Below, in pieces: positions 1-64,000 of a DNA stretch of 64,000 nucleotides. A model generated the notes under the pieces. The model was not told where the DNA came from and did not search any database. It worked only from the letters and a program-made list of their open reading frames with translations. Numbering within the stretch: position 1 is the first letter of the stretch; each line of letters starts with the position of its first letter. Source of the stretch: Aquificales bacterium (GTDB taxonomy: Bacteria; Aquificota; Aquificia; Aquificales; Aquificaceae); assembly GCA_027037055.1 (NCBI GenBank), contig JALWBR010000022.1, forward strand, positions 1 to 64,000, written 5' to 3'. The position numbers were made by a program, and so were the translations under genes.

Positions 1-1
1 G

Positions 2-1510
2 AACGATTGGGCATTTACCGTAGCGAGGATGATAGAGAAGAACGGATGTCCCGTACCAGGGGGAGTAAATGACTGCAGTGTAGATCCCACAACACCCTAT
101 TGCAAGATAGTGAGCTATCTTGAAAACAACTTTGGTCCTGGGTGTTGCGGAGATGTATCAACATGGAGTGATGAGAAGATAGTAAAGGCGGTGTGCGGGT
201 CATGTCACGGCATAAGGGGGTATGAGAAGATCCTGACAGTCAGTCCGGGACTTGACACGTGGTTATTTGACGGGAAGGGACAGCAAGATTGGGAGATAAC
301 GGTGGGGAGAATGATAAATGTGAATGGAGCGATAGTGCCGGGAGGTCAAGGCGGGACGATCTTTAACAGGATAGTTAATTGGCTTGTGAGCAATGCACCA
401 CCTGGGTGTTGTGGGTATATACCAGTAAGCGAGCCGGAACTTATAGCACAGGCAGCGTGTGGGACATGTCATGGGATAGTGATAGGGAGTGCTACGAATA
501 ACAAGAGGCTTACGAGGGGTATGTCGTTGTATCTCGGTATAGTTTATGGGTGGGATGCGGTGCCTTTGGGTAAGGATGTGGTGCATTGGACTAAAACTGT
601 AAATAGGATGCTTCTTAGAAGGCTTGTTACGAGGGGAAGTATGCCTGATCTTGAGCAGAAGGTTGCCCTTATAGATTGGCTTGTCCAGGAGGCTAATCCA
701 TCTGTTTACAGTGATCCTGGGACGCAGGGATTGAGGGATCCGAGGGATCTTTTCATGACTTACTGTCATAAGTGTCACGGTGTAAGGGGTAGGGGATCCG
801 TGGTTTATGCAAATAAACAGTGGGTTACCAACAGGCAAATAGCGGATCCTCCCATTTCAAGCACAAGTTATGCAAGACCTCCCTATCTTAACTTAGCTCC
901 CGGCGGTTTTTCTGGATGGTGGTGGCCTCCCGGCGGTGACTTCAGTATAATGCCCTATTATGAATGGAACAATCCGTCTCTGGGATTTCCAGACAGAAGG
1001 GTTTATCCCGACGAATGGGATTTACTAAAATCAGCCATCTATAAGCTGAACTACAACTGTGCTTGTCCTTATGGAGACAGCCCATATCTTCCCCCGGAGG
1101 GCGATGCGGACGGTGATGGAATTATAGACTATCCGGAAGATACAACCCCGCCCTTACCTCCGCAAAATGTAACCTACACTATAAATCAAAACTCCGTAAC
1201 TCTCAGGTGGGATCCCAACCAAGAAAAGGATCTTAACGGATATCTGATTTATATAGGTTCGGGCTGTAACCCCGATTGTACAGGATGTACTTGGAATCCG
1301 GTTAACTTGGTAACAAGCTTGCATACAGAAAATACCACAACCCAGTACCACATGCCCGTATTTACAAACAGTTATACCATTAGTAATGTAACACTACCTC
1401 TTTGCGTAGCAATATCCTCCCTTGATCTAACCTGCTGGAGTCCGAGACCTGTAAATAATCCTCCCTGTAACGAAAGCCAGAAGACCGTTATTAAGATCCA
1501 GATCCAGTAA
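2..1510 (+). CDS. Secreted multihaem cytochrome c-like protein, 5' end outside the window
   Basis: The reading frame is open to the left edge. The first in-window ATG (base 29) lies inside a repeated module, so the gene starts upstream. Three haem-attachment motifs are seen: CGSCH (194-208), CGTCH (458-472) and CHKCH (764-778). Two modules share the same plan: a W..TV.RM segment (possible Met ligand), VPGG, a PGCCG motif, then CxxCHG. After the haem part comes an acidic DxDGDG stretch near 1100-1145, resembling a calcium-binding loop, then a fibronectin type III-like domain (about 1150-1500) with several Cys. This indicates an exported, probably cell-surface or periplasmic electron-transfer protein. 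The electron donor and acceptor cannot be told from sequence. mtnB follows after 12 bases, and the functional link is unclear. Confidence 0.75.
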   Translation, partial: NDWAFTVARMIEKNGCPVPGGVNDCSVDPTTPYCKIVSYLENNFGPGCCGDVSTWSDEKIVKAVCGSCHGIRGYEKILTVSPGLDTWLFDGKGQQDWEITVGRMINVNGAIVPGGQGGTIFNRIVNWLVSNAPPGCCGYIPVSEPELIAQAACGTCHGIVIGSATNNKRLTRGMSLYLGIVYGWDAVPLGKDVVHWTKTVNRMLLRRLVTRGSMPDLEQKVALIDWLVQEANPSVYSDPGTQGLRDPRDLFMTYCHKCHGVRGRGSVVYANKQWVTNRQIADPPISSTSYARPPYLNLAPGGFSGWWWPPGGDFSIMPYYEWNNPSLGFPDRRVYPDEWDLLKSAIYKLNYNCACPYGDSPYLPPEGDADGDGIIDYPEDTTPPLPPQNVTYTINQNSVTLRWDPNQEKDLNGYLIYIGSGCNPDCTGCTWNPVNLVTSLHTENTTTQYHMPVFTNSYTISNVTLPLCVAISSLDLTCWSPRPVNNPPCNESQKTVIKIQIQ

Positions 1511-1522
1511 AATAGTTAAGAG

Positions 1523-2140
1523 ATGATACTGCTCAGGGAAGAGGACATAAGATCTATCATTGAAGCGGGTGAGTTCTTAAACAGGAAGGGATGGGTGCCA
1601 GCAACAAGCGGTAATATATCCGTACTCATAGATAGTAATCTTATAGCAATCACGGCATCAGGGAAACATAAGGGTAGGCTCACGGAGAGGGACATAGTAA
1701 TAGTAAATAGGGAAGGTTATAAAATATACGGGGAAGGTAAACCTTCTGCGGAGGTTCTGCTTCATATCCTCATTTATAAACTATTTCCCGAAACCAAGGC
1801 GGTTATACATGCACATTCCCCGAATGCTACAGTTATATCAAAAATAAAAAAGGATCATTTAAAAATAAAAGGTTATGAAATATTAAAAGCCTTTGAGGAT
1901 ATAAGCACTCATGAGGAAGAGATAATTATTCCGGTCTTTGAAAATGAACAGGATATGGAAAACCTGTCCAAAAGGATAGGAGAAATCTTGTCCACATTAA
2001 AAAAGGACAAGCTTTACGGATTTTTGCTTGAAGCCCATGGTATCTACACATGGTCTGATTCCGTAGAAAAGGCTCTTAACTACATAGAAGCCTTTGAATT
2101 CCTCTTTGAGTGTGAACTGAAGTTATCAAGATTAATATAA
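1523..2140 (+). CDS. mtnB: Methylthioribulose-1-phosphate dehydratase (class II aldolase family)
   Basis: A 205-aa class II aldolase/adducin protein. It dehydrates 5-methylthioribulose-1-phosphate to the diketo compound used by MtnC in methionine salvage. The zinc ligands of the family are visible: HAH (H96, H98) and a third His in EAHG (H172), with the GxxSxE motif around E77. Length matches MtnB (about 200 aa). L-fuculose-phosphate aldolase is the main alternative within this fold. The presence of acireductone dioxygenase and enolase-phosphatase genes 2 kb downstream makes MtnB the better call. It lies 12 bases after the cytochrome gene and ends in a hairpin shared with the convergent lipoprotein gene. 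Confidence 0.82.
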   Translation: MILLREEDIRSIIEAGEFLNRKGWVPATSGNISVLIDSNLIAITASGKHKGRLTERDIVIVNREGYKIYGEGKPSAEVLLHILIYKLFPETKAVIHAHSPNATVISKIKKDHLKIKGYEILKAFEDISTHEEEIIIPVFENEQDMENLSKRIGEILSTLKKDKLYGFLLEAHGIYTWSDSVEKALNYIEAFEFLFECELKLSRLI

Positions 2141-2160
2141 GGGACCCGAAAAAGGGTCCC
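2141..2160. terminator. Hairpin between convergent genes, possible bidirectional terminator
   Basis: A perfect 7-bp stem, GGGACCC / GGGTCCC, encloses a 6-base loop (GAAAAA on plus, TTTTTC on minus). It starts directly after the mtnB stop and lies 16 bases beyond the stop of the convergent lipoprotein gene. Neither side has a good U-tract, so it may act as a weak terminator or only as an mRNA 3'-end stabiliser. It is the only clear hairpin seen at a convergent junction in this window. Confidence 0.55.
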
Positions 2161-2176
2161 CATGAGTATAACCATA

Positions 2177-3988
2177 TCACCAAGTATGTACCACGCCTTG
2201 TATGCAATCTATGGGAGTACCCACATCCGGAACTATGTTATAGGAAATAATAGCTTTTTTATCCCATCCGCTCTGCGTAGCTTCAACATACTGATATTCC
2301 AGATTGGAGTAAAGGGGAGGATAAGTACCCCAAGGTTGATCAGAAACGGAGTCACATAAATCCCCGGGATTAGGCTGGGCATCTACCATCTTAGATAGAT
2401 CCGAGGAAAAGCCTGGAGCATCTACAGGATATATATCAAAGTCATACATTATTTCACCGTTTACAAGACTCAGGACTGTTACCCTGTTGCTTACTGAACT
2501 CATAACAGGCACCGCGTATGCATCCGTAAATACGGGTATATCCTGAGAGGTTAATGTCATTAGGGAACAAGATTTATTGAGGATATCACATTTGAACCAG
2601 ATACCGTTCCACATGCCGTAAAGGGCTGAATCTGTTACACCTGCCACAGTTGCGGGAAATACGGTATCTCCCACATTAACAGCTTGGGCACCGCTTAAAT
2701 CAGGTACAAAGGCAACCTCCATATCTGTTGAACCGGGATCGTAACACGCCATATTGTCGTAGGCTTCATTATAAACACTACCGTTATCACACACTTGGAA
2801 AGCGTTCGCTTGAGAGGTAGTTGCATTAGATACCGTACCTCCCGCCGCATAGGTTTGGTATGGTCCCGCATTAACAAATATGCCGTCCGTAACACCGAAC
2901 AAACTTGTAATGGGACCTGCAGCTGTTGCAGTACCTTGACTGCCGTCCGTCTTTACCCATATTATCGTATCACTCGCGTTATTGTCAACAGCATACAATC
3001 TGCCTTGTCCGTCAAGCTTAACCACGGTAAAATTACCGGTAGCATTAATGCTTTTAATGGAAGCAACATTATTGCCATCAAATTTCATATAAAAGATGCT
3101 GTTGTTAGTCCACACCGCAAAGTAAACATTAGAACCGACAGTTACCGCAACCACATTTGCGTTAGTGCCGGTTGCAAGATTCACGCTCAGGCTTTTAACA
3201 CTGCCGTCGCTCCTATTAACAAAATGGAGTTTCTTAATATCATTGTTATTATCATATTCAGCAATTATCCAGTGACTTTTTGATGTTCCCTCCACTCTGA
3301 GGATATTATCGGGATTCTGAGTATTTATCTCAGAAGCCATCTTGCCGGAAGAATCATAAAGTCTCTGCGCACTTACATTAGCAGGTTCCCTGAAAACCCA
3401 TGCCTTATCTCCGTTGACATGAACAACAAGAAAAGCACCATCTCCTTTGTAAGTTGTACATCCTCCTCCTATATTGCATTCATTCACAACAGCATAGTTG
3501 CCTTCACAATCCGCAACTATAAGTTGATCGGTATCAGCACCCGGCAGGGGAAAGTTTGTATAAAAGGATCCGTGGACAATGGGATTCATATTAACGGGAT
3601 TTACCAAATCCCTACCTATGTACCTTATCTCAAGACTTTTTACATCAAAGAAAAATATATCCCTGCCTCCGACAAGAAAGGCGTTGCCGTTCTCACATAC
3701 AGCAGCAACATAACCCGTATTATCAAAGGCAACAGTAAGATTCATATCCTTTGCGTCATTCCTTTTCAGTTTTTTAATAGAAAAGCTTCCGTCACCCCTT
3801 AGTTCTATCACCTTATGGATGGTATTAACCGGAACTATAGCCCAATCACTGTCTTTTCTTACCTTTTGAAATTGGACAAGCGCGTTAGCTGTCTTAACTG
3901 GAGGGGGCGATGCCTTTTTACCTCCCTTACCGCATGCGGAGAGAAGAAAGAGGAATACTATTCCGTAAATAAGTACTCTCTTATGCAT
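2177..3988 (-). CDS. Large exported lipoprotein of unknown function
   Basis: A 603-aa protein. The N-terminus is a lipoprotein signal: basic MHKR, a hydrophobic stretch and a lipobox LSAC with Cys19, followed by Gly/Lys and a Pro-rich spacer. The mature part is rich in beta-type segments with repeated G-x-V/F-x-V patterns and scattered Cys pairs (for example CEGN, GGGC, CDNG, CDILNKSC). This suggests a beta-propeller or beta-sandwich stabilised by disulphides, but I recognise no named family. A Shine-Dalgarno AAGGAGGG sits 6 bases before ATG. The gene is divergent from mtnD and convergent with mtnB, so it interrupts the methionine-salvage set. It may be an insertion rather than a pathway member. 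Confidence 0.7.
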   Translation of the reverse strand: MHKRVLIYGIVFLFLLSACGKGGKKASPPPVKTANALVQFQKVRKDSDWAIVPVNTIHKVIELRGDGSFSIKKLKRNDAKDMNLTVAFDNTGYVAAVCENGNAFLVGGRDIFFFDVKSLEIRYIGRDLVNPVNMNPIVHGSFYTNFPLPGADTDQLIVADCEGNYAVVNECNIGGGCTTYKGDGAFLVVHVNGDKAWVFREPANVSAQRLYDSSGKMASEINTQNPDNILRVEGTSKSHWIIAEYDNNNDIKKLHFVNRSDGSVKSLSVNLATGTNANVVAVTVGSNVYFAVWTNNSIFYMKFDGNNVASIKSINATGNFTVVKLDGQGRLYAVDNNASDTIIWVKTDGSQGTATAAGPITSLFGVTDGIFVNAGPYQTYAAGGTVSNATTSQANAFQVCDNGSVYNEAYDNMACYDPGSTDMEVAFVPDLSGAQAVNVGDTVFPATVAGVTDSALYGMWNGIWFKCDILNKSCSLMTLTSQDIPVFTDAYAVPVMSSVSNRVTVLSLVNGEIMYDFDIYPVDAPGFSSDLSKMVDAQPNPGDLCDSVSDQPWGTYPPLYSNLEYQYVEATQSGWDKKAIISYNIVPDVGTPIDCIQGVVHTW

Positions 3989-4045
3989 AGCTGGCCCTCC
4001 TTAACATTTTTCCTTTATATATTTCGGCACTAAAAGGCATTTTGA

Positions 4046-4051
4046 TATAAT
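4046..4051 (+). promoter_or_regulatory. -10 box of mtnD, predicting a leaderless mRNA
   Basis: A consensus TATAAT ends 7 bases before the mtnD ATG (4059), so transcription would start at or next to the start codon. No Shine-Dalgarno and no good -35 are seen. The same arrangement recurs at ispG, mnmA, purB, era, mtaD, kdtA, psiE-like and the Trm112-like gene. Confidence 0.6.
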
Positions 4052-4058
4052 TAAACCC

Positions 4059-4613
4059 ATGAGTATGCTAACTATATGCAGGGAAGATACAGCGGAAGTT
4101 ATAAAGAGAACGGATATTTTTGAAGAGATAGTTGATGAGCTCAAAAAAATAGGTGTACTCTTTGAACGATGGAATGCAAAAAAGCCTATAAGTGAAGATT
4201 CTTCTGAAGAGGAAATAACTCAAGCATATATGGAAGATATCCAGAGGCTGATGAAGATGTTCGGTTTCAAATCCTATGATGTAATAAGTATGACCCCCAA
4301 TCATCCAAAAAAGGATGAGCTTAGAAATAAATTTCTCAAGGAACATACCCACAGCGACTTTGAGGTCAGATTTTTTGTTTACGGCGACGGCGCCTTTTAC
4401 CTACACCCCAATGACAAGGTTTACATAGTTATATGCGAAAAGGGTGATCTTATAAGTGTGCCAGCGGGGGTACCCCACTGGTTTGATATGGGTACATCCC
4501 CCAATTTCAAGTGTATAAGATTGTTTACCACGGAGGAGGGATGGGTTGCAAACTATACGGGAAGCGATATAGCCGATAGATTTCCGAAGTATGACGAGCT
4601 TAAAGTCAGTTAA
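4059..4613 (+). CDS. mtnD: Acireductone dioxygenase
   Basis: A 184-aa cupin of the ARD family. It oxidises the acireductone made by MtnC to 2-keto-4-methylthiobutyrate and formate, the penultimate step of methionine salvage. The metal ligands fit the family pattern: H96, H98 and E102 in EHTHSDFE, and H140 in GVPHWFD. The downstream F-x-x-x-GW-A and Y..S..A segments are also typical. The ATG at 4059 is favoured because a TATAAT box ends 7 bases upstream. mtnC begins 23 bases before this gene ends, so the two are translationally linked. Whether the metal is Fe or Ni, which changes the products, cannot be told from sequence. Confidence 0.92.
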   Translation: MSMLTICREDTAEVIKRTDIFEEIVDELKKIGVLFERWNAKKPISEDSSEEEITQAYMEDIQRLMKMFGFKSYDVISMTPNHPKKDELRNKFLKEHTHSDFEVRFFVYGDGAFYLHPNDKVYIVICEKGDLISVPAGVPHWFDMGTSPNFKCIRLFTTEEGWVANYTGSDIADRFPKYDELKVS

Positions 4614-5268
4614 GGCAATATTAACGGATATAGAAGGAACGATATCCGACATAAGCTTTGTAAAAGACATTCTTTTCCCCTATTCCTATGAGAAGATTGA
4701 TGATTTCGTTGAAAAGCACTGGGAAGAGATAGGAAACATACTAAAAGAAACAGAAGAAATAGTTGGCAAAAAGCTTTCAAAGGAAGAATTCATAAAAACA
4801 ATGAAGGCATGGATAAGGGAAGATAAAAAAATTACCCCCCTTAAAGAGCTTCAGGGAATGATATGGGAAGAGGGCTTTAAAAAGGGTGAACTCGTAAGCC
4901 ATATATATGAAGATGCACTAAAAAAGTTAAAGGAGTGGAAAGATAAAGGAATACCAGTATATGTGTATTCATCCGGTTCCGTAAAGGCTCAAAAGCTATT
5001 TTTTTCTCACACAACTTACGGGGATATAAGTTACCTATTTTCCGGGCACTTTGACACAAGAATAGGTAATAAAAAGGAACCGGAATCGTACAGGAAGATT
5101 GCGGAAAAGTTAAATCTAATGCCGTCCGAGATACTTTTTCTTTCCGACAGCGCGGAAGAAATAGAAGCCTCACATAAAGCGGGAATGAAGGCAATAATGG
5201 TTGTAAGGGACGGAAAGGGGTCATCCACACACCCGGTTATAAAAAGCTTTGACGAAATTAAAATCTAA
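4591..5268 (+). CDS. mtnC: Enolase-phosphatase E1 (2,3-diketo-5-methylthiopentyl-1-phosphate enolase/phosphatase)
   Basis: A 225-aa HAD-superfamily enzyme that enolises and dephosphorylates the MtnB product to give acireductone. Motif I is the E1-specific D13-I-E15-G-T, not the usual DxDxT. Motif II is SSGS (127-130), the conserved KEP follows near 162, and the acidic motif DSAEE is at 186-190. Length matches the MasA/MtnC family (about 225-230 aa). The gene overlaps mtnD by 23 bases on the same strand. Its end overlaps the convergent small MCE-like gene by 4 bases. mtnA, mtnP/mtnK and a final transaminase are not in this window. Confidence 0.9.
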   Translation: MTSLKSVKAILTDIEGTISDISFVKDILFPYSYEKIDDFVEKHWEEIGNILKETEEIVGKKLSKEEFIKTMKAWIREDKKITPLKELQGMIWEEGFKKGELVSHIYEDALKKLKEWKDKGIPVYVYSSGSVKAQKLFFSHTTYGDISYLFSGHFDTRIGNKKEPESYRKIAEKLNLMPSEILFLSDSAEEIEASHKAGMKAIMVVRDGKGSSTHPVIKSFDEIKI

Positions 5269-5684
5269 TTACTTTTGATATCCTCTATAGCCTTCTCTAT
5301 ATTTTTAACCAGCTTTCCAAATTTTACCTTCGCCTTAAAAAGCAGATATTTACCCTTACTCTCAAACCCCAAAAGTTCATCTCCCTCCTTTACCTTTTCA
5401 CCGCCCTCGTCTATAAGTGTGTAATTAAGTTTCCCTTCCTCTACATAAAAAACACCAGTATTTTTTATAAACTTCCTGTATTTACCCTCAATTTTCACCT
5501 CAAGGGTTACATATCCCTTTTCGGAAAGATTGAACTCACCTATCTCCCCTATGGGCATGCCTTTAAAGTAAACCTTTTTATCCTTTATTTCAGGTTTTTC
5601 CTCAAAGACCACTATGTACTTGGATCCGAAAAGGGCAAAAGACAGCGCAACCACAAAAAGTAGGGAGTAGAATACCCTGACCAT
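5265..5684 (-). CDS. Small exported protein with weak MCE/MlaD-like similarity
   Basis: A 139-aa protein. Residues 1-20 form a signal peptide or membrane anchor (MVRVFYSLLFVVALSFALFG). The segment around 30-50 (V.FKG.PIGEIGEF) resembles the start of the MCE fold seen in lipid-transport proteins such as MlaD, and a larger MCE protein is encoded nearby at 7572. The rest is Lys/Glu-rich beta and helix. The family assignment is an inference from short motifs, and a profile search could refute it. The gene overlaps the mtnC tail by 4 bases. Its start faces the ispG promoter region, so the two are divergently transcribed. Confidence 0.55.
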   Translation of the reverse strand: MVRVFYSLLFVVALSFALFGSKYIVVFEEKPEIKDKKVYFKGMPIGEIGEFNLSEKGYVTLEVKIEGKYRKFIKNTGVFYVEEGKLNYTLIDEGGEKVKEGDELLGFESKGKYLLFKAKVKFGKLVKNIEKAIEDIKSN

Positions 5685-5736
5685 GATGGATTTATTTTAT
5701 ATCAGAAAGGTTATATTATTCTATATTCGGGTTACG

Positions 5737-6816
5737 ATGGAGAGGAGAAAGACAAGGAAGATAAAAATAGGAGATGTTGAAATAGGTGGTGATGCCCCCA
5801 TTGTTGTTCAATCAATGACATCCACAAAAACCTCTGACGTTGATGAAACACTTTTTCAAATAAAAAGACTTGCGGAGGCGGGTTGTGAGATAGTAAGGGT
5901 GGCGGTTCCCCATGAGGAGGATGCGGAAGCCTTAGAAGAAATTGTCAAAGGTTCACCCATTCCGGTAATAGCGGATATACACTTTGCCCCCTCTTATGCA
6001 TTCAAATCAATGGAAAAGGGTATACACGGCATAAGGATAAATCCCGGAAACATAGGCAAGGAAGATATAGTAAGGGAAATAGTAGAAGAGGCTAAGATAA
6101 AAGGTATTTGCATAAGGATAGGTGTAAATTCGGGATCCTTAGAAAAGGATCTTCTTGAAAAATACGGATATCCTTCATCGGAAGCCCTTGCGGAGAGTGC
6201 TTTGAGATGGACAGAGAAGTTTGATAAATGGGGATTTTATAATTTTAAGGTTTCCATAAAGGCATCCGACGTTGTAGAAAATATAAAAGCAAATCTTATA
6301 TTCGCTAAAGAAACGGATGTCCCGCTTCATATAGGTATCACGGAAGCGGGTATGGGGAAAAAGGGAATAATTAAATCTTCGGTGGGAATAGGCATATTAC
6401 TCTACTTGGGTATAGGTGATACGATAAGGGTTTCACTGACGGATGATCCCGTTGAAGAGGTGGAAACCGCATACATGATTCTTCAAAGCTTAGGGCTAAG
6501 AAGGAAAGGCATTGAGGTAGTATCGTGTCCTACCTGCGGAAGGATTGAGGTTGACTTACCGCCAATAGTAAGGGAGGTTGAAGAAAAGCTTAAAGACATA
6601 AAGAAACCCATAAAGATAGCAATAATGGGATGTGTAGTAAACGCCATAGGTGAAGCCAAGGAAGCGGATATAGGTTTGGCGTGTGGAAGGGGTTTCGCCT
6701 GGCTCTTTAAGGGAGGAAAACCAGTAAGAAGAGTGGAAGAGAAGGATATGGCGGAAGAACTTTTGAAAGAGATAAGATCAATGTTAGGAGAAAACGGAGA
6801 TGGACATAAAATTTGA
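5737..6816 (+). CDS. ispG: 4-hydroxy-3-methylbut-2-en-1-yl diphosphate synthase
   Basis: IspG (GcpE) converts MEcPP to HMBPP in the non-mevalonate isoprenoid pathway, using a [4Fe-4S] cluster. The protein is 359 aa from this start. The cluster ligands are C264 and C267 (CPTCGR), C299 (GCVVN) and the conserved E306 in GEAKEAD. The N-terminal TIM-barrel signature QSMT..KT.D..ET is present. An in-frame ATG exists at 5683, but it would add a hydrophobic stretch not found in the family. The start at 5737 is preceded by TATATT ending 9 bases upstream, so it is preferred and would be leaderless. The gene overlaps hisIE by 17 bases. ispF is encoded 6 kb away. Confidence 0.95.
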   Translation: MERRKTRKIKIGDVEIGGDAPIVVQSMTSTKTSDVDETLFQIKRLAEAGCEIVRVAVPHEEDAEALEEIVKGSPIPVIADIHFAPSYAFKSMEKGIHGIRINPGNIGKEDIVREIVEEAKIKGICIRIGVNSGSLEKDLLEKYGYPSSEALAESALRWTEKFDKWGFYNFKVSIKASDVVENIKANLIFAKETDVPLHIGITEAGMGKKGIIKSSVGIGILLYLGIGDTIRVSLTDDPVEEVETAYMILQSLGLRRKGIEVVSCPTCGRIEVDLPPIVREVEEKLKDIKKPIKIAIMGCVVNAIGEAKEADIGLACGRGFAWLFKGGKPVRRVEEKDMAEELLKEIRSMLGENGDGHKI

Positions 6817-7426
6817 TGATAAGGGTCTTGTACCAGTAGTAGCCCAGGATTGGAGAACTGGTGAGATAAGGATGCTTGCTTATGCAAACAAGGAAGCTAT
6901 AGAAAAGACTGTTGAGACGGGTTATGCCCACTATTTTTCAAGATCAAGGAACAAAATATGGAAGAAGGGGGAAACATCGGGAGAACTCCAGAAGGTAAAG
7001 GAGATAAGGATTGATTGCGACGGGGATGCCCTCGTATATATGGTTGAGCAAGAAAAAAATAAGGCGTGTCATACTGGAGAGAGGAACTGTTTCTTCAGAA
7101 AATTAAAGGAAGGGAAGGTTGAAAATGTCCTTCCCTTTGAAACCCTCCAGAGACTTGAGGAGATAATAAGGGAAAGGATAGAAAAACTACCAGAAAATTC
7201 ATACACCGCAAAACTTGTAAAGGAAGGTAAAGATAGAATACTTCAAAAATTCGGTGAGGAAGCGATAGAAAGTCTTATAGCACTGAAGAACGGCAACAAA
7301 GAGGAGATAAAGGAGGAGGTGGCGGATATGCTTTACTTTCTTGTATTGGCTTTGTCAGTTAACAAAACATCGGTGACGGAAATAATGGAAGAGTTATCTG
7401 ATAGAATAAAATCTGGAGGTAAATAG
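6800..7426 (+). CDS. hisIE: Bifunctional phosphoribosyl-AMP cyclohydrolase / phosphoribosyl-ATP pyrophosphatase
   Basis: A 208-aa fusion of HisI (about 1-105) and HisE (about 115-208), catalysing the second and third steps of histidine synthesis in the cytoplasm. HisI metal ligands are visible as D72, D74 and D76 (DCDGD) and C90, H91 and C97 (ACHTGERNC). The HisE part has the helical Glu-rich motif GEEAIESLIAL followed by EEVADMLYFLLV-like residues, typical of MazG-fold pyrophosphatases. It starts 17 bases inside ispG, so the two are cotranscribed even though the pathways are unrelated. No other his genes are in the window. Confidence 0.95.
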   Translation: MDIKFDDKGLVPVVAQDWRTGEIRMLAYANKEAIEKTVETGYAHYFSRSRNKIWKKGETSGELQKVKEIRIDCDGDALVYMVEQEKNKACHTGERNCFFRKLKEGKVENVLPFETLQRLEEIIRERIEKLPENSYTAKLVKEGKDRILQKFGEEAIESLIALKNGNKEEIKEEVADMLYFLVLALSVNKTSVTEIMEELSDRIKSGGK

Positions 7427-7429
7427 ATA

Positions 7430-7561
7430 ATGGGGTTGATGGATAGGGACTATTACAGGGAAAAGATAAGGGAGATAGAGGAAAACAGGAAGGATAAAAG
7501 GAAATACTTAATTACCGCCATAGTTATAGCGCTTATTATACTTATTCTATTTTTTACTTGA
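7430..7561 (+). CDS. 43-aa membrane microprotein
   Basis: A short ORF placed 3 bases after hisIE and 10 bases before the MCE gene. The translation has a charged N-terminal half with many Arg, Lys and Glu (residues 1-26) and a C-terminal hydrophobic helix of about 16 residues ending in FFT. This looks like a tail-anchored or single-pass inner-membrane microprotein. Codon use (AGG, ATA, CTT) matches the neighbouring genes, and the tight packing argues that it is real. There is an upstream GGAGG at 7416-7420, 9 bases before ATG. No known family was recognised. A role with the following MCE protein is only a guess. Confidence 0.55.
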   Translation: MGLMDRDYYREKIREIEENRKDKRKYLITAIVIALIILILFFT

Positions 7562-7571
7562 AGGGCTTTAA

Positions 7572-9011
7572 ATGAAACTCAGTACGGAGGCTAAGGTAGG
7601 TTTATTTGTTCTTATAGGTGCTATCTCCTTTGCACTTACTATTCTCATATTCGGAGAAATACCTTTTTTCAAACAAAAAACTAAGAAGTATTCCGTTCTT
7701 TTCACGGATGTAGCTGGGCTTTCTGAGGGTGCGGAGGTAAGGGTTGCGGGTATAAAAACAGGCAGGGTAACCGGTTTCAGAATAGAAGAGGGTAAGGTTC
7801 GCGTCTTCTTTGAGATAAGGGAAGATATACCAGTATATAAAAATGCCACCGCATCCATAGGAACCCTCGGCTTTATGGGAGACAAGTATCTTGCAATATA
7901 TCCGGGAACTCCCGATGCGGGTATCCTTGAAGAAAATTCGGAAATAAGGAGGGTTACAAAGATATCGGACATGGATTACCTCATAAGGGAGCTTACTATA
8001 ACATCAAGAAATATATCCGAGCTTACAAGGGATCTTGCGGAGATAATAAGGGAAAACAAGGAAAGTATAAATAGGATAATAGAAAACCTTGAAAATACCT
8101 TGGAGACAACAAAGAAACTTACCGAGAACATAAACAGACTTATAGTCCTTAATGAAAAACATATAAATGAAACCGCGGAGAACATAAATGTACTTACCGC
8201 TTCCCTCAAGGAATCCCTGCCGGAGCTTCTTGAGGAGATGAAGGAAATATCCCAAGAGCTTGAAGCAATTCTAAAAGAAAATAGAACAAACATAGCTGAA
8301 TTTACCGAGGATTTAAAGGAAATTTCAGAGAAGATAAATAAAATAGTTACAAAGATTGAAAAGGGAGAAGGATTCCTCGGAAAGATTATCCATGATGAAA
8401 AGATGTATGAGGATATCCAATCGGGTGTTTCTTTATTTAGCGAAATGGGTCAAACCGTAACAAAAACCGTACTTTACATAGGTATGAGGGGGGAAGTTTA
8501 TAAGAACTGGGACGGTAAGGGCATTTTCACGGTAAGGGTGCAACCTGATGACAAGAAATATTACTTAGTGGAAATCGTAGGTGATTCAAGGGGCAGGGTT
8601 TATGTAGAAGAGCTTTCCAACAACGAATTTATAGTAAGAAAACAGTTTGCGCCGGAAATAACACTTCAGTATGCAAGGATATTCGGAACGGATCTTGGAA
8701 AGTTCGTAGTAAGGGGAGGATTAAAGGAGTCAACGGGGGGATTCGGTTTTGATTATGTACTTTCGGGAAGAATAAAGCTGTTTTCCGATGTTTGGGACTT
8801 CGGCAGAAGGAACCCTTCAACGGGGGGTGAGATGAGTCCAAATCTGCAAATAGGAATAAGGGCAAGGGTAAAGGGATCCTTTTACCTAACCGTAGGTGGG
8901 GATGAACTTCTGAATAATTACTTTAGGGGTGCCTTTGTAGGTGCAGGGCTTATGTTTACAGACCAAGACCTTAAGTATATGATGGGAAGTTTAAGCTTAC
9001 CCCTACCGTGA
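7572..9011 (+). CDS. MCE (MlaD-family) lipid-transport protein
   Basis: A 479-aa protein. A single N-terminal transmembrane anchor (about 8-28) is followed by one MCE domain (about 38-115: LF.DV.GL..GA.VRVAGI..GRV, then [10 protein letters not shown]). A long coiled coil follows (about 130-265), then a C-terminal region of about 200 residues rich in amphipathic beta-strands. MCE proteins form periplasmic hexamers that carry lipids between the two membranes of diderm bacteria, usually with an ABC permease and ATPase that are not seen here. The beta-rich C-terminus could contact the outer membrane; that is inference. It is translated after the 43-aa membrane ORF and overlaps convergent hemC by 9 bases. 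Confidence 0.85.
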
Positions 9012-9923
9012 TCTGTATATTTCATCAAGAATCTCCTTTCCGCCCCTATCAAGTATAGATCTGGCAAGCCTTATCCCGACTTTTTCCGCCTCTTCCATGC
9101 TTCCTTCTTCCGTACACTCTATAAACCTTTCACCTTCAAGGTCAGAGACAAATCCCCTTATCCTTACCTTTCCGTCTTCTACAACGCAGTGAGCGCCCAT
9201 GGGAACCTGACATCCCCCTTCAAGCTCTCTAAGGAAAGCCCTTTCACAAAAGGCGGATATCATACTTTCCTCATCGTTTAAAAATCCTATTATCTCCTCT
9301 ATCTCTTTATCGCCTTCCCTTATCTCCACCGCAAGGCTACCCTGACCTACCGCGGGTATAAGATAATCAAGTACTTCCGTTACCCTCTCAAGATATCCCA
9401 TCCTCTTTACACCTGCCTTGGCAAGAATTATGGCATCATACAAACCTTCATCAAGCTTTCTCATTCTCGTATCCACATTACCCCTAAGTACCTTCACATT
9501 AAGATCCCTTCTTAACCTCTTAATCTGCACACTCCTTCTCAATGATGATGTACCTATCGTACTGCCTTCCTCCATTTCCATCAAACCCTTACCGTTTCTT
9601 GAAATCAAAACATCGTAGGGATCTTCCCTTTTTGTAACCGCTCCTATCTTTAAACCCTCTGGCAGTACAACGGGCATATCCTTAAGTGAGTGAACCGCAA
9701 GGTCAATGTCTCCCCTTAAAAGGGCTTCCTCTATCTCTTTAACAAAAAGCCCCTTTCCCCCTATTTTTGCAAGGGGTGAGTCAAGGATCTTGTCCCCCGT
9801 TGTAGTGATTTTTACAAGCTCAACTTCAATACCGTGTCTTTTTTCTATTGCCTCTTTAACATAATTTGCCTGCCAGAGGGCAAGTTTACTCTTCCGCGTT
9901 CCTATGCGAATCTTCTTTCTCAT
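9003..9923 (-). CDS. hemC: Hydroxymethylbilane synthase (porphobilinogen deaminase)
   Basis: A 306-aa enzyme that polymerises four porphobilinogens to hydroxymethylbilane in haem and cobalamin synthesis. Visible signatures are the N-terminal RIGTRKS.LA, the catalytic Asp in HSLKD (D82), RRS, and the dipyrromethane cofactor-binding Cys238 in GGCQVP. Length is normal. The ATG overlaps the end of the upstream MATE gene by 38 bases, so translation is probably coupled to it. The products feed the c-type cytochrome and the B12-dependent reductase encoded in this window. The 3' end overlaps the convergent MCE gene by 9 bases. Confidence 0.96.
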
Positions 9924-11277
9924 GGTAAGTATTATATTCTGGGGAGGATGTGTATCTTTTGAAAAATAAAAAAAACATAAAACATCTCAGAAAGGTCTCA
10001 ACGGTCATCATTACCCAGGGTACCAACGGTGAGTAAATAATTTTTAGAATTAAATAGGAAGGGGCTATCCTGAAGAGCCAGAAAGACAGGATATTTATAA
10101 AAAGCGGTATATGGGTCTTTCCCATTCCTTTAAGACCTCCAGAAAATATAAAGGCAAGGGAAAGGGGTATCTGGGATATGCCGACTATTATAAGATAATA
10201 GCTTGCGTATTTTATAATATCCGGATCCCGTGTAAAGGGCAGGGCGAGTATATCGGGAAAAAGGATAAACACAATACCCAGCAATCCCATAAAAAGGGAG
10301 GAAAGTACCGCAGTTATAAACACACCCTTTTTAACTCCGTAGAAATTCTTTGCACCGAAGTTCTGCCCCGCTATTATGGAAGATGCAACCATAAAACCGA
10401 ATCCTACCATAAAGGATACACTCTCTATCCTCAAACCTACCTGATGGGCTGCGAGTATGTGATCGCCGAAAGGGGCAAGAAGACCTACAAATATATTAAA
10501 GGAAAGGGTTGTTAAAACCCTTTCTATCATGGTAGGAAAACCTATACGGAAAAAGCTTAAAATGTCCTGAGTCTTTATACTAAAACCTATGGTAAAGGGT
10601 CTTTTTAAAATAACAAGCAAATAAAGGTAAATGAAAAATCCCACAATTTCAGAGAGGACTATACCTACACCCGCCCCCTTAACACCCATCTGAGGGAATC
10701 CCATATTTCCGTATATAAGTAGGTATGAGGTGGTTATATTTATAACATTCATGACAATTGCCACCTTAAAGGTTGTTTTTGTATTACCCCTTCCGTTTAA
10801 TGCGCCATAGATGGTATTTGTAAGGAACCCTACGGTTATAAAAAGAAATATGGGTTCAAGATACTGACCTGAAAGCTCTATAACCCTATCAGAGGCACCC
10901 ATCACACTCTGAATGAAAAGGACGAGATCCTTTCCGAAAAAGGTAAGAGGCAAGGCTATGATAAAGGATACTATCAGTCCCAAACCGACAATACCTTCAA
11001 CCTTCTCACCCGCCCCCGTTTTTTGTGCAACGAGTACGGATGTCCCCGTATAAGAGAGAGCCATTAGTGAGTATATAAACCACAGGAGACTTGCGCTGAA
11101 ACCCACAGCGGCAACTTCCGACTCACCAAGACCAGAAACGAGTATGATGGAGAAGGCACTCTCCACCGTGTACAGAAGATTTGACAGTATTACGGGATAG
11201 GCAAGCCTAAGTATCTTCTTTACAATACTTTTATTACCTTCAGACGGATCTATAATAATGTCATTTTTTTCGGACAT
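9886..11277 (-). CDS. MATE-family efflux transporter
   Basis: A 463-aa integral membrane protein with about 12 hydrophobic segments in two homologous halves, as in MATE (NorM/DinF-type) transporters. These export cations, drugs or lipid-linked compounds using Na+ or H+ gradients. Typical segments are seen: a basic N-terminus then [14 protein letters not shown], the loop G.GES.VAA.GF, G.GNTKTT and GMGKTHIPL. The substrate cannot be predicted. It starts 17 bases inside the patatin gene and overlaps hemC at its 3' end, forming a four-gene chain ispF, patatin, MATE, hemC. Confidence 0.88.
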
Positions 11278-12013
11278 AATCTTCCATTATCTTATAAGCG
11301 GATCTGTATCCTATCTCATAAATCTCATCCATCTTACCCACATCTAAGTAGGAGTAACCCCTTAAATCCGGTTCTATGACTATATCACACATTTCCTTAC
11401 TTTTATTAACATTAGATCTTACCGCAAGTAGAAAGCTCCTTATTAGTATGCCTATTACATTCGTGGGTTCCCTTTCAAAGTATAAAGGGTTCACCTCAAC
11501 ACCGACCTTTTTATTTTTACTTTTTATAATAGGTTTCACGGGCAGGTTATCCGTTATACCACCGTCAACAAGCAAGTACTTACCGTAAGCAACCGGCTCA
11601 AATATACCAGGCAAGGCACAGCTTCCCAAAAGTATAGGTACAAGCTCGCCTTTACTGAAATACAGCGTCTCCCCGCTCCTTATATCCAAGCTACATATAT
11701 AAATACTTTTTGGAAGGTCTTCCAACCTTTCAAAATCTATAAGTTCCCTAAGTTTTCTCTCCGCCTTTCTGAAAGATACAAAGCCAAGACCCGGAATCTT
11801 TGGCCTTAAAAGGGTAAACCAGTTTATCTCTTTAAGTAAACCCATCATTTCCTCTGGCTTGTAACCAGCGGAATAGAATACACCCACTATGGCTCCCGCA
11901 CTTACACAGCTTATAACATCAACATCTATACCCAAATCCTCAAGTGCCTTTAAAACACCTATGTGGGCTATCCCCCTCGCAGCACCGCCGGAAAGTATAA
12001 GATCAACCTTCAT
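11261..12013 (-). CDS. Patatin-like phospholipase/acyl hydrolase (RssA-type)
   Basis: A 250-aa alpha/beta hydrolase of the patatin family. It has the oxyanion-hole segment GGAARGIAHIG (about 9-19). The nucleophile motif is C-V-S38-A-G, where the usual first Gly of GxSxG is replaced by Cys. The catalytic Asp150 is in DGGITDNLPV. The Ser-Asp dyad is intact, so it is probably an active lipid acyl hydrolase, cytosolic or membrane-associated. Its substrate and role are unknown. It overlaps ispF by 11 bases at its start and the MATE gene by 17 bases at its end. Confidence 0.85.
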   Translation of the reverse strand: MKVDLILSGGAARGIAHIGVLKALEDLGIDVDVISCVSAGAIVGVFYSAGYKPEEMMGLLKEINWFTLLRPKIPGLGFVSFRKAERKLRELIDFERLEDLPKSIYICSLDIRSGETLYFSKGELVPILLGSCALPGIFEPVAYGKYLLVDGGITDNLPVKPIIKSKNKKVGVEVNPLYFEREPTNVIGILIRSFLLAVRSNVNKSKEMCDIVIEPDLRGYSYLDVGKMDEIYEIGYRSAYKIMEDYVRKK

Positions 12014-12479
12014 TACTGCAAGTCCTCAAAAGAACAACACACTGGCACATAATACCCTCAACAACTATACCCTCAGGTCTTTTACCTTTCAAGGATATAA
12101 GGGAAGGATCTATCCCCATAAGGTTTCCTATACTCTCTTTTATCCTGTCCTTGTAAGGTGAGATCTTCGGCTCATCCGCAATGATAACACAATCAATGTT
12201 ACACACTTCATAACCCTTTTCCTTCATCCTCCTTAAGGCTTCCCGCAGGAAGGTGGAAGACCTTTCTCCCTTCCACCTATCATCCTTATCGCTGAAAATC
12301 TCTCCTATATCCCTATCACCTATGGCACCGAGTATTGCATCCGTAATGGCATGAAGGACTACATCACCGTCAGAGTGGCCCGCAAGTCCCTTAGGAAAAT
12401 CTATCCTGATACCCCCGAGATAAAGGGGCTTTTTATCATCAAAGGAGTGGGAATCTGTTCCAAGTCCTACCCTATACAT
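12003..12479 (-). CDS. ispF: 2-C-methyl-D-erythritol 2,4-cyclodiphosphate synthase
   Basis: A 158-aa trimeric zinc enzyme that makes MEcPP, the substrate of IspG, in the non-mevalonate isoprenoid pathway. The metal ligands D9, H11 (GTDSHSF) and H43 are present, together with the HSDGDVVLHAI motif (H35 to I45). The C-terminal segment before VVLL is a little unusual: family members have a Gly/Thr-rich EGLGF loop there, and this one has RPEGIVVEGIMCQC. The start at 12479 is 28 bases from the divergent mnmA start, so the two share a promoter region. Confidence 0.95.
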   Translation of the reverse strand: MYRVGLGTDSHSFDDKKPLYLGGIRIDFPKGLAGHSDGDVVLHAITDAILGAIGDRDIGEIFSDKDDRWKGERSSTFLREALRRMKEKGYEVCNIDCVIIADEPKISPYKDRIKESIGNLMGIDPSLISLKGKRPEGIVVEGIMCQCVVLLRTCSNEG

Positions 12480-12507
12480 ATTACTTTGTCCTATATTTTA
12501 TTATCCC

Positions 12508-13575
12508 ATGAGGATAGCTGTAGGAATGAGCGGAGGTGTTGACAGCAGTGTTTCCGCCCTCTTGCTAAAGGAGAAGGGACATGAAGTAATTGGAGTTACC
12601 CTAAGATTTCATAAGGAAGAAGTATGTGAGGGTATAAATGTATGCTGTTCACCTCAGGATGTAAGGGATGCGGTAAGGGTGTCAGAGATACTGGGCATCC
12701 CTCATATAACCCTCAGCTGGGAAGATATATTTGGAGAAAGGGTTATAAACTACTTTATCAGCGAATCTTTAAAGGGTAAAACACCCAACGCCTGTGCTAT
12801 ATGCAACAGGGATGTTAAGACAGCCTTCCTCGCCCTTTATCTTAATAAAGTGGCGGATATAGACAGATTGGCAACGGGTCATTACATACTTAAGGAGGAA
12901 ACAAAGGAATACGGCACGGTATTAAAAAGACCTAAGGATAGGAAAAAGGATCAAACATACTTCATGGCTCTTATACCGTCCGAAATAGTACCTATGCTTG
13001 AATTCCCCTTAGGTAATATGACAAAGGATGAGGTGAGGAAAATAGCGGAAGATTATAAGCTTCCCGTCTCGGATAAAAGGGAATCCCAAGAGCTGTGCTT
13101 TCTTATGGGAAAGAGTCCGGGAGAGTTCTTGGAAGAAAAGGTGGGAAGCAGAAAAGGTAAGATCGTCCATATATCCGGTAAGACATTGGGTGAACATAGG
13201 GGTTTGTTCCATTACACAATAGGACAGAGAAGGGGATTGGGAATCTCATGGAAGTCTCCCCTTTATGTTATTGATATTGATCCAGAAACCAACACCCTCT
13301 TTGTTGCGGAAGAGGAGTTTCTTTACGGTGATAGACTGTTCGTAAAGGACATAAACTTTATAGTACCTAAGGAAAATTGGAAGGATGTTCAAGCCCAGAT
13401 AAGATACAGAAGCAAGCCCGCACCTGTAAAAGATATAAAGGAAAAGGATGGAGGTTATGAAGTTATATTCGGAGAGAAGGTAAGGGGTATAACTCCTGGA
13501 CAGATAGTTGCCTTCTATGATGGTGATATATTACTGGGGGGAGCGGTAATAGAAAGGGAAGATTATTTGGCTTGA
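12508..13575 (+). CDS. mnmA: tRNA-specific 2-thiouridylase
   Basis: A 355-aa ATP pyrophosphatase that thiolates U34 of tRNAs for Lys, Glu and Gln. The PP-loop SGGVDSS spans residues 8-14. The catalytic Cys pair corresponds to C99 (within CAIC) and C197 (ELCF). The C-terminal region IGQRRGLGI and the beta-barrel domain are typical of the family. ATG is preceded by TATATT ending 10 bases upstream, with no Shine-Dalgarno, so a leaderless transcript is likely. Together with trmFO, trmD and queE it belongs to the tRNA-modification set in this window. Its 3' end overlaps the convergent PEBP gene by 13 bases. Confidence 0.95.
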   Translation: MRIAVGMSGGVDSSVSALLLKEKGHEVIGVTLRFHKEEVCEGINVCCSPQDVRDAVRVSEILGIPHITLSWEDIFGERVINYFISESLKGKTPNACAICNRDVKTAFLALYLNKVADIDRLATGHYILKEETKEYGTVLKRPKDRKKDQTYFMALIPSEIVPMLEFPLGNMTKDEVRKIAEDYKLPVSDKRESQELCFLMGKSPGEFLEEKVGSRKGKIVHISGKTLGEHRGLFHYTIGQRRGLGISWKSPLYVIDIDPETNTLFVAEEEFLYGDRLFVKDINFIVPKENWKDVQAQIRYRSKPAPVKDIKEKDGGYEVIFGEKVRGITPGQIVAFYDGDILLGGAVIEREDYLA

Positions 13576-14114
13576 TACTTACCCGTTAGCCTTGCCTCGG
13601 CAAGTACACTTGATTCCATAGCTGATCTTACCTCATTCCATGTAGCACCTTCACTAAGACCGAGGGTATCCTTGCTCAAGGCGTAGAGTTCAAATACATA
13701 ATTGTGTGGAGGATCATCCGGGGGAGGACACGGTCCCGTGTAGCCTATTGTACCATCATCATTAAGTCCTTCCTTTATATTGTTGTCTTTACCAGATATC
13801 CCTTCAGCCAAACCCTTATAACTTGCGGGGATATCGTAAACAACCCAGTGTATATAATCACCACTCTTAGCATCGGGATCATGAACAAACAAAACATAAC
13901 TCTTCGTACCGGACGGAGGATTTTCCCATGAGAGGGGTGGAGATATGTTTTGACCACCAGGTTCATAAATACAAGCGTATTTAACGGGTATATCACCGCC
14001 GTCCACAAAAGCCTGACTTTTTAAAATGAAACCCTCTTCTTCCTTAGAGGCAACACCGCATCCTAAGGCAAATAATATAACGGAGATTATAAAAATGCCC
14101 GTAGACCTTACCAT
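13563..14114 (-). CDS. PEBP-family (YbhB/YbcL) lipoprotein
   Basis: A 183-aa protein with a lipoprotein signal (lipobox ALGC, Cys19) followed by a phosphatidylethanolamine-binding-protein domain. The two PEBP ligand motifs are seen: DPDA....YIHWVVYDIP and the GPCPPP loop followed by H-NYVFELYAL. Bacterial YbhB/YbcL proteins of this type occur in the cytoplasm or periplasm, and a lipidated form suggests periplasmic or outer-membrane location. The ligand is not known. It is divergent from aroK (20-base gap) and overlaps mnmA tail-to-tail by 13 bases. Confidence 0.87.
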   Translation of the reverse strand: MVRSTGIFIISVILFALGCGVASKEEEGFILKSQAFVDGGDIPVKYACIYEPGGQNISPPLSWENPPSGTKSYVLFVHDPDAKSGDYIHWVVYDIPASYKGLAEGISGKDNNIKEGLNDDGTIGYTGPCPPPDDPPHNYVFELYALSKDTLGLSEGATWNEVRSAMESSVLAEARLTGKYQAK

Positions 14115-14134
14115 ACTATATTTTTATTATATTC

Positions 14135-14641
14135 ATGGGAAAAAGGATATTTCTTATAGGGTTCATGGGAAGCGGAAAGACAACTATCGGTAAACTGCTT
14201 GCGGAAAGGCTCAGATGGAAATTCATAGATATTGATGAATTAATTGAAAGGAAGGAAGGGATGAATATAAGTGAAATCTTTAAGTATAAGGGTGAACCGT
14301 ACTTCAGAAAATTGGAAAGGGAGACTCTTGAGGAAGTAATTGATAAGAATGAACATACGGTGGTTGCAACGGGGGGAGGATTGGGAGCTAATCCGGAAGC
14401 CTTAGAATTGATGAAGAAAAGAGGATTGGTTGTATGGCTGGATGTTGATTTTGAAGAGTTTAAAAGGAGGTGTACAAAGGACGGAAACAGGCCCCTTTTG
14501 AGGCTCGGTGAAAAGGAATTGAAAGATCTTTTTGATAAAAGAAACTTAGTTTACAGGCAAGCTCACCTCCGAATAAATGCTTCTGAAAACTATGAAAATA
14601 TTCTTGAAAGTATAATGGAAAATCTCCCATGGAGAGAATAA
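14135..14641 (+). CDS. aroK: Shikimate kinase
   Basis: A 168-aa P-loop kinase that phosphorylates shikimate in chorismate synthesis. It shows the Walker A motif GFMGSGKTT near residue 8, the shikimate-binding Asp-Ile-Asp (FIDIDELIE), the arginines in YFRKLE, the triple glycine of VATGGG, and the lid R in GNRPLL. Length is normal. It starts 20 bases from the divergent PEBP gene, downstream of an AT-rich TATATT/TATTAT stretch. The last 13 bases overlap trmFO, so the two genes are cotranscribed. Confidence 0.95.
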   Translation: MGKRIFLIGFMGSGKTTIGKLLAERLRWKFIDIDELIERKEGMNISEIFKYKGEPYFRKLERETLEEVIDKNEHTVVATGGGLGANPEALELMKKRGLVVWLDVDFEEFKRRCTKDGNRPLLRLGEKELKDLFDKRNLVYRQAHLRINASENYENILESIMENLPWRE

Positions 14642-15933
14642 TAGTAATAGGCGGAGGATTGGCGGGATCGGAAGCGTCCTACAAAATAGCACAGGAAGGT
14701 ATAAAGGTAATCCTTTACGAGATGAGACCCAAGGTAAAGACACCTGCCCACAAGACGGATATGCTTGCAGAACTTGTTTGCAGTAACACCCTGGGAAGTA
14801 TTGAAACCACAACTGGTGCGGGTCTTTTAAAGGCGGAAATGAAACTTCTTGACTCCCTTGTTTTAAAAGTGGCGGAAGAGTCAACCGTACCTGCGGGCAA
14901 CGCCCTGGGTGTGGACAGGAATATATTTGCAAGTAAGATAACGGAAATAATAGAAAGTCACCCAAATATAGAAGTGATAAGGGAAGAAGTCAAGGAAATT
15001 CCTAAGGATGAGATAGTGATAGTTGCTTCCGGTCCCCTTACCTCCGATGCCCTATCCGAGAATATAAAGAAACTTGTTGGTTATGACCACCTTTACTTTT
15101 TTGATGCCATATCTCCCATCGTGGAAGCTGATTCGGTTGATTATTCAAAGGGCTTTTGGGGATCAAGGTACGGTAAAGGAGGGGACGATTACTTCAACTG
15201 CGTATTAACAGAGGAAGAGTACAAAAGATTTTATGAAGAACTTCTGAAGGCGGAGAAGGTGGAACCGAAAGATTTTGAGAAGGCGGTACATTTTGAAGGA
15301 TGTTTGCCTATTGAGGAAATGGCAAAAAGGGGCTATCAGACCCTGCTGTTTGGACCCATGAAACCAGTTGGTCTTAAGGACCCTTCCGGCAAACAACCCT
15401 TTGCGGTGGTCCAGCTGAGGAAGGAGGATAAAGAGGGCAAACTACTTTCTCTGGTCGGATTTCAAACTAAGATGACCTACAAAGAGCAAAAGAGGGTTTT
15501 AAGACTTATCCCCTGCCTACGAAACGCAGTTTTTGTAAGACTCGGTTCCATACACAGGAATACCTTCATCCAATCCAACAGGGTGCTTACACCCTTTTTG
15601 AACATGAGAAAGTATGAGAACATATTCTTTGCAGGTCAGATAACGGGCGTTGAAGGTTATACAGCCTCTGCGGCAACTGGTATATTGGCGGGAATCAATG
15701 CTGTGAGACTGCTTAAAGGAAAGGAACTTGTTGTTCCCCCAGAAGAAACCATGCTCGGATCCCTGGTAAGATACATAACACAAAAACAGGGGGAGCTACA
15801 ACCCATGAATCCCGTTTTCGGTCTCCTACCGCCTCTTCCGAACAGAATAAAGGATAAGGAGATGAGAAAGAAACTGATGGCGGAAAGGGCTATAAGGGCT
15901 ATGGAGAGGTGGGTAAAAGAAATTAAAAGTTGA
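14629..15933 (+). CDS. trmFO: Folate-dependent tRNA (uracil-54-C5)-methyltransferase
   Basis: A 434-aa flavoprotein that makes ribothymidine at position 54 of tRNA using methylene-tetrahydrofolate. The FAD-binding motif GGGLAGSEA is near the N-terminus, followed by YEMRP and AELVCSN. Further along are FEGCLPIEEMA.RG and the FAGQITGVEGY segment near the C-terminus, all diagnostic of TrmFO (formerly Gid). It overlaps aroK by 13 bases. The clpB promoter TTGACA begins within the last codons of this gene. Confidence 0.95.
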   Translation: MERIIVIGGGLAGSEASYKIAQEGIKVILYEMRPKVKTPAHKTDMLAELVCSNTLGSIETTTGAGLLKAEMKLLDSLVLKVAEESTVPAGNALGVDRNIFASKITEIIESHPNIEVIREEVKEIPKDEIVIVASGPLTSDALSENIKKLVGYDHLYFFDAISPIVEADSVDYSKGFWGSRYGKGGDDYFNCVLTEEEYKRFYEELLKAEKVEPKDFEKAVHFEGCLPIEEMAKRGYQTLLFGPMKPVGLKDPSGKQPFAVVQLRKEDKEGKLLSLVGFQTKMTYKEQKRVLRLIPCLRNAVFVRLGSIHRNTFIQSNRVLTPFLNMRKYENIFFAGQITGVEGYTASAATGILAGINAVRLLKGKELVVPPEETMLGSLVRYITQKQGELQPMNPVFGLLPPLPNRIKDKEMRKKLMAERAIRAMERWVKEIKS

Positions 15934-15975
15934 CAATATTACACTCAAAAAATATTATAATAGTTATTTAGGAGG
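15930..15975 (+). promoter_or_regulatory. clpB promoter and Shine-Dalgarno
   Basis: TTGACA (15930-15935) and TATTAT (15953-15958) are separated by 17 bases. A TATAAT overlaps at 15956-15961 with a 20-base spacing. AGGAGG (15970-15975) lies 6 bases before the clpB ATG. This is the best full sigma-70-type promoter with a normal leader in the window, in contrast to the leaderless starts elsewhere. No CIRCE-type inverted repeat is seen. Confidence 0.7.
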
Positions 15976-15981
15976 GTAAAG

Positions 15982-18960
15982 ATGTTCAGTGAAAACTTAT
16001 TGTCCGCAAAATCAGCGGAATACTTAGAAAAGGCTAAGGAGATAGCAAGGCAAAGGAACAGCTCAAAGGTGGATACGGATCACCTGCTATTAGCCCTTAT
16101 ATCCGACGAGTCTTCTCCCCTATCAAAGTACATTGAAAAAAGAGGCATACCGAGGGAAGAGTTTATAAGGAAAGTAAGAGAGTACCTTGATCATCTTGAG
16201 GAACAAATTAAAAAAGCTGTGGATCAGGAAGCAAAACATCTCATTGATTTAAGAAGCAAGATAATGCAGATAAAGTCGGATATAGGCAACATTCAATATG
16301 AGCTTAATAAGATAAGAAAAGCAAAGGCGGAATTAGAGAGGGAGATAGAAAGGGCAAGGATATACGGAGATATATGGAGCGCGGAAAGACTTAGGATGGA
16401 ACTTAGACAGCTGGAAGCGGTTGAATCCAATTACAGAAAGCAGATTGAAAGCGTGGAAAGGAGTCTTTTATCCGTATTTGATAAAAAGGATGTTGAGGAT
16501 TTCATTAATAACAGACTCTCCATAGACGGACTCATAAGAAGGGCGGTTGAGAAATCGTCCTTGGCGGAACAGGCGAAGGAGATTGGTATATCAAAGGAGA
16601 GGATTACGGATCTGATAGGTGAAAAGGTCTTCGGTAAAAAACCCGCCTTTGATTACAGCGAGAACCTGATAAAGGTTATGGAAAATGCCCAAGAGAAAGC
16701 TGTTTCGGAAGGGGAAAGCCAAGTACTACCCTCCCACATATCAGCCTCGCTTATAGAGGCTAAGGATACGGTGGGGGGTAAGTTAATAAATCAAGCCTTA
16801 GGAGGTGAAAAGGGTATGAAGGATGTAACCCAAGAATTAAAAGAGGAAGAGAAGTCTCCGTTGGAGAGGTTCGGGGTTAACCTGACTCAGATGGCAAGGG
16901 AGGGTAAACTTGATCCCGTACTCGGAAGGGAAAAGGAGATAAATCAGGTTATAGAGGTACTCTTGAGAAGGACTAAGAATAATCCCGTGTTGGTGGGAGA
17001 TCCGGGTGTAGGTAAAACTGCGATAGTGGAGGGTCTTGCCCAGAGAATAGTTGCAAAAGAGGTACCACCCGAATTGCAGGATAAGGAGATCATAGGTATA
17101 GATATGGGTTCCCTACTTGCTGGATCAAAGTACAGGGGAGAATTTGAAGAAAGGCTGAAAAGCTTGCTTGATGAGGTAAAGCAAAAAGAGAACACCATAC
17201 TTTTCATAGATGAGATACATACGGTAGTAGGTGCGGGTAAGGCGGAGGGAGCGGTTGATGCTGCAAACATGATGAAACCCGCACTGGCAAGGGGTGAGAT
17301 AAGGGTAATAGGTGCTACAACCGTTGATGAATACAGGAAGTACATTGAAAAGGATCCCGCCCTTGAAAGGAGATTCCAACCCATATATGTGGATGAACCA
17401 ACAGAAGAAGATACAATTGAAATACTAAAAGGTTTAAGAAGTAAACTTGAACAGCATCACAAGGTAAAAATAAGTGATGAAGCCATAGAGGCGGCGGTAA
17501 AGTTAACGAAAAGATATGTAACCTTCAGGAAGTTACCAGACAAAGCTATTGACGCTCTTGATCAAGCATCCGCTAAGAAGAAACTTTCTATAATCAGTCC
17601 TTCACCAGAAGTACAGGAGATAGAAAGAAAGATAAAGAATCTTGAAGAGGAGATAATGAAGGCAAACCTTGAAGGTAATTATGAAAGGGAAGCACAGTTA
17701 AAGATTGAAAAGGCAAATCTTGAAAAGAAAAGGGAGGAACTCCTAAGAGAATCCTCGGGTATAGATCTGAGAATAAAATCCTTAAAGGATAGGATAGAGG
17801 AACTTGATGCGGAGATAGTAAAGGCTGCGGAGAAAGGCGATTATGAAAGGGAAGCCCAACTAAAGATTGAAAAGGTCAACCTTGAAAAGGAACTTAAGAC
17901 CTTGGAAAGTCAGAAGATGCAAGAGATGGTTGTTACATGGGATGATGTGGCAAGGGTGGTCTCCGAGTGGACTGGTATCCCCCTCTCAAGGTTAAAGGAG
18001 GAAGAAAAGGAAAGGTTGCTTCACCTTGAAGATGAACTGCACAAAAGGGTCATAGATCAGGAGCACGCGGTAAAGGCGGTGGCGGAGGCAATAAGAAGGG
18101 CAAGGGCAGGACTTAAGGATCCGAGAAGACCCATAGCCAGTTTCCTTTTCTTAGGTCCCACCGGTGTGGGTAAAACGGAACTCTCAAAGAGTTTGGCGGA
18201 GCTTCTCTTCGGTTCGGAAGATGCACTTATAAGGCTTGACATGTCGGAGTTTAAGGAAGAGCACAGCGTTGCAAAACTGATAGGTGCGCCTCCTGGGTAT
18301 GTGGGATACGAGGAAGGAGGTAAACTGACTGAGGCTGTAAGGAGAAAGCCTTACTCAGTTATACTATTGGATGAAATTGAGAAGGCTCACCCGAGGGTTT
18401 TTGATCTCTTCCTACAGGTACTTGACGATGGGAGGCTGACCGACTCCCACGGAAGGACCGTTGATTTTAGAAACACGGTGATAATAATGACATCAAATAT
18501 AGGTTCTCAGTATCTGCTCAATATACCCGTTGATGCTTCGGAAGAAATTGTAAACATAGAGTTCAATAAAGCTCAAGAGAGGGTTTTGGAAGAATTAAAG
18601 CATTTCTTCAGACCAGAGTTCTTAAACAGGGTTGATGAAATTATTGTCTTTAAACCTTTAACCATGAAGGAGCTTTCACAGATCATAGATCTTATCATTG
18701 CGGATATAAATAAAAGGCTTGCGGAAAGGAATATAAATGTGGTACTTACGGAAAATGCAAAAAAAGAACTCGTTACAAGGGGTTACGATCCCGCCTTCGG
18801 AGCAAGACCTTTAAAGAGAACCGTTCAAAAGTATATAGAGACACCCTTAGCGGATAGAATAATAAGGGGAGATATAAAGGAAGGAGAAGAAGTGCTTGTG
18901 GATCTTGAAAACGGTGAGTTCAGGTTTATTAAAAAAGAATCACAAGAAAAGGTCGGGTGA
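15982..18960 (+). CDS. clpB: ClpB disaggregase, enlarged
   Basis: A 992-aa AAA+ chaperone that resolubilises aggregated proteins with DnaK; ClpBs are commonly about 860 aa. Order of parts: Clp N-terminal repeat (1-about 70), an extra long coiled coil (about 70-165), the second part of the N-domain, nucleotide-binding domain 1 with Walker A GDPGVGKT at about 339, a coiled middle domain (about 545-650), nucleotide-binding domain 2 with Walker A GPTGVGKT at about 725, and a C-terminal D2 small domain. The extra length comes from the N-terminal coiled coil and a duplicated segment in the middle domain: YEREAQLKIEK occurs at about 567 and 621. Promoter and ribosome site are strong. A 47-aa membrane ORF follows. 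Confidence 0.95.
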   Translation: MFSENLLSAKSAEYLEKAKEIARQRNSSKVDTDHLLLALISDESSPLSKYIEKRGIPREEFIRKVREYLDHLEEQIKKAVDQEAKHLIDLRSKIMQIKSDIGNIQYELNKIRKAKAELEREIERARIYGDIWSAERLRMELRQLEAVESNYRKQIESVERSLLSVFDKKDVEDFINNRLSIDGLIRRAVEKSSLAEQAKEIGISKERITDLIGEKVFGKKPAFDYSENLIKVMENAQEKAVSEGESQVLPSHISASLIEAKDTVGGKLINQALGGEKGMKDVTQELKEEEKSPLERFGVNLTQMAREGKLDPVLGREKEINQVIEVLLRRTKNNPVLVGDPGVGKTAIVEGLAQRIVAKEVPPELQDKEIIGIDMGSLLAGSKYRGEFEERLKSLLDEVKQKENTILFIDEIHTVVGAGKAEGAVDAANMMKPALARGEIRVIGATTVDEYRKYIEKDPALERRFQPIYVDEPTEEDTIEILKGLRSKLEQHHKVKISDEAIEAAVKLTKRYVTFRKLPDKAIDALDQASAKKKLSIISPSPEVQEIERKIKNLEEEIMKANLEGNYEREAQLKIEKANLEKKREELLRESSGIDLRIKSLKDRIEELDAEIVKAAEKGDYEREAQLKIEKVNLEKELKTLESQKMQEMVVTWDDVARVVSEWTGIPLSRLKEEEKERLLHLEDELHKRVIDQEHAVKAVAEAIRRARAGLKDPRRPIASFLFLGPTGVGKTELSKSLAELLFGSEDALIRLDMSEFKEEHSVAKLIGAPPGYVGYEEGGKLTEAVRRKPYSVILLDEIEKAHPRVFDLFLQVLDDGRLTDSHGRTVDFRNTVIIMTSNIGSQYLLNIPVDASEEIVNIEFNKAQERVLEELKHFFRPEFLNRVDEIIVFKPLTMKELSQIIDLIIADINKRLAERNINVVLTENAKKELVTRGYDPAFGARPLKRTVQKYIETPLADRIIRGDIKEGEEVLVDLENGEFRFIKKESQEKVG

Positions 18961-18987
18961 TAGAATAAATGGGAGAGGGGGTGTGTT

Positions 18988-19131
18988 ATGAGATTAAGCA
19001 AAAAATCCTTGGTATTGGTGTCCGCCCTGTTTATTTTGGGTCTGTTTATGCTCTTCAGCCTCATACAGTCAAGCAGAACGGAGGTGCAAAGATCCCTTGA
19101 AACTCATAATATTTACAACTTGAATGAGTAA
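18988..19131 (+). CDS. 47-aa membrane microprotein
   Basis: A short ORF 27 bases after clpB that overlaps the rnhC start by 8 bases. It has a basic N-terminus (MRLSKKS), a hydrophobic helix of about 18 residues (LVLVSALFILGLFMLFSL), then a polar tail. This fits an N-terminally anchored single-pass protein or a signal anchor. A G-rich GGGGGTG lies 5-11 bases before ATG and could serve as ribosome site. The overlap with rnhC suggests translational coupling. No family was recognised. The alternative is that it is merely a leader ORF for rnhC translation. Confidence 0.5.
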   Translation: MRLSKKSLVLVSALFILGLFMLFSLIQSSRTEVQRSLETHNIYNLNE

Positions 19132-19999
19132 TACGGTTATAAGGATTGATCCGAAAAGGTCGGAAGATCTTAAAAATTTCCTGCTCGGGCTGAAGGATGC
19201 ATCGGAGAGGAAGGTTAAAAATGCCCTGTGGTCCTTGAGGATTGAAGAAAATTATGTAACCTTTTATAAGTCGGGAAAGGTACTTCTGCAGGGAAAGGAA
19301 ACGGATAAAATAAAGGAACTCATAGAAGGAACATTCGGAGAAGGGCTTGAACCTGCGGACTGGTACATAGGTATTGACGAAGCGGGGAAGGGAGATACCT
19401 TCGGAGGCATTGTTGTTTGCGGTGTAATGATAAAGAGGGATTGTCTGAGATATCTTGAAAGGTTTCCCATCAGGGATTCTAAGACAATGAAGGATAAAAG
19501 GATTGAAACCGTTTTAAAGGATATAGAAAAGAGAGTTCCCAAATCATGTATAAAGAAGGTATGCGCGGATATAAATGCGGAAAATTACAACAGACTGCGC
19601 GACATTACTGGTGATGTGAATCTATTATTGTTAAATCTTTACAGAAAGGTTCTTTCCGAACTGCTTAAGCACAGGGAAGGCAAAGGTATTATATACATTG
19701 ACAGGTTTACGGATGAAGAAAGGACGAAGAAGTTTTTTGATTTCATTAAAGAAGATAAGCTTGTCATTGAAAGCGGAGGAGAAAAATATATGCCCGTTGC
19801 CCTCGCTTCAATGTTTGCGAGATTAAGATTTAAGAAACAGATAGAAGACATTGGAAAAACAACGGGAGTTAAAATTCCTCTCGGAAGCAGTGATGAAAGG
19901 ATTCCTTCCGTCCTCATTGAACTGCGGAATAGGGGTATAGACCTTAAACGGGTTGCAAAACTTCACTTCGGTAATGTTAATAAAATATTGTCAGGATGA
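19124..19999 (+). CDS. rnhC: Ribonuclease HIII
   Basis: A 291-aa RNase HIII, which cleaves RNA in RNA-DNA hybrids. The N-terminal about 75 residues form the TBP-like substrate-binding domain that separates HIII from HII. The catalytic domain begins with IGIDEAGKGDTFGG (D85, E86), where HIII has GKGD in place of the GRG of HII. DSKTM follows, with a later acidic cluster (YIDRFTDEE). The start overlaps the 47-aa ORF by 8 bases, and the stop overlaps trmD in an ATGA-type junction (4 bases). Confidence 0.92.
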   Translation: MSNTVIRIDPKRSEDLKNFLLGLKDASERKVKNALWSLRIEENYVTFYKSGKVLLQGKETDKIKELIEGTFGEGLEPADWYIGIDEAGKGDTFGGIVVCGVMIKRDCLRYLERFPIRDSKTMKDKRIETVLKDIEKRVPKSCIKKVCADINAENYNRLRDITGDVNLLLLNLYRKVLSELLKHREGKGIIYIDRFTDEERTKKFFDFIKEDKLVIESGGEKYMPVALASMFARLRFKKQIEDIGKTTGVKIPLGSSDERIPSVLIELRNRGIDLKRVAKLHFGNVNKILSG

Positions 20000-20748
20000 A
20001 ATTTTTCATACTTACCATATTCCCTCAAATAATTGAATGCTACTGCGAATTCGGAATAGTAAAACAGGCAATAAAGAAAGGTAAGCTAAGTGTTGAAGCA
20101 ATAGATCTGAGGAAATATGCGGATAAGGGTATGGTTGACGATGTACCCTACGGCGGAGTTCCGGGTATGGTTCTTAAACCCGAACCCATATACAACGCCT
20201 ATGAGGATATAATGTCAAGGGGTCATAAACCCTATACCCTTATAACCGAACCTTGGGGCAGGAAGATAGATCAACCCTTTTTTGAAAAACTGAGTACAAA
20301 AAAGGAAATTCTCATAATATGTGGAAGATATGAAGGGGTGGATGAGAGGGTTAAAAAAATAGTTGATGAAGAGATATCATTGGGAGATTTTGTACTTTCT
20401 GGTGGTGAGATAACCGCACTCGCAGTTATAGACGGTGTGGCAAGACTGTTACCGGATGTCTTGGGGGATGAGAAAAGTCTTGAGGAAGATTCCTTCGGAA
20501 GAAGGTGGCTCGGATACCCTGTTTATACGAGACCGAGAGAATTTAAAGGTATGAAAGTTCCCGAAGTCCTTCTTAGTGGTAATCACAAACTCATTGATCT
20601 TTGGCTGCTGTGGAAAAGGATTGAGCAAACTTACAAAAAAAGGAGGGATCTTATTCCCAAGAATCTTACACCCCTTGAAAGGGAGATCCTTAAAAATATT
20701 AAAGAAGGTAAAAACTTTGAAGATTGGATAAAGGAAAAGAAGCTTTAA
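19996..20748 (+). CDS. trmD: tRNA (guanine-N1-)-methyltransferase
   Basis: A 250-aa SPOUT-fold enzyme that methylates G37 of tRNAs with a G36 to prevent frameshifting. The diagnostic knot motifs are ICGRYEGVDERV and ISLGDFVLSGGE. The N-terminal segment reads DDVPYGGVPGMV, where most homologues have GGGPGM, a mild variation. Translation is coupled to rnhC by a 4-base overlap. The usual partners rpsP, rimM and rplS are not next to it. The stop overlaps convergent recN by 4 bases. Confidence 0.95.
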   Translation: MKFFILTIFPQIIECYCEFGIVKQAIKKGKLSVEAIDLRKYADKGMVDDVPYGGVPGMVLKPEPIYNAYEDIMSRGHKPYTLITEPWGRKIDQPFFEKLSTKKEILIICGRYEGVDERVKKIVDEEISLGDFVLSGGEITALAVIDGVARLLPDVLGDEKSLEEDSFGRRWLGYPVYTRPREFKGMKVPEVLLSGNHKLIDLWLLWKRIEQTYKKRRDLIPKNLTPLEREILKNIKEGKNFEDWIKEKKL

Positions 20749-22298
20749 GATCTTACCTCCTCCAACAGCTCCTCAGCCCCTCTTAGTGTACTTTCAGATT
20801 TTAGACCCATTAGCCTTGCTATTTCCTCAACCCTCTCCTCCTGAGAAAGCATCCTTACCGATATACCTTCCCTTCCCTTGGAGGTTACAAAAAACACATC
20901 ACCGCAGGCTGCAATGGGGGCGGAATGGGTAATTATAATAATCTGGTTTTTACCTGCGAGTCTTCTTATCATCCTTGCAAGCTTAAGGGAAGTCTCTCCG
21001 CTTATGCCCGTATCAACCTCATCAAATATATATGTACCGGACGGAGGTTTTAAGAGGGCAAGGGCAAAGGCAAGCCTTGATAATTCTCCTCCGGATACAA
21101 CCTCCTCAAGGGACTTGGGTTCCCCACCGACAGAGTTAAAGAGGAATTCTATCCTGTCTATGCCGTATCTCGTAAGATTTCCTTCCCTTATATCAACATC
21201 AAAAACCGCATCCTCAAGATTAAGGGCTTTCAATATATCCGTGACTCCCTTCTTGAATTCTTTCACCGCTTCCCGTCTCCTTTTACTCAAATCCCTTGCC
21301 ATATTAAGAACTTCTCCTTCCCTACGCCTTATCTCCGCTTCAAGCCTCAACAGTTCCCTTTCCAAGTCTTCTGCATCTTTCAGCCTCTCCTTGAACGCCT
21401 TAACTTCCTTATAAATCTGCCCGTAAGGTTTCCTGTTCCTTCTTTCAAGCAGTTGAATCCTGTAGATCTTTTCATTTAATTCATCAATACTGGAATAATC
21501 AATATCGGGTATCTTTGAAGAAAGAAGTTTTACCCCTTCCAGTATTTTATCCTTGAATAACTCAAGACCTTCCGCAAAGGAAGATACATCCTTATCATTT
21601 ATACTTTTAAGCTCGGAGATTATCTTACTCAGTGTATTGTAAAGGGAATTGTCCCTGTAATAAAGGTCGTTAAGTATATTTTCAAGTGATCTTCCGAGTC
21701 TTTCCTTTTCCGCAAGATCTTCTATCTCTCTCTTAACGGTTTCGTACTCATCGGGTGATAAACCCACTGACTCAATCTCAGCCAATATAGATTCCATAAT
21801 TTCTTTCTCTCTCATAAAGTTGTCCATCTCTTCCTTGAGGGCATCATACTTCTTTTTAAGATCAGTGAGATTGTCATAGTAGGTGCACAGTTCATCCCTC
21901 AAGTTTATGAGACCCGCAAACTCATCAAGTATATCCCTTCTGTAATCGTGTCTGAAAAGGCTGAGATGATCATTCTGACCGTGGATGAGAATTTGGTCTT
22001 TGACCGTTTCGGAAACAGTGGAGAAGGTACTTGTCCTGCCGTTAATATAAAAACGGCTCCTTCCTCCCTTTATCTCTCTTCCTATGATTAGGGGTTCTTC
22101 CTCACCTGTATCCAATTCAATCTCCACATAAGTTCCCTCTTCATAATTTCCCTTCTTTCCGAGAACAAAGGATATGGCTTCAATTATCATAGACTTACCC
22201 GTTCCGCTTTCTCCCGTTATAACATTTATACCTTTACCGAACTCAACCTCCGTATCCCTTATAAGAAGGAACTTTTTTATATTTACCCATCTAAGCAT
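20745..22298 (-). CDS. recN: DNA repair protein RecN
   Basis: A 517-aa SMC-like ATPase involved in double-strand break repair. The Walker A motif GESGTGKS is at 29-36. Coiled-coil arms occupy about 150-340. The ABC signature VSGGELSRLAFAL and the Walker B YIFDEVDTGISGE are near residues 370-410. It is somewhat shorter than the usual about 550 aa, mainly in the coiled arms. It follows the prohibitin-like gene by 1 base in the same direction. Confidence 0.93.
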   Translation of the reverse strand: MLRWVNIKKFLLIRDTEVEFGKGINVITGESGTGKSMIIEAISFVLGKKGNYEEGTYVEIELDTGEEEPLIIGREIKGGRSRFYINGRTSTFSTVSETVKDQILIHGQNDHLSLFRHDYRRDILDEFAGLINLRDELCTYYDNLTDLKKKYDALKEEMDNFMREKEIMESILAEIESVGLSPDEYETVKREIEDLAEKERLGRSLENILNDLYYRDNSLYNTLSKIISELKSINDKDVSSFAEGLELFKDKILEGVKLLSSKIPDIDYSSIDELNEKIYRIQLLERRNRKPYGQIYKEVKAFKERLKDAEDLERELLRLEAEIRRREGEVLNMARDLSKRRREAVKEFKKGVTDILKALNLEDAVFDVDIREGNLTRYGIDRIEFLFNSVGGEPKSLEEVVSGGELSRLAFALALLKPPSGTYIFDEVDTGISGETSLKLARMIRRLAGKNQIIIITHSAPIAACGDVFFVTSKGREGISVRMLSQEERVEEIARLMGLKSESTLRGAEELLEEVRS

Positions 22299-22299
22299 G

Positions 22300-23148
22300 C
22301 TACTTCTTCTGGGTAGGAAGATTTATAATAGGAGTCATCTTTGTATCGTAGGGTATAAGTATTATTGTATTGTTTCCGCTCTCTGCATACTCCTTTATAT
22401 TTTCAAGGAATTTCCACATGAGGTACTCCCTCGTAAGGGACCCAGCTATTATCCTGTTCGCTTCTGCAATACCTCCTGCCTCTATCTTTTTCCTTTCCGC
22501 TTCCAGCTTTTCCTTTTCAACAAGAAACTTCATCCTCTCCGCTTCCTCGTATGCCCTTCTCTTTTGTTCTATAGCCTCAACTACCTTGGGAGGCAGTTTA
22601 ATATCCCTAATAAGTATCTCATCAAGGAGAATATATCTCTTTTCAAGCTCGCCAGAGACCTTTTCAACCAGCTTCTTCTGGATCAGATCCCTCTCCTGAT
22701 ATACCTGTGAACTGTCAAGGGCTGCAATAACATCCCTCACCGCGGATCTTATAACGGGTTTTATAATCCTGTCTTCGTAATCCTTTCCGTACTCCACATA
22801 TATCTCAGAAGCCTTGTCAGGAACGATCTTGTAAAGGGTCGTAAGCTCAACATTGATGGTCAATCCGTCCTTTGATAGGGCATTAATTGAGTTTCCTCCC
22901 GTCATATCATAGCTGTGAGTCCTCACACTCATCTTCTCAACGGTTTGAATAAAGGGAATAATAAAGTGCAAACCTGGTTTAAGTTCCTCCCTTTCTGCCT
23001 TTCCGAGGGTAAGTTTGACACCCACATATCCGCTTTCAATCACAACAAAGGGAGAGGAAAGGAATGCAAAAACAACGAAAAGAATGACTACCGCAGGAAT
23101 TAGTATATTCAAAAAAGAAAGTTTCTTTACCCTTGGAGGTTCCTCCAT
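22300..23148 (-). CDS. Prohibitin/SPFH-domain membrane protein
   Basis: A 282-aa protein with a cytoplasmic N-terminus, one transmembrane helix (about 15-38) and an SPFH (band 7) domain starting at VVIESGYVGVKLTLG. A Glu/Lys/Ala-rich coiled coil follows (about 190-245). Family members (prohibitin, HflC/HflK, stomatin) form large rings in the membrane, often controlling proteases such as FtsH. The overall pattern is closest to prohibitins. The residues V.IEQKRRAYEEAERMKF mark the usual coiled segment. No HflK partner is adjacent. It sits between PilZ and recN genes on one strand. Confidence 0.85.
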   Translation of the reverse strand: MEEPPRVKKLSFLNILIPAVVILFVVFAFLSSPFVVIESGYVGVKLTLGKAEREELKPGLHFIIPFIQTVEKMSVRTHSYDMTGGNSINALSKDGLTINVELTTLYKIVPDKASEIYVEYGKDYEDRIIKPVIRSAVRDVIAALDSSQVYQERDLIQKKLVEKVSGELEKRYILLDEILIRDIKLPPKVVEAIEQKRRAYEEAERMKFLVEKEKLEAERKKIEAGGIAEANRIIAGSLTREYLMWKFLENIKEYAESGNNTIILIPYDTKMTPIINLPTQKK

Positions 23149-23164
23149 AAGGTTAGATTATAAC

Positions 23165-23776
23165 TCATCCCTCTGTTAACATTTCTCTGACCCTGCTGTA
23201 TATGTAAAACCTTATTTTAACCCTGTCACTGTCTTCAACATCCATTTCAAAACCTATCTTGTATCTTCCGTCTGGTCTTTCTACCACATTAACAACATAA
23301 GCGGTTCCTTCAACCTTCACCCTTTCAACGGGTAAATTCATTTTAAAGCTTACCTGTTTACCCGCAAGCTCATCTATTATCTCTTCGTCCTTTACGATTA
23401 TGGCAAATCCCCCCTCTGAAACATCATGGGCATTGTAATAATAGGGATGATCACCTATAAGAAGGTTTATCTCTACGGGATGGTCCTCAGAAGTTAAAGC
23501 CCTCACCGTCTCCCTGTCTCCTATGGACTCCTTAGGCTTGAGATCCGGCAAAGAGAATATAACCTCCCTCTCCGCCTTTCCTATTATCCTGACAGGAAGG
23601 ATGAAAGTCTTGTATCCGAGATAAACAGTTTTACCGATGAGGGCATACTTAACAAAGTTGGGAGATGTTTCAAGAAAAAGTTTTTCATCTTCTATCTTTT
23701 TCCTTTTTGCCTTAGCATGATAAAGAAACTTCTTACCTTCAACATAGATATAGAGATCTATGTTTCTGTCTTCCAA
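23165..23776 (-). CDS. PilZ-domain protein (YcgR-like c-di-GMP receptor)
   Basis: A 203-aa protein. The N-terminal about 90 residues look like a YcgR-type beta domain. The C-terminal PilZ domain has both c-di-GMP motifs: an RxxxR-type pair near R-E-T-V-R and the D-V-S-x-x-G motif (AHDVSEGGFAI). PilZ proteins bind cyclic di-GMP and often brake flagella or alter surface behaviour. A GAF-GGDEF diguanylate cyclase is encoded 4 kb away and flagellar genes lie further on, which fits but does not prove a motility role. The gene follows murF by one base. Confidence 0.8.
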   Translation of the reverse strand: MEDRNIDLYIYVEGKKFLYHAKAKRKKIEDEKLFLETSPNFVKYALIGKTVYLGYKTFILPVRIIGKAEREVIFSLPDLKPKESIGDRETVRALTSEDHPVEINLLIGDHPYYYNAHDVSEGGFAIIVKDEEIIDELAGKQVSFKMNLPVERVKVEGTAYVVNVVERPDGRYKIGFEMDVEDSDRVKIRFYIYSRVREMLTEG

Positions 23777-23777
23777 A

Positions 23778-25088
23778 TTATGCCTCCCGCACTAAGTAAT
23801 TTACTATACCCTCCATAGCCATACCCCTTGAACCCTTCACAAGGAAAACCGTATCCCTTTTATCCATTTTATCAACTTCTGCAAGTATATCGGCTTTTGT
23901 TTCCGTATATTTAGCGGATTTGTGTCTTTTTACTGTTTCCTCCCATGCGTATATCATCTCTTTACCGTAAAATATAACCTTGTCAATATCAAGACCTGCT
24001 ATAAAAATGCCCGCTTCCCTGTGTAGCTTCTCGCTGAAGTCTCCAAGCTCAAGCATATCTCCAAGGATTGCAACCTTTCTGCACGGAAAGAGGGAAAGGG
24101 TTTTTAGGGCATTCTTTAAAGATAAAGGGTTTGAATTGTAGGAGTCATCTATAACATAGTAATCTTTAACTTTAATAATCCTCATCCTCCCGGGAACACC
24201 CTTGAAATCTTTTAACAGGGGAATAATATCCGTAACCTTCATTCCCAATGCCTTGAGTACACAGGCTGAGGCAAGCACATTCTCAACTATACCTATATTA
24301 ACCACAGGGACAAAGGCTTCTTTACCCATAAGTAAAAACCTCGTCCCTTCAAAACTTACTGTTATATCAGAAGCCTCCACATCGCCTCCCCTTCCGAAGG
24401 TTATAACCCTAAAATCCCCTTCAACCCTATCCTTTATATTTACCGGTACTATAAGTGTGTCCTCCTCTCCCATAAATGCTGAAATCTCTAAATTGCCCCT
24501 TATCACACCTTCAAGATCGCCGAAAGTTTCAAGATGTTCTTCTCCTATCGCAGTTACAACTCCTACGGAAGGTTTTGTTATCTCCGTCAACTCCTTAACA
24601 TCGCCCACCGCACTCGCCCCGTGTTCAAGAACCCAATAGTCCGCATCAGTATCCATGTTTAATATACACAGGGGAAGCCCTATTCTTGAATTCATATTAC
24701 CTTCCGTTTTCTCCGTCCTCCCGAAATGGCTTAAAACATAATGAATCAACTCCTTCGTAGTAGTCTTCCCAGCGGATCCCGTAACCCCTATAACCTTACC
24801 CTTAAAAGACTCTCTTTTATACTTTGCTAAGTACTTAAGGGCCTCTACTGTATCTTTAACAATCACTTGAGGTAAGGAAACATCAACCTTTTTTGAAACC
24901 AACGCACCAGCTCCCCCCTTCCTTTTCACTTCCTCCAAAAAATCGTGTCCGTCATACTTGCTACCTTCTATAGCTATAAAACATTCCCCCTTCCTTATTT
25001 TTCTACTGTCAATGGAAAAACCCATAACTTCCCTGTCCTCTCCTACAAGCTCACCCCCTACTATTTTCGCAATCTCCCTTAGTCTCAT
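23778..25088 (-). CDS. murF: UDP-N-acetylmuramoyl-tripeptide--D-alanyl-D-alanine ligase
   Basis: A 436-aa Mur ligase that adds D-Ala-D-Ala to the peptidoglycan precursor in the cytoplasm. Visible features are the N-terminal domain with SIDSRKI.KGE.FIAI, the P-loop GVTGSAGKTTTKE, the N.NSRIGLP motif and the DDSYNSNPLS motif in the C-terminal domain. The start overlaps the surE stop by 4 bases. The rest of the dcw cluster (mraY, murD, ftsW) is absent here. Confidence 0.95.
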   Translation of the reverse strand: MRLREIAKIVGGELVGEDREVMGFSIDSRKIRKGECFIAIEGSKYDGHDFLEEVKRKGGAGALVSKKVDVSLPQVIVKDTVEALKYLAKYKRESFKGKVIGVTGSAGKTTTKELIHYVLSHFGRTEKTEGNMNSRIGLPLCILNMDTDADYWVLEHGASAVGDVKELTEITKPSVGVVTAIGEEHLETFGDLEGVIRGNLEISAFMGEEDTLIVPVNIKDRVEGDFRVITFGRGGDVEASDITVSFEGTRFLLMGKEAFVPVVNIGIVENVLASACVLKALGMKVTDIIPLLKDFKGVPGRMRIIKVKDYYVIDDSYNSNPLSLKNALKTLSLFPCRKVAILGDMLELGDFSEKLHREAGIFIAGLDIDKVIFYGKEMIYAWEETVKRHKSAKYTETKADILAEVDKMDKRDTVFLVKGSRGMAMEGIVNYLVREA

Positions 25089-25837
25089 ATTTCTTCCAAA
25101 AACCTTATGGCTTCCATAGCCTTGTAGTTTGTCATATCAATATGAAGGGGAGTAACGGATACATATCCGTTCGCAACCGCCCAATAGTCCGTATTTTCCT
25201 CACTATCCCATGCAAACTGTTGTGCAGCTATCCAGTAAAGGGGTTTCCCGTAAGGATCCGTATATTTAAAAACCTTCTCCTTATAATTCCTCTTACCCTG
25301 CCTTGTAACACGAATACCTTTTATATCGTCCCTTCTAAGGTTGGGAATATTAACATTTAAGTATGTATCTTCGGGAAGACCCTTATCAAGCACACTCCTT
25401 ACAATATCCCTGGCAACATCCGCCACATCCTTCCATAAAATGTTTTCAACCCCAAAGACGGAAAAGGCTAAGGACGGAATACCCAAAATCCTACCCTCCA
25501 TTGCCCCCGAAACGGTACCCGAGTAGGTTATATCCTCCCCGAGATTGGGACCCTGATTTATACCCGAACATACAATGTCCGGCTTCTTACCGTCAAGAAG
25601 TACATAGTAACCTAAGTGAATACAATCCGCAGGTGTACCTCCTATAACCGTATAGAAATCTTCATCAATACGCCTCATCCTCAAAGGCTCCGTAAAGGTA
25701 AGGGAATGACCAACACCGCTTAAATTTCTGTCGGGCGCCACGGCTACAACCCTTCCCAAATCGGATAAGGACTCTCTTAAAGCCCTTATACCTTCGGAGA
25801 AGTAACCATCATCGTTTGTAATAAGAATTAAGGACAT
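25085..25837 (-). CDS. surE: 5'/3'-nucleotidase SurE
   Basis: A 250-aa acid phosphatase that dephosphorylates nucleoside monophosphates. The N-terminal signature ILITNDDGYFSEGI carries the metal ligands (N8, D9, D10). The GTPADCIHLG motif, SGINQGPNLGED and TYSGTVSGAMEG follow. Length is normal. The ATG is 19 bases from the end of the IS200/IS605-like relic. An AT-rich GATAAT ends 9 bases before ATG, suggesting its own leaderless start. In other bacteria surE often sits near survival or stationary-phase genes; here it leads murF. Confidence 0.94.
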   Translation of the reverse strand: MSLILITNDDGYFSEGIRALRESLSDLGRVVAVAPDRNLSGVGHSLTFTEPLRMRRIDEDFYTVIGGTPADCIHLGYYVLLDGKKPDIVCSGINQGPNLGEDITYSGTVSGAMEGRILGIPSLAFSVFGVENILWKDVADVARDIVRSVLDKGLPEDTYLNVNIPNLRRDDIKGIRVTRQGKRNYKEKVFKYTDPYGKPLYWIAAQQFAWDSEENTDYWAVANGYVSVTPLHIDMTNYKAMEAIRFLEEI

Positions 25838-25859
25838 GGTTCTAATATTATCAAGTGAA

Positions 25860-26129
25860 CCTCTCCTTCCTTACGGAAGGAGCTCCTGGTAGGGAACCAA
25901 GTCCCACCCAGAAGACCCACATGGGGATTCCTGCTTCAACAAGGGATGGCTAACTACCTCTCCTGAGGTAGCCCCGCCAGAGCCCTCTCCACAGGCATAA
26001 GTTCGGGTCGCACCGACCCTACCACCCGTAAGGTGGGTGAGCCCTTAACCCTTTCGCTTCTAACCGATTTCCAAACCTTTATCACTAAGGTGGAGGCTGG
26101 CATTACACCCCTGTAGCTCTCCACCTGTA
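25860..26129 (-). ncRNA. Candidate orphan omega-RNA from the tnpB 3' end
   Basis: In IS605-type elements the guide (omega) RNA is made from the tnpB 3' end up to the right end. This segment corresponds to that position and folds into many perfect stems: AGGTGGAG/CTCCACCT (26088-26126), GGGTCG/CGACCC (26005-26019), CTACCTC/GAGGTAG (25954-25971) and CTCCTTCC/GGAAGGAG (25863-25882), the last closed by a GTAA tetraloop on the minus strand. A sigma-70-like promoter lies just upstream on the minus strand. It does not show tmRNA, SRP or RNase P hallmarks. Transcription and function are unproven. Its boundaries are estimates. Confidence 0.45.
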
Positions 26130-26133
26130 GAAA
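25954..26133 (-). pseudogene. C-terminal remnant of TnpB transposon-encoded nuclease
   Basis: An open frame of about 59 codons (preceded in frame by TAA at 26134-26136) ends in TAG at 25954. An ATG at 26103 would give 49 aa. The translation ends VRPELMPVERALAGLPQER, which resembles the typical C-terminal tail of IS605 OrfB/TnpB proteins (RPE..PVE motif). No zinc-ribbon Cys or RuvC motif remains upstream, so only the tail survives. A match to TnpB tails by database search would confirm this. I rely on pattern memory, so confidence is moderate. Confidence 0.5.
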
Positions 26134-26135
26134 TT

Positions 26136-26164
26136 ATTTTAGCTTCCTACTCTGTTATATGCAA
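26136..26164 (-). promoter_or_regulatory. Putative promoter for the omega-RNA relic
   Basis: On the minus strand TTGCAT (26164-26159) and TAAAAT (26141-26136) are separated by exactly 17 bases. The predicted start, near 26129, lies just before the first long hairpin of the structured region. This is a good sigma-70 match in a window where most promoters lack a recognisable -35. Confidence 0.45.
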
Positions 26165-26237
26165 CCCCAGAACGCACCTTAGGGCGACGCCCTGTATCCT
26201 CCCCCTTGCGGAAGGGGACTTAGAGCGTAGATTTAGT

Positions 26238-26243
26238 TAAAAT
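26238..26243 (+). promoter_or_regulatory. -10 box of mtaD, predicting a leaderless mRNA
   Basis: TAAAAT ends 8 bases before the mtaD ATG (26252). No Shine-Dalgarno lies between. The IS-like relic ends just upstream of this box, so the insertion left the core promoter intact but replaced what lay upstream. Confidence 0.55.
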
Positions 26244-26251
26244 AATTTCCC

Positions 26252-27556
26252 ATGTTTGATCTGGTGGTAAAAGGCGGTCTCGTTTACAGAAAAGGTAAGA
26301 TTGAAAAGGCGGATATAGGAATATTGGAAGGCATAATAAGGGAGATAAGGGGGGGAATAGAGGAAGATTCAAAAGAGACGATATATGCGGACGGTAAATT
26401 AGTATTTCCTGCATTTGCCAATGTGCATACACATGTTTCCATGTCCCTTTTGAGGGGTATAGGATCTGATTTACCCCTTATGGACTGGCTACAGAAGGTA
26501 ATATGGCCCCTTGAAGGGGAATTCGTATCACCCGAATTCGTTAAAACGGGAGCCTTGCTTGGAATCTTAGAAATGATAAAATCTGGGACAACCCTGTTCT
26601 TGGATATGTACTTCTTTGAAGATAAAGTGGGCGAGGCAGTGGAGGAAGCTGGTATAAGGGCGGGGTTGGGCTTCGGGATCCTTGACTTTCCCACGAAGGT
26701 TGCAAAGACACCTGACGAATACATAAGAAGATGCGAAGAAATGATAAATCAATTTAAAGGACACTCCCACCTTATACCCGTGGTCTCTCCCCATGCCACC
26801 TATACCTGTTCACCCTCCACACTAAGGAAATCCCTTGAACTTGCAGAAAAGTATGATGTTCCTATCCATATACATCTTTCGGAAACAAGGTCGGAATTGG
26901 AAAGGGTAAAAGAAGAGTACGGATTTACACCCGTTAAACACCTTGAAAATCTCGGCTTTCTCTCAGAGAGGGTAATCGCGGCACATGTAGTTTGGACCGA
27001 TGAGGAAGAAAGGGAGATATTAAAGGAAAGGAAGGTTAATGTGGTACATTGTCCAGAAAGCAACCTTAAATTGGCCTCCGGCATTGCCCCGATACCAGAT
27101 TACATAAGAAGGAGCATAAAGGTAGGTATAGGGACGGACGGACCCGCGTCAAATGATAATTTGGATATCCTTGAAGAAGTATCTACCATGGCAAAGATAC
27201 ATAAGGGTTATAATTTGGACGCAAAGGCTATAGATGCACGCACAGCCCTTAAGATCTCAACGGAGAACGGCTTTTCCATGCTTGGTATTAAGGCGGGCAA
27301 TATTGATACGGGATATGAAGCGGATATTATCATAGTAAATACGGATTCACCCCACTTTCAGCCCCTTTATGATCCCGTTGCCCAGTTTATTTATGCGGGT
27401 AAATCTTCCGATATAGAAACCGTTATATGTAAAGGCAGAGTGGTAATGTACAAAAGGGAAATAAAAACTTTGGATGAAGAAAAGGTGATCCTGGAAACAA
27501 AAAAATGGGGAGAAAAGATAAAACATTTCATGGATAAAAACCTTATGTTAGAATGA
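26252..27556 (+). CDS. mtaD: 5-methylthioadenosine/S-adenosylhomocysteine deaminase
   Basis: A 434-aa amidohydrolase. The metal-binding HxH is at H59 and H61 (NVHTHVSM), a His follows in IHIHLSE, a further His in AAHVVW, and the catalytic Asp is in GTDGPASND. Family features such as LRGIG.DLPLMDWL near the HxH and the NVVHCPESN.KLASGI motif are those of MTA/SAH deaminases (MtaD). These convert MTA or SAH to the inosine derivatives. Together with mtnB, mtnC and mtnD this suggests salvage through the deaminated intermediate. Other amidohydrolases such as guanine or chlorohydrolase types are less likely. Confidence 0.85.
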   Translation: MFDLVVKGGLVYRKGKIEKADIGILEGIIREIRGGIEEDSKETIYADGKLVFPAFANVHTHVSMSLLRGIGSDLPLMDWLQKVIWPLEGEFVSPEFVKTGALLGILEMIKSGTTLFLDMYFFEDKVGEAVEEAGIRAGLGFGILDFPTKVAKTPDEYIRRCEEMINQFKGHSHLIPVVSPHATYTCSPSTLRKSLELAEKYDVPIHIHLSETRSELERVKEEYGFTPVKHLENLGFLSERVIAAHVVWTDEEEREILKERKVNVVHCPESNLKLASGIAPIPDYIRRSIKVGIGTDGPASNDNLDILEEVSTMAKIHKGYNLDAKAIDARTALKISTENGFSMLGIKAGNIDTGYEADIIIVNTDSPHFQPLYDPVAQFIYAGKSSDIETVICKGRVVMYKREIKTLDEEKVILETKKWGEKIKHFMDKNLMLE

Positions 27557-27574
27557 TTCTTAGGGGGATTTGAT

Positions 27575-28591
27575 ATGGATTGTAATACCTTTGCGGAAGG
27601 TCTTATAACTTTAATGGATAAGATAACAAACAGGGAGTATGAAAAGGACAATTGGAGAAGCGTGCTTGATTTGATAGCCAACATCTTTAATGCGGACTGT
27701 GCAGCAATAGGCACCTTTGATGAGAGCGGAACATACCTTATATACGATAGGATTTCCACAAGCGTTTATCAGCATATAGAAGACTATGATCCTCTTTTAT
27801 ACAAAGTACCAGTATGGAAAAGTATATCCAAAGAGGTTCTTTCAAAAGGCTATGTTATAGACAATGACTATCAGAATAACCCTATTGCGAATGAAAGGTG
27901 GAAACAGGCTGGGCTTCAAAGCATACTTATAACAACCTTGGGACACAAACACCAGATAGGAACTCTTGCGGTAGGAAATTTCAACAAAGAGAAAAGACCC
28001 TTCACAGAAGAGGACGGGAAGCTACTCAAAAACCTTGCCACCATACTCGCCTTCGTGGTTGAGGAAGAGGAAGAGAAAGAAGAACTATTCAAAAAAGCCA
28101 TAAAGGATGAACTTACCCAGTTGTACAACAGATACTATCTTGAACATGAGGGCAAAAAGGAGATAGAGAGGGCAAGAAGGTACAAATATCCCCTCTCCCT
28201 TATAATACTTGATCTTGATAATTTTAAACAGATAAACGACAGATTCGGACATACACAAGGTGACAGGGTACTTAGAAAATTTGCCCGCATAATCATGTCA
28301 AATATAAGGAGATCGGATATAGCGGTCAGATACGGCGGTGAGGAATTTATAATACTTCTGCCTTACACCCATATTGAGGACGCGGAAAAGATAGCGGAAA
28401 GGATAAGGAAAACCTTTGAGTCCACAAAATTCAGGTTTGATCATGAGATAGCAAGTATAACGGTGAGCGGTGGTGTTGCAACCATAGAAGACGGGGAGGA
28501 TCTGTTTGATCTTATAGATAAAGCGGATAAAGCCCTCTATTATGCGAAGAAGGAAGGTAAAAACAAGATATGGGCCCAACTGTGGAAATAA
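27575..28591 (+). CDS. GAF-GGDEF diguanylate cyclase
   Basis: A 338-aa soluble protein. The N-terminal part (about 25-165) is a GAF-type sensor domain. The C-terminal part (about 180-338) is a GGDEF domain with the active-site motif GGEEF (254-258) and substrate motif LDLDNFKQIND. The active site is intact, so it probably makes cyclic di-GMP in response to a ligand bound by GAF. No inhibitory RxxD is seen in the expected place before GGEEF, so feedback inhibition is doubtful. A PilZ receptor is encoded nearby. It starts 18 bases after mtaD with AGGGGG upstream, and ends one base before pheS on the opposite strand. Confidence 0.88.
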   Translation: MDCNTFAEGLITLMDKITNREYEKDNWRSVLDLIANIFNADCAAIGTFDESGTYLIYDRISTSVYQHIEDYDPLLYKVPVWKSISKEVLSKGYVIDNDYQNNPIANERWKQAGLQSILITTLGHKHQIGTLAVGNFNKEKRPFTEEDGKLLKNLATILAFVVEEEEEKEELFKKAIKDELTQLYNRYYLEHEGKKEIERARRYKYPLSLIILDLDNFKQINDRFGHTQGDRVLRKFARIIMSNIRRSDIAVRYGGEEFIILLPYTHIEDAEKIAERIRKTFESTKFRFDHEIASITVSGGVATIEDGEDLFDLIDKADKALYYAKKEGKNKIWAQLWK

Positions 28592-29605
28592 TCAAAACTG
28601 CCTCAGAAATCTGAGATCGTTTTCATAAAAAAGTTTTATGTTATCAATCCCGTAATAGAGCATACACAGTCTTTCAACTCCCATTCCGAAAGCGAAACCT
28701 TGATATCTCTGTGAATCTATACCGCAATTTTCCAATACCGCGGGATGTACCATACCGCAACCCATAACCTCAAGCCAACCCGTCTCCTTACATACCCTGC
28801 ATCCCTTTCCTTCGCATATAACACATCCTATGTCAACCTCCGCGGATGGCTCGGTGAAGGGAAAGTAGGAAACCCTGAATCGTACGGGAACATTTTCTTC
28901 AAAAAAAGTCTTCAAAAATTCTTCAATAACAAACTTCATATTACCAAAATTGACATCCTCCGAAACCGCCAAACCTTCCACCTGATGAAACATAGGGGAA
29001 TGGGTAGGATCGTCATCCCTTCTATAAACCTTTCCCGGAGCTACCATGTATATGGGGGGCTTCTCCTCAAGCATAACCCTTATCTGAACCGGCGATGTAT
29101 GAGTTCTTAAAAGGTATCCCTCCTTGTTAACATAAAAGGTATCTTGCATATCACGGGCGGGATGATCCGGAGGGATATTAAGCATATCAAAGTTGTATTT
29201 TTCTAACTCAATCTCTGGTCCTTCTTTTACCCTGAAACCCATGGATCTGAATATGTCAATTATCCTGTCCAGGGTTCTCGTGAGGGGATGGATATGACCT
29301 ACGAGAGGTTCAACGGGTACTGTTATATCTTCCCATTCTCTTTCCAAACGCCTTCTTTCCTCCTCCCTTCTGATTTCCTCCTGTTTTTTTGTTATAAGCT
29401 CTTCAACCTTCTCTTTTATAAGATTAACCTTCCTTCCGTACTCCTTTCTCTGATCTGGAGGTATCTCCTTTATGCGGGATATAAGATTTGTAACTATCCC
29501 CCCCTTTCCTATGTATTTTGACTTTATTTTAAGAAGCTTCTCTTGTTCCGAAACGGAAGCAATTTCCCTCTCAAGCTCCCTTATGATGGATTCCGCATCA
29601 ATCAT
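28592..29605 (-). CDS. pheS: Phenylalanyl-tRNA synthetase alpha subunit
   Basis: A 337-aa class II aminoacyl-tRNA synthetase subunit. It has an N-terminal coiled coil (about 1-90) and the catalytic core with HP.RD.QDTF (motif 2 region), RTHTS, the FHQVEGL motif and the C-terminal [13 protein letters not shown] motif 3. A CxxC....C..C cluster ([12 protein letters not shown]) is present in the middle, which occurs in some PheS. pheT is not adjacent. The start overlaps the rplT stop by 4 bases, so the two are translationally coupled. Confidence 0.96.
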
Positions 29606-29955
29606 ACCTTAAGAACTTCTTTAACCCTCTCAACAATCTTCCCGAAAGCCTCCGGATCCCTGACGGCTATCTCCGCCAACATTTTTCTGTTCAGGTTTAT
29701 ATTAGCCTCTTTGAGTCCCTTCATAAATTTGCTGTAAGATAAACCGCAAGCCCTTACTCCCGCATTTATTCTTGCTATCCACAATCTTCTGAATTCCCTC
29801 TTCCTCAACCTCCTGTCCCTGTACTGATAGTAGAGGGCTCTCATTACCGCTTCTTTAGCCCTTCTGTAAACATTCTTTTTTTGTCCCCTGTAACCCTTAG
29901 CAAGCTTTAATATCTTCTTCTTATGCTTCCGTGAGGACGGACCTTTTACCCTCAT
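29602..29955 (-). CDS. rplT: 50S ribosomal protein L20
   Basis: A 117-aa basic protein that binds 23S rRNA during early 50S assembly. The sequence has the family's N-terminal K.RKK.LK.AKGYRG and the later RLWI.RINA..R..GLSYS..M segment. The ribosome site AAGGAGGTAA is clear just upstream. In many bacteria it follows infC and rpmI; neither is here, and the upstream gene is dtd, 30 bases away. Autoregulatory leader structures seen in other bacteria cannot fit in this gap. Confidence 0.97.
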
Positions 29956-29985
29956 CTTTACCTCCTTGAAGGAATGGATATTCTA

Positions 29986-30435
29986 TCACATTAATTCCTT
30001 ACTGTCCAACACAATGGTAACAGGTCCCCAATTTTCAATATATACATTCATCATTGCGCCGAATATCCCGGTTTTTGTGGTAACACCTTCTTCTTCCATC
30101 CTCTCAACAAACCTTTCGTAAAGCTCTTTTGCCCTCCCCGGCTCTTCCGCATCTTCAAAGCTTGGCCTCCTCCCCTTCTTCACATTGGCATAGAGGGTAA
30201 ATTGGGAAATAATAAGCGCCTCACCCTTTACATCCAAAAGGGAATAATTGAATTTCCCCTTCTCATCCTCAAAGATCCTCAGATTTACTATCTTTTTTAC
30301 GAGTGCATCTATGTCCCCCTCTCCGTCACCCTTTCCTACCCCGAGGAGTATATTAACACCCCTTCCTATCTCTCCAACAACCTCACCGTTTACCTCAACC
30401 CTTGATCTCCTGACCCTTTGTACAACCGCCCTCAT
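29986..30435 (-). CDS. dtd: D-aminoacyl-tRNA deacylase
   Basis: A 149-aa homodimeric enzyme that removes D-amino acids wrongly charged on tRNA. The hallmark SQFTLYA.V.KG.RPSF and the C-terminal MNVYIENWGPVT segment (corresponding to the Gly-cis-Pro motif region, with Trp replacing the usual Asp before GPVT) are present. The N-terminus MRAVVQRV is standard. It begins one base after the end of era in the same direction and leads into rplT. Confidence 0.94.
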   Translation of the reverse strand: MRAVVQRVRRSRVEVNGEVVGEIGRGVNILLGVGKGDGEGDIDALVKKIVNLRIFEDEKGKFNYSLLDVKGEALIISQFTLYANVKKGRRPSFEDAEEPGRAKELYERFVERMEEEGVTTKTGIFGAMMNVYIENWGPVTIVLDSKELM

Positions 30436-30436
30436 C

Positions 30437-31345
30437 CTACTCCATATAATAACCGAAGCTCCTTACGAGATCGGGTCTTCTCCTCCACTTTTCCTTAACC
30501 TTCACCCACAGTTCAAGATAAACCTTTTTTCCCGTGATAAGCTCTATCTCCTCCCTGGCAAGTTTACCTATCTGTTTTAACCTCTGCCCCCCCTTACCTA
30601 TTATGATGGGCTTAAGGTTCTCCCTGTCCACAACAATATCACCCTTTATTACAAGCATATCCGGGTTTACATCTCCCTCCTTTATCTCATGTATGGCAAC
30701 CGCAACGGATGTAGGAACCTCCTCCTTTGTAAGTAACATCACCTTTTCCCTCACTATCTCCGCAACCATTATCCTCAAAGGAAGATCCGTTATCATATCT
30801 TCGGGAAATATCTGCTCACCCTCAGGAAGATACTTCAATAAGGTTTTTAAAAGCTCATCAACATTTGAACCCTTTATGGCGCTTATGGGGACAATCTCTT
30901 TTATCTCGGGATTCTCCTTATGAATTTCTTCAATAAGGGGCAACACATTTTTTGCATCCCCTATCCTGTCTATCTTGTTGATAACAAGTATGATAGGCTT
31001 CCTTTCCGAAAGGGGTTTTATATAATCCTCCCATACACGCTGATCACTTTTCCTCCATCCCTCCTCCGCATCTATCATGAATAAGATTACATCGCTCTCC
31101 TCAAGGGTACCTTTGGCAATTCTTACCATCGCCTCGCCCAAAGCATCCTTGGGCTTATAAAGACCGGGAGTGTCAAGAAAGATAATCTGAGCCTCCCCAG
31201 GTATATTTTTAACTCCGAGCACCCTTATACGGGTCGTCCCCGGTTTCGGAGATACTATGGAAACCTTTGTACCCGTAAGGTAGTTTATCAGCGTTGACTT
31301 TCCCACATTAGGCTTTCCCACTATGCTTACGAATCCCACCTTCAT
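30437..31345 (-). CDS. era: GTPase Era
   Basis: A ribosome-assembly GTPase of 302 aa from this start. The G1 motif GKPNVGKST lies near the N-terminus, with DTPG (G3) and NKID (G4) in the G domain. A C-terminal KH domain contains the IIGKGG motif that binds the 16S rRNA 3' end. An in-frame start at 31390 would add 15 residues and run into purB. The start at 31345 is chosen because homologues begin K.GFVSIVG and because a TATAAT box ends 10 bases upstream on the minus strand. Confidence 0.95.
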   Translation of the reverse strand: MKVGFVSIVGKPNVGKSTLINYLTGTKVSIVSPKPGTTRIRVLGVKNIPGEAQIIFLDTPGLYKPKDALGEAMVRIAKGTLEESDVILFMIDAEEGWRKSDQRVWEDYIKPLSERKPIILVINKIDRIGDAKNVLPLIEEIHKENPEIKEIVPISAIKGSNVDELLKTLLKYLPEGEQIFPEDMITDLPLRIMVAEIVREKVMLLTKEEVPTSVAVAIHEIKEGDVNPDMLVIKGDIVVDRENLKPIIIGKGGQRLKQIGKLAREEIELITGKKVYLELWVKVKEKWRRRPDLVRSFGYYME

Positions 31346-31372
31346 GCTGTTAGATATTATAATTGTTAGCCA
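31345..31372. promoter_or_regulatory. Overlapping divergent -10 boxes of era and purB
   Basis: The 26-base gap holds the near-palindrome ATTATAAT. Plus-strand TATAAT (31358-31363) ends 8 bases before the purB ATG. Minus-strand TATAAT (31361-31356) ends 10 bases before the era ATG. The two hexamers share four bases, so only one polymerase could open the region at a time. Confidence 0.6.
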
Positions 31373-32679
31373 TGATAGAAAGGTACACAAGAAAAGAAAT
31401 GGGAAATATATGGTCCGAAGAGAACAAGTTTAAAAAGTGGCTTGAGGTGGAAATAGCGGTATGCAAAGGGTGGTCGGAATTGGGAGTTATCCCGAAAGAT
31501 GTCTTTGAGAGGATAAAGGAAAAGGCACATATAGACGAGGAAACAGTGGAGAAAATAAAAGAGTACGACAAAAAATATAAACATGATGTGCTTGCCTTCG
31601 TATCCGCCATCAACAATCAGATAGGAAAGGACAGCAGATATTTCCACATGGGTGTAACATCGTCGGATATTATTGATACCGCCTTTGCACTTCTTATAAG
31701 AGAGGCAATAGATATCCTAATAGAGGATATCAACAGAATAATGGATGAGCTTAAAAGTCTCTCTTATCGTTACAAGAATACAATCATGATGGGCAGAACC
31801 CACGGTGTTCATGCGGAGCCGACAACTTTCGGTATAAAGATGGCAAGCTGGTATGATGAGATGAGAAGGAACAGAGAACGGCTTGAAAGATGTAAAGAGG
31901 TCATATCTTACGGAAAGATATCTGGAGCTGTAGGTACCTACTCAAATGTTGACCCGCGTGTTGAAAGGATAGCCCTTGATCACTTGGGGCTTAAAATAGA
32001 ACCCGCCTCAACCCAAATAGTACACAGGGACAGACATGCAGAGGTAATGACAACCTTAGCCATAATAGCTTCATCCCTTGAAAAATTTGCGACAGAAATA
32101 AGACACCTTCAGAGAACGGAAGTTCTTGAAGTGCAAGAACCTTTCTCAAAGGGTCAAAGGGGATCTTCCGCAATGCCTCATAAGAAGAACCCCGTTCACT
32201 CGGAGAGGATATGCGGACTGGCGAGAGTAATACGAGCCTTCTCTTTAACATCCCTTGAAAATATACCCCTGTGGCATGAAAGGGATATATCCCACTCATC
32301 CGCGGAAAGGATCATATTCCCAGATGCCTTTATAGGTCTTGATTACATGCTGAATCTGTTTACGGACATAATAAAAGGAATAGTTGTTTATGAGGATAAC
32401 ATGCTTAGAAATATGAAAGCTTCCTATAACCTCTTCTTTTCCTCAAAGTTACTCGTTGAACTCATGAGAAGGGGAATGGAAAGGGACAAAGCTTACGATG
32501 TTGTTCAAAAGCTTGCAATGGAAAGCTGGGAGAAAAGAAAAGATTTCAAAGAAATAGTAAAAGGTAATGAGGAAATAAAAAGTATATTATCGGATGGTGA
32601 TATAGAGAGAATATTTGATCCCTCTTCTTTCTTGAGAAACATAGATTATATTTACGAAAAGGTTTTCGGATCAGCTTAA
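31372..32679 (+). CDS. purB: Adenylosuccinate lyase
   Basis: A 435-aa fumarase/aspartase-superfamily enzyme acting twice in purine synthesis (SAICAR and adenylosuccinate cleavage). Signature motifs are MGVTSSDI.DTA, MMGRTHGVHAEPT and the flexible SSAMPHKKNP loop with the catalytic Ser. A TTG start at 31363 is possible, but the ATG at 31372 fits the family start and the TATAAT box 8 bases upstream. The 3' end overlaps the convergent pseudo-receiver gene by 9 bases. Confidence 0.96.
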   Translation: MIERYTRKEMGNIWSEENKFKKWLEVEIAVCKGWSELGVIPKDVFERIKEKAHIDEETVEKIKEYDKKYKHDVLAFVSAINNQIGKDSRYFHMGVTSSDIIDTAFALLIREAIDILIEDINRIMDELKSLSYRYKNTIMMGRTHGVHAEPTTFGIKMASWYDEMRRNRERLERCKEVISYGKISGAVGTYSNVDPRVERIALDHLGLKIEPASTQIVHRDRHAEVMTTLAIIASSLEKFATEIRHLQRTEVLEVQEPFSKGQRGSSAMPHKKNPVHSERICGLARVIRAFSLTSLENIPLWHERDISHSSAERIIFPDAFIGLDYMLNLFTDIIKGIVVYEDNMLRNMKASYNLFFSSKLLVELMRRGMERDKAYDVVQKLAMESWEKRKDFKEIVKGNEEIKSILSDGDIERIFDPSSFLRNIDYIYEKVFGSA

Positions 32680-34002
32680 AAGCTCTTCCACCTTATCCCT
32701 TACTATACTTGCCACCACTTCCTTTATTATCCCCTGTATATCTATATTGGCAAAAGCTGTTTCAATCTCTTGCCTTATTATACCGCTTATCACATTTTCA
32801 TCAATGCTTTCCTTAATAGCCCTTTTAAGAATACCTTCAAAATCTATACTTTTAACCACCCTCTCCACGATTTCATCCACATTCACACCTTCTACCCTTT
32901 CCTCCACCCGCTCCGTTGGGGGTAAAGCTACCTCTTCAACAGGTGTTTTCTCTTCCTTTATCTCCTGCACCTCCTCCTGCATCTCAACTGCTTCTTTGGT
33001 TATCTCCTCAATGTTAATGTTTTCCATTTCCGGCACCGTTTCAATAGACGGAATCTCTTCGGTCTTTTTCTCTTCAAAGATGTCCGCACCCGCGGGTTGG
33101 GGAGCAGTTCCCACTTTTGAAATTGCCTCTTCCACCTTGCCCTTTATAAGGTGAACCTCTGCCTCCCTTGAGAGAACATCTTTATTATCAAGGGGTACAT
33201 TGTCAACACTTATGGGAAAAAGCTCGTCAATCAATATTATGTAAGCCTTCCTGCTGTAATCCGGATCCTGAGAAAGCTCAATTAATCCCTTCTCCGCTAT
33301 AACCCCCGATATGGCATCGTATATCACAACGGGAGCGTCACTTCTTTTTTCCAAAGCTTCCTTCGTGTTCTTTGCAACCTCAACCTTATACTCTTCCCCC
33401 AAGACACTCCTTATATTGTCTATAAGCAAATTATCAAAGGATACCACAAGAACCTTGGAACCACCTTCCTCCTTTCTTTCAGCAACGGGTTCTTCAACAA
33501 CCGGTAAGGGTTCCGGCTCCTCTTGCTGAGGCACCTCAAAACTGGTGGATGGCTCTTCAATGGAAGTATGCTCTATTACAAACTCCTGGGGTTCGGGAAT
33601 TTCCTCAATGGTTTTCTCAACCGATGGTTCTGTCGGCGACGGTGCTTCTTCCATCCTTTCCACAGGCATACCTCCCTCAATGATATCCTTTACCTTTTCA
33701 ACCTCATCCTCTCTGGACAACCTTACCTTGTTGGGGGTGAGAATATTGCCCATATCAACAGGGAAAAGTTCATCAACAAGGATTATAAACTGAGCATTAC
33801 CGAATCTTTGCTTGTACATATTGTTAATATCCTCTTCCGAGAGGGCACCGGATATTGCATCGTAGATAACGAAATCAACATCGGTGCGCACGGTTTTGAT
33901 AGCTTCCTCTCCGTTCTTCACCTCAATGATCTCGTGGGTGGGCAACAAACTTTTAAGCTTTTTAACCAAAGCTTTGTCAAAAGAAACTATCAAAATCTTC
34001 AT
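32671..34002 (-). CDS. Tandem receiver-like (pseudo-REC) protein of unknown function
   Basis: A 443-aa protein. Two related domains (about 1-110 and 183-295) each have a response-regulator-like beta-alpha pattern and share the motifs VSFD, VIYDAISG, DELFP and LSRE.EV. The Asp of VIYD sits where the phospho-acceptor would be. The usual acidic pair near the N-terminus and the conserved Lys are not evident, so phosphorylation is doubtful. The domains are joined by Pro/Glu-rich linkers (about 112-180 and 300-370). The C-terminus (about 370-443) has repeated helical units (VERVVKSID, IIRQEIETA, IIKEVVASI). I do not recognise a named family; signalling scaffold is a guess. Confidence 0.65.
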   Translation of the reverse strand: MKILIVSFDKALVKKLKSLLPTHEIIEVKNGEEAIKTVRTDVDFVIYDAISGALSEEDINNMYKQRFGNAQFIILVDELFPVDMGNILTPNKVRLSREDEVEKVKDIIEGGMPVERMEEAPSPTEPSVEKTIEEIPEPQEFVIEHTSIEEPSTSFEVPQQEEPEPLPVVEEPVAERKEEGGSKVLVVSFDNLLIDNIRSVLGEEYKVEVAKNTKEALEKRSDAPVVIYDAISGVIAEKGLIELSQDPDYSRKAYIILIDELFPISVDNVPLDNKDVLSREAEVHLIKGKVEEAISKVGTAPQPAGADIFEEKKTEEIPSIETVPEMENINIEEITKEAVEMQEEVQEIKEEKTPVEEVALPPTERVEERVEGVNVDEIVERVVKSIDFEGILKRAIKESIDENVISGIIRQEIETAFANIDIQGIIKEVVASIVRDKVEELLS

Positions 34003-34039
34003 TCTACAACCCCTTTTTATAATTTTAAACTAAACATTT

Positions 34040-34645
34040 TCATTTATATTTATGTTCTTCAAGAAGAGAATCAACTATTTTTTTCATCTGCTCCATACTT
34101 TCCTCCGGTATAATTTTATGGGCAGCTATTGTAAGCTTTAAAGCCTTCAACTTCTTTATGAATTCCTCGTTAACCTTAACACCTTCACCTTTCTCCTTCG
34201 GTACGGTTTCACCTATCTCCCTCACAAGGGCATAATAAAGAATAATAAACAGGAGGAAAGAAGATACAACGGTACCCATTATCACATAATCTTCCATAAG
34301 GAATTTAACCAGATTGTTTATACTCATCTTTTTTATATAAATGTTTGCCTCATAACCCTTCTCAGCATAACCGCTACCGTTCAGATCGCTGAAATCTATG
34401 TTTGCCCTTCCCATGGAGTTAAAAATGTTCCCCTCCTTATCCCTTGTTATTATTATCGTATATTCGGGATATGTAAGACTTATATTTTCCTCACCTCTCT
34501 CCTTTTTGACGATGAATACCGCAATATTTTTAGAAATTTTTTTGTCTCTTTCTATAACAAACTTATCAATACCTATGTAAAGAGAAGAAATAAGTAAAGA
34601 TAATGCCAATAGACCCAGAACAGTATAAACAAATTTTTTCATCAC
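34040..34645 (-). CDS. Hypothetical membrane protein with two TM helices
   Basis: A 201-aa protein. TM helix 1 spans about 5-27 and TM helix 2 about 117-140, leaving a loop of about 90 residues probably on the periplasmic side. After TM2 comes a charged cytoplasmic tail of about 60 residues. The loop-between-two-helices plan resembles small sensory (CHASE- or Cache-like) modules, but no conserved motif supports that. It starts 4 bases before the end of the tldE-like gene (ATG overlap), suggesting cotranscription with it and with the downstream pseudo-receiver gene. The function is unknown. Confidence 0.55.
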   Translation of the reverse strand: MMKKFVYTVLGLLALSLLISSLYIGIDKFVIERDKKISKNIAVFIVKKERGEENISLTYPEYTIIITRDKEGNIFNSMGRANIDFSDLNGSGYAEKGYEANIYIKKMSINNLVKFLMEDYVIMGTVVSSFLLFIILYYALVREIGETVPKEKGEGVKVNEEFIKKLKALKLTIAAHKIIPEESMEQMKKIVDSLLEEHKYK

Positions 34646-35967
34646 TTTCCCCCTACCGCAATTTCTTCCACAAGTAAAGAGGGCGAACCGACATTTCCAT
34701 AAAACTTTATATCGTTACCAATCCCCACTACTTTATTCCATATTTCACCGATATTTCCTGCAACGGTAACACCTCTTACTGATGATAGCTTTCTGCCTCT
34801 CTCATAGAGGATACCCGAAATACCCAATGAAAAATCACCTGAAACGGGATCGGATGTGTGAAGACCCATAAGATCAACAACCAATAACACCCTTTCATAC
34901 ATCCCTATAAGTTCCTCAATACTTTTATCTCCTTTTTTAATATATATATTTGTGACACCTGCGTCAGGTTCATCCATATAACCCCGCCTAACCGAATTAC
35001 CCGTAGGAGCATGCCCAGATTTTTTACCCGTATATAGGCTGTGCAGAAATCCCTTAAATACTCCGTTTTCAACTATAACATTCTTCCTCTTTGCAAACCC
35101 TTCCGCGTCATAAGAGGATGAGGCGTACCCTCTTTCCAATGTACCGTCATCAACTATCGTCATAAGCTCGCTGAAAACCTTCTCACCCAATCTACCTTTA
35201 AGGAAGGTTTTATCCTTTACAAGGGATGACCCCAAGAATATATCCGAAAAGGTTTCAAGTAACATGGCGGAGCTTTCCCTGAAAAAGATAGCGGGCATCG
35301 TACATGCCTCTATTTCCGAAGGATTGAGAACTTCCACCGTTTTAAAAACAACATCCTCAACTATATCATCAATATCTATATCCTTTAACCTTCTCACAGC
35401 CCTGTATTCGTAGGAGATATTAGAATCATTACCATCAGACGCAAGGGCACCCACTATTAAAGAATAAAAGGTTCCCCTTTCCTCAAATTCAACACCGTAA
35501 GAATTCCTATAATACACCTCACTTAAAGCCTCTGTAAACGAAGATTCCCTAACAGATTGAATCCTTTTGTCTCTTCTTTTACATCTTTTTTCAACCTCTA
35601 TGGGTATATTCTCCTTTTCCTTCAACGGTAGTGAAACCCCTTCCTCGTCAAAATAAGAACTTCCGATAGCCTCTTCCTTTTTACCATTAAAATCCACATA
35701 AGGGTCCTCGGGCATAACCTCACATATCTCCATACCCCTTATTACCAACTCCTTTATATCATCGTCGGATGAGAGGGTTGAAGAAACAAAGGCAACCCTC
35801 TTACCCTTTTTTATCCTCAATCCCAAACCGAGCTCCGTGGAAGAAGAAAAACTATCCACCTTTTCATCAATCACGGTTATCTTACTTTTCTCTGCTTTCT
35901 GGATGTAAGCCTCAAATTCAAACTGAGGTTTTAGATGCCTTTTAATCTCTTCAACCACAAACTTCAC
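34642..35967 (-). CDS. TldE/PmbA-family metalloprotease subunit
   Basis: A 441-aa protein of the TldD/PmbA family. Features are the N-terminal sensing segment with S.S.STELGLGLRI.KGKR.AF, the middle RR.YMDEPDAGVTN segment, and the C-terminal G..SLLV block. TldD-TldE pairs are proteases that trim peptides (for example microcin B17 or antitoxins). TldE/PmbA lacks the zinc HExxxH of TldD, and none is visible here, so this is the non-catalytic partner type. No tldD is adjacent. The start codon is GTG with a TAAAAT box ending 6 bases upstream, another nearly leaderless case. Confidence 0.82.
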   Translation of the reverse strand: MKFVVEEIKRHLKPQFEFEAYIQKAEKSKITVIDEKVDSFSSSTELGLGLRIKKGKRVAFVSSTLSSDDDIKELVIRGMEICEVMPEDPYVDFNGKKEEAIGSSYFDEEGVSLPLKEKENIPIEVEKRCKRRDKRIQSVRESSFTEALSEVYYRNSYGVEFEERGTFYSLIVGALASDGNDSNISYEYRAVRRLKDIDIDDIVEDVVFKTVEVLNPSEIEACTMPAIFFRESSAMLLETFSDIFLGSSLVKDKTFLKGRLGEKVFSELMTIVDDGTLERGYASSSYDAEGFAKRKNVIVENGVFKGFLHSLYTGKKSGHAPTGNSVRRGYMDEPDAGVTNIYIKKGDKSIEELIGMYERVLLVVDLMGLHTSDPVSGDFSLGISGILYERGRKLSSVRGVTVAGNIGEIWNKVVGIGNDIKFYGNVGSPSLLVEEIAVGGK

Positions 35968-36000
35968 ACTAACATTTTAACTGAAATTTCATTACAAAGC

Positions 36001-36651
36001 TTATTTGGACATTCTTACGGTGGTATTAATCTCCTTCAACTTGGAAATAACCTCTTCACCCAGCCTTTCCTCCAGGGAATTCAAACCGTCACCTTCGTTT
36101 TCCAAAGGATAATTAGTAGTTATAATTATCGGCTTAACATAGTTATATCTTTGAACAATAATATAAGACAGTATCTCCCTCTGCCAATCCGAGAGCCTTT
36201 CATTTCCAAGACCATCAAGGAGTAAAATTGGTATATCAATAAGAAATCTTATAAGGTTTTTATCCCTACCATTTTCCATGAGTCCTCTGAGGATAAAGAG
36301 TAGATCTCTCGTATCAAAGAAAATACTTTTTATCCTTTTATCAACATATATCTTTTTTATAAGGGACACCGCAAGGTATGTTTTACCGACGGACGGAGGA
36401 CCGACATAAGTAAGCCCCTTTCCCTCTTTGTAAGCTTCCGATTCGCAATACACCTTTGTTTCGTCCAAAGCTATATATTGGGAAGGTGTTGAAGGTATAA
36501 ATTCGTCAAGGGAAGCATTCCAGTATCTTTTAGGAATACGCAAGATCACATTAACCGTATCTGTGGAAAATCTGCACTGACATAGATCCACTCCCCCCTT
36601 TACTTTCATAAACCCTGTTCCCTTACAACGGGGGCAATCCTTAACAAACAT
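36001..36651 (-). CDS. DnaC/IstB-like AAA+ ATPase (putative helicase loader)
   Basis: A 216-aa protein. The N-terminus has four Cys (C6, C9, C24, C26), probably a zinc-binding knuckle (CPRCKGTG...CQC). The Walker A motif GPPSVGKT is at 84-91 and Walker B is LLLDGLGNE. A sensor-type ITTNYP follows, as in DnaC and DnaI loaders. IstB transposition ATPases share this fold, but no istA or IS ends are nearby, and the zinc motif plus genomic setting favour a DnaC/DnaI-type replicative loader. It follows the NrdJ C-terminal gene by 6 bases. Confidence 0.75.
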   Translation of the reverse strand: MFVKDCPRCKGTGFMKVKGGVDLCQCRFSTDTVNVILRIPKRYWNASLDEFIPSTPSQYIALDETKVYCESEAYKEGKGLTYVGPPSVGKTYLAVSLIKKIYVDKRIKSIFFDTRDLLFILRGLMENGRDKNLIRFLIDIPILLLDGLGNERLSDWQREILSYIIVQRYNYVKPIIITTNYPLENEGDGLNSLEERLGEEVISKLKEINTTVRMSK

Positions 36652-36657
36652 GAAAAA

Positions 36658-37170
36658 CTATCCGCACTTGTTATAACCGCATTCTCTACAGTAATAACAC
36701 CCGTTCTCATATACCATTGAAAATTCACCGCACTGAGGACATTTCATAAGCGTATTCTTCTCAACCTTTTCCCCAGTCAGTTCCTCCAATACCTTTGCAA
36801 CCGCGTCGGGTACGGAATAAATGGGTTTGCCTTCCTGCCATACCACATAGGCTCCCTTTATATCCTTTAAAGTATCTATGATCTCTTTTACATCACCCCC
36901 CCTTTGAAGGTATAGGCTTATGAGCCTGCCTATGGCTTCTGCAAAAGCCTTCTCCTCACTGCCCGATTTACCGAGGTTAAGAAATACCTCTATAACCTTT
37001 CCCTTCTCATCAAAATTAACGGTTGTGTATAGGTTGCCCGTTGTAAGCTTTATTTTTACCGTTTTACCTTCAAGTATCCTTGGTCTCTTAACCTCCTCAT
37101 AACATTTCTTCTCCTCTTCCTTCTTTTCAACAATAGCATTTATAGGAGCGTTCACTATTATTCTCTTCAT
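36658..37170 (-). CDS. TSCPD/zinc-ribbon protein, split-off C-terminus of class II ribonucleotide reductase
   Basis: A 170-aa protein. The central part (about 35-130) matches the TSCPD domain normally fused at the C-terminus of B12-dependent reductases (G.LY.TVNFDEKGK..EVF.NLGK.GS...A..EAIGR). The C-terminus carries a Cys array (C144, C147, C158, C161, C164, C169) like the zinc-ribbon/redox tail of NrdJ. The start overlaps the nrdJ stop by 4 bases (ATGA), so both parts should be made in similar amounts. In many bacteria these regions form one polypeptide of more than 800 aa; here they are two. Confidence 0.82.
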   Translation of the reverse strand: MKRIIVNAPINAIVEKKEEEKKCYEEVKRPRILEGKTVKIKLTTGNLYTTVNFDEKGKVIEVFLNLGKSGSEEKAFAEAIGRLISLYLQRGGDVKEIIDTLKDIKGAYVVWQEGKPIYSVPDAVAKVLEELTGEKVEKNTLMKCPQCGEFSMVYENGCYYCRECGYNKCG

Positions 37171-39341
37171 CCTTCCTCCTTCTTCTTGATTTCCTCAACC
37201 ATACTCATACTTTCATACAGCTCCTTAGCTGTGTATTCCTTACCGTTGTATATAATGATATCATCCTCTTCCGCCTCAATTTTCGTACCGTTTTCCAATA
37301 TTATAAGATATGTCTTCTTCTCCTTTTTCTCCTCCGTAATCAGCACGCCCTCCCTTGAACCTTCCCTGTAAACCGTTATACCCTTACAACCGAGCCTCCA
37401 TGCATTGAAGTATATATCACCTATGGTTTTGGGAGATACTTCTTCGGGAAGATTGACAGTGGAACTTATGGAATGGTCAATGTGTTTCTGGATTGTCGCC
37501 TGCATCCTAACCCTGAAGTAAGGATCTATCTCATGGGCTGTAACGAAGAATTCTGGCTTTTCCCTGTCAAAAGAGTCATCTGTAAGACCAAACTTCTCCA
37601 TATACTCCTTAACAAGCCAGTGATAAACCCTGAAGGTGCCTTCGGAAAGGGATTCTGATCTTCTTATGTAATAAAGGGCAAATATGGGTTCAATACCAGA
37701 GGATGTGCCTGCCAAGATGGAACCCGAACCCACCGGAGGTACGGTAAGCAGTGATGCGTTTCTAAGCCCAGATCTTTTTATTCTATCCTTCAGCTCTTCT
37801 TTAAAGTCTTTAAAAAAGGGCTGGCTAAGGTGTCTATCCGCATCAAAGGCGGGGAATCTTCCCTTTTCCTCAGCAAGATTAACACTCTCATCATAAACAA
37901 CATGTTTTATCCAGTAAAAAAGCTCGTCCACAAATTTTACCGCATCTTCAGAATCATACCTTATGCGGAGTTTGGCAAGCATATCACCGAGACCCGTAAA
38001 ACCCACACCTATTCTTCTTGTCCACCGTGCGGAATCAGACTGTTCTTTAAGTGGGTGCTTTTCCTCGTTATAGGTCAGAACATTGTCAAGGAATCTCACC
38101 GCATACCTCAGAGCCTTTTCCAAATTGTCGTAATCTACTCCCGCATTCTCCTCAAAGGCGTTTTTAACAAAGTAGGAAAGATTTATATTTCCGAGGCAAC
38201 AACATCCGTAGGGTTGTAAGGAGATCTCGGAGCAGGGATTTACGGTTAAAACCTCCATACCGTTGTATTCCGTAGTTGAATATTCCCGCATGCGCGATAT
38301 AAAGATCACCCCAGGCTCCGCAGATGACCAAGCATTTTGAATAAGCCTGTTCCACAGATCCTCCGCCTTCACCCTTCTGTAAACCTTCTTCTTCCTCGGC
38401 TCTATTCCGGAAGGTCCGGCAAATATAAAGTAATCCTTGTCCATATAATAGGGCGATTTACTACCGTTAAATATAATGCCCACATCGGGAAACTTCTCCT
38501 GAAGGGATTGAACTTCAAGAAGCGCTTCATGAAGATTTAATGTGCCTTCCGCATACTTCTTTCCCAAAGTATCAAGGGTCTCAACAAGCTCCTTGTAGGC
38601 ATTCCCGTTACCCTTAAAGGCTTCGGATATAAAAGATGTTTCAGGATACTTATCCGGATACCACAGTTCCCACTCATCACCTCTTTCTACCGCCTCCATA
38701 AACTCATCGGATACCAAAACGGAGATGTTCGCATATCTCACCCTTCTCCTTTCCGGATCATTCTTTATAACGATAAACTCCTCAACATCGGGATGGGCGC
38801 AGTGTATGGTTATCATCAAAGCTCCCCTTCTTCCAGCCTGCCCTATGGTTCCGGTAGTTTGAGAGAATATTTCCATAAAGGACACGGATCCGGTAGAAAA
38901 TATGGCAGCATTGTTAACCACCGCACCCTTGGGTCTCAGAATGGATATATCAACACCCACACCCCCACCGAAAGAATAGGTTCTCGCCATCTCCTTTGCG
39001 GTTTCAAATATGCCCTCTATGGAATCTTCCTTTATGGGTAAAACATAGCAGTTAAGCAAGGTTGCCCTACGGGGATTGCCCGCTCCGAAGAGTATCCTTC
39101 CACCCGGTATAAATTTAAAATCTTCCATAAGCCAATAAAACTTCTCTTCCCATTCTCTCCTTCTATCTTTTCTTTCAACACTCGCTATCTCCCTTGCAAC
39201 CCTTCTCCACATCTCCTCGGGCGTCTTTTCTATCTGATTGCCTTCCAAATCCCTCAGGGCATACTTTTCATAAAAGACACGCGCCCTTAATTCATCACCA
39301 CCGAAAGCATCCAAGGTTTCTTTCGGTATAATTCCATCCAT
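37167..39341 (-). CDS. nrdJ: Adenosylcobalamin-dependent ribonucleoside-diphosphate reductase, catalytic part
   Basis: A 724-aa class II reductase that makes deoxynucleotides without oxygen, using B12. Seen are the Cys of the redox pair in LLNCYVLP (C98), a Gly-rich SFGGGVGVD segment, the active-site NPCSE (368-372) and the C-terminal barrel motif TVPPVGSGSILAGTSSGIEP. The TSCPD domain and terminal Cys array are missing from this ORF and are encoded by the next gene. A ribosome site AAGGGGTGAT lies just upstream of ATG. dcd, elsewhere in the window, also belongs to the deoxynucleotide supply. Confidence 0.93.
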   Translation of the reverse strand: MDGIIPKETLDAFGGDELRARVFYEKYALRDLEGNQIEKTPEEMWRRVAREIASVERKDRRREWEEKFYWLMEDFKFIPGGRILFGAGNPRRATLLNCYVLPIKEDSIEGIFETAKEMARTYSFGGGVGVDISILRPKGAVVNNAAIFSTGSVSFMEIFSQTTGTIGQAGRRGALMITIHCAHPDVEEFIVIKNDPERRRVRYANISVLVSDEFMEAVERGDEWELWYPDKYPETSFISEAFKGNGNAYKELVETLDTLGKKYAEGTLNLHEALLEVQSLQEKFPDVGIIFNGSKSPYYMDKDYFIFAGPSGIEPRKKKVYRRVKAEDLWNRLIQNAWSSAEPGVIFISRMREYSTTEYNGMEVLTVNPCSEISLQPYGCCCLGNINLSYFVKNAFEENAGVDYDNLEKALRYAVRFLDNVLTYNEEKHPLKEQSDSARWTRRIGVGFTGLGDMLAKLRIRYDSEDAVKFVDELFYWIKHVVYDESVNLAEEKGRFPAFDADRHLSQPFFKDFKEELKDRIKRSGLRNASLLTVPPVGSGSILAGTSSGIEPIFALYYIRRSESLSEGTFRVYHWLVKEYMEKFGLTDDSFDREKPEFFVTAHEIDPYFRVRMQATIQKHIDHSISSTVNLPEEVSPKTIGDIYFNAWRLGCKGITVYREGSREGVLITEEKKEKKTYLIILENGTKIEAEEDDIIIYNGKEYTAKELYESMSMVEEIKKKEEG

Positions 39342-39413
39342 CCTATCACCCCTTCAAAAGAAATATCTCATAAAAAAGGGGTAGTGTAAAGGGTAAAATG
39401 GTTAAGATATTAC

Positions 39414-40289
39414 ATGCCCATGATTGAAAGGTGGAGTAAATTCATTGAAACAGTTAGAAATTTTTTCAGGGAGAAAAATTATATTGAGGTATCAACACCA
39501 ATACTGAGAAGGTATCCCAATCTTGACCCGAACACAGAACCCGTGGAGGTAAAACTGAAAAACAACGAAGGAAGATTCTGGCTACACACCTCGCCTGAGT
39601 ATGCTATGAAAAAGCTTTTATCCAGATACGGTAAAGATATCTTTCAGATAACCAAAGTGTTCAGGAATGACGAGAAGGGAAGGCTTCACTCCCCAGAATT
39701 TACCATGCTTGAGTGGTACAAAATCTCCGCTGATTACAATTACATAATTAGTGAACTTAAAGAGCTTTTATCCCTTCTCGGATACAATGATTTTGAAACT
39801 ATAACGGTGGAGGAAGCCTTTGAAAAGTATGCGGATATAATCCTATCGGAGGATGAAGAAATATTTAAGAACAATCTTATAACCGCAGGATACGAGTTTG
39901 ACGACAAGGAAGATTGGGAAACAATATTTTACAGGATCTACCTTGAGGTTGAAAGGAACCTCGGAAGAGAAAAACCCACCTTTCTTATAAATTTCCCCAA
40001 AAGGCTTGCAATACTGTCAAAAACAAACAATAACCATGCGGAAAGGTTTGAACTCTACATAAACGGTGTTGAAATAGCAAACGGATGGACGGAGGAGACG
40101 GATCCAGAAGAAGTTGAAAAAAGGCTTAAGGCGGAAGCGGAAAAAAGGAATTTGCCTTTGGATAAAGAGTTTATAGAAGCTCATAAAAATATACCCGAAT
40201 CCGCGGGGTGTTCAGTAGGGCTTGAGAGGCTCTTTATGGTAAAGGAGGGTTTGTCCAGTATATGGGATATTGATTTCCTGAAATTATGA
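39414..40289 (+). CDS. EF-P lysyltransferase-like (truncated lysyl-tRNA synthetase, EpmA/GenX type)
   Basis: A 291-aa class II aaRS catalytic core without an anticodon-binding domain. Motif 2 (FQITKVFRNDEKGRLHSPEFTMLEWY) and motif 3 (GLERLFMV) are intact. The EpmA-like LHTSPEYAMKKLL segment is present. Family members attach beta-lysine (or lysine) to elongation factor P. The partner genes epmB and efp are not in the window, so activity on EF-P is inferred from the family. An alternative ATG is at 39420. The 3' end overlaps the glycosyltransferase gene by 4 bases. Confidence 0.82.
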   Translation: MPMIERWSKFIETVRNFFREKNYIEVSTPILRRYPNLDPNTEPVEVKLKNNEGRFWLHTSPEYAMKKLLSRYGKDIFQITKVFRNDEKGRLHSPEFTMLEWYKISADYNYIISELKELLSLLGYNDFETITVEEAFEKYADIILSEDEEIFKNNLITAGYEFDDKEDWETIFYRIYLEVERNLGREKPTFLINFPKRLAILSKTNNNHAERFELYINGVEIANGWTEETDPEEVEKRLKAEAEKRNLPLDKEFIEAHKNIPESAGCSVGLERLFMVKEGLSSIWDIDFLKL

Positions 40290-41776
40290 AAGATAAAAAT
40301 TTACTTATCCTTCTTTTAATCAATTTTTTCGTATGTATTTTCAGGATATTTTATATTCTTTTTTACCCCCTTGATCTTGCCCCAGATGAAGCCTTATACT
40401 GGGACTATTCAAGACATCTCCAGATAAGTTACTATGCCAAACCTCCACTTACAGCCTACATTATAGCTTTCACCACTTCTTTATTCGGGAATACAGAACT
40501 GGGCGTCAGAATAGGAGCGGTTATTATGTCCTCGCTAACATCCCTAACTTTATACTATCTGACAAAATATCTTTTCGGTAATTCTACCCTCGGACTTATA
40601 GCTGGGACTATTCCTCTACTGACAGTAGGCTTCCAACTTCTATCAGTTCTGATGACCATAGATACACCCCTTATCTTTTTCTGGACTTTGTCTATGTACT
40701 TCTATGCCAAAGCATTCAATGAAAATGTTATTAAATATTGGATGTATGCGGGTACATTCGGTACCTTAGCCCTTTTGAGCAAATACACGGGCATCCTGTT
40801 ACCCTTTTTAGCCTTCCTGTTTGCCTTTCTTTACGATAGGAAAAAGCTGAAAGAAAAAGGCATATATATAAGCACAGCTATAGTCTTTACTGGTCTGCTC
40901 CCGGTCCTTCTGTGGAACATGCTGAATGACTGGGTAGGTTTCAAACACCTGTTCACCCTCGCGGGCTTAATGGAAACTGCACCACCTGAGAGAAAAGGAT
41001 TTTCCTTGGAAAGGATACCGAGTTACATAGGGGGACAAATTCTTATACTCGGACCGTCAATATTTCCGTATGTAATATACTCATGGGTGAGATATTCAAT
41101 ATCCTCTGATAAGAATATAGGTTTCCTGAATGTTTTCTCCCTACCTGTGTTCATCATGTTCCTTTTCATGTCAATCTATACAAAGGTGGAAGCCAATTGG
41201 CCTGCCTTCGGATATGTAGGTGCAATACCGATAACAGCCCTTTTAATAAAAAATTCTTTAAATAAAGGAGCATTTATACATATACCATCCCTGCTTATTG
41301 CCCTTTTCTTTTCCATAATAACCCACTTTACCCCTCTCATTGATAAATTCGGTATGACTAAATTGCTTCCCCCCGAAAGGGATCCGCAGGGAAGACTGGT
41401 AGGATGGGAAGAATTGGGAAAGTTTGTCAGCAGGTGGAAGGATGAAAACACCTTTATATTTTCTGACAGGTATCAGATAACAGCTGAGCTTGCCTTTTAT
41501 GTGGAGGGTAATCCAGAAACTTTCTGTATAAACAGGGGAAGAAGGATGAACCAGTATGACTTGTGGAAGTCCAAGATGAAAGAATTTAAGGGTTATAATG
41601 CCGTATTTGTAAGTTACTCCCCCATAGACGACCGCATAAAAAGAGGCTTCAAAAGAATATTAAAGGAAACAACATATTCCGCTAAATGGAGAGGCAAAGA
41701 TATAAGGAAATTTCACATCTATATTCTTGAAGACTATAAAGGAAACATAAAAGAAGAAACCATACACATGTTCTAA
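40286..41776 (+). CDS. GT39/ArnT-like membrane glycosyltransferase
   Basis: A 496-aa multi-pass membrane protein with about 11-12 helices in the first 370 residues and a soluble C-terminal part. The first loop has the conserved PDEA..W (D34, E35), the YYAKPPL motif and a GNTELGVR segment. These define PMT/ArnT-type transferases that use polyprenyl-phosphate sugars to modify lipid A, glycans or proteins at the outer face of the inner membrane. The substrate is not known. The adjacent kdtA suggests a lipopolysaccharide link, which is inference. It overlaps the kdtA 3' end by 4 bases. Confidence 0.82.
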   Translation: MKDKNLLILLLINFFVCIFRIFYILFYPLDLAPDEALYWDYSRHLQISYYAKPPLTAYIIAFTTSLFGNTELGVRIGAVIMSSLTSLTLYYLTKYLFGNSTLGLIAGTIPLLTVGFQLLSVLMTIDTPLIFFWTLSMYFYAKAFNENVIKYWMYAGTFGTLALLSKYTGILLPFLAFLFAFLYDRKKLKEKGIYISTAIVFTGLLPVLLWNMLNDWVGFKHLFTLAGLMETAPPERKGFSLERIPSYIGGQILILGPSIFPYVIYSWVRYSISSDKNIGFLNVFSLPVFIMFLFMSIYTKVEANWPAFGYVGAIPITALLIKNSLNKGAFIHIPSLLIALFFSIITHFTPLIDKFGMTKLLPPERDPQGRLVGWEELGKFVSRWKDENTFIFSDRYQITAELAFYVEGNPETFCINRGRRMNQYDLWKSKMKEFKGYNAVFVSYSPIDDRIKRGFKRILKETTYSAKWRGKDIRKFHIYILEDYKGNIKEETIHMF

Positions 41777-42858
41777 AGATACTCCCATATAATTTTCCTG
41801 TAGCATGATCTTATGCTCTCCGATAAATCTTTCATCAGACCTTTCCTAAATTCTATGTTACCTTTAAGTATCTCAGAAACTATCCTGACAGCCTCATCTA
41901 CGGATGAAACCCTGTATCCCAATCCTTCTTTCTCAAGGATAGAAGCCACATCCTCTATCTTATTCACATAAGGACCGTAGATGACGGGTACATCGTATCT
42001 GCAAGGCTCCGCTATATTGTGGCCTCCTACAGGGACAAAGGTACCGCCCACAAAGGCAACCTTAGCCTTTTTATAAAATAGGGGTAACTCCCCCATAGTA
42101 TCAACCACAAGAACCTCCCAATCATCTTTTTCCTCACTTCTTAAAGATGCTTTGAATCCGTAGTTTTTAACAAGCTTTAAAACTTCCGTGGAGCGGGAAA
42201 TGTGCCGTGGAGCTATTACGAGCCTCAAATTATCAAAGGATTTTTTCAAAACGGAAAATATTTTAAGTAATACCTCCTCTTCACCCTCATGGGTACTTCC
42301 GCCCACAAATATGTTTCCTTCCAAAGATATATCTGATACCTCCTCCGTGGTTGTAAAAACAAGCTTTAAATTACCGCAAACACTGACCCTTTTAGCTCCC
42401 TCTTCCCTCAATATCCTTCCGTCCCTCTCTGTTCTTGCAATAACATGATCAAACCTGCCTATAAGCCTTCTTTCCATAAAACTGCCCTTTGCATATGCAT
42501 TTATAAGGATTTTGGGAGCCTTCGTCTTTGAAAGTAAAAAGGGCCAAAATTCCCTTTCAACGACTATCAACAATCTCGGATCAACGAGCCTGTTGAACCT
42601 GCTAACGGTGAAGGGAAGATCAATGGGCAGAACTCCTACCCAGTCAACTATACCGCTGACCCTTTCTTCCATAAAAGGTTTTGCCCTTTGAGAAAAATAA
42701 GTAACGATAACCTTCATTCCCTCCCTTTTTAAATCTTCAATAATGACCCTTGCGGTATTAAACTCCCCCACGCTTGCACAGTGAAACCATACGGGTCTGT
42801 ATTGCCTTAAATCCTTAGGTATATTAAATATTAGTCTTTCCTTTAAATCAAAAACCAT
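41773..42858 (-). CDS. waaA: 3-deoxy-D-manno-octulosonic acid (Kdo) transferase
   Basis: A GT-B glycosyltransferase (361 aa) that adds Kdo to lipid IVA at the inner membrane, evidence for an LPS-bearing outer membrane. Visible motifs are WFHCASVGEFN at the N-terminal domain, RLLIVVEREFWPFLL, the GGSTHEGEE and IAPRH motifs, and the C-terminal GG.F.P.GGHN..EP sugar-nucleotide site. A longer start at 42888 would place the start codon inside the divergent gene. The ATG at 42858 has TATAAT ending 10 bases upstream and matches homologue starts without the TM anchor. Confidence 0.92.
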   Translation of the reverse strand: MVFDLKERLIFNIPKDLRQYRPVWFHCASVGEFNTARVIIEDLKREGMKVIVTYFSQRAKPFMEERVSGIVDWVGVLPIDLPFTVSRFNRLVDPRLLIVVEREFWPFLLSKTKAPKILINAYAKGSFMERRLIGRFDHVIARTERDGRILREEGAKRVSVCGNLKLVFTTTEEVSDISLEGNIFVGGSTHEGEEEVLLKIFSVLKKSFDNLRLVIAPRHISRSTEVLKLVKNYGFKASLRSEEKDDWEVLVVDTMGELPLFYKKAKVAFVGGTFVPVGGHNIAEPCRYDVPVIYGPYVNKIEDVASILEKEGLGYRVSSVDEAVRIVSEILKGNIEFRKGLMKDLSESIRSCYRKIIWEYL

Positions 42859-42875
42859 TAAAATAATTATTATAA
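42858..42875. promoter_or_regulatory. Interlocked divergent -10 boxes of waaA and the 42875 gene
   Basis: The two start codons are 16 bases apart. Plus-strand TAAAAT (42859-42864) ends 10 bases before the ATG at 42875. Minus-strand TATAAT (42874-42869) ends 10 bases before the waaA ATG at 42858. Each -10 lies next to the other gene's start codon, so the two predicted start sites cross and the -35 regions fall inside the opposite coding sequence. Confidence 0.55.
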
Positions 42876-43411
42876 TGAAGGTTCTCATAGTCCTTTATTC
42901 AAGGCTAAAAGAAAATAAGGAAAAGCTTTACAAAACTTGGATTTCCAATATAAACCTTCTCACAAGGATGGTGGGTATAGACAATCTCTATATAAGCCTA
43001 AGCGGGAATTTCATTGAATTTTTTGATCTGTTCCCGAATCTTTGCTTTGTCAACAACAAAAAAGATAACTTCTCCTACGGAGCTTATATAGGCCTCAGGA
43101 AGCTTAGATCAAACGATGTCTTACTTATAGACGGAAATGCAGTTTTAAGCAAGGAAAATCTAATTAATATACTGAAGAATGCTGGTGATAACGCGGTGGC
43201 AAAGGCAAAGGACGGTTGGGCTTTCATGTCTTATATACTTAAAAGGGATATAGATTATCTGATTAAAAGCTTTGAAAGGTGTGTTGACGGCGATATTAAC
43301 GAAGGGATAAACCTTTTAAGAAAAACCTTCGGGATTGAAGTAAAAGACATAAATATGAATGCGGGAAAAATAAGGAGTGAAGATATAAAAGAGTCAGCCC
43401 TTGAGCGATAA
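42875..43411 (+). CDS. Unknown protein with nucleotidyl/glycosyltransferase-like fold signs
   Basis: A 178-aa soluble protein. The N-terminus MKVLIVLYSRL and the pattern of strands, plus VLLIDGNAVLS near 90 in the place where GT-A enzymes have a DxD or DAD motif, suggest a Rossmann-like nucleotide-sugar fold. The usual acidic metal-binding Asp pair is not clear (D-G-N instead), so activity is doubtful. The placement next to waaA hints at cell-envelope sugar metabolism. I found no firm family. It ends 31 bases before gcvH. Confidence 0.45.
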   Translation: MKVLIVLYSRLKENKEKLYKTWISNINLLTRMVGIDNLYISLSGNFIEFFDLFPNLCFVNNKKDNFSYGAYIGLRKLRSNDVLLIDGNAVLSKENLINILKNAGDNAVAKAKDGWAFMSYILKRDIDYLIKSFERCVDGDINEGINLLRKTFGIEVKDINMNAGKIRSEDIKESALER

Positions 43412-43442
43412 TATATAATTGAAAACAACGGAGGGTTGCTTG

Positions 43443-43952
43443 ATGGAGGATATCTATGTAGGCAAATATTTGGTTAAGGGAGACAGGTATTATACGAAGG
43501 ATCACGAATGGGCTTATATAAGAAACGGAAAGGCTCAAATAGGTATAACGGACTATGCCCAGAAGCTTCTGGGGGACATAGTGTACATAGACTTGCCCCA
43601 AGACGGCCAAACGGTTGATGCGGGTGATACCATAGCCAATATTGAATCGGTAAAAAATGTAGCCCCCGTTTACAGTCCTTTAACGGGAACGGTAACGGAG
43701 GTTAACAACCAGCTTACGGATGAACCGACCCTTATAAACGAAGATCCTTACGATGCGGGATGGATAGCTATACTTGAACTTTCCGATCCCACGGAGGTGG
43801 AAGACCTCATGACAGCAGAAGACTATGCCGAGCTGTTGGCGGAGATAATAAAAGAGGAAGAAGAACAGGAGGTTGAAATAGAAACGGAGGAGATTGAAGA
43901 ATCCATTGAAAATATTCCAGAGAAGGAACTCGGATATGAGGAGGAAAAATAA
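43443..43952 (+). CDS. gcvH: Glycine cleavage system H protein with acidic tail
   Basis: A 169-aa lipoyl-carrier protein that shuttles the aminomethyl group between the P and T proteins. The lipoyl Lys71 is in NIESVKNV. The fold residues (YTKDHEWAYI, GITDYAQ, DEPTLIN..PYDAGWI) match GcvH, and the core ends near residue 130. The remaining about 40 residues are strongly acidic (Glu-rich) and not part of the usual about 125-aa protein. GGAGGG 7 bases before ATG and a TATAAT at 43414 support this start over the one at 43419. gcvPA follows after 6 bases. Confidence 0.93.
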   Translation: MEDIYVGKYLVKGDRYYTKDHEWAYIRNGKAQIGITDYAQKLLGDIVYIDLPQDGQTVDAGDTIANIESVKNVAPVYSPLTGTVTEVNNQLTDEPTLINEDPYDAGWIAILELSDPTEVEDLMTAEDYAELLAEIIKEEEEQEVEIETEEIEESIENIPEKELGYEEEK

Positions 43953-43958
43953 GGAGAA

Positions 43959-45272
43959 ATGTACATACCCTATTCGGAGAAGGAGCTTGATGAAGCATTA
44001 AAATTACTCGGTATAAAGGAACTTGATGATCTATTTACCCACATTGATAAAAATCTTTTTTCAAAAGTAAATCTTGATGAACCTAAGAGTGAAGAAGAAA
44101 TAAGAAAGATATTTGAACAACTCGGTTGTTTAAATTCAAAGGTTATAAATTTCGCGGGATTTGGCATTTACGACAGGATAATACCTTCCGTTATACCCTA
44201 CCTCCTAACACGGGGTGAATTCATGACAGCTTATACCCCTTATCAATCCGAAGCTTCCCAAGGAACACTTCAAATAATGTTTGAATATCAAAGTGTTATA
44301 GCGGAACTTACTGGTATGGATGTAGCCAATGCATCCATGTATGACGGAGCTACAGCCTTGGCGGAAGCTTTACTTATGGCATCAAATATAAAAAAGGGAA
44401 AAAGAATTTTAATATCGGAAGGTGTTCATCCCTTCTATAAAAGGGTTATCAAAACCTACCTATATAACAAAGAGTTTGAACTGGAAGAGATAGGGTTGAC
44501 AGGAGAAGGAACAACATCTGCTGATAGATTGAAGGATCTAATGAAAAAAGGCGATACAATAGCTGTAGCATTACAGTATCCAAACTTCCTCGGATTTGTT
44601 GAACCGTTAAAAGATCTTGCAAGCGTAGTTAAAGAACATGATGCGCTCTTTATTATCGTAGCGGATCCCATAGCCCTCGCTGTCCTTGAACCGCCCTCCT
44701 CTTTCGGAGCGGATATCGTTGTAGGAGAAGGTCAGCAAATGGGTATCCCTATGAATCTCGGTGGACCCGGTATAGGATTTTTTGCCACCAAAAGGGAATA
44801 TATAAGAAACATGCCCGGAAGGATATGTGGGTTGGGAGAAGATATTGAGGGTAATAAGGCTTTCACCTTAGTATTGCAAACAAGGGAACAACATATAAGA
44901 AGGGAAAGGGCTACATCAAATATATGTACAAATCAACAACTTCTCGCCTTTGCCAATCTTTTATACATTGTTCTCTTAGGAAAGGAAGGATTAAAGGAAG
45001 TAGCAGTTCAGTCAACCTCAAAGGCTTTTTATCTCAGAAAAAAATTAGAAAGATTGGGTTTTACGGTGCCTTTTAAAGGTAAACATCTGTGGGAGTTTCC
45101 CGTAAAACATCCAGAAGCTGAATACATGTACAGGGAGGCTAAAGAAAACGGATTTATCTTAGGCGTTCCTCTGTGGAAGTATGGAAATTACGAAAATACC
45201 CTTCTCATAGCTGTTACGGAGAAAAGGAAAAGAGAGGAAATGGATCAGCTTGCAGAAATTTTATCATCATGA
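43959..45272 (+). CDS. gcvPA: Glycine dehydrogenase (decarboxylating) subunit 1
   Basis: A 437-aa PLP-family protein, one half of the split P-protein that decarboxylates glycine onto the H-protein lipoate. The N-terminus YIPYSEKEL...M.. and the motifs FAGFGIYD, YTPYQSEASQGTLQ, SMYDGATA and GEGQ.GIP match GcvPA. The second half (GcvPB) carries the PLP lysine and is not in this window; neither is gcvT. The stop overlaps the next gene's start (ATGA). The gene pair gcvH-gcvPA supports a role in one-carbon metabolism, possibly serine/glycine turnover. Confidence 0.93.
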   Translation: MYIPYSEKELDEALKLLGIKELDDLFTHIDKNLFSKVNLDEPKSEEEIRKIFEQLGCLNSKVINFAGFGIYDRIIPSVIPYLLTRGEFMTAYTPYQSEASQGTLQIMFEYQSVIAELTGMDVANASMYDGATALAEALLMASNIKKGKRILISEGVHPFYKRVIKTYLYNKEFELEEIGLTGEGTTSADRLKDLMKKGDTIAVALQYPNFLGFVEPLKDLASVVKEHDALFIIVADPIALAVLEPPSSFGADIVVGEGQQMGIPMNLGGPGIGFFATKREYIRNMPGRICGLGEDIEGNKAFTLVLQTREQHIRRERATSNICTNQQLLAFANLLYIVLLGKEGLKEVAVQSTSKAFYLRKKLERLGFTVPFKGKHLWEFPVKHPEAEYMYREAKENGFILGVPLWKYGNYENTLLIAVTEKRKREEMDQLAEILSS

Positions 45273-45976
45273 TTCTCCTTTTAGATTACGACGGTACCAT
45301 TGTCCCCATAGCAGAAAAGCCTGAACTTGCAAGGATAGATGAAAGAACAAAGAGTATTATAGAGGGTATATCCGAGAACTGTAAGGTAGCCATAGTTACT
45401 GGAAGGGATTATAAAAGCTTTAAAGGAGTATTCGGAGATATAAAGGATACTATATACCTTATAACATCCCACGGTATTGAGATATTCAGGGATTCAATAA
45501 AGATATTTGAAGAAAAAATAGACGATCTTCCCCCCATTGAGGAGCTAAAAAATGCAATATCTCAGTTTGAAGGTATAGATATTGAAGAAAAGAGGGGCGG
45601 TTTCGCCCTTCACTATAGAAGGTTTAAAGGTAATGAGGAAGAGGTAAAAAGGATATTCTATGAATTTGTACATAAGTATCCCCCGAGGAAGATTATTGAA
45701 GGTAAAAAGGTTTATGAGGCTTTATATTCGGATACAAATAAGGGGAAAGGCATTATAAACCTTTTCAATGAAACGGGTTGGAATCCTTCGGAAGCTATAT
45801 ATGTAGGGGATGACACAACAGATTTTGATGCTTTTAAAACAATAAAACATCTCGGTGGAAAGGCTTACTATGTGGGTATAAATAAACCGCCCGTAGAGAT
45901 TGACGGTATATTTAAAAATACGGAAGAAGTTAGGATATGGCTATTAAAGATTATGAATGAATGTCAGAATCCATGA
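45269..45976 (+). CDS. otsB: Trehalose-6-phosphate phosphatase-like HAD hydrolase
   Basis: A 235-aa HAD phosphatase. Motif I is DYDGT (D6, D8), and a SHGIE segment follows. The C-terminal catalytic motif GDDTTDFDAF is at about 175. These are the hallmarks of OtsB, which makes trehalose from its 6-phosphate. The longer frame start at 45173 lies inside gcvPA, so the ATGA overlap at 45269 is chosen. otsA is not in the window, so a different sugar phosphate is possible. It overlaps convergent dcd by 26 bases. Confidence 0.82.
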   Translation: MILLLDYDGTIVPIAEKPELARIDERTKSIIEGISENCKVAIVTGRDYKSFKGVFGDIKDTIYLITSHGIEIFRDSIKIFEEKIDDLPPIEELKNAISQFEGIDIEEKRGGFALHYRRFKGNEEEVKRIFYEFVHKYPPRKIIEGKKVYEALYSDTNKGKGIINLFNETGWNPSEAIYVGDDTTDFDAFKTIKHLGGKAYYVGINKPPVEIDGIFKNTEEVRIWLLKIMNECQNP

Positions 45977-46490
45977 ATATACGGGAAGGTGTAACTCCCC
46001 TCTGCCCCTTATATTTACCGTTGTAAGATCTTGAAGGTTTCTCATCCAATTTTGCAAATACAAGTTGGCATATTCTCATACCCTTGTAAAGTTTTATGGG
46101 CCTTTTATTTGCATTAAAAAGTTCAAGGGTTATCTGCCCCTCAAATCCCGCATCAACCCAACCCGCATTTTCTATAAACAGACCGAGTCTTCCCAAAGAG
46201 GATCTTCCTTCCACGAAGGCGGTAACATTATCGGGCAGTTTTATATATTCAAGGGTGGTGGCAAGTACAAACTGCCTCGGCAGAATAACAAACTCATCCT
46301 CTATCTTTTTTACCTCTATCTTAAAAGTATCCTTCTTTATGTCTATCATATAGCTTCCCTCATAAAAACCTATCTCATCGCCGAGCCTAAGATCAATGGA
46401 AGAACATTGAATACACTCCTCATTGAAGGGTTCTATTAAAAGCTCACCCGCGGAAATAAGCCTTCTCAAAGACCTATCGCTAAGTATCAT
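45951..46490 (-). CDS. dcd: dCTP deaminase
   Basis: A 179-aa trimeric enzyme that converts dCTP to dUTP for thymidylate synthesis. It has the family motifs CSSIDLRLGDEIG, VEGRSSLGRLGL and the catalytic Glu in AGWVDAGFEGQITLEL. Some homologues are bifunctional (deaminase plus dUTPase), and this sequence does not settle which. The protease gene ends one base upstream of its start, both on the minus strand. Its 3' end overlaps otsB tail-to-tail by 26 bases. Confidence 0.94.
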   Translation of the reverse strand: MILSDRSLRRLISAGELLIEPFNEECIQCSSIDLRLGDEIGFYEGSYMIDIKKDTFKIEVKKIEDEFVILPRQFVLATTLEYIKLPDNVTAFVEGRSSLGRLGLFIENAGWVDAGFEGQITLELFNANKRPIKLYKGMRICQLVFAKLDEKPSRSYNGKYKGQRGVTPSRIFMDSDIHS

Positions 46491-49451
46491 TTAGTTTATT
46501 AATTTTAATCTCCTGAAGAAGACTATGCTCAGGAAAATTAAAACATAAATTAAACCGCCCGGACTACCGCTACAACCGAATATATTATTCTCCGTATCAT
46601 CGGTAAGAATATCATCAACAACGGTTACAGACACTTCTTCACTTGCGGAATTACCCCCTCCATCCTTAACGGTAAGAATCACGGTATAATGCCCCTCCTT
46701 CTCATATTTGTGTGTCAAATTACCGGAGGTACAATTTTGCACCTCATAATCCGCCCTTCCGTCACCATCAACATCTATATAACATGTCAGGGTGTCCCCT
46801 TCCGGATCCCCTACACTGAAACCTATCCTTACATTTAAGGGAGCCACCCCCTGAGTAGGAAAGACTTCAAAATACGATATATATGGGGGTTTGTTAACAT
46901 CCTGTTTTTCAAGAACATTCACACTGACGACGGCTTCCGATCTGTTTCCACCGCTGTCGGATACTATAAGTTTAACGGGATAGGTCCCCGGATTGTCAAA
47001 GGTGAAGGAAAATGTATTTGGCGTACAATCAGATATGGAAAAGTCAACAAGTCCGTTGTTACCTATATCAATCTCACACAAAAGTTTGTCCCCTTCTCTG
47101 TCGCTGACACTCCATGAAAATGCAACGGTCAAGGGGGCATAACCCTCTGTTGGATTTGCCGTAAAACTTTCTATAACTGGAGGTTCGTTGTTTACTGTGA
47201 TATAAGATGAAACACCCGGGGAAATATTGCCCGCTCCGTCAACCGCGCATAACCTGTAGTAATAGGTATATCCGGGAGATATACCGTCGTGAACATAAGA
47301 GTTCATCTGACCCCTGTATAGGGGATTTCCCTCCTGACAATTTGACGGAGGTGTGGATGTATCGTAAACGAGTATATATTCGGAAATACCAGTAAGATTA
47401 TCACTGAAACCGTCCCACGAAAGGGTTATGGTAGTTACATCCGTCAAGCTTGCATTTAAGGTGCCGCCGGATGGGGGTGTGGTGTCAAGTATTATACTAT
47501 CGCTACACGAGGATTGAAGACCCAAGGGATTTCTAACATCAACATTTATAATCTTGGTGCCATCTGTGGGAGATACATTAAAACCTACATTTGGAGAAAA
47601 AGGGATCCATGTGGTACACCCTTTACCCTCTTCATAAATGCATATTTCAAGTTCAGCCGTTGAAAATACGGAATCGTTGGCGGTTATAGAAAGATTAATA
47701 TTTACATTGTTTGTGAATTCTGCACCGTTGTTTATAATAACGCCACAGGTCGGAGGCTCTTCCTTCGGGCGTGAACTCACTGCAACAGAATATTCTTGAA
47801 ATGTGTCATCTACCAAATCAATCTCCAAAATAATTCCATTAGAAGTAAGTGTATGAATAATACTCTCTCCATCTCCCGTACCCGTTGACGATGCAAGCCT
47901 ATTACCGGAAGTGTCATAGAGGTATATATCTATATCTCCGAATATATGTTTAAAATTGACATTTATTTGTATAACACACCCTTTGGGCACTTCAAAAAGA
48001 AAAAAATCCTTGTCCATATCCTTTACGATCAACCCCGTAAGATTAAAGGAATCCCCGCAATTAATACTTATAAGGGCAGGGTTTTGAATAGTATCGTTAT
48101 CCTCGTATGTATCATCTCCTAACCCGTAAGAAAAATACTCCTTTACCGCGGATCTTGTATTGTAAAAAACGGAAATATCCGCAAAGTAATCCCTTAGAGG
48201 GGGGCATTGTGCTGTAGGTATTTCACCGAAGGAAAGGGTGCCTATACAATACCATTCACTACCGAGTCTATAAAAAAGACAAGAACCGCTTGATCCTCCG
48301 TGGGTACCCCCATCATCCCATCTCACCAAAAAACTGTTACCGCTACCGTCACATCTTATAGCTCTCGGTATAAGGAAATCGGATTCGCATATATTCTCAA
48401 TAACACCCGCATGGTAGATAAGGGGATTACCGAGGGGATGGCTGTACCCGAAAACGCTACCGCCTATCATTATGTTGCCGTTAAAAAGAACACCCGCCAA
48501 AAAATAGCTCGTAAGGTCTATACGAAGACTCCCGTCTATCCTCAAAAGGCTAGCATCCCCGTCCGCGTAGGTGTCCAATAATGTAGCATAAGGTACATAA
48601 ACAGCCATACGCTGTGCATCAGGATTGGTAGGATTGCATGATGAATTGTAGTAATTAAACCAGAATACTGCTGTTTCCGCTTCTTGCTGTGTACCTATAC
48701 AGTGGTTTGCTGTAAGAAAAAGGGGATCATGATTTGCGGATAAATTTGAGACAAGAGTCCCAGTACATAAATACTCAAAACCGTCCCTGCCTATGAACAA
48801 GTACAGGGCTACCGCATTCATAAATTTGGCAAAACATATATCCGAAGGGCAACATACCGCATCTTTGGCACTGCATGGAGGCTTATCTATGGGGTTAGGT
48901 GGCGGCTTCTTTCGCAATGGAAGATCCCATAGATATGTAACCCTATCTATTTTAAAGTGCCTCCGAGGGTTTTGACCAATAAAATGATATTCAATATACA
49001 CTGTATCGTAGGGGACTATACCGCTCCAAAAATCACCCCGCCCGTGGGGACCCGTACCCCTGTATTCGTAAATAACATCACCTTCGGGTGATCTTACAAC
49101 AACACGCTCCCCCTTCTTTAAGTTAAACCCCGAAAAGTGAACCCTTCCGCCCTTCCCACCTTCAAGAACAACCGCAATAATGCACACTCCATTCTCACAG
49201 TACATATCATCCGTGGAAATGTTAACAGGCAAAGCCTTACCTATAGCAGGAATTCCACTTTTTGAAGGAATCCCGGTTTTTCTGTCATGCTTTACTATTT
49301 TCCTTTTTGCCTTCCTATTAAGATCCTTTCGGATATTAATAATATTCTCCTTACGCTTTAATGATTTTTTCTGTTCAACAACTTCCGGTTTTATCTTCAT
49401 AGAGAATGCTAAAGCAATAATGGAAAGGTATATAAGAAAAATTTTCACCAT
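46491..49451 (-). CDS. Large secreted serine protease (lysyl endopeptidase type) with PPC, FN3 and PKD domains
   Basis: A 986-aa exported protein. A signal peptide (about 1-18) is followed by a Lys-rich propeptide. The protease domain (about 195-440) has a chymotrypsin-like triad: H250 (TANHC), D299 (GDASLL) and S388 (GGSSGS), as in Achromobacter lysyl endopeptidase. Next come a bacterial pre-peptidase C-terminal domain (about 450-565), a fibronectin type III-like domain (about 665-755), and two PKD domains (about 765-850 and 855-945) with YAPLTV and VAPLNV marks. The last 28 residues have a Cys-Ser-Gly motif, a hydrophobic helix and RRLK, like a CTERM sorting tail. It is probably anchored or released at the outer surface. 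Many Cys suggest disulphides. Confidence 0.88.
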   Translation of the reverse strand: MVKIFLIYLSIIALAFSMKIKPEVVEQKKSLKRKENIINIRKDLNRKAKRKIVKHDRKTGIPSKSGIPAIGKALPVNISTDDMYCENGVCIIAVVLEGGKGGRVHFSGFNLKKGERVVVRSPEGDVIYEYRGTGPHGRGDFWSGIVPYDTVYIEYHFIGQNPRRHFKIDRVTYLWDLPLRKKPPPNPIDKPPCSAKDAVCCPSDICFAKFMNAVALYLFIGRDGFEYLCTGTLVSNLSANHDPLFLTANHCIGTQQEAETAVFWFNYYNSSCNPTNPDAQRMAVYVPYATLLDTYADGDASLLRIDGSLRIDLTSYFLAGVLFNGNIMIGGSVFGYSHPLGNPLIYHAGVIENICESDFLIPRAIRCDGSGNSFLVRWDDGGTHGGSSGSCLFYRLGSEWYCIGTLSFGEIPTAQCPPLRDYFADISVFYNTRSAVKEYFSYGLGDDTYEDNDTIQNPALISINCGDSFNLTGLIVKDMDKDFFLFEVPKGCVIQINVNFKHIFGDIDIYLYDTSGNRLASSTGTGDGESIIHTLTSNGIILEIDLVDDTFQEYSVAVSSRPKEEPPTCGVIINNGAEFTNNVNINLSITANDSVFSTAELEICIYEEGKGCTTWIPFSPNVGFNVSPTDGTKIINVDVRNPLGLQSSCSDSIILDTTPPSGGTLNASLTDVTTITLSWDGFSDNLTGISEYILVYDTSTPPSNCQEGNPLYRGQMNSYVHDGISPGYTYYYRLCAVDGAGNISPGVSSYITVNNEPPVIESFTANPTEGYAPLTVAFSWSVSDREGDKLLCEIDIGNNGLVDFSISDCTPNTFSFTFDNPGTYPVKLIVSDSGGNRSEAVVSVNVLEKQDVNKPPYISYFEVFPTQGVAPLNVRIGFSVGDPEGDTLTCYIDVDGDGRADYEVQNCTSGNLTHKYEKEGHYTVILTVKDGGGNSASEEVSVTVVDDILTDDTENNIFGCSGSPGGLIYVLIFLSIVFFRRLKLIN

Positions 49452-49480
49452 CTCTGTCCCTTCTTACGATAAGATAAATT

Positions 49481-50614
49481 TTAATACCCTTTCAAATTTT
49501 TTAAAGTATTAACAACAGTATCAAGATATCCGAACCACTCATCCCTTCCGTACAGAAGAGATACGGTAAGCCTAAGCCGTGCTTTTCCCTTGGGAACCGC
49601 GGGATATCTTATAGCCCTCAAAAGTATGCCCTCTGAAAGAAGTTTTTCGGAAATACTCAAAGCCTTCCCCTCCGACCCTATAATAATCGGCAATATGGGT
49701 GTACCGTTCCATAAGACATTCACAGCTTTTTCTTTTAAAAATACATAGGTTTCCTTAGATCTTCTTTTTAATTCCTCTATAAGAGTTACATCCTTTTCAA
49801 TAATTTCCAAGGCCTTAATTGCTGATGCACAAAGGGGCGGAGGAATGGATGTAGAGAATATCAAACTCCTGACCCTATTTATGATGTACTCTACAAGTGC
49901 GGAAGATCCGCAGATAAAGGCACCGTAGGAACCCACCGCCTTTGATAGGGTTCCCATTACAATTATATTTTCTTTCCACTCTACACCGAACTCCTGCAGT
50001 GAACCCTTTCCATTACCGAGCACACCCGTAGCGTGGGCATCATCTATGTAAAGCATACAATCAAATTCTTCGCATATACTCCGCAGGGCGGATATATCCG
50101 CCACATCCCCTTCCATACTGAAAACACTGTCGGTGACAATGAGTACCTTCCTGAAACGGTGCCTCAGTTTTTTGAGCCTGCTGCAGAGGTCTTCATAATC
50201 CTTATGTCTGAATATTTGCACCTCAGCCTTAGACAGTTTACATCCGTCTATTATTGAGGCGTGGTTAAGCTCATCACTGAGAATAAGATCACCCTCCTCC
50301 GCCAGTACGGGTATGGTCCCCGTATTGGCAAGATAGCCAGAGCCGAAAAGCACACACCTCTCCGTTCCTTTGAACTCCTTTAACTTATCTTCAAGTTTTT
50401 TGTGCCAAGATGTGTACCCGGAAACAAGCTGTGAAGCTCCCGATCCTACACCCAGGGCAAAACAAGTATCAACACATGCCTTGACAACATCCCTGTTGTT
50501 TCTTAAACCCAGATAATCATTGGAACACAAATTTATTAGGTTATCGGAAACTATCCTTTCCCTGTAAAGATTTTTACTTTTTATTAACTCAAGTCTTTTT
50601 AAGATCCAATCCAT
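49481..50614 (-). CDS. bioF: 8-amino-7-oxononanoate synthase (or related alpha-oxoamine synthase)
   Basis: A 377-aa PLP-dependent enzyme. Seen are N.CSNDYLGL, the FGSGY.AN segment, DDAHATGVLG and the PLP Lys in GTLSKAVGSYG. These fit the alpha-oxoamine synthase family. BioF (biotin synthesis from pimeloyl-CoA and alanine) is the commonest member at this length, but 2-amino-3-ketobutyrate CoA ligase is hard to exclude. No other bio genes are adjacent. It lies between the protease and flgM genes on the same strand. Confidence 0.88.
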   Translation of the reverse strand: MDWILKRLELIKSKNLYRERIVSDNLINLCSNDYLGLRNNRDVVKACVDTCFALGVGSGASQLVSGYTSWHKKLEDKLKEFKGTERCVLFGSGYLANTGTIPVLAEEGDLILSDELNHASIIDGCKLSKAEVQIFRHKDYEDLCSRLKKLRHRFRKVLIVTDSVFSMEGDVADISALRSICEEFDCMLYIDDAHATGVLGNGKGSLQEFGVEWKENIIVMGTLSKAVGSYGAFICGSSALVEYIINRVRSLIFSTSIPPPLCASAIKALEIIEKDVTLIEELKRRSKETYVFLKEKAVNVLWNGTPILPIIIGSEGKALSISEKLLSEGILLRAIRYPAVPKGKARLRLTVSLLYGRDEWFGYLDTVVNTLKNLKGY

Positions 50615-50640
50615 AAGGGTGGAGTATTTAAATAGGTGGA

Positions 50641-50898
50641 TTATTCAATGCCTATGAATTTGTATATACCTGAAACTATTTTGTCGGGGGAAACTTCATA
50701 GGTGCCGTTTTCTATTTCCCTTTTTATCCTTTCCACCTTCAACTTTATATCGTCATAATCAACCTTTGATGCTTCCTTTGCAACACTTGAAATCTCCACC
50801 CTGTCGCCTTTAACCGATTCACTCCCCTTTACACCCTTCCTTTTTTCTAAGTTAACAACATAGTTAACAAGTTTGCTTATCTCTACCCTGTTTATCAT
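50641..50898 (-). CDS. flgM: Anti-sigma-28 factor
   Basis: An 85-aa protein of the FlgM family that holds back the flagellar sigma factor FliA until the hook is built. The unstructured N-terminal half is basic and polar. The sequence DRVEISSVAKEAS is the usual conserved start of the sigma-binding region, and helical C-terminal segments (IKLKVERIKREIENGTYEVSPDKIV) match the family. A ribosome site GGGGTGAT and a TATAAT at 50923-50918 (minus) lie upstream. flgA and flgG lie just upstream on the same strand, separated by coaE. Confidence 0.88.
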   Translation of the reverse strand: MINRVEISKLVNYVVNLEKRKGVKGSESVKGDRVEISSVAKEASKVDYDDIKLKVERIKREIENGTYEVSPDKIVSGIYKFIGIE

Positions 50899-50930
50899 CT
50901 TCTAATCACCCCGTAATATTATATCGGATT

Positions 50931-51521
50931 TTACGGATCGGATTTTAGTGTTTTATAAACCTCCTTAACTTGTTCCCATGTATTATTTATGTCACCGCTA
51001 TTGTCTATAATTATATCTCCAAGCTCCTTCTTTTTTTCAATATCCATCTGATATCTCATCCGTCTTTCAAAATCCTCGGGTAACATTCCCTTCTCTGTAG
51101 CCCTCCTCCTGCATTCATCGTAGGGTGCGTACACAACTATAACCTTATCGTACATGTGTCTTGTATTCTTTTCAAATATAAGGCTTGCTTCTACCATAAA
51201 AATATCTTCCTTCCCTAAGTTCCTTTCTATTTCCCCAAGTCTTTCGTATAAAGCTTTATGGGTTATTTCCTCAAGCCTTTTTAAAAGCTCAGGATTCTCA
51301 AAAACTATATCAGCAACTTTCTTCCTATCAATATCCCCATTATCACCAACAACCTCATCACCAAGAAGAGAAACAAGTTCATCATAAATGGGTGAATTTC
51401 TTTTATAAAACCCCCTTATTATCTCATCCGCATCAACCACAACCGCACCCAGCCTTTTAAACATGCTACCTACCGTAGATTTACCGCACCCAAGATTTCC
51501 CGTTATACCTATTTTCTTCAT
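50931..51521 (-). CDS. coaE: Dephospho-CoA kinase
   Basis: A 196-aa P-loop kinase catalysing the last step of coenzyme A synthesis. The Walker A motif is GNLGCGKST at residues 7-15, followed by GA.VVDADEI. The MVEASLIFE motif replaces the usual VPLLFE, a mild variation, and the C-terminal R/K-rich lid is present. The start overlaps the flgA stop by 4 bases, so it is embedded in the flagellar operon although its function is unrelated. Confidence 0.94.
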   Translation of the reverse strand: MKKIGITGNLGCGKSTVGSMFKRLGAVVVDADEIIRGFYKRNSPIYDELVSLLGDEVVGDNGDIDRKKVADIVFENPELLKRLEEITHKALYERLGEIERNLGKEDIFMVEASLIFEKNTRHMYDKVIVVYAPYDECRRRATEKGMLPEDFERRMRYQMDIEKKKELGDIIIDNSGDINNTWEQVKEVYKTLKSDP

Positions 51522-52204
51522 CTTATTTCAACCTCACCTTCTGATAAAACCTTGCCCTTTATTATCTTGCCCGAAGATAGAACCCTCACCCTTATAAGGG
51601 ATCCCCTGTATCCGTTTTCAAGCGCCTCACCCTCATAAGATATCTCAATACTTCCTCTTCTGTAAAAGAGCCTTACCATATCACCTTTCTTTACAAGATA
51701 TCTTTTCCTTAAAAATCTCTTTTTTATTATCTCCCCGCTTTTTATCATACGCATTGCTTCATAATCGGAAAGGATGGTGCTCTCGGGAGGTATATCCCTT
51801 ATATGCTTAGAAATATACCTGTCTTCCCACCTGACCTTGTCCTGTGTTATGATCTCTCCCCTTTCTATATCTGTTACAGCTACAGGGACCCTTACCCTCC
51901 AGGAGACTTTCAACTTAGCCCTTAACAACCTCCCTCCTGTAATAATAGTCGCAGAACCCTCTCCATATCCTTCCCTCAGATGTATTTTTACCGAAGGATT
52001 CTCAATTTTCGTTCCGGGGGGTATGTAAACACTTATACTTTCTATTCTTACCTTATCACCATAAATCCGCTCTATCTCTGATCTTATTAAATCCTCAACA
52101 CTACCGAAGGTGTAATTGCTGAAAAGTAATATACTAACGACGCAGATTAGCAGCCTGGGAAAGCATCTCGTCCGCCGCTGTAATACCCTTTGAATTAAAC
52201 TCAT
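51518..52204 (-). CDS. flgA: Flagellar basal-body P-ring assembly chaperone FlgA
   Basis: A 228-aa exported protein. A signal-type hydrophobic stretch (about 17-33) precedes an N-terminal domain and a C-terminal SAF domain (V.V...I.RGEIIT..KV.W), as in FlgA, which chaperones FlgI for P-ring assembly in the periplasm. The only ATG is at 52204, 71 bases inside flgG. If correct this is a long overlap, and a non-ATG start nearer the signal peptide would shorten it. A P ring implies a Gram-negative type flagellum. Confidence 0.83.
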   Translation of the reverse strand: MSLIQRVLQRRTRCFPRLLICVVSILLFSNYTFGSVEDLIRSEIERIYGDKVRIESISVYIPPGTKIENPSVKIHLREGYGEGSATIITGGRLLRAKLKVSWRVRVPVAVTDIERGEIITQDKVRWEDRYISKHIRDIPPESTILSDYEAMRMIKSGEIIKKRFLRKRYLVKKGDMVRLFYRRGSIEISYEGEALENGYRGSLIRVRVLSSGKIIKGKVLSEGEVEIR

Positions 52205-52922
52205 AGGCCCTCTGAGCTATTATAAGATTAACCATCTCTTCCACTATATTAACATTTGATGACTCCAAGTAGCCTTGCAACAACGTTCCCAAACCCTGAT
52301 TGCCAGGATAATCTATAATCGGCTCTCCGGAGGCATAGGTTTGAAGATACAGGTTGTTGCCTATCCGTCTCAGACCCGCTGGATTTATAAAACGGGCGAG
52401 TTCAATCCTACCAATTTCCTCCGCGTATGTTGAGTTTTGCCTTATCACCGTTACTGTTCCATCTGGACCTATACCCACGGAAACAGCATCCTGCGGAACT
52501 ATGATTTCGGGATCTATGGGATATCCTTCGGAGTTTACTATCCTTCCTTCCTGATCAATCCTCAATTGACCGCTCCTTGTGTAAGCTATAGTTCCGTCGG
52601 GCAGTATCACCTTGAAAAATCCGTCTCCCTGAATAGCTATATCAAGTTGATTTCCCGTTTGTACAATATTGCCCTGGGTAAATATACCGTAGGTATCAGA
52701 TATATAAACACCGAGTCCTATCTGGAATCCTGACGGATTTCTGGTAATCGGTGAGGTGGGAGCACCAGGATCCCGTATGGTCTGATACAAAAGCTCTTGA
52801 AAGGTCGGTCTCATCTTCTTATAACCCACCGTGCTTACATTAGCCATGTTGTGGGATATAATGTCCAGATTTGTTTGCTGGGCTGTCATGCCGGATGCTG
52901 AAGTCCACAACGCTCTGAACAT
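52134..52922 (-). CDS. flgG: Flagellar distal rod protein FlgG
   Basis: A 262-aa axial protein of the flagellar rod. The N-terminus MFRALWTSASGMTAQQTNLD-type helix, ISHNMANVSTVGYKK and the middle LDIAIQGDGFF motif are diagnostic. The C-terminal NVNIVEEMVNLI.AQRAYEFNSK..T..EM segment is also present. GGAGGG lies 7 bases before ATG. No flgF is adjacent. The 3' end overlaps flgA by 71 bases. Confidence 0.96.
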   Translation of the reverse strand: MFRALWTSASGMTAQQTNLDIISHNMANVSTVGYKKMRPTFQELLYQTIRDPGAPTSPITRNPSGFQIGLGVYISDTYGIFTQGNIVQTGNQLDIAIQGDGFFKVILPDGTIAYTRSGQLRIDQEGRIVNSEGYPIDPEIIVPQDAVSVGIGPDGTVTVIRQNSTYAEEIGRIELARFINPAGLRRIGNNLYLQTYASGEPIIDYPGNQGLGTLLQGYLESSNVNIVEEMVNLIIAQRAYEFNSKGITAADEMLSQAANLRR

Positions 52923-52963
52923 ACTACACCCTCCTTCTCCTTAGCTATCGGATGGGAAAAGAA

Positions 52964-53440
52964 TTATTTTAATTCTAACTTAAATATACACCGCTCCTTC
53001 CCCTGCGCTTGACATTCGGTTTCTTTCACCTCAACATCTTTCCCCAGAAGTTCGCCGAGAAACCCTTTAAAAAAGGACGCCATAGGTCTGCACACGGGCT
53101 TATCGCTTTTACCTACCGCCTCAACAAGTATTGAGCCTTCTATGTATATCTCCATACTGCCTATGCTGTATTCAAAGAGATCTATCATACGGGATGACTC
53201 CGCTATAACGGAAAGGAATCTTAAAGCATCTTCAAAGATATCCGTATAAACCCCGTATCTTTCCTTAAGCGTAACAGCTCCCTTTTTACCACCGTATTCT
53301 GCTGCTTTCCTTACAACCATGTCAGCCCCGAATTTGGATAGCTTCATTATCTCCCTGTATCCGTCAATCAGGGCATCCCTGTGGATTAAGACCGACTCCC
53401 TTTCTATTGCTTCCGCTATTGCTCTAAGTGTACTTTCCAT
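52964..53440 (-). CDS. V4R-domain protein
   Basis: A 158-aa protein matching the 4-vinyl-reductase (V4R/XylR-N-like) domain, which binds small hydrophobic ligands in many sensory proteins. The characteristic Cys are C117, C143 and C151 (VCRPM, ETECQ.QG..RC), usually zinc-binding. It ends 41 bases upstream of flgG on the same strand, and its start is divergent from the PsiE-like gene. Whether it senses a ligand for the flagellar operon or is independent is unknown. As a stand-alone domain without DNA-binding or GGDEF partner, its function is uncertain. Confidence 0.75.
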   Translation of the reverse strand: MESTLRAIAEAIERESVLIHRDALIDGYREIMKLSKFGADMVVRKAAEYGGKKGAVTLKERYGVYTDIFEDALRFLSVIAESSRMIDLFEYSIGSMEIYIEGSILVEAVGKSDKPVCRPMASFFKGFLGELLGKDVEVKETECQAQGKERCIFKLELK

Positions 53441-53484
53441 CTCATCACCTGCCCGTTATCATTTTACCTTACCAATATTTTATC

Positions 53485-53490
53485 TAAAAT
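53485..53490 (+). promoter_or_regulatory. -10 box of the PsiE-like gene, predicting a leaderless mRNA
   Basis: TAAAAT ends 7 bases before ATG (53498) with no Shine-Dalgarno between. This is the same arrangement as at mtnD, mtaD and purB. Confidence 0.5.
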
Positions 53491-53497
53491 TTACAAT

Positions 53498-54055
53498 ATG
53501 AATATATTTTCCCCCTCCTTTATCCGAAAGGTTATAAATTTTTACAACAAGTTCGTCAGCCTCCTCGTGATGCTTACCATTCCCATAATAATTTTCACCC
53601 TTGTAATGGCGGTTATAATCATTATCTTTGATCTCCGTTATTTTGTAACCCATTTTACAGAAGAGCTAACCCACAGGGATAAGGAAGCCTTCAAATACCT
53701 GATAATAAATGTGCTTAACTTCTTTGTTCTTGTTGAGCTGTTCAGGATGTTTCTTGATGTTATTGAGTATCAGAGATTAAGGAAGAGACAGATGATTGAG
53801 GCGGGTATTATATTTGTACTGAGGGAAATAATCATATCCCTGTTCAGTCAAAAGTTTGACTTCCTTCACATAGCGGGATTCTCTATACTTCTGCTTTCTT
53901 TGGCAGTAGCCTTTGTTCTCATGAATAAAATGGCAAGAGAGGGAACGGTAACATACAAATGGAAACCTATAAAGGGAGAAAAACAGGAGAAGATAAAAAA
54001 GATATACCGATCTATAATGAAAGGCTCGGGCCAGAATGAAGGACAGGTTCATTGA
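53498..54055 (+). CDS. PsiE-like inner-membrane protein
   Basis: A 185-aa protein with four hydrophobic segments (about 18-47, 65-85, 95-115, 120-140), a layout like the phosphate-starvation-inducible PsiE family. The Arg/Lys-rich loops and the Y..LR.RQMIEAGIIF.LREII segment also fit PsiE-type proteins, whose function is unknown. The tail is basic and soluble. It overlaps the VWA gene by 20 bases, so the two are probably coexpressed. Confidence 0.7.
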   Translation: MNIFSPSFIRKVINFYNKFVSLLVMLTIPIIIFTLVMAVIIIIFDLRYFVTHFTEELTHRDKEAFKYLIINVLNFFVLVELFRMFLDVIEYQRLRKRQMIEAGIIFVLREIIISLFSQKFDFLHIAGFSILLLSLAVAFVLMNKMAREGTVTYKWKPIKGEKQEKIKKIYRSIMKGSGQNEGQVH

Positions 54056-55631
54056 ATCCGATCGCTGGATGGCGATATTTAATCCATTAAAAATATTTCA
54101 CCTTGAAAGCTGGCAGAGGGGAGAGATTGAAGATATACCAGACCATCTGAAGGAGCCGGATGTTTTATATTACGATACCTCCACCCTAACCCGTATCCCT
54201 CCCCGTCTGAAGCGTACCTTTATAGAAAAGGAATTCTACTTCCTTAAAAATACCGATCTTTATACCCTTAACCTGATTCAGAGAAAAAGCTTTAAACACG
54301 GGTATCCCCCCTCAAGCGGTGCTTTGCTTATGTTTGCATTAGAGTACTATAGAATTTTAAACCACAAGAGGAAAGAAACGGTTAATTTAAAACCCTACTA
54401 TAAACATCACAGAAATCTTCTTTTGTTTATTAATAAAGGGGAACAAACCTACAAGGGAATTTATAGCTTTTTAAGTGAAAATAGAGAAAGAAGAATAAGC
54501 ATACTGACAGAAGAGATATGGTTTGATTACATAAAAGATCTTGAACTGTCGGTTAAAGAGGGTATAGTCTATCTGCTGATTGCGGAGCTTAGTAATAAAA
54601 ATTTCCAGACGCACAGCGGTAGGATAGCAAGGGATATAATTGCCAAGCTTTCAAAAGATACGGTTACCCTGATGAAAAAATTTAAACCCTACGGTCCTCT
54701 ACCCTTTGATTTTCTTAAAGTATTTATGGAAGAGTTCTCAAAGCTACCCAGATGGATGATTGATTACGGATATCAGATGAGCAGGCTTGATATAATTGAG
54801 AAAGACATAATCCTTCTTAAAACTCTGTTTCCCCTCTCTTTGAAGTTTGAGGTTGAACACAGGGGATTTATAAGGATATTGTTTCCTGGCGATTCAAACA
54901 GTACGAGTAACACAGGGGGAGCGATATTAAGGGGAAGTGAGAGTATAAAAAGGCTTTCAAAAACGTCCATGAGAAAGCTTGAACTTCTGCTTGAAAGGGA
55001 AAGAGAAAGAATAAATACACTGCAGGGCAGAAAAATAAACAATGCAAGAATAGGAATTGAAATACCCGCAAAAAGAGGAAAAATCTTCAAAAAACTGAAG
55101 GAAACTCCCCTTCCCGCTATTCACTTTATAATGCTACTTGATATATCTTTATCGGTAAAAAAGGGTAACCATATCCAGTTTCTCCTCGGCGTATTTAACT
55201 TAGTAAAGGACTCCCTTGAAAATTCAGGAATACCCTTTACCTTCCTTCTGTTCAACGACAATATATACACCGCAGAAAATATAAAGGAAGAGAACATAGG
55301 AAGCTTTATTAAAGGAAAAACTAATGTTGAAAAGGCTATAAGGGAAGCTGTAAGTTGTGCAAGAAAACTATCAAAGAATACAAAAAGCATCATCCTTATT
55401 TTTACGGACGGAGAACCTACGACAGGACTTAAAGGAATTGCCTTAAGGGACTTTATAAGAATGCAGAAAAGGTTAATCCCCATAATAGGAATAGGATTGA
55501 AAGGTGTAAGTAAGGTGAGATTCTATTTTGAAGAAACGGGTCTGGAGATAGAAGATTTATCCCGATTACCCTTCCTGCTTGTGAATACGATTGAAAAACA
55601 GATCAGAAGATCAACTCCGCTAAGTGTATGA
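54036..55631 (+). CDS. VWA-domain protein (CoxE/NorD-like)
   Basis: A 531-aa protein. The N-terminal about 330 residues are mostly helical and basic with no known domain. The C-terminal part (about 360-531) is a von Willebrand A domain with the metal-binding DISLS (D369, S371, S373), the Thr in GKTNVEKA and TDGEPT (D458). Such proteins with MoxR-type ATPases assemble metal cofactors (CoxE, NorD) or control other machines. No MoxR gene is adjacent here. The overlap with the PsiE-like gene suggests a membrane link. It overlaps the convergent TPR-like gene by 29 bases. Confidence 0.75.
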   Translation: MKDRFIESDRWMAIFNPLKIFHLESWQRGEIEDIPDHLKEPDVLYYDTSTLTRIPPRLKRTFIEKEFYFLKNTDLYTLNLIQRKSFKHGYPPSSGALLMFALEYYRILNHKRKETVNLKPYYKHHRNLLLFINKGEQTYKGIYSFLSENRERRISILTEEIWFDYIKDLELSVKEGIVYLLIAELSNKNFQTHSGRIARDIIAKLSKDTVTLMKKFKPYGPLPFDFLKVFMEEFSKLPRWMIDYGYQMSRLDIIEKDIILLKTLFPLSLKFEVEHRGFIRILFPGDSNSTSNTGGAILRGSESIKRLSKTSMRKLELLLERERERINTLQGRKINNARIGIEIPAKRGKIFKKLKETPLPAIHFIMLLDISLSVKKGNHIQFLLGVFNLVKDSLENSGIPFTFLLFNDNIYTAENIKEENIGSFIKGKTNVEKAIREAVSCARKLSKNTKSIILIFTDGEPTTGLKGIALRDFIRMQKRLIPIIGIGLKGVSKVRFYFEETGLEIEDLSRLPFLLVNTIEKQIRRSTPLSV

Positions 55632-55956
55632 TGTCATTCATATCCTTTACCACTTTTTCTATTCCGAGATGCGGATTATCAACCTTTACGGAAATATCAT
55701 AAAGGGCGGGGGAACTTTCAATATATTCCGCATACTCCATCGCACGTTCCCTATCACCGAGTGCTAAGTTAACAAGACTAAGCAATAGATATTTCTCTTT
55801 TGAATCTTCAGACAACAACAACCACTTTGAAGCCTCAAGATATTTAAATTCAAGTATGTACCTGACCCCTATCCAAAAGTTATCCTTTTCCTTTATATCA
55901 CTCTTAAATAACTTTCTTTCTCCCCTTAAAAGGAATATCCTCAGCTTGAGCTTCAT
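55603..55956 (-). CDS. Small helical repeat (TPR-like) protein
   Basis: A 117-aa mostly helical protein with a segment of two helix pairs (FWIGVRYILEFKYLEASKWLLLS..., LLSLVNLALGDRERAMEYAEYIES). The A..L.LG...A..YA pattern resembles a TPR repeat, which mediates protein contacts. The family is not established. It overlaps argC by 4 bases, so the two are cotranscribed. The last 29 bases overlap the VWA gene on the other strand. Confidence 0.55.
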   Translation of the reverse strand: MKLKLRIFLLRGERKLFKSDIKEKDNFWIGVRYILEFKYLEASKWLLLSEDSKEKYLLLSLVNLALGDRERAMEYAEYIESSPALYDISVKVDNPHLGIEKVVKDMNDIIHLAELIF

Positions 55957-56975
55957 ACTATAAGGGGCTTTAAATCTATTCCCTCGTCCTCTTTAAAACC
56001 CGCCATTATATTCATATTCTGAACAGCCTGCAGTGAAGCTCCTTTACCCAAATTGTCAATAGCACTTATTATCGTATAAATACCCGTTCTCCTATCATAT
56101 AAGGGACATATAAGGGCATAGTTCGTACCCCTTACCCAGGATATATGGGGCGGTTCCTTCAAGACCTTAACAAACTTTTCCCCCTCATAAACGGATTTAA
56201 AAAGTTCAAACACATCGTTTACAGCCTCACCTTTAACATAAACGGTTGATATCATCCCTCTTGATACGGGGATTACAGAAGGAACAAACCTTATAGATAC
56301 GTTTACTCCCAATCTTCTTATAACATCCTCCATCTCTGGTGTATGTCTGTGCTTTAACGGAGAATATACAAAAGCATCACCGAACATTTCGGGAAAGTGA
56401 AATACCTGCCTTGTTTTCCTTCCAGCACCGCTCACACCGGATACTGCATGAACTACGATATCTTTAATTTCTATCCTTTCTTTTATAAAAGGATAAAGGG
56501 CAAGAAGGGTTGCGGTAGGATAACATCCAGGATTTGCAACAAGATGTGCATTCTTTATATCTTCCCTGAATATCTCCGGCAAACCGTACACAGCCCTTTC
56601 AAGAAGATAAGAATACTCATGCATAAAGTTGTAGTATTCCTCATACACCTTTTTATCCCTTATCCTGTAGGCTCCAGAAAGATCAATAACTTTGAAACCC
56701 CTGCTTAGTAAAGAAGGCACGAGGGTTAAAGAAACTTCATGGGGAGTACACAGAAAAACTACATCCGTATTAGGGTCCACATCCTCCGATATATAAAGAT
56801 CTGCTATACCTTCCGCCAAAGTAATAGGTATAACATCACTGAGTTTCTTTCCTTTATCTGTTCGTGAAACTACGGATGTAATCCTTACCTTCTTATGGGA
56901 AACCAGAACCCTTAAGAGCTCTATTCCGGTATAACCTGTAACACCTACAAGTGATACTTTTAACGCTTGCTCCAC
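55953..56975 (-). CDS. argC: N-acetyl-gamma-glutamyl-phosphate reductase
   Basis: A 340-aa NADPH-dependent enzyme of arginine synthesis. The N-terminal GVTGYTGIELLR nucleotide-binding motif, the catalytic Cys in ANPGCYPTA and the HRHTPEME segment are seen. Length is normal. The start overlaps the rpsI stop by 16 bases. It continues a polar string rplM, rpsI, argC, TPR-like. Confidence 0.95.
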   Translation of the reverse strand: MEQALKVSLVGVTGYTGIELLRVLVSHKKVRITSVVSRTDKGKKLSDVIPITLAEGIADLYISEDVDPNTDVVFLCTPHEVSLTLVPSLLSRGFKVIDLSGAYRIRDKKVYEEYYNFMHEYSYLLERAVYGLPEIFREDIKNAHLVANPGCYPTATLLALYPFIKERIEIKDIVVHAVSGVSGAGRKTRQVFHFPEMFGDAFVYSPLKHRHTPEMEDVIRRLGVNVSIRFVPSVIPVSRGMISTVYVKGEAVNDVFELFKSVYEGEKFVKVLKEPPHISWVRGTNYALICPLYDRRTGIYTIISAIDNLGKGASLQAVQNMNIMAGFKEDEGIDLKPLIV

Positions 56976-57397
56976 CTATACTTAGCCCTTGCACCCATCT
57001 GACCGTACTTCTTCCTCTCCTTCTTACGGGCATCCCTTGTAAGCAATCCCGCTTTTTTAAGGGACGGTCTTAAATCTGGATTGTAATTCACCAAAGCCTT
57101 AGCAATTCCGTACATTATGGCTTCCGCTTGACTTGATATACCTCCGCCCTCTACGGTAGCGTATATACCGAATTTGCCTTCAAGACCTACAACTTTAAAA
57201 GGTTTCAGCACCTTGTTAAACAATGTTTCCCTTTGAAGGTAATCCTTTAAATATCTTTCCTTACCGCTGTCCTTTGCCTTAACAATCATCTTATCAGTGT
57301 CCTTAAGAAGCCATACCCGTGCTACGGAAGTTTTTCTTTTACCCGTTCCGTAAAAGGAATTCTCGGGGGTTATTGTAAAATCCTTTAACTTGTTCAT
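56960..57397 (-). CDS. rpsI: 30S ribosomal protein S9
   Basis: A 145-aa ribosomal protein whose C-terminal tail reaches the P-site. It has [14 protein letters not shown] at the N-terminus and the basic tail [24 protein letters not shown]-type end, which is diagnostic. The usual order rplM-rpsI is preserved, and rpsI starts 4 bases inside rplM's stop. It overlaps argC at its 3' end. Confidence 0.97.
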
Positions 57398-57828
57398 ACA
57401 TTAACCTCCAACATCTTGGGCTTTTGAGCCTGATGGGGATGGGAACTTCCCCTGTATATCTTAAGTCTTTTTAACATTCTGTGACCGAGTTTATTTTTGG
57501 GAAGCATCCTTTTAACTGCAAGCCTCAATACTTCTTCCGGTTTGTTCTCAAGCATCCATTTCAATGATCTCTCCTTTAATCCTCCCGGATATCCAGAATG
57601 TCTGTAATAAATTTTTTGATCAAGCTTTTTACCCGTTACCCTTATCTTCTCCGCATTAATGACTATAACAAAATCACCGCAATCTACATCGGGCTGATAA
57701 TAAACCTTATGTTTTCCCCTTATGATCTTCGCTATCTCAGAGGCAAGCCTTCCCAGTATTTTGCCTTCCGCATCCACAACCCACCATTCTCTGTGAACTT
57801 CGTGAGGTTTAACTCTGTATGTTTTCAT
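57394..57828 (-). CDS. rplM: 50S ribosomal protein L13
   Basis: A 144-aa early 50S assembly protein. Motifs include [34 protein letters not shown] and the C-terminal [11 protein letters not shown]. The frame extends 9 residues further upstream (to 57855). The ATG at 57828 is preferred because it is preceded by GGAGAG/AAGG-like ribosome-site bases and fits the family start. rpsI follows with a 4-base overlap. Confidence 0.96.
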
Positions 57829-57862
57829 CCTTACTCTCCTTTTCAAGTAGCACAATATTTTA

Positions 57863-58825
57863 TTACTTTTTACCTATATAATCAAGAGTGTTGACCCTTG
57901 ATCCGTCCATAGCTCTTATCTCAAACCTTATATGGCAATCATCGGTTGCAAACCTTCTGCCCACCCTTCCTATGACTTCCCCTTTCCTAACCCTTTGATC
58001 CTCTTTAACAAGTATCTCGCTGTTATAGGCATAAAGGGTCATAAAACCTTTATGTTCAAGAATAACAAGATTTCCATAATTACTCATGCCGTCTCCCGCA
58101 TACATTACCCTTCCGTCCTCCACCGCTTTAACCTCCGTACCGCAGGGTGCATAAATGTTTATGCCGTGAGAAGCCCTTTCAACTTTACCGTTGACGGGCA
58201 ACAGATCAAGTTTAACCTTAGGAATAACCGCAGGTATAACCACCGTTTCCTTTACAGGTATCCGCAACCTCTGACCCACCCTTATACGGGTTGATTTAAG
58301 TCCGTTGATCCTCATTATCCTTTTATAGGGAACACCAAACTTCCTGGCTATTTTTATAAGTGTATCTCCTCTTCTTACCCTGTATGTAACATAAGTATAT
58401 ACAACCTTTCTTTTACCGCCCTTCTTTACAACCGGGATCTTTAAAAGCTGACCCACATAAATCCTGCTTGATCTTAACCTGTTTACCCTTTTAAGGGTTT
58501 TCACGGAAACCCGGTACTTCTTGGCTATCTCCGATAAGGTATCTCCTCTTTTTACCCTGTAGTAAATATAGGATGTGTATTTCTTTTTATACTTCTTAGT
58601 TTTTTTCTTCTTAACCGGTATGCATATACGCTGACCTATCTTCAGGTACTTCCCTACTCGCGGATTAGCTCTTCTTAACTTCCTTATACTTATACCTTCC
58701 CTTTTGGCAATCTTCCACCACGAATCACCCCTCCTAACCTTGTAATACTTACACTCCTTAGCAAATATCTCCTGCACCGAAATAAGACTAATAGCGAATA
58801 TCAAAACTACCAGTACTCTCAACAA
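57863..58825 (-). CDS. LysM-M23 protein, probably a non-catalytic murein hydrolase activator
   Basis: A 320-aa exported protein. A signal peptide (about 1-22) is followed by three LysM repeats (about 24-70, 82-130, 145-190), each with Y.V..GD....A....V and the final I.RIC/KIPV mark, then a peptidase M23-like domain (about 215-318). The zinc ligands of M23 are changed: HGINI instead of HxxxD, YAYNS in place of YAHLS, and CHIRFEI for HLHFE. The domain is therefore probably not catalytic, as in EnvC and NlpD, which activate amidases at the division site. It starts 38 bases inside acyP on the same strand. Confidence 0.84.
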
Positions 58826-59060
58826 ACCCCTCCTTCACTATGTGAATAGACTTAACATCAGCAAGGGGAGGACCTTCCATAAGATCTTTAATGAAGTACC
58901 ACAACACTTCATCGTCTCCCGTAACATAAACCTCAACCCTTCCGTCCGGTAGGTTCCTTACCCATCCAGAAAGACCGTAGCTGTCAGCCACCCTCTTTGT
59001 AAAGTTCCTGTAACCTACACCCTGAACCCTACCTTCAACAAAAATTCTGAGGGCAGTCAT
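58788..59060 (-). CDS. acyP: Acylphosphatase
   Basis: A 90-aa alpha/beta protein that hydrolyses acyl phosphates. The signature GRVQGVGYRNF contains the catalytic Arg18, and Asn36 lies in GWVRNLPDGRVEV. Length matches the family. It is divergent from the Trm112-like gene with only a 21-base gap, an AT-rich region containing candidate -10 boxes on both strands. Its 3' end overlaps the LysM gene by 38 bases. Confidence 0.92.
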   Translation of the reverse strand: MTALRIFVEGRVQGVGYRNFTKRVADSYGLSGWVRNLPDGRVEVYVTGDDEVLWYFIKDLMEGPPLADVKSIHIVKEGFVESTGSFDIRY

Positions 59061-59066
59061 GTTTAA

Positions 59067-59072
59067 TATAAT
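59067..59072 (+). promoter_or_regulatory. -10 box of the Trm112-like gene
   Basis: TATAAT ends 9 bases before ATG (59082). It lies within the 21-base gap that also has to serve acyP on the minus strand, so the two start regions must overlap. No ribosome site is seen. Confidence 0.5.
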
Positions 59073-59081
59073 AATTCTATT

Positions 59082-59252
59082 ATGTTGTCGGAAGATTTGA
59101 TAAACATTCTTGCATGCCCGAGATGTAAGGAAAGCCTTAAATACATAAAGGATGAAAATATACTCGTGTGTAAGAAATGCAACATATTTTTTGAAATTAG
59201 GGAAGGTATTCCTATCCTCCTTCCCGATGCGGGAAAACCTCTGAAAGAATAA
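59082..59252 (+). CDS. Trm112/YcaR-like zinc-ribbon protein
   Basis: A 56-aa protein, too short for common ORF filters. The zinc-ribbon pattern is clear: LACPRCK near the N-terminus, CKKC in the middle, and the end EIREGIPILLPD. It matches the Trm112/YcaR family, small methyltransferase or tRNA-modification partners and putative chaperones. A close tRNA-modification gene is not adjacent here. The last 41 bases overlap the 3' end of the convergent HAD phosphatase gene, and the codon use looks normal in both. Confidence 0.7.
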   Translation: MLSEDLINILACPRCKESLKYIKDENILVCKKCNIFFEIREGIPILLPDAGKPLKE

Positions 59253-59901
59253 GTTTTAACAACTCATCCCTGTTATCCGCGGAAAGGTCCGCCCCTATAT
59301 CCGCACTATTTTGAACTTCCCTGTAGTGTATAAGTTTACAGGGTTTACCGTATATCTTCCTGTAAAAATAAACCATCTCCCCATCAGCGGGTGTATCACC
59401 TATGTAAATGAAACTATCAATACCAAGCATTTCAACAGCCATGTGAAGAGGAAAAGGATTGGGTTTCCTCAGAAAGGAATCATTTATATCATCTTCATCA
59501 ACTATAACATCAAAAAATCCCTTAAGATTAAATTTGTTTAAAGCATACTCAAGATCTTCCCTCGGTCTTCCCGTAACTATACCAAGGGGCACATTCAATC
59601 CTTTAAGCTCTTTGAAAAAACCTTCATCCAGAAGGAGCCTCTCCCTGTCCCTCAAACTTCTGTAAATATCTTCAAAAACATTGACAAGCTCATTATAGTC
59701 AACACTTATTCCCCTTTCCTTCAAAAGTTCGTATGTTGCATCCCAGTCATTGTTTATGGATCTTTCGTATTTAAACCTTCTTATATAATCCTTGCTTATA
59801 TCTTCGGAAGAAAAATATTTGAAAGTTTCCGCAATGGCGGAGTGATAAGAATCCCTTACATCCACTATAACACCGTCAACATCAAAGATTATACCGTACA
59901 T
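59212..59901 (-). CDS. HAD-family phosphatase (phosphoglycolate phosphatase-like)
   Basis: A 229-aa HAD hydrolase. Motif I is FDVDG (D7, D9). Further marks are GIVTGRPRED (motif II region), a Lys in RKPNPFPLH, and motif IV YIGDTPADGE. The whole is typical of the Gph-type phosphatases, but the substrate is not predictable. The ATG is near the LysR-type regulator stop (2-base gap), so it may be cotranscribed with it. Tail-to-tail it overlaps the Trm112-like gene by 41 bases. Confidence 0.82.
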   Translation of the reverse strand: MYGIIFDVDGVIVDVRDSYHSAIAETFKYFSSEDISKDYIRRFKYERSINNDWDATYELLKERGISVDYNELVNVFEDIYRSLRDRERLLLDEGFFKELKGLNVPLGIVTGRPREDLEYALNKFNLKGFFDVIVDEDDINDSFLRKPNPFPLHMAVEMLGIDSFIYIGDTPADGEMVYFYRKIYGKPCKLIHYREVQNSADIGADLSADNRDELLKLILSEVFPHREGG

Positions 59902-59903
59902 AC

Positions 59904-60821
59904 TCAGGACTTTTTTGCCACTATATCACCCGCGGTTGTGGAAAGCAGGTACTTTATAAACTGATTTGCAAGAAAACTTATACTGTTATCCTTCGGATAA
60001 ATTATATAAAAGTTACGCTTGGCATCAAAACCGTTTATCCTGACGGGTACCACATCCCCCCTCTCCACATACCTTTCAACCACACCCCTTGAAAGGAAGG
60101 ATGCACCGTAACCGCTTCTTACCATATTAAGTATGGTTCTTATACAGTTAACCTCTATCTTTATGTTAAGCTTATCACAGGAAATACCCAATTTCTCTAA
60201 AGCAACCTTGACTATCCTCCTTGCCTCAGAATTACCTTCCCTCATGATGAGATCTATGTTGTACAACTCCTCCGGTTCTATCTCACCCCTCTTGGCTACC
60301 TCGGAATCGGGATGGGTGAAAAATACTATCTCATCCCTTAACCATGCTATGCTTGAAAATTTGGATGACGGCTCCTTTTCAACTATACCCATATTTATAA
60401 TGCCAGAAGATAGAGCATCCTCAACCTGATTGGAGTTACCTACAAACATCTTTATGGTTATGCTCGGAAGCTGTTTGTGAAAACTTGTTATAAGCTCGGG
60501 TATCTTGTACTCGGAAAAGGAAGCACTGACACCTATGAAGAGGGTGTCTTTTATATCCTTCTTTATCTTTGTTATCTCCTCAACGAGTCCCTCATAGCTT
60601 GATAGGAGCGACTTAGCCATTTCGTGTATCCTCTTACCCTCCTCCGTAAGTACCATCCTACCACCCTGTCTTTGGAATAACCTTGCACCTATTATCTTCT
60701 CAAGGGACTTTATCTGCTGGGTTACTGCGGGCTGAGTTATATAAAGGATTTCCGACGCCTTGGAAAAACTCCCCAGCTCCGCAACTATTACAAAAGTCTT
60801 AAGCTTTACTATATCTATCAT
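59904..60821 (-). CDS. LysR-type transcriptional regulator
   Basis: A 305-aa regulator with an N-terminal winged helix-turn-helix (about 5-60: F..VAELGSFSKASE.L.ITQPAVTQQI..LE..IGARLF) and a substrate-binding domain (about 90-300). Sequence features such as the GS.SKAS and R..G.R.VLTEEG segment are typical of the CbbR/CysB-like group. The regulated genes are not known; the downstream HAD phosphatase is the simplest candidate. On the minus strand, TATAAT ends 11 bases before ATG. Confidence 0.93.
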   Translation of the reverse strand: MIDIVKLKTFVIVAELGSFSKASEILYITQPAVTQQIKSLEKIIGARLFQRQGGRMVLTEEGKRIHEMAKSLLSSYEGLVEEITKIKKDIKDTLFIGVSASFSEYKIPELITSFHKQLPSITIKMFVGNSNQVEDALSSGIINMGIVEKEPSSKFSSIAWLRDEIVFFTHPDSEVAKRGEIEPEELYNIDLIMREGNSEARRIVKVALEKLGISCDKLNIKIEVNCIRTILNMVRSGYGASFLSRGVVERYVERGDVVPVRINGFDAKRNFYIIYPKDNSISFLANQFIKYLLSTTAGDIVAKKS

Positions 60822-60897
60822 CAGATATTTTTATTATAAGCTTTACTTTTTACAATTACAAGTAATTTTTATATGGCAATATTAAGATATTCCAACT

Positions 60898-61554
60898 TTA
60901 CCTCACCCCGAGGATCTTATGAATTTGCGGAATGACCTTCAAGCTGTAGCCCCTTTTAATAAATTCATCCTGAATGTTTATAGCCTTTATTATCATCTCC
61001 TTTCTGTTATTTTCGGGTTGGAGTATAACAAGACCTTTTTCAACAAAGGGTTTGAACTCCTTTCTTTCAAGAACGGAAGCGTCAAATCTTTCATCTATAA
61101 CGAATTTTAGCTCATTAATAAAATCTATAAGCCTTTCATCAATCCTGAAACCCGCCTCTTCCTTGGGTGAACACGAAAGGTAAATCTTATCAAGTAACTC
61201 TTCCATACCCTCTATCCAGAGGGTACCGTTGGTTTCTATCTGAACGAGATAATTTTCTTCAATAAGTAAAGCACACAGATGTTTTATGTTCTGTTCGGTA
61301 AAGGGTTCTCCTCCCGTTATAACAACATGTCTGCATCTATATTTTGAGATGTGCCGAAATATATCCTCTATATCCATCTTTCTTTCAACAAAACTTAGGG
61401 ATGAGGGTTGATCACACCACGGGCATCTTATATTGCACCCCTGAATTCTTACAAACACACACGGGGACCCGACAAGAAAACCTTCGCCTTGAATAGATTT
61501 ATATATTTCGTTTATATTCAGAGCAACGGTTTTTCCAATTTCATCTCGTAGCAT
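60898..61554 (-). CDS. queE: 7-carboxy-7-deazaguanine synthase
   Basis: A 218-aa radical-SAM enzyme for the third step of queuosine precursor (preQ0) synthesis. The N-terminus has IYKSIQGEG and the radical-SAM cluster C40, C44, C47 (CNIRCPWC) in the family spacing CxxxCxxC. The GGEPF motif (SAM binding) and a later ISC-SPK segment follow. The start at 61554 overlaps the infB stop by 37 bases. The other que genes are not in the window. Confidence 0.9.
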   Translation of the reverse strand: MLRDEIGKTVALNINEIYKSIQGEGFLVGSPCVFVRIQGCNIRCPWCDQPSSLSFVERKMDIEDIFRHISKYRCRHVVITGGEPFTEQNIKHLCALLIEENYLVQIETNGTLWIEGMEELLDKIYLSCSPKEEAGFRIDERLIDFINELKFVIDERFDASVLERKEFKPFVEKGLVILQPENNRKEMIIKAINIQDEFIKRGYSLKVIPQIHKILGVR

Positions 61555-63620
61555 TCTATAATATCACCGACCTTTATGTCATTAAAATTCCTAAGTTTGA
61601 TACCGCATTCATAACCTTTTGCAACCTCCTGTACATCCTCTTTGTATCTTCTTACATTCTCTATCTCACCGTCGTATATAACAACCCCGTCCCTTATAAG
61701 CCTTGCCTTCGCATTTCTAACAATTTTTCCGTCAAGAACATAACAACCAGCTACCGTACCCGCCCCCTTTATCTTAAAGGTAGCCCTAACTTCCGCACTA
61801 CCCAAAAGAACTTCCTTTTCAACTGGCTCAAGTAAGCCTTCCATAGCCTTTTTGATATCATCTATGACCTGATAAATAACAGAGTACAATCTTAGGTCAA
61901 CCTTCTCCCTTTCCAGCACCTCCCTAACCTTCGGATCCGGTCTCGTGTTAAAACCTATGATTATTGCATTGGTTGCCTTTGCCAGCATAACATCGTTCTC
62001 GGATATGCCTCCTACCGCACCGTGTATAACCCTTATGTTCACCTTTTCGGTAGAAAGCTCGTCAAGAGATTTCTTTATTGCCTCCAATGACCCTATGGTA
62101 TCCGCTTTTATTATCACATTTAGTTCCTTTATATCACCCTCTTGAATTTTCTTAAACAACTCCTCAAGTTTGAAACCCGTAACCACCTTCTGTTCTTTCT
62201 TCTCCCTTCTCTGTTCCGCAATCTGCTTTGCCTTCTTTTCACTCTCAACTACAACGAGCGTATCACCAGGATCAGGTAAATCTTCAAACCCAAGGATTTC
62301 AACGGGAGTTGATGGGGGAGCTTCTTTAAGCCTTTCACCCCTGTCATTGAACATTGCCCTAACCCTTCCGTAGGTTGCACCCGCAACGAATATATCGCCG
62401 ACCCTGAGTGTACCTTCCTGAACTATAACCGTTGCTACAGGACCCCTATGTCTATCAAGCTTTGATTCTATAACCGTACCCTTTGCCCTTTTTGTGGGAT
62501 CCGCCTTAAGCTCAAGTATATCCGCAAGCAGTAGTATCATCTCAAGAAGCTGATCAACATTCTGACCGGTCTTTGCTGACACATCAACAAATATGGTATC
62601 ACCGCCCCAATCTTCGGGAATGAGACCGTGTTCCGAAAGCTCCCTTCTTACCTTCATGGGATCCGCATTCGGCTTATCTATCTTGTTAACTGCCACTATT
62701 ATGGGTACATTGAAAGCCTTCGCATGGTTTATTGCCTCAACAGTTTGAGGCATCACACCATCATCCGCTGCAACAACAAGCACTGCTATATCCGTTACCT
62801 TAGCTCCCCTTGCCCTCAAACTTGTAAAGGCTTCATGCCCCGGAGTGTCAAGAAATGTTATCTTCTTGCCATCGGGAGTCTCCACCATATAGGCTCCTAT
62901 ATGTTGAGTTATACCGCCCTTTTCCTTCGCTGCTATGTTTGATCTCCTTATGGTATCAAGAAGTGTGGTTTTACCGTGATCAACATGACCCATTATTACA
63001 ACTATGGGGGGTCTCGGTTGTAGATTCTCCGATACCGTTTCCTCCTTTTCAATTTCTTCCTTTTCTTCCTCTTCCTTTTTCACTTCCGCAAGATACCCGT
63101 ACTCCTCCGCTATCTCCACCGCCACATTAGGATCCACACCCTGATTTATGGTAGCAAGGATACCCCTTTTTAAAAGCTTGGCTATTATATCGTTAGGCGA
63201 CACATCCAACATATCCGCCAACTCCCTGACCGTTATAACTTCCGGAATTGTAAGTATTTTTATTTCTTCCTCCTCCTTCTTTTTTTCTATCTTTTTCTCT
63301 ACCTTCTTCTCCTTTTTTTCTTCTTTAACTTCCTCCTTTTCTTTCTTTTCCTCCTTAATCTCCCGTTCTTCCTTCCGTTCCTCCTTAACCGCTACAGCCG
63401 TCTCCTCCTTCTTTTCCCTCTCCTCCGCCTTTTTTTCCTCTTTCTCCTTTTCCGCCTTTACCCTATCCTGGAAAGTTTCATATACTATATTCAACTCTTC
63501 CTCGGAAAGATATGCAAAGTTAGATTTTTTCTTAAACCCCCACTCGCTCAGTACATTATTTATCTCCTTAACCGAGACATTAAGCTCTTTTGCAACCTCT
63601 TGCATTCTTTTTTTACTCAA
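61518..63620 (-). CDS. infB: Translation initiation factor IF-2
   Basis: A GTPase (700 aa from this start) that places initiator tRNA on the ribosome. The N-terminal IF2N domain is followed by a long Lys/Glu-rich low-complexity linker (about 50-120), a second IF2N-like helical segment, then the G domain with [17 protein letters not shown] and NKID, and the later domains II, III and C2. The ribosome site AGGAGG is followed 8 bases later by TTG (63620), which is chosen; the GTG at 63629 touches the ribosome site and is unlikely. Divergent from the exonuclease III gene, with TATAAT-type boxes between. Confidence 0.95.
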
Positions 63621-63676
63621 AGTATTCACCTCCTATAGAAGGAATATTATAATAAGCTTTTAATTGCTTTTTTCCA

Positions 63677-64000
63677 ATGGAAAAGCTGATATGTACTTTC
63701 AATGTTAACTCAATAAGGGCAAGGAAGGATCTCACCTTAGAGTGGCTCAAAAGGTCAGATATAGACATCCTGTGTCTCCAAGAATTGAAAGTTGATAATG
63801 ATAACTTCCCTTACAAAGAATTTGAAAGTATAGGATACAAGTGTTATGTAAATGGTCAAAAGACCTACAACGGTGTTGCGATATGTTCAAAGGTGGAACT
63901 GAATAATGTGAAAATGGGTATGGGTGATGAATACTTTGACAGGCAAAGCAGGATAATAAGGGGAGAATACGGAGATATAAAAATAATAAATGTATATATG
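63677..64000 (+). CDS. xth: Exodeoxyribonuclease III, 3' end outside the window
   Basis: The first 108 residues of an AP endonuclease/exonuclease III are seen, open to the right edge. Motif I-type TFNVNSIRA (N9, N11) and the LCLQELK segment with catalytic E36 are typical of the Xth family. A TATAAT at 63648-63653, within the palindromic ATTATAAT shared with infB's minus-strand box, is 23 bases before ATG. No ribosome site is visible. The substrate range (AP sites, 3'-phosphates) cannot be refined from a partial protein. Confidence 0.88.
   Translation, partial: MEKLICTFNVNSIRARKDLTLEWLKRSDIDILCLQELKVDNDNFPYKEFESIGYKCYVNGQKTYNGVAICSKVELNNVKMGMGDEYFDRQSRIIRGEYGDIKIINVYM

Follow-up and report, generated by a model that had tools for sequence, protein, structure and literature searches.

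A PATE-type IS605 derivative upstream of surE in an Aquificales bacterium, with an interior resembling an omega-RNA expression cassette

The insertion between surE and mtaD

The window (the whole stretch of DNA that was analysed, 64,000 nucleotides long) carries surE and an mtaD-like gene on opposite strands, separated by 414 bp (25838–26251). This is the largest gap in the window between open reading frames (ORFs) of at least 100 aa; the next-largest ORF-free gaps are at 58826–59214 (389 bp) and 50615–50933 (319 bp). A preliminary description had placed an orphan IS200/IS605-type relic in this gap, between surE and mtaD, pointing to its size, its distinct base composition, its hairpins and the common direction of the hairpins at its ends. 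The location and each of these four properties were borne out. The locus is organized as follows.

25085–25837, minus strand: surE, flanking host gene (ORF list; orthologues)
25855–26236, minus strand: complete non-autonomous IS605-type (PATE-like) element, C...GGTTCAC (empty sites; ends alike in other copies)
25863–25882, minus strand: right-end hairpin CTCCTTCCGTAAGGAAGGAG (helix 11; compensatory changes)
26201–26217, minus strand: left-end hairpin CCCCTTCCGCAAGGGGG (in common with the IS605 element on contig C12)
26237–26241, minus strand: TTTAA target/TAM motif preceding the left end (empty sites and other copies)
26252–27556, plus strand: mtaD-like flanking host gene (adjacent in congeners; name from the preliminary description)

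Three congeneric genomes have an empty site upstream of surE, ATTATTTTAA/TTGATAATATT (slashes mark junctions), in which TTTAA runs directly into the right flank; written with the first bases of that flank, their surE/mtaD region reads ATTATTTTAA/TTGATAATATTAGAACCATG. The occupied site in the window is ATTATTTTAA/CTAAATCTACG...GGTTCAC/TTGATAATATTAGAACCATG. The empty sites therefore define the insertion exactly as 25855–26236 on the minus strand, 382 bp; the interval proposed earlier, 25856–26222, is slightly too small. Insertion occurred 3' of TTTAA without duplicating the target, in line with Y1 transposition. Both the three empty sites and the other copies described below show this fixed short target without duplication, which is characteristic of palindrome-associated transposable elements (PATEs), known from Haloquadratum walsbyi (PMC3119063). 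Also in keeping with a PATE, the element is too short for a transposase and has no tnpA; the longest listed ORF within it is 56 aa.

The GC content of the 382-nt element is 53.9%, against 41.0% for the window, and was the highest among the 382-nt stretches sampled. Its omega strand folds better than 200 of 200 dinucleotide shuffles (z = −3.4; 276-nt stretch 25855–26130), and both end hairpins have a CCTTCCG(Y)AAGG-type core in the same orientation. Among four congeners, only the window genome has an insertion at surE/mtaD, and this is its single copy. To judge from these alleles, the element appears to have arrived after the window lineage split from the sequenced congeners; three precise losses are the less likely alternative.

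The IS200/IS605 derivation suggested in the preliminary description is upheld by copies with matching ends on two other contigs of the genome, C12 and C33. A full IS605-type element on C12 has tnpA (135 aa) and tnpB (436 aa), alike in orientation, and matches the first 191 nt and last 52 nt of the interval 25856–26222. Its left end is 87% identical to that of the window element, and both near-terminal palindromes are common to the two. The tnpB copy on C33 lacks most of tnpA and matches the same 191 nt and a short left-end piece. In Pfam searches, the C12 and C33 proteins were identified as Y1_Tnp (5e-45 for the C12 tnpA) and OrfB_IS605/Cas12f1-like_TNB. The C12 TnpA is related by sequence to ISHp608 TnpA, to which the HIH of HUH type and a tyrosine align, and TnpB matches ISDra2 TnpB (8bf8, 3.6e-55). 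The presumed catalytic RuvC acidic positions of TnpB line up with the best-matching chain, which is an AI-designed nuclease, and a cognate TnpB with intact RuvC residues is encoded on both C12 and C33. The left end of the C33 copy (L010:1-1660) is without the CTAAA start and the TTTAA target of the other copies, and its flanks resemble a broken gene.

Scaffold, 5' module and reading frames

Read along the minus strand, the left-end hairpin is followed by a 5' module, a drifting spacer and a 192-nt omega-RNA scaffold that extends up to the right end. The interior features, with the flanking guide, are listed below.

26159–26164, minus strand: −35-like TTGCAT (column conservation)
26136–26141, minus strand: −10-like TAAAAT (column conservation)
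26088–26126, minus strand: leader hairpin AGGTGGAGAGC...GCCTCCACCT, the best-conserved stretch within the element (pairwise identity)
26046–26087, minus strand: poorly conserved spacer (mean pairwise identity 0.60)
25855–26046, minus strand: omega-RNA scaffold and right end, 192 nt (identity to tnpB 3' ends; compensatory changes)
25928–25995, minus strand: sub-threshold full-length match to RAGATH-18 (RF03064; 27.4 bits, E = 0.0049, gathering threshold 44.9)
25954–26124, minus strand: off-frame ORF ending RPELMPVERALAGLPQER, the frame of the preliminary description (56 aa from a GTG at 26124)
25871–26044, minus strand: tnpB C-terminal frame, decayed yet still open, 57 codons and a stop (GLTHLTGGRVGATRTYACGEGSGG...YQELLP-stop, compared by eye with the C33 TnpB tail)
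25835–25854, minus strand: predicted guide TTGATAATATTAGAACCATG, up to the surE start codon (directly 3' of the right end)

The scaffold is homologous to the 3' end of tnpB and terminates at the right end; its identity to the omega-RNA/right end is 91% for the tnpB copy on C33 and 88% for that on C12. This agrees with the earlier proposal that the nuclease gene is gone and the guide-RNA part kept. The guide RNA looks complete. Between divergent copies, the two main parts of the scaffold have mean pairwise identities of 0.87 and 0.81. The drawn secondary structure is conserved with compensatory changes: 25 cells are changed on both sides, compared with 9.7 in shuffles, and 0 of 500 shuffles reach 25, in a control that leaves relatedness among the copies in place. 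Such changes occur in helices far from the end hairpin. Helix 8, the tip hairpin, is 100% paired though its region is the least conserved, which is due in part to three copies without the tip hairpin.

The preliminary description would have been contradicted by the lack of any TnpB or omega-RNA match together with conservation of the sequence, as a known noncoding RNA, in unrelated taxa without IS605 elements. This is not what was found: no Rfam family passes its gathering threshold anywhere in the window, and the only informative match below threshold, which recurs in C12, C33 and other copies, is to RAGATH-18, a family linked to the guide RNAs of TnpB (PMC11061315). The scaffold resembles RAGATH-18, the reRNA of IS607-type TnpB (RF03064; PMC11061315), in that the covariance match is full length. 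It differs in scoring 27.4 of the 44.9 bits required for membership, and in that the ends and transposase are of IS605 rather than IS607 type.

The 5' module consists of a promoter-like sequence, TTGCAY-N17-TAAAAT, and the 39-nt leader hairpin; it is common to the dispersed copies and absent from tnpB elements. TTGCA occupies an identical column, with 17-nt spacing, in all ten full copies, nine of which have TAAAAT at the −10-like position and one CAAAAT. A consensus promoter scan returned nothing above threshold, and the promoter-like sequence of the window scores below it. The match is 8 of 12 positions, a score reached by 10–13% of shuffles of one sequence, so it is solely conservation at a fixed column that argues for a promoter. 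The leader hairpin has a mean pairwise identity of 0.90 between divergent copies, with so few changes and almost no covariation that covariation is uninformative there. It was not found in the tnpB copies compared, and local alignment of 26047–26171 to the complete C12 element scored no higher than alignment to shuffles.

These patterns bear on whether we are dealing with an ordinary PATE that is a parasite of TnpA only. The scaffold would then be kept through its overlap with the TnpA right end and the recent age of the copies, and no guide RNA would be made or used. PATEs are indeed known as gene-free IS605 ends (PMC3119063; PMC7290912), the ends are near-perfect in all copies, and the promoter evidence is weak. 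However, constraint spans 190 nt of scaffold and also a leader hairpin that is not one of the terminal hairpins, with a drifting spacer in between. Both this and the compensatory changes distant from the end hairpin speak against such a parasite. The presence of cognate TnpB in every copy-bearing genome tested, degraded in one, also counts against it. We consider this explanation rather unlikely, though it deserves to be taken seriously.

Two reading frames overlap the scaffold. The 59-codon minus-strand frame reported earlier is present but is 56 aa when read from its GTG. It had been likened to a TnpB C-terminus; relative to the cognate TnpB it is off-frame. BLASTP of this RPELMPVE frame against the cognate TnpB gave no match, nor did the frame match any Pfam family, and the cognate tail lies in another frame, GLTHLTGGRVGATRTYACGEGSGGATSGEVVSHPLLKQESPCGSSGWDLVPYQELLP followed by a stop. 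The frame RPELMPVERALAG resembles instead the tail CPELMPVEGV of a different TnpB type in the window genome (contig C24; the translated tail was read). One RNA scaffold thus appears to be read in two frames by two TnpB types, which suggests that RNA rather than protein constraint probably explains the RPELMPVE motif.

A dispersed family in other Aquificales

At least 13 further copies, nine of them full length, were found in five other Aquificales genomes, ten in one genome (G010). They have TTTAA/C...TTCAC/ ends and unrelated flanks, a dispersal typical of PATEs. TTTAA precedes the left end in 13 of the 13 copies with an assembled left end (the window copy included). Right ends are almost all GGTTCAC, the exceptions being GGTTCAT (S141_114), GGTTCGC (AMOR20) and GGCTCAC (G10_C27). 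Among ~85,000 species genomes, a degenerate 33-nt interior motif matched Aquificota MAGs only, namely T11 bin 071 (matching G010, with its ten copies), S141_87, S141_114, 356-308 and AMOR20; the diagnostic motif had no exact match in viral contigs. In one G010 copy the element starts a few bases past the 3' end of a tRNA gene (L037:504-582). A third short element with similar end hairpins and a different interior adjoins a window-type copy (L118:4310-4629).

The notion of an orphan relic must be given up: the element is one copy of a dispersed family with reproducible ends and its own 5' module, inserted after divergence from the three congeners. Formation on the spot, with an old insertion losing internal sequence to leave a one-off degenerate IS605 relic, would fit the tnpB tail frame that is still open. 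It fits neither the empty site in three congeners nor the full-length copies with the same internal 5' module in other genera. An interior common to copies in other genera cannot be explained by deletion in place, and we give that origin next to no credence.

Cognate TnpB was detected in all five copy-bearing genomes other than the window genome and is degraded in one. In AMOR20 only pieces with stops were seen, the copy in G003 (69% complete) has one in-frame stop, and the pieces in G010 are cut by contig ends. S141_87 has a relative of the cognate TnpA (60% identical), which was not found in 356_308, AMOR20 or S141_114; G010 encodes Y1_Tnp proteins.

Several of the other copies are likewise found immediately ahead of genes. 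At the window locus the divergent promoter region is short and the omega strand reads into surE, so that the RNA, or the inserted DNA itself, might have been domesticated to control surE/mtaD expression with or without TnpB. Against this, the insertion is unique to the window genome among four congeners, which gives no sign of long retention at the site, and no clear orientation rule relative to genes was seen among the insertions. We regard a domesticated regulator as very improbable.

In a scaffold tree, a short alignment with mixed support values, the elements of G010 cluster with the tnpB copies of that genome. The S141_87 element lies near its own tnpB copy, with a 30-nt deletion in common, and the 356_308 element near its own, with a tip-hairpin haplotype in common. 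The window copy does not group with C12 or C33 despite its 88% and 91% identity to them. The grouping with tnpB copies of the same genome suggests, as a lead, that scaffolds may have been swapped with that of the resident tnpB element or derived anew from it, and that the 5' module was inherited across the family.

A second family of short, omega-only elements (type 2), TTTAG/GATAAAATTTGCG...GAGGAGGTCAC, is represented by ten or more copies in G010 and by others in G001 and G003 (L145-L156, L158). These elements start after a conserved TTTAG, their scaffold ends in GAGGAGGTCAC, and most copies have a TTGAAT-N17-TAAATT-like sequence ahead of the scaffold. One G010 element (C24; L110:980-1231, minus strand) is a chimera in which the left end and leader hairpin of the window type (type 1) are joined to a type-2 scaffold.

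Guide, target and possible mode of action

The 20-nt predicted guide TTGATAATATTAGAACCATG stands directly behind TTTAA in all three empty congener alleles, a perfect guide/TAM match. Its only copy in the window genome is preceded by TTCAC rather than TTTAA, so the occupied site would be protected. A match in empty alleles and not at the occupied site is what the TnpB retention model predicts (PMC8612924). The same pattern follows from any IS605 insertion and is by itself no proof of RNA use.

PATEs with retained right ends have been described (PMC3119063; PMC7290912). The window element resembles those of H. walsbyi and Halanaerobium in being IS605-derived, without a transposase gene, with near-terminal palindromes and no target duplication. 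The Halanaerobium hydrogeniformans element retains a right end of 160 nt along with 58 nt of tnpB (PMC7290912), and thus, like the window element, a tnpB tail and the whole right end. In contrast to those PATEs, the element described here lies in Aquificales. Also unlike theirs, its interior combines a conserved module of promoter-like sequence and hairpin with a scaffold constrained at the RNA level, and its link to TnpB guide RNA is made explicit. PATEs are reportedly also mentioned in a study of IS605 in Geobacillus stearothermophilus. The window element is like ISDra2 in its end hairpins, its insertion 3' of a short TAM, and a scaffold that ends at the right end and takes its guide from the flank (PMC8612924; PMC10278001). 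Processing of the tnpB mRNA into omega-RNA by TnpB itself is known (PMC10278001). Unlike ISDra2, the window element has neither tnpA nor tnpB, and its RNA would have to be transcribed independently and to rely on TnpB from another locus.

The element looks like a PATE whose interior resembles an omega-RNA expression cassette. We think it probable, though well short of assured, that this non-autonomous IS605 element works as a mobile cassette of that kind, with TnpA and TnpB supplied in trans. An IS605 copy at another locus would supply TnpA, which would cleave single-stranded DNA at both ends and insert the element 3' of TTTAA; for the window element, the intact tnpA with the same ends on C12 is the predicted source. 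The promoter-like sequence of the family-specific 5' module would start a minus-strand transcript that passes through the leader hairpin and scaffold into the flank, the first 16–20 nt of which would form the guide. A TnpB expressed from another locus would associate with the scaffold and could then cleave insertion-free alleles (TTTAA plus guide), favoring retention of the element or its recopying via homologous repair. From the sequence comparisons we infer promoter activity and transcription, TnpB loading, cleavage and recopying as steps of this cassette model. The insertion in the window genome, the sole copy there, could be inactive. The cassette model predicts that TnpB with the window RNA cuts TTTAA-TTGATAATATTAGAACC (site TTTAATTGATAATATTAGAACC) and not the occupied TTCAC junction.

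If the omega-RNAs work, many dispersed guides could share one TnpB, so that transposition would have built a natural multi-guide system. There would then also be a mechanism, beyond hitch-hiking on TnpA, by which gene-free IS605 derivatives survive. A broader proposal, which we advance tentatively, is that stand-alone mobile omega-RNA cassettes exist as a class. They would be mobilized by TnpA, carry their own promoter and leader, and have scaffolds matched to the resident TnpB by recombination, and TnpB acting in trans would cut empty alleles and so bring about self-retention. Two or more such families would coexist in Aquificales and exchange modules, differing in scaffold and in TAM (TTTAA and probably TTTAG).

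Scaffold-like sequence was also seen outside the two families. In the window genome and two congeners, a leader of ~150 nt precedes three paralogous genes for apparently secreted proteins (MRNQKNPWII...; L012:1313-1465, L009:971-1122 (minus), L013:1307-1416 (minus), L053:1501-1653 (minus) and L054:1501-1651). Its first 30 nt, TCACCCGCCTTAAGGGTGGTAGGG, resemble the omega scaffold; the leader also has a terminal hairpin and extends into the ribosome-binding site, and is possibly a domesticated omega-RNA fragment.
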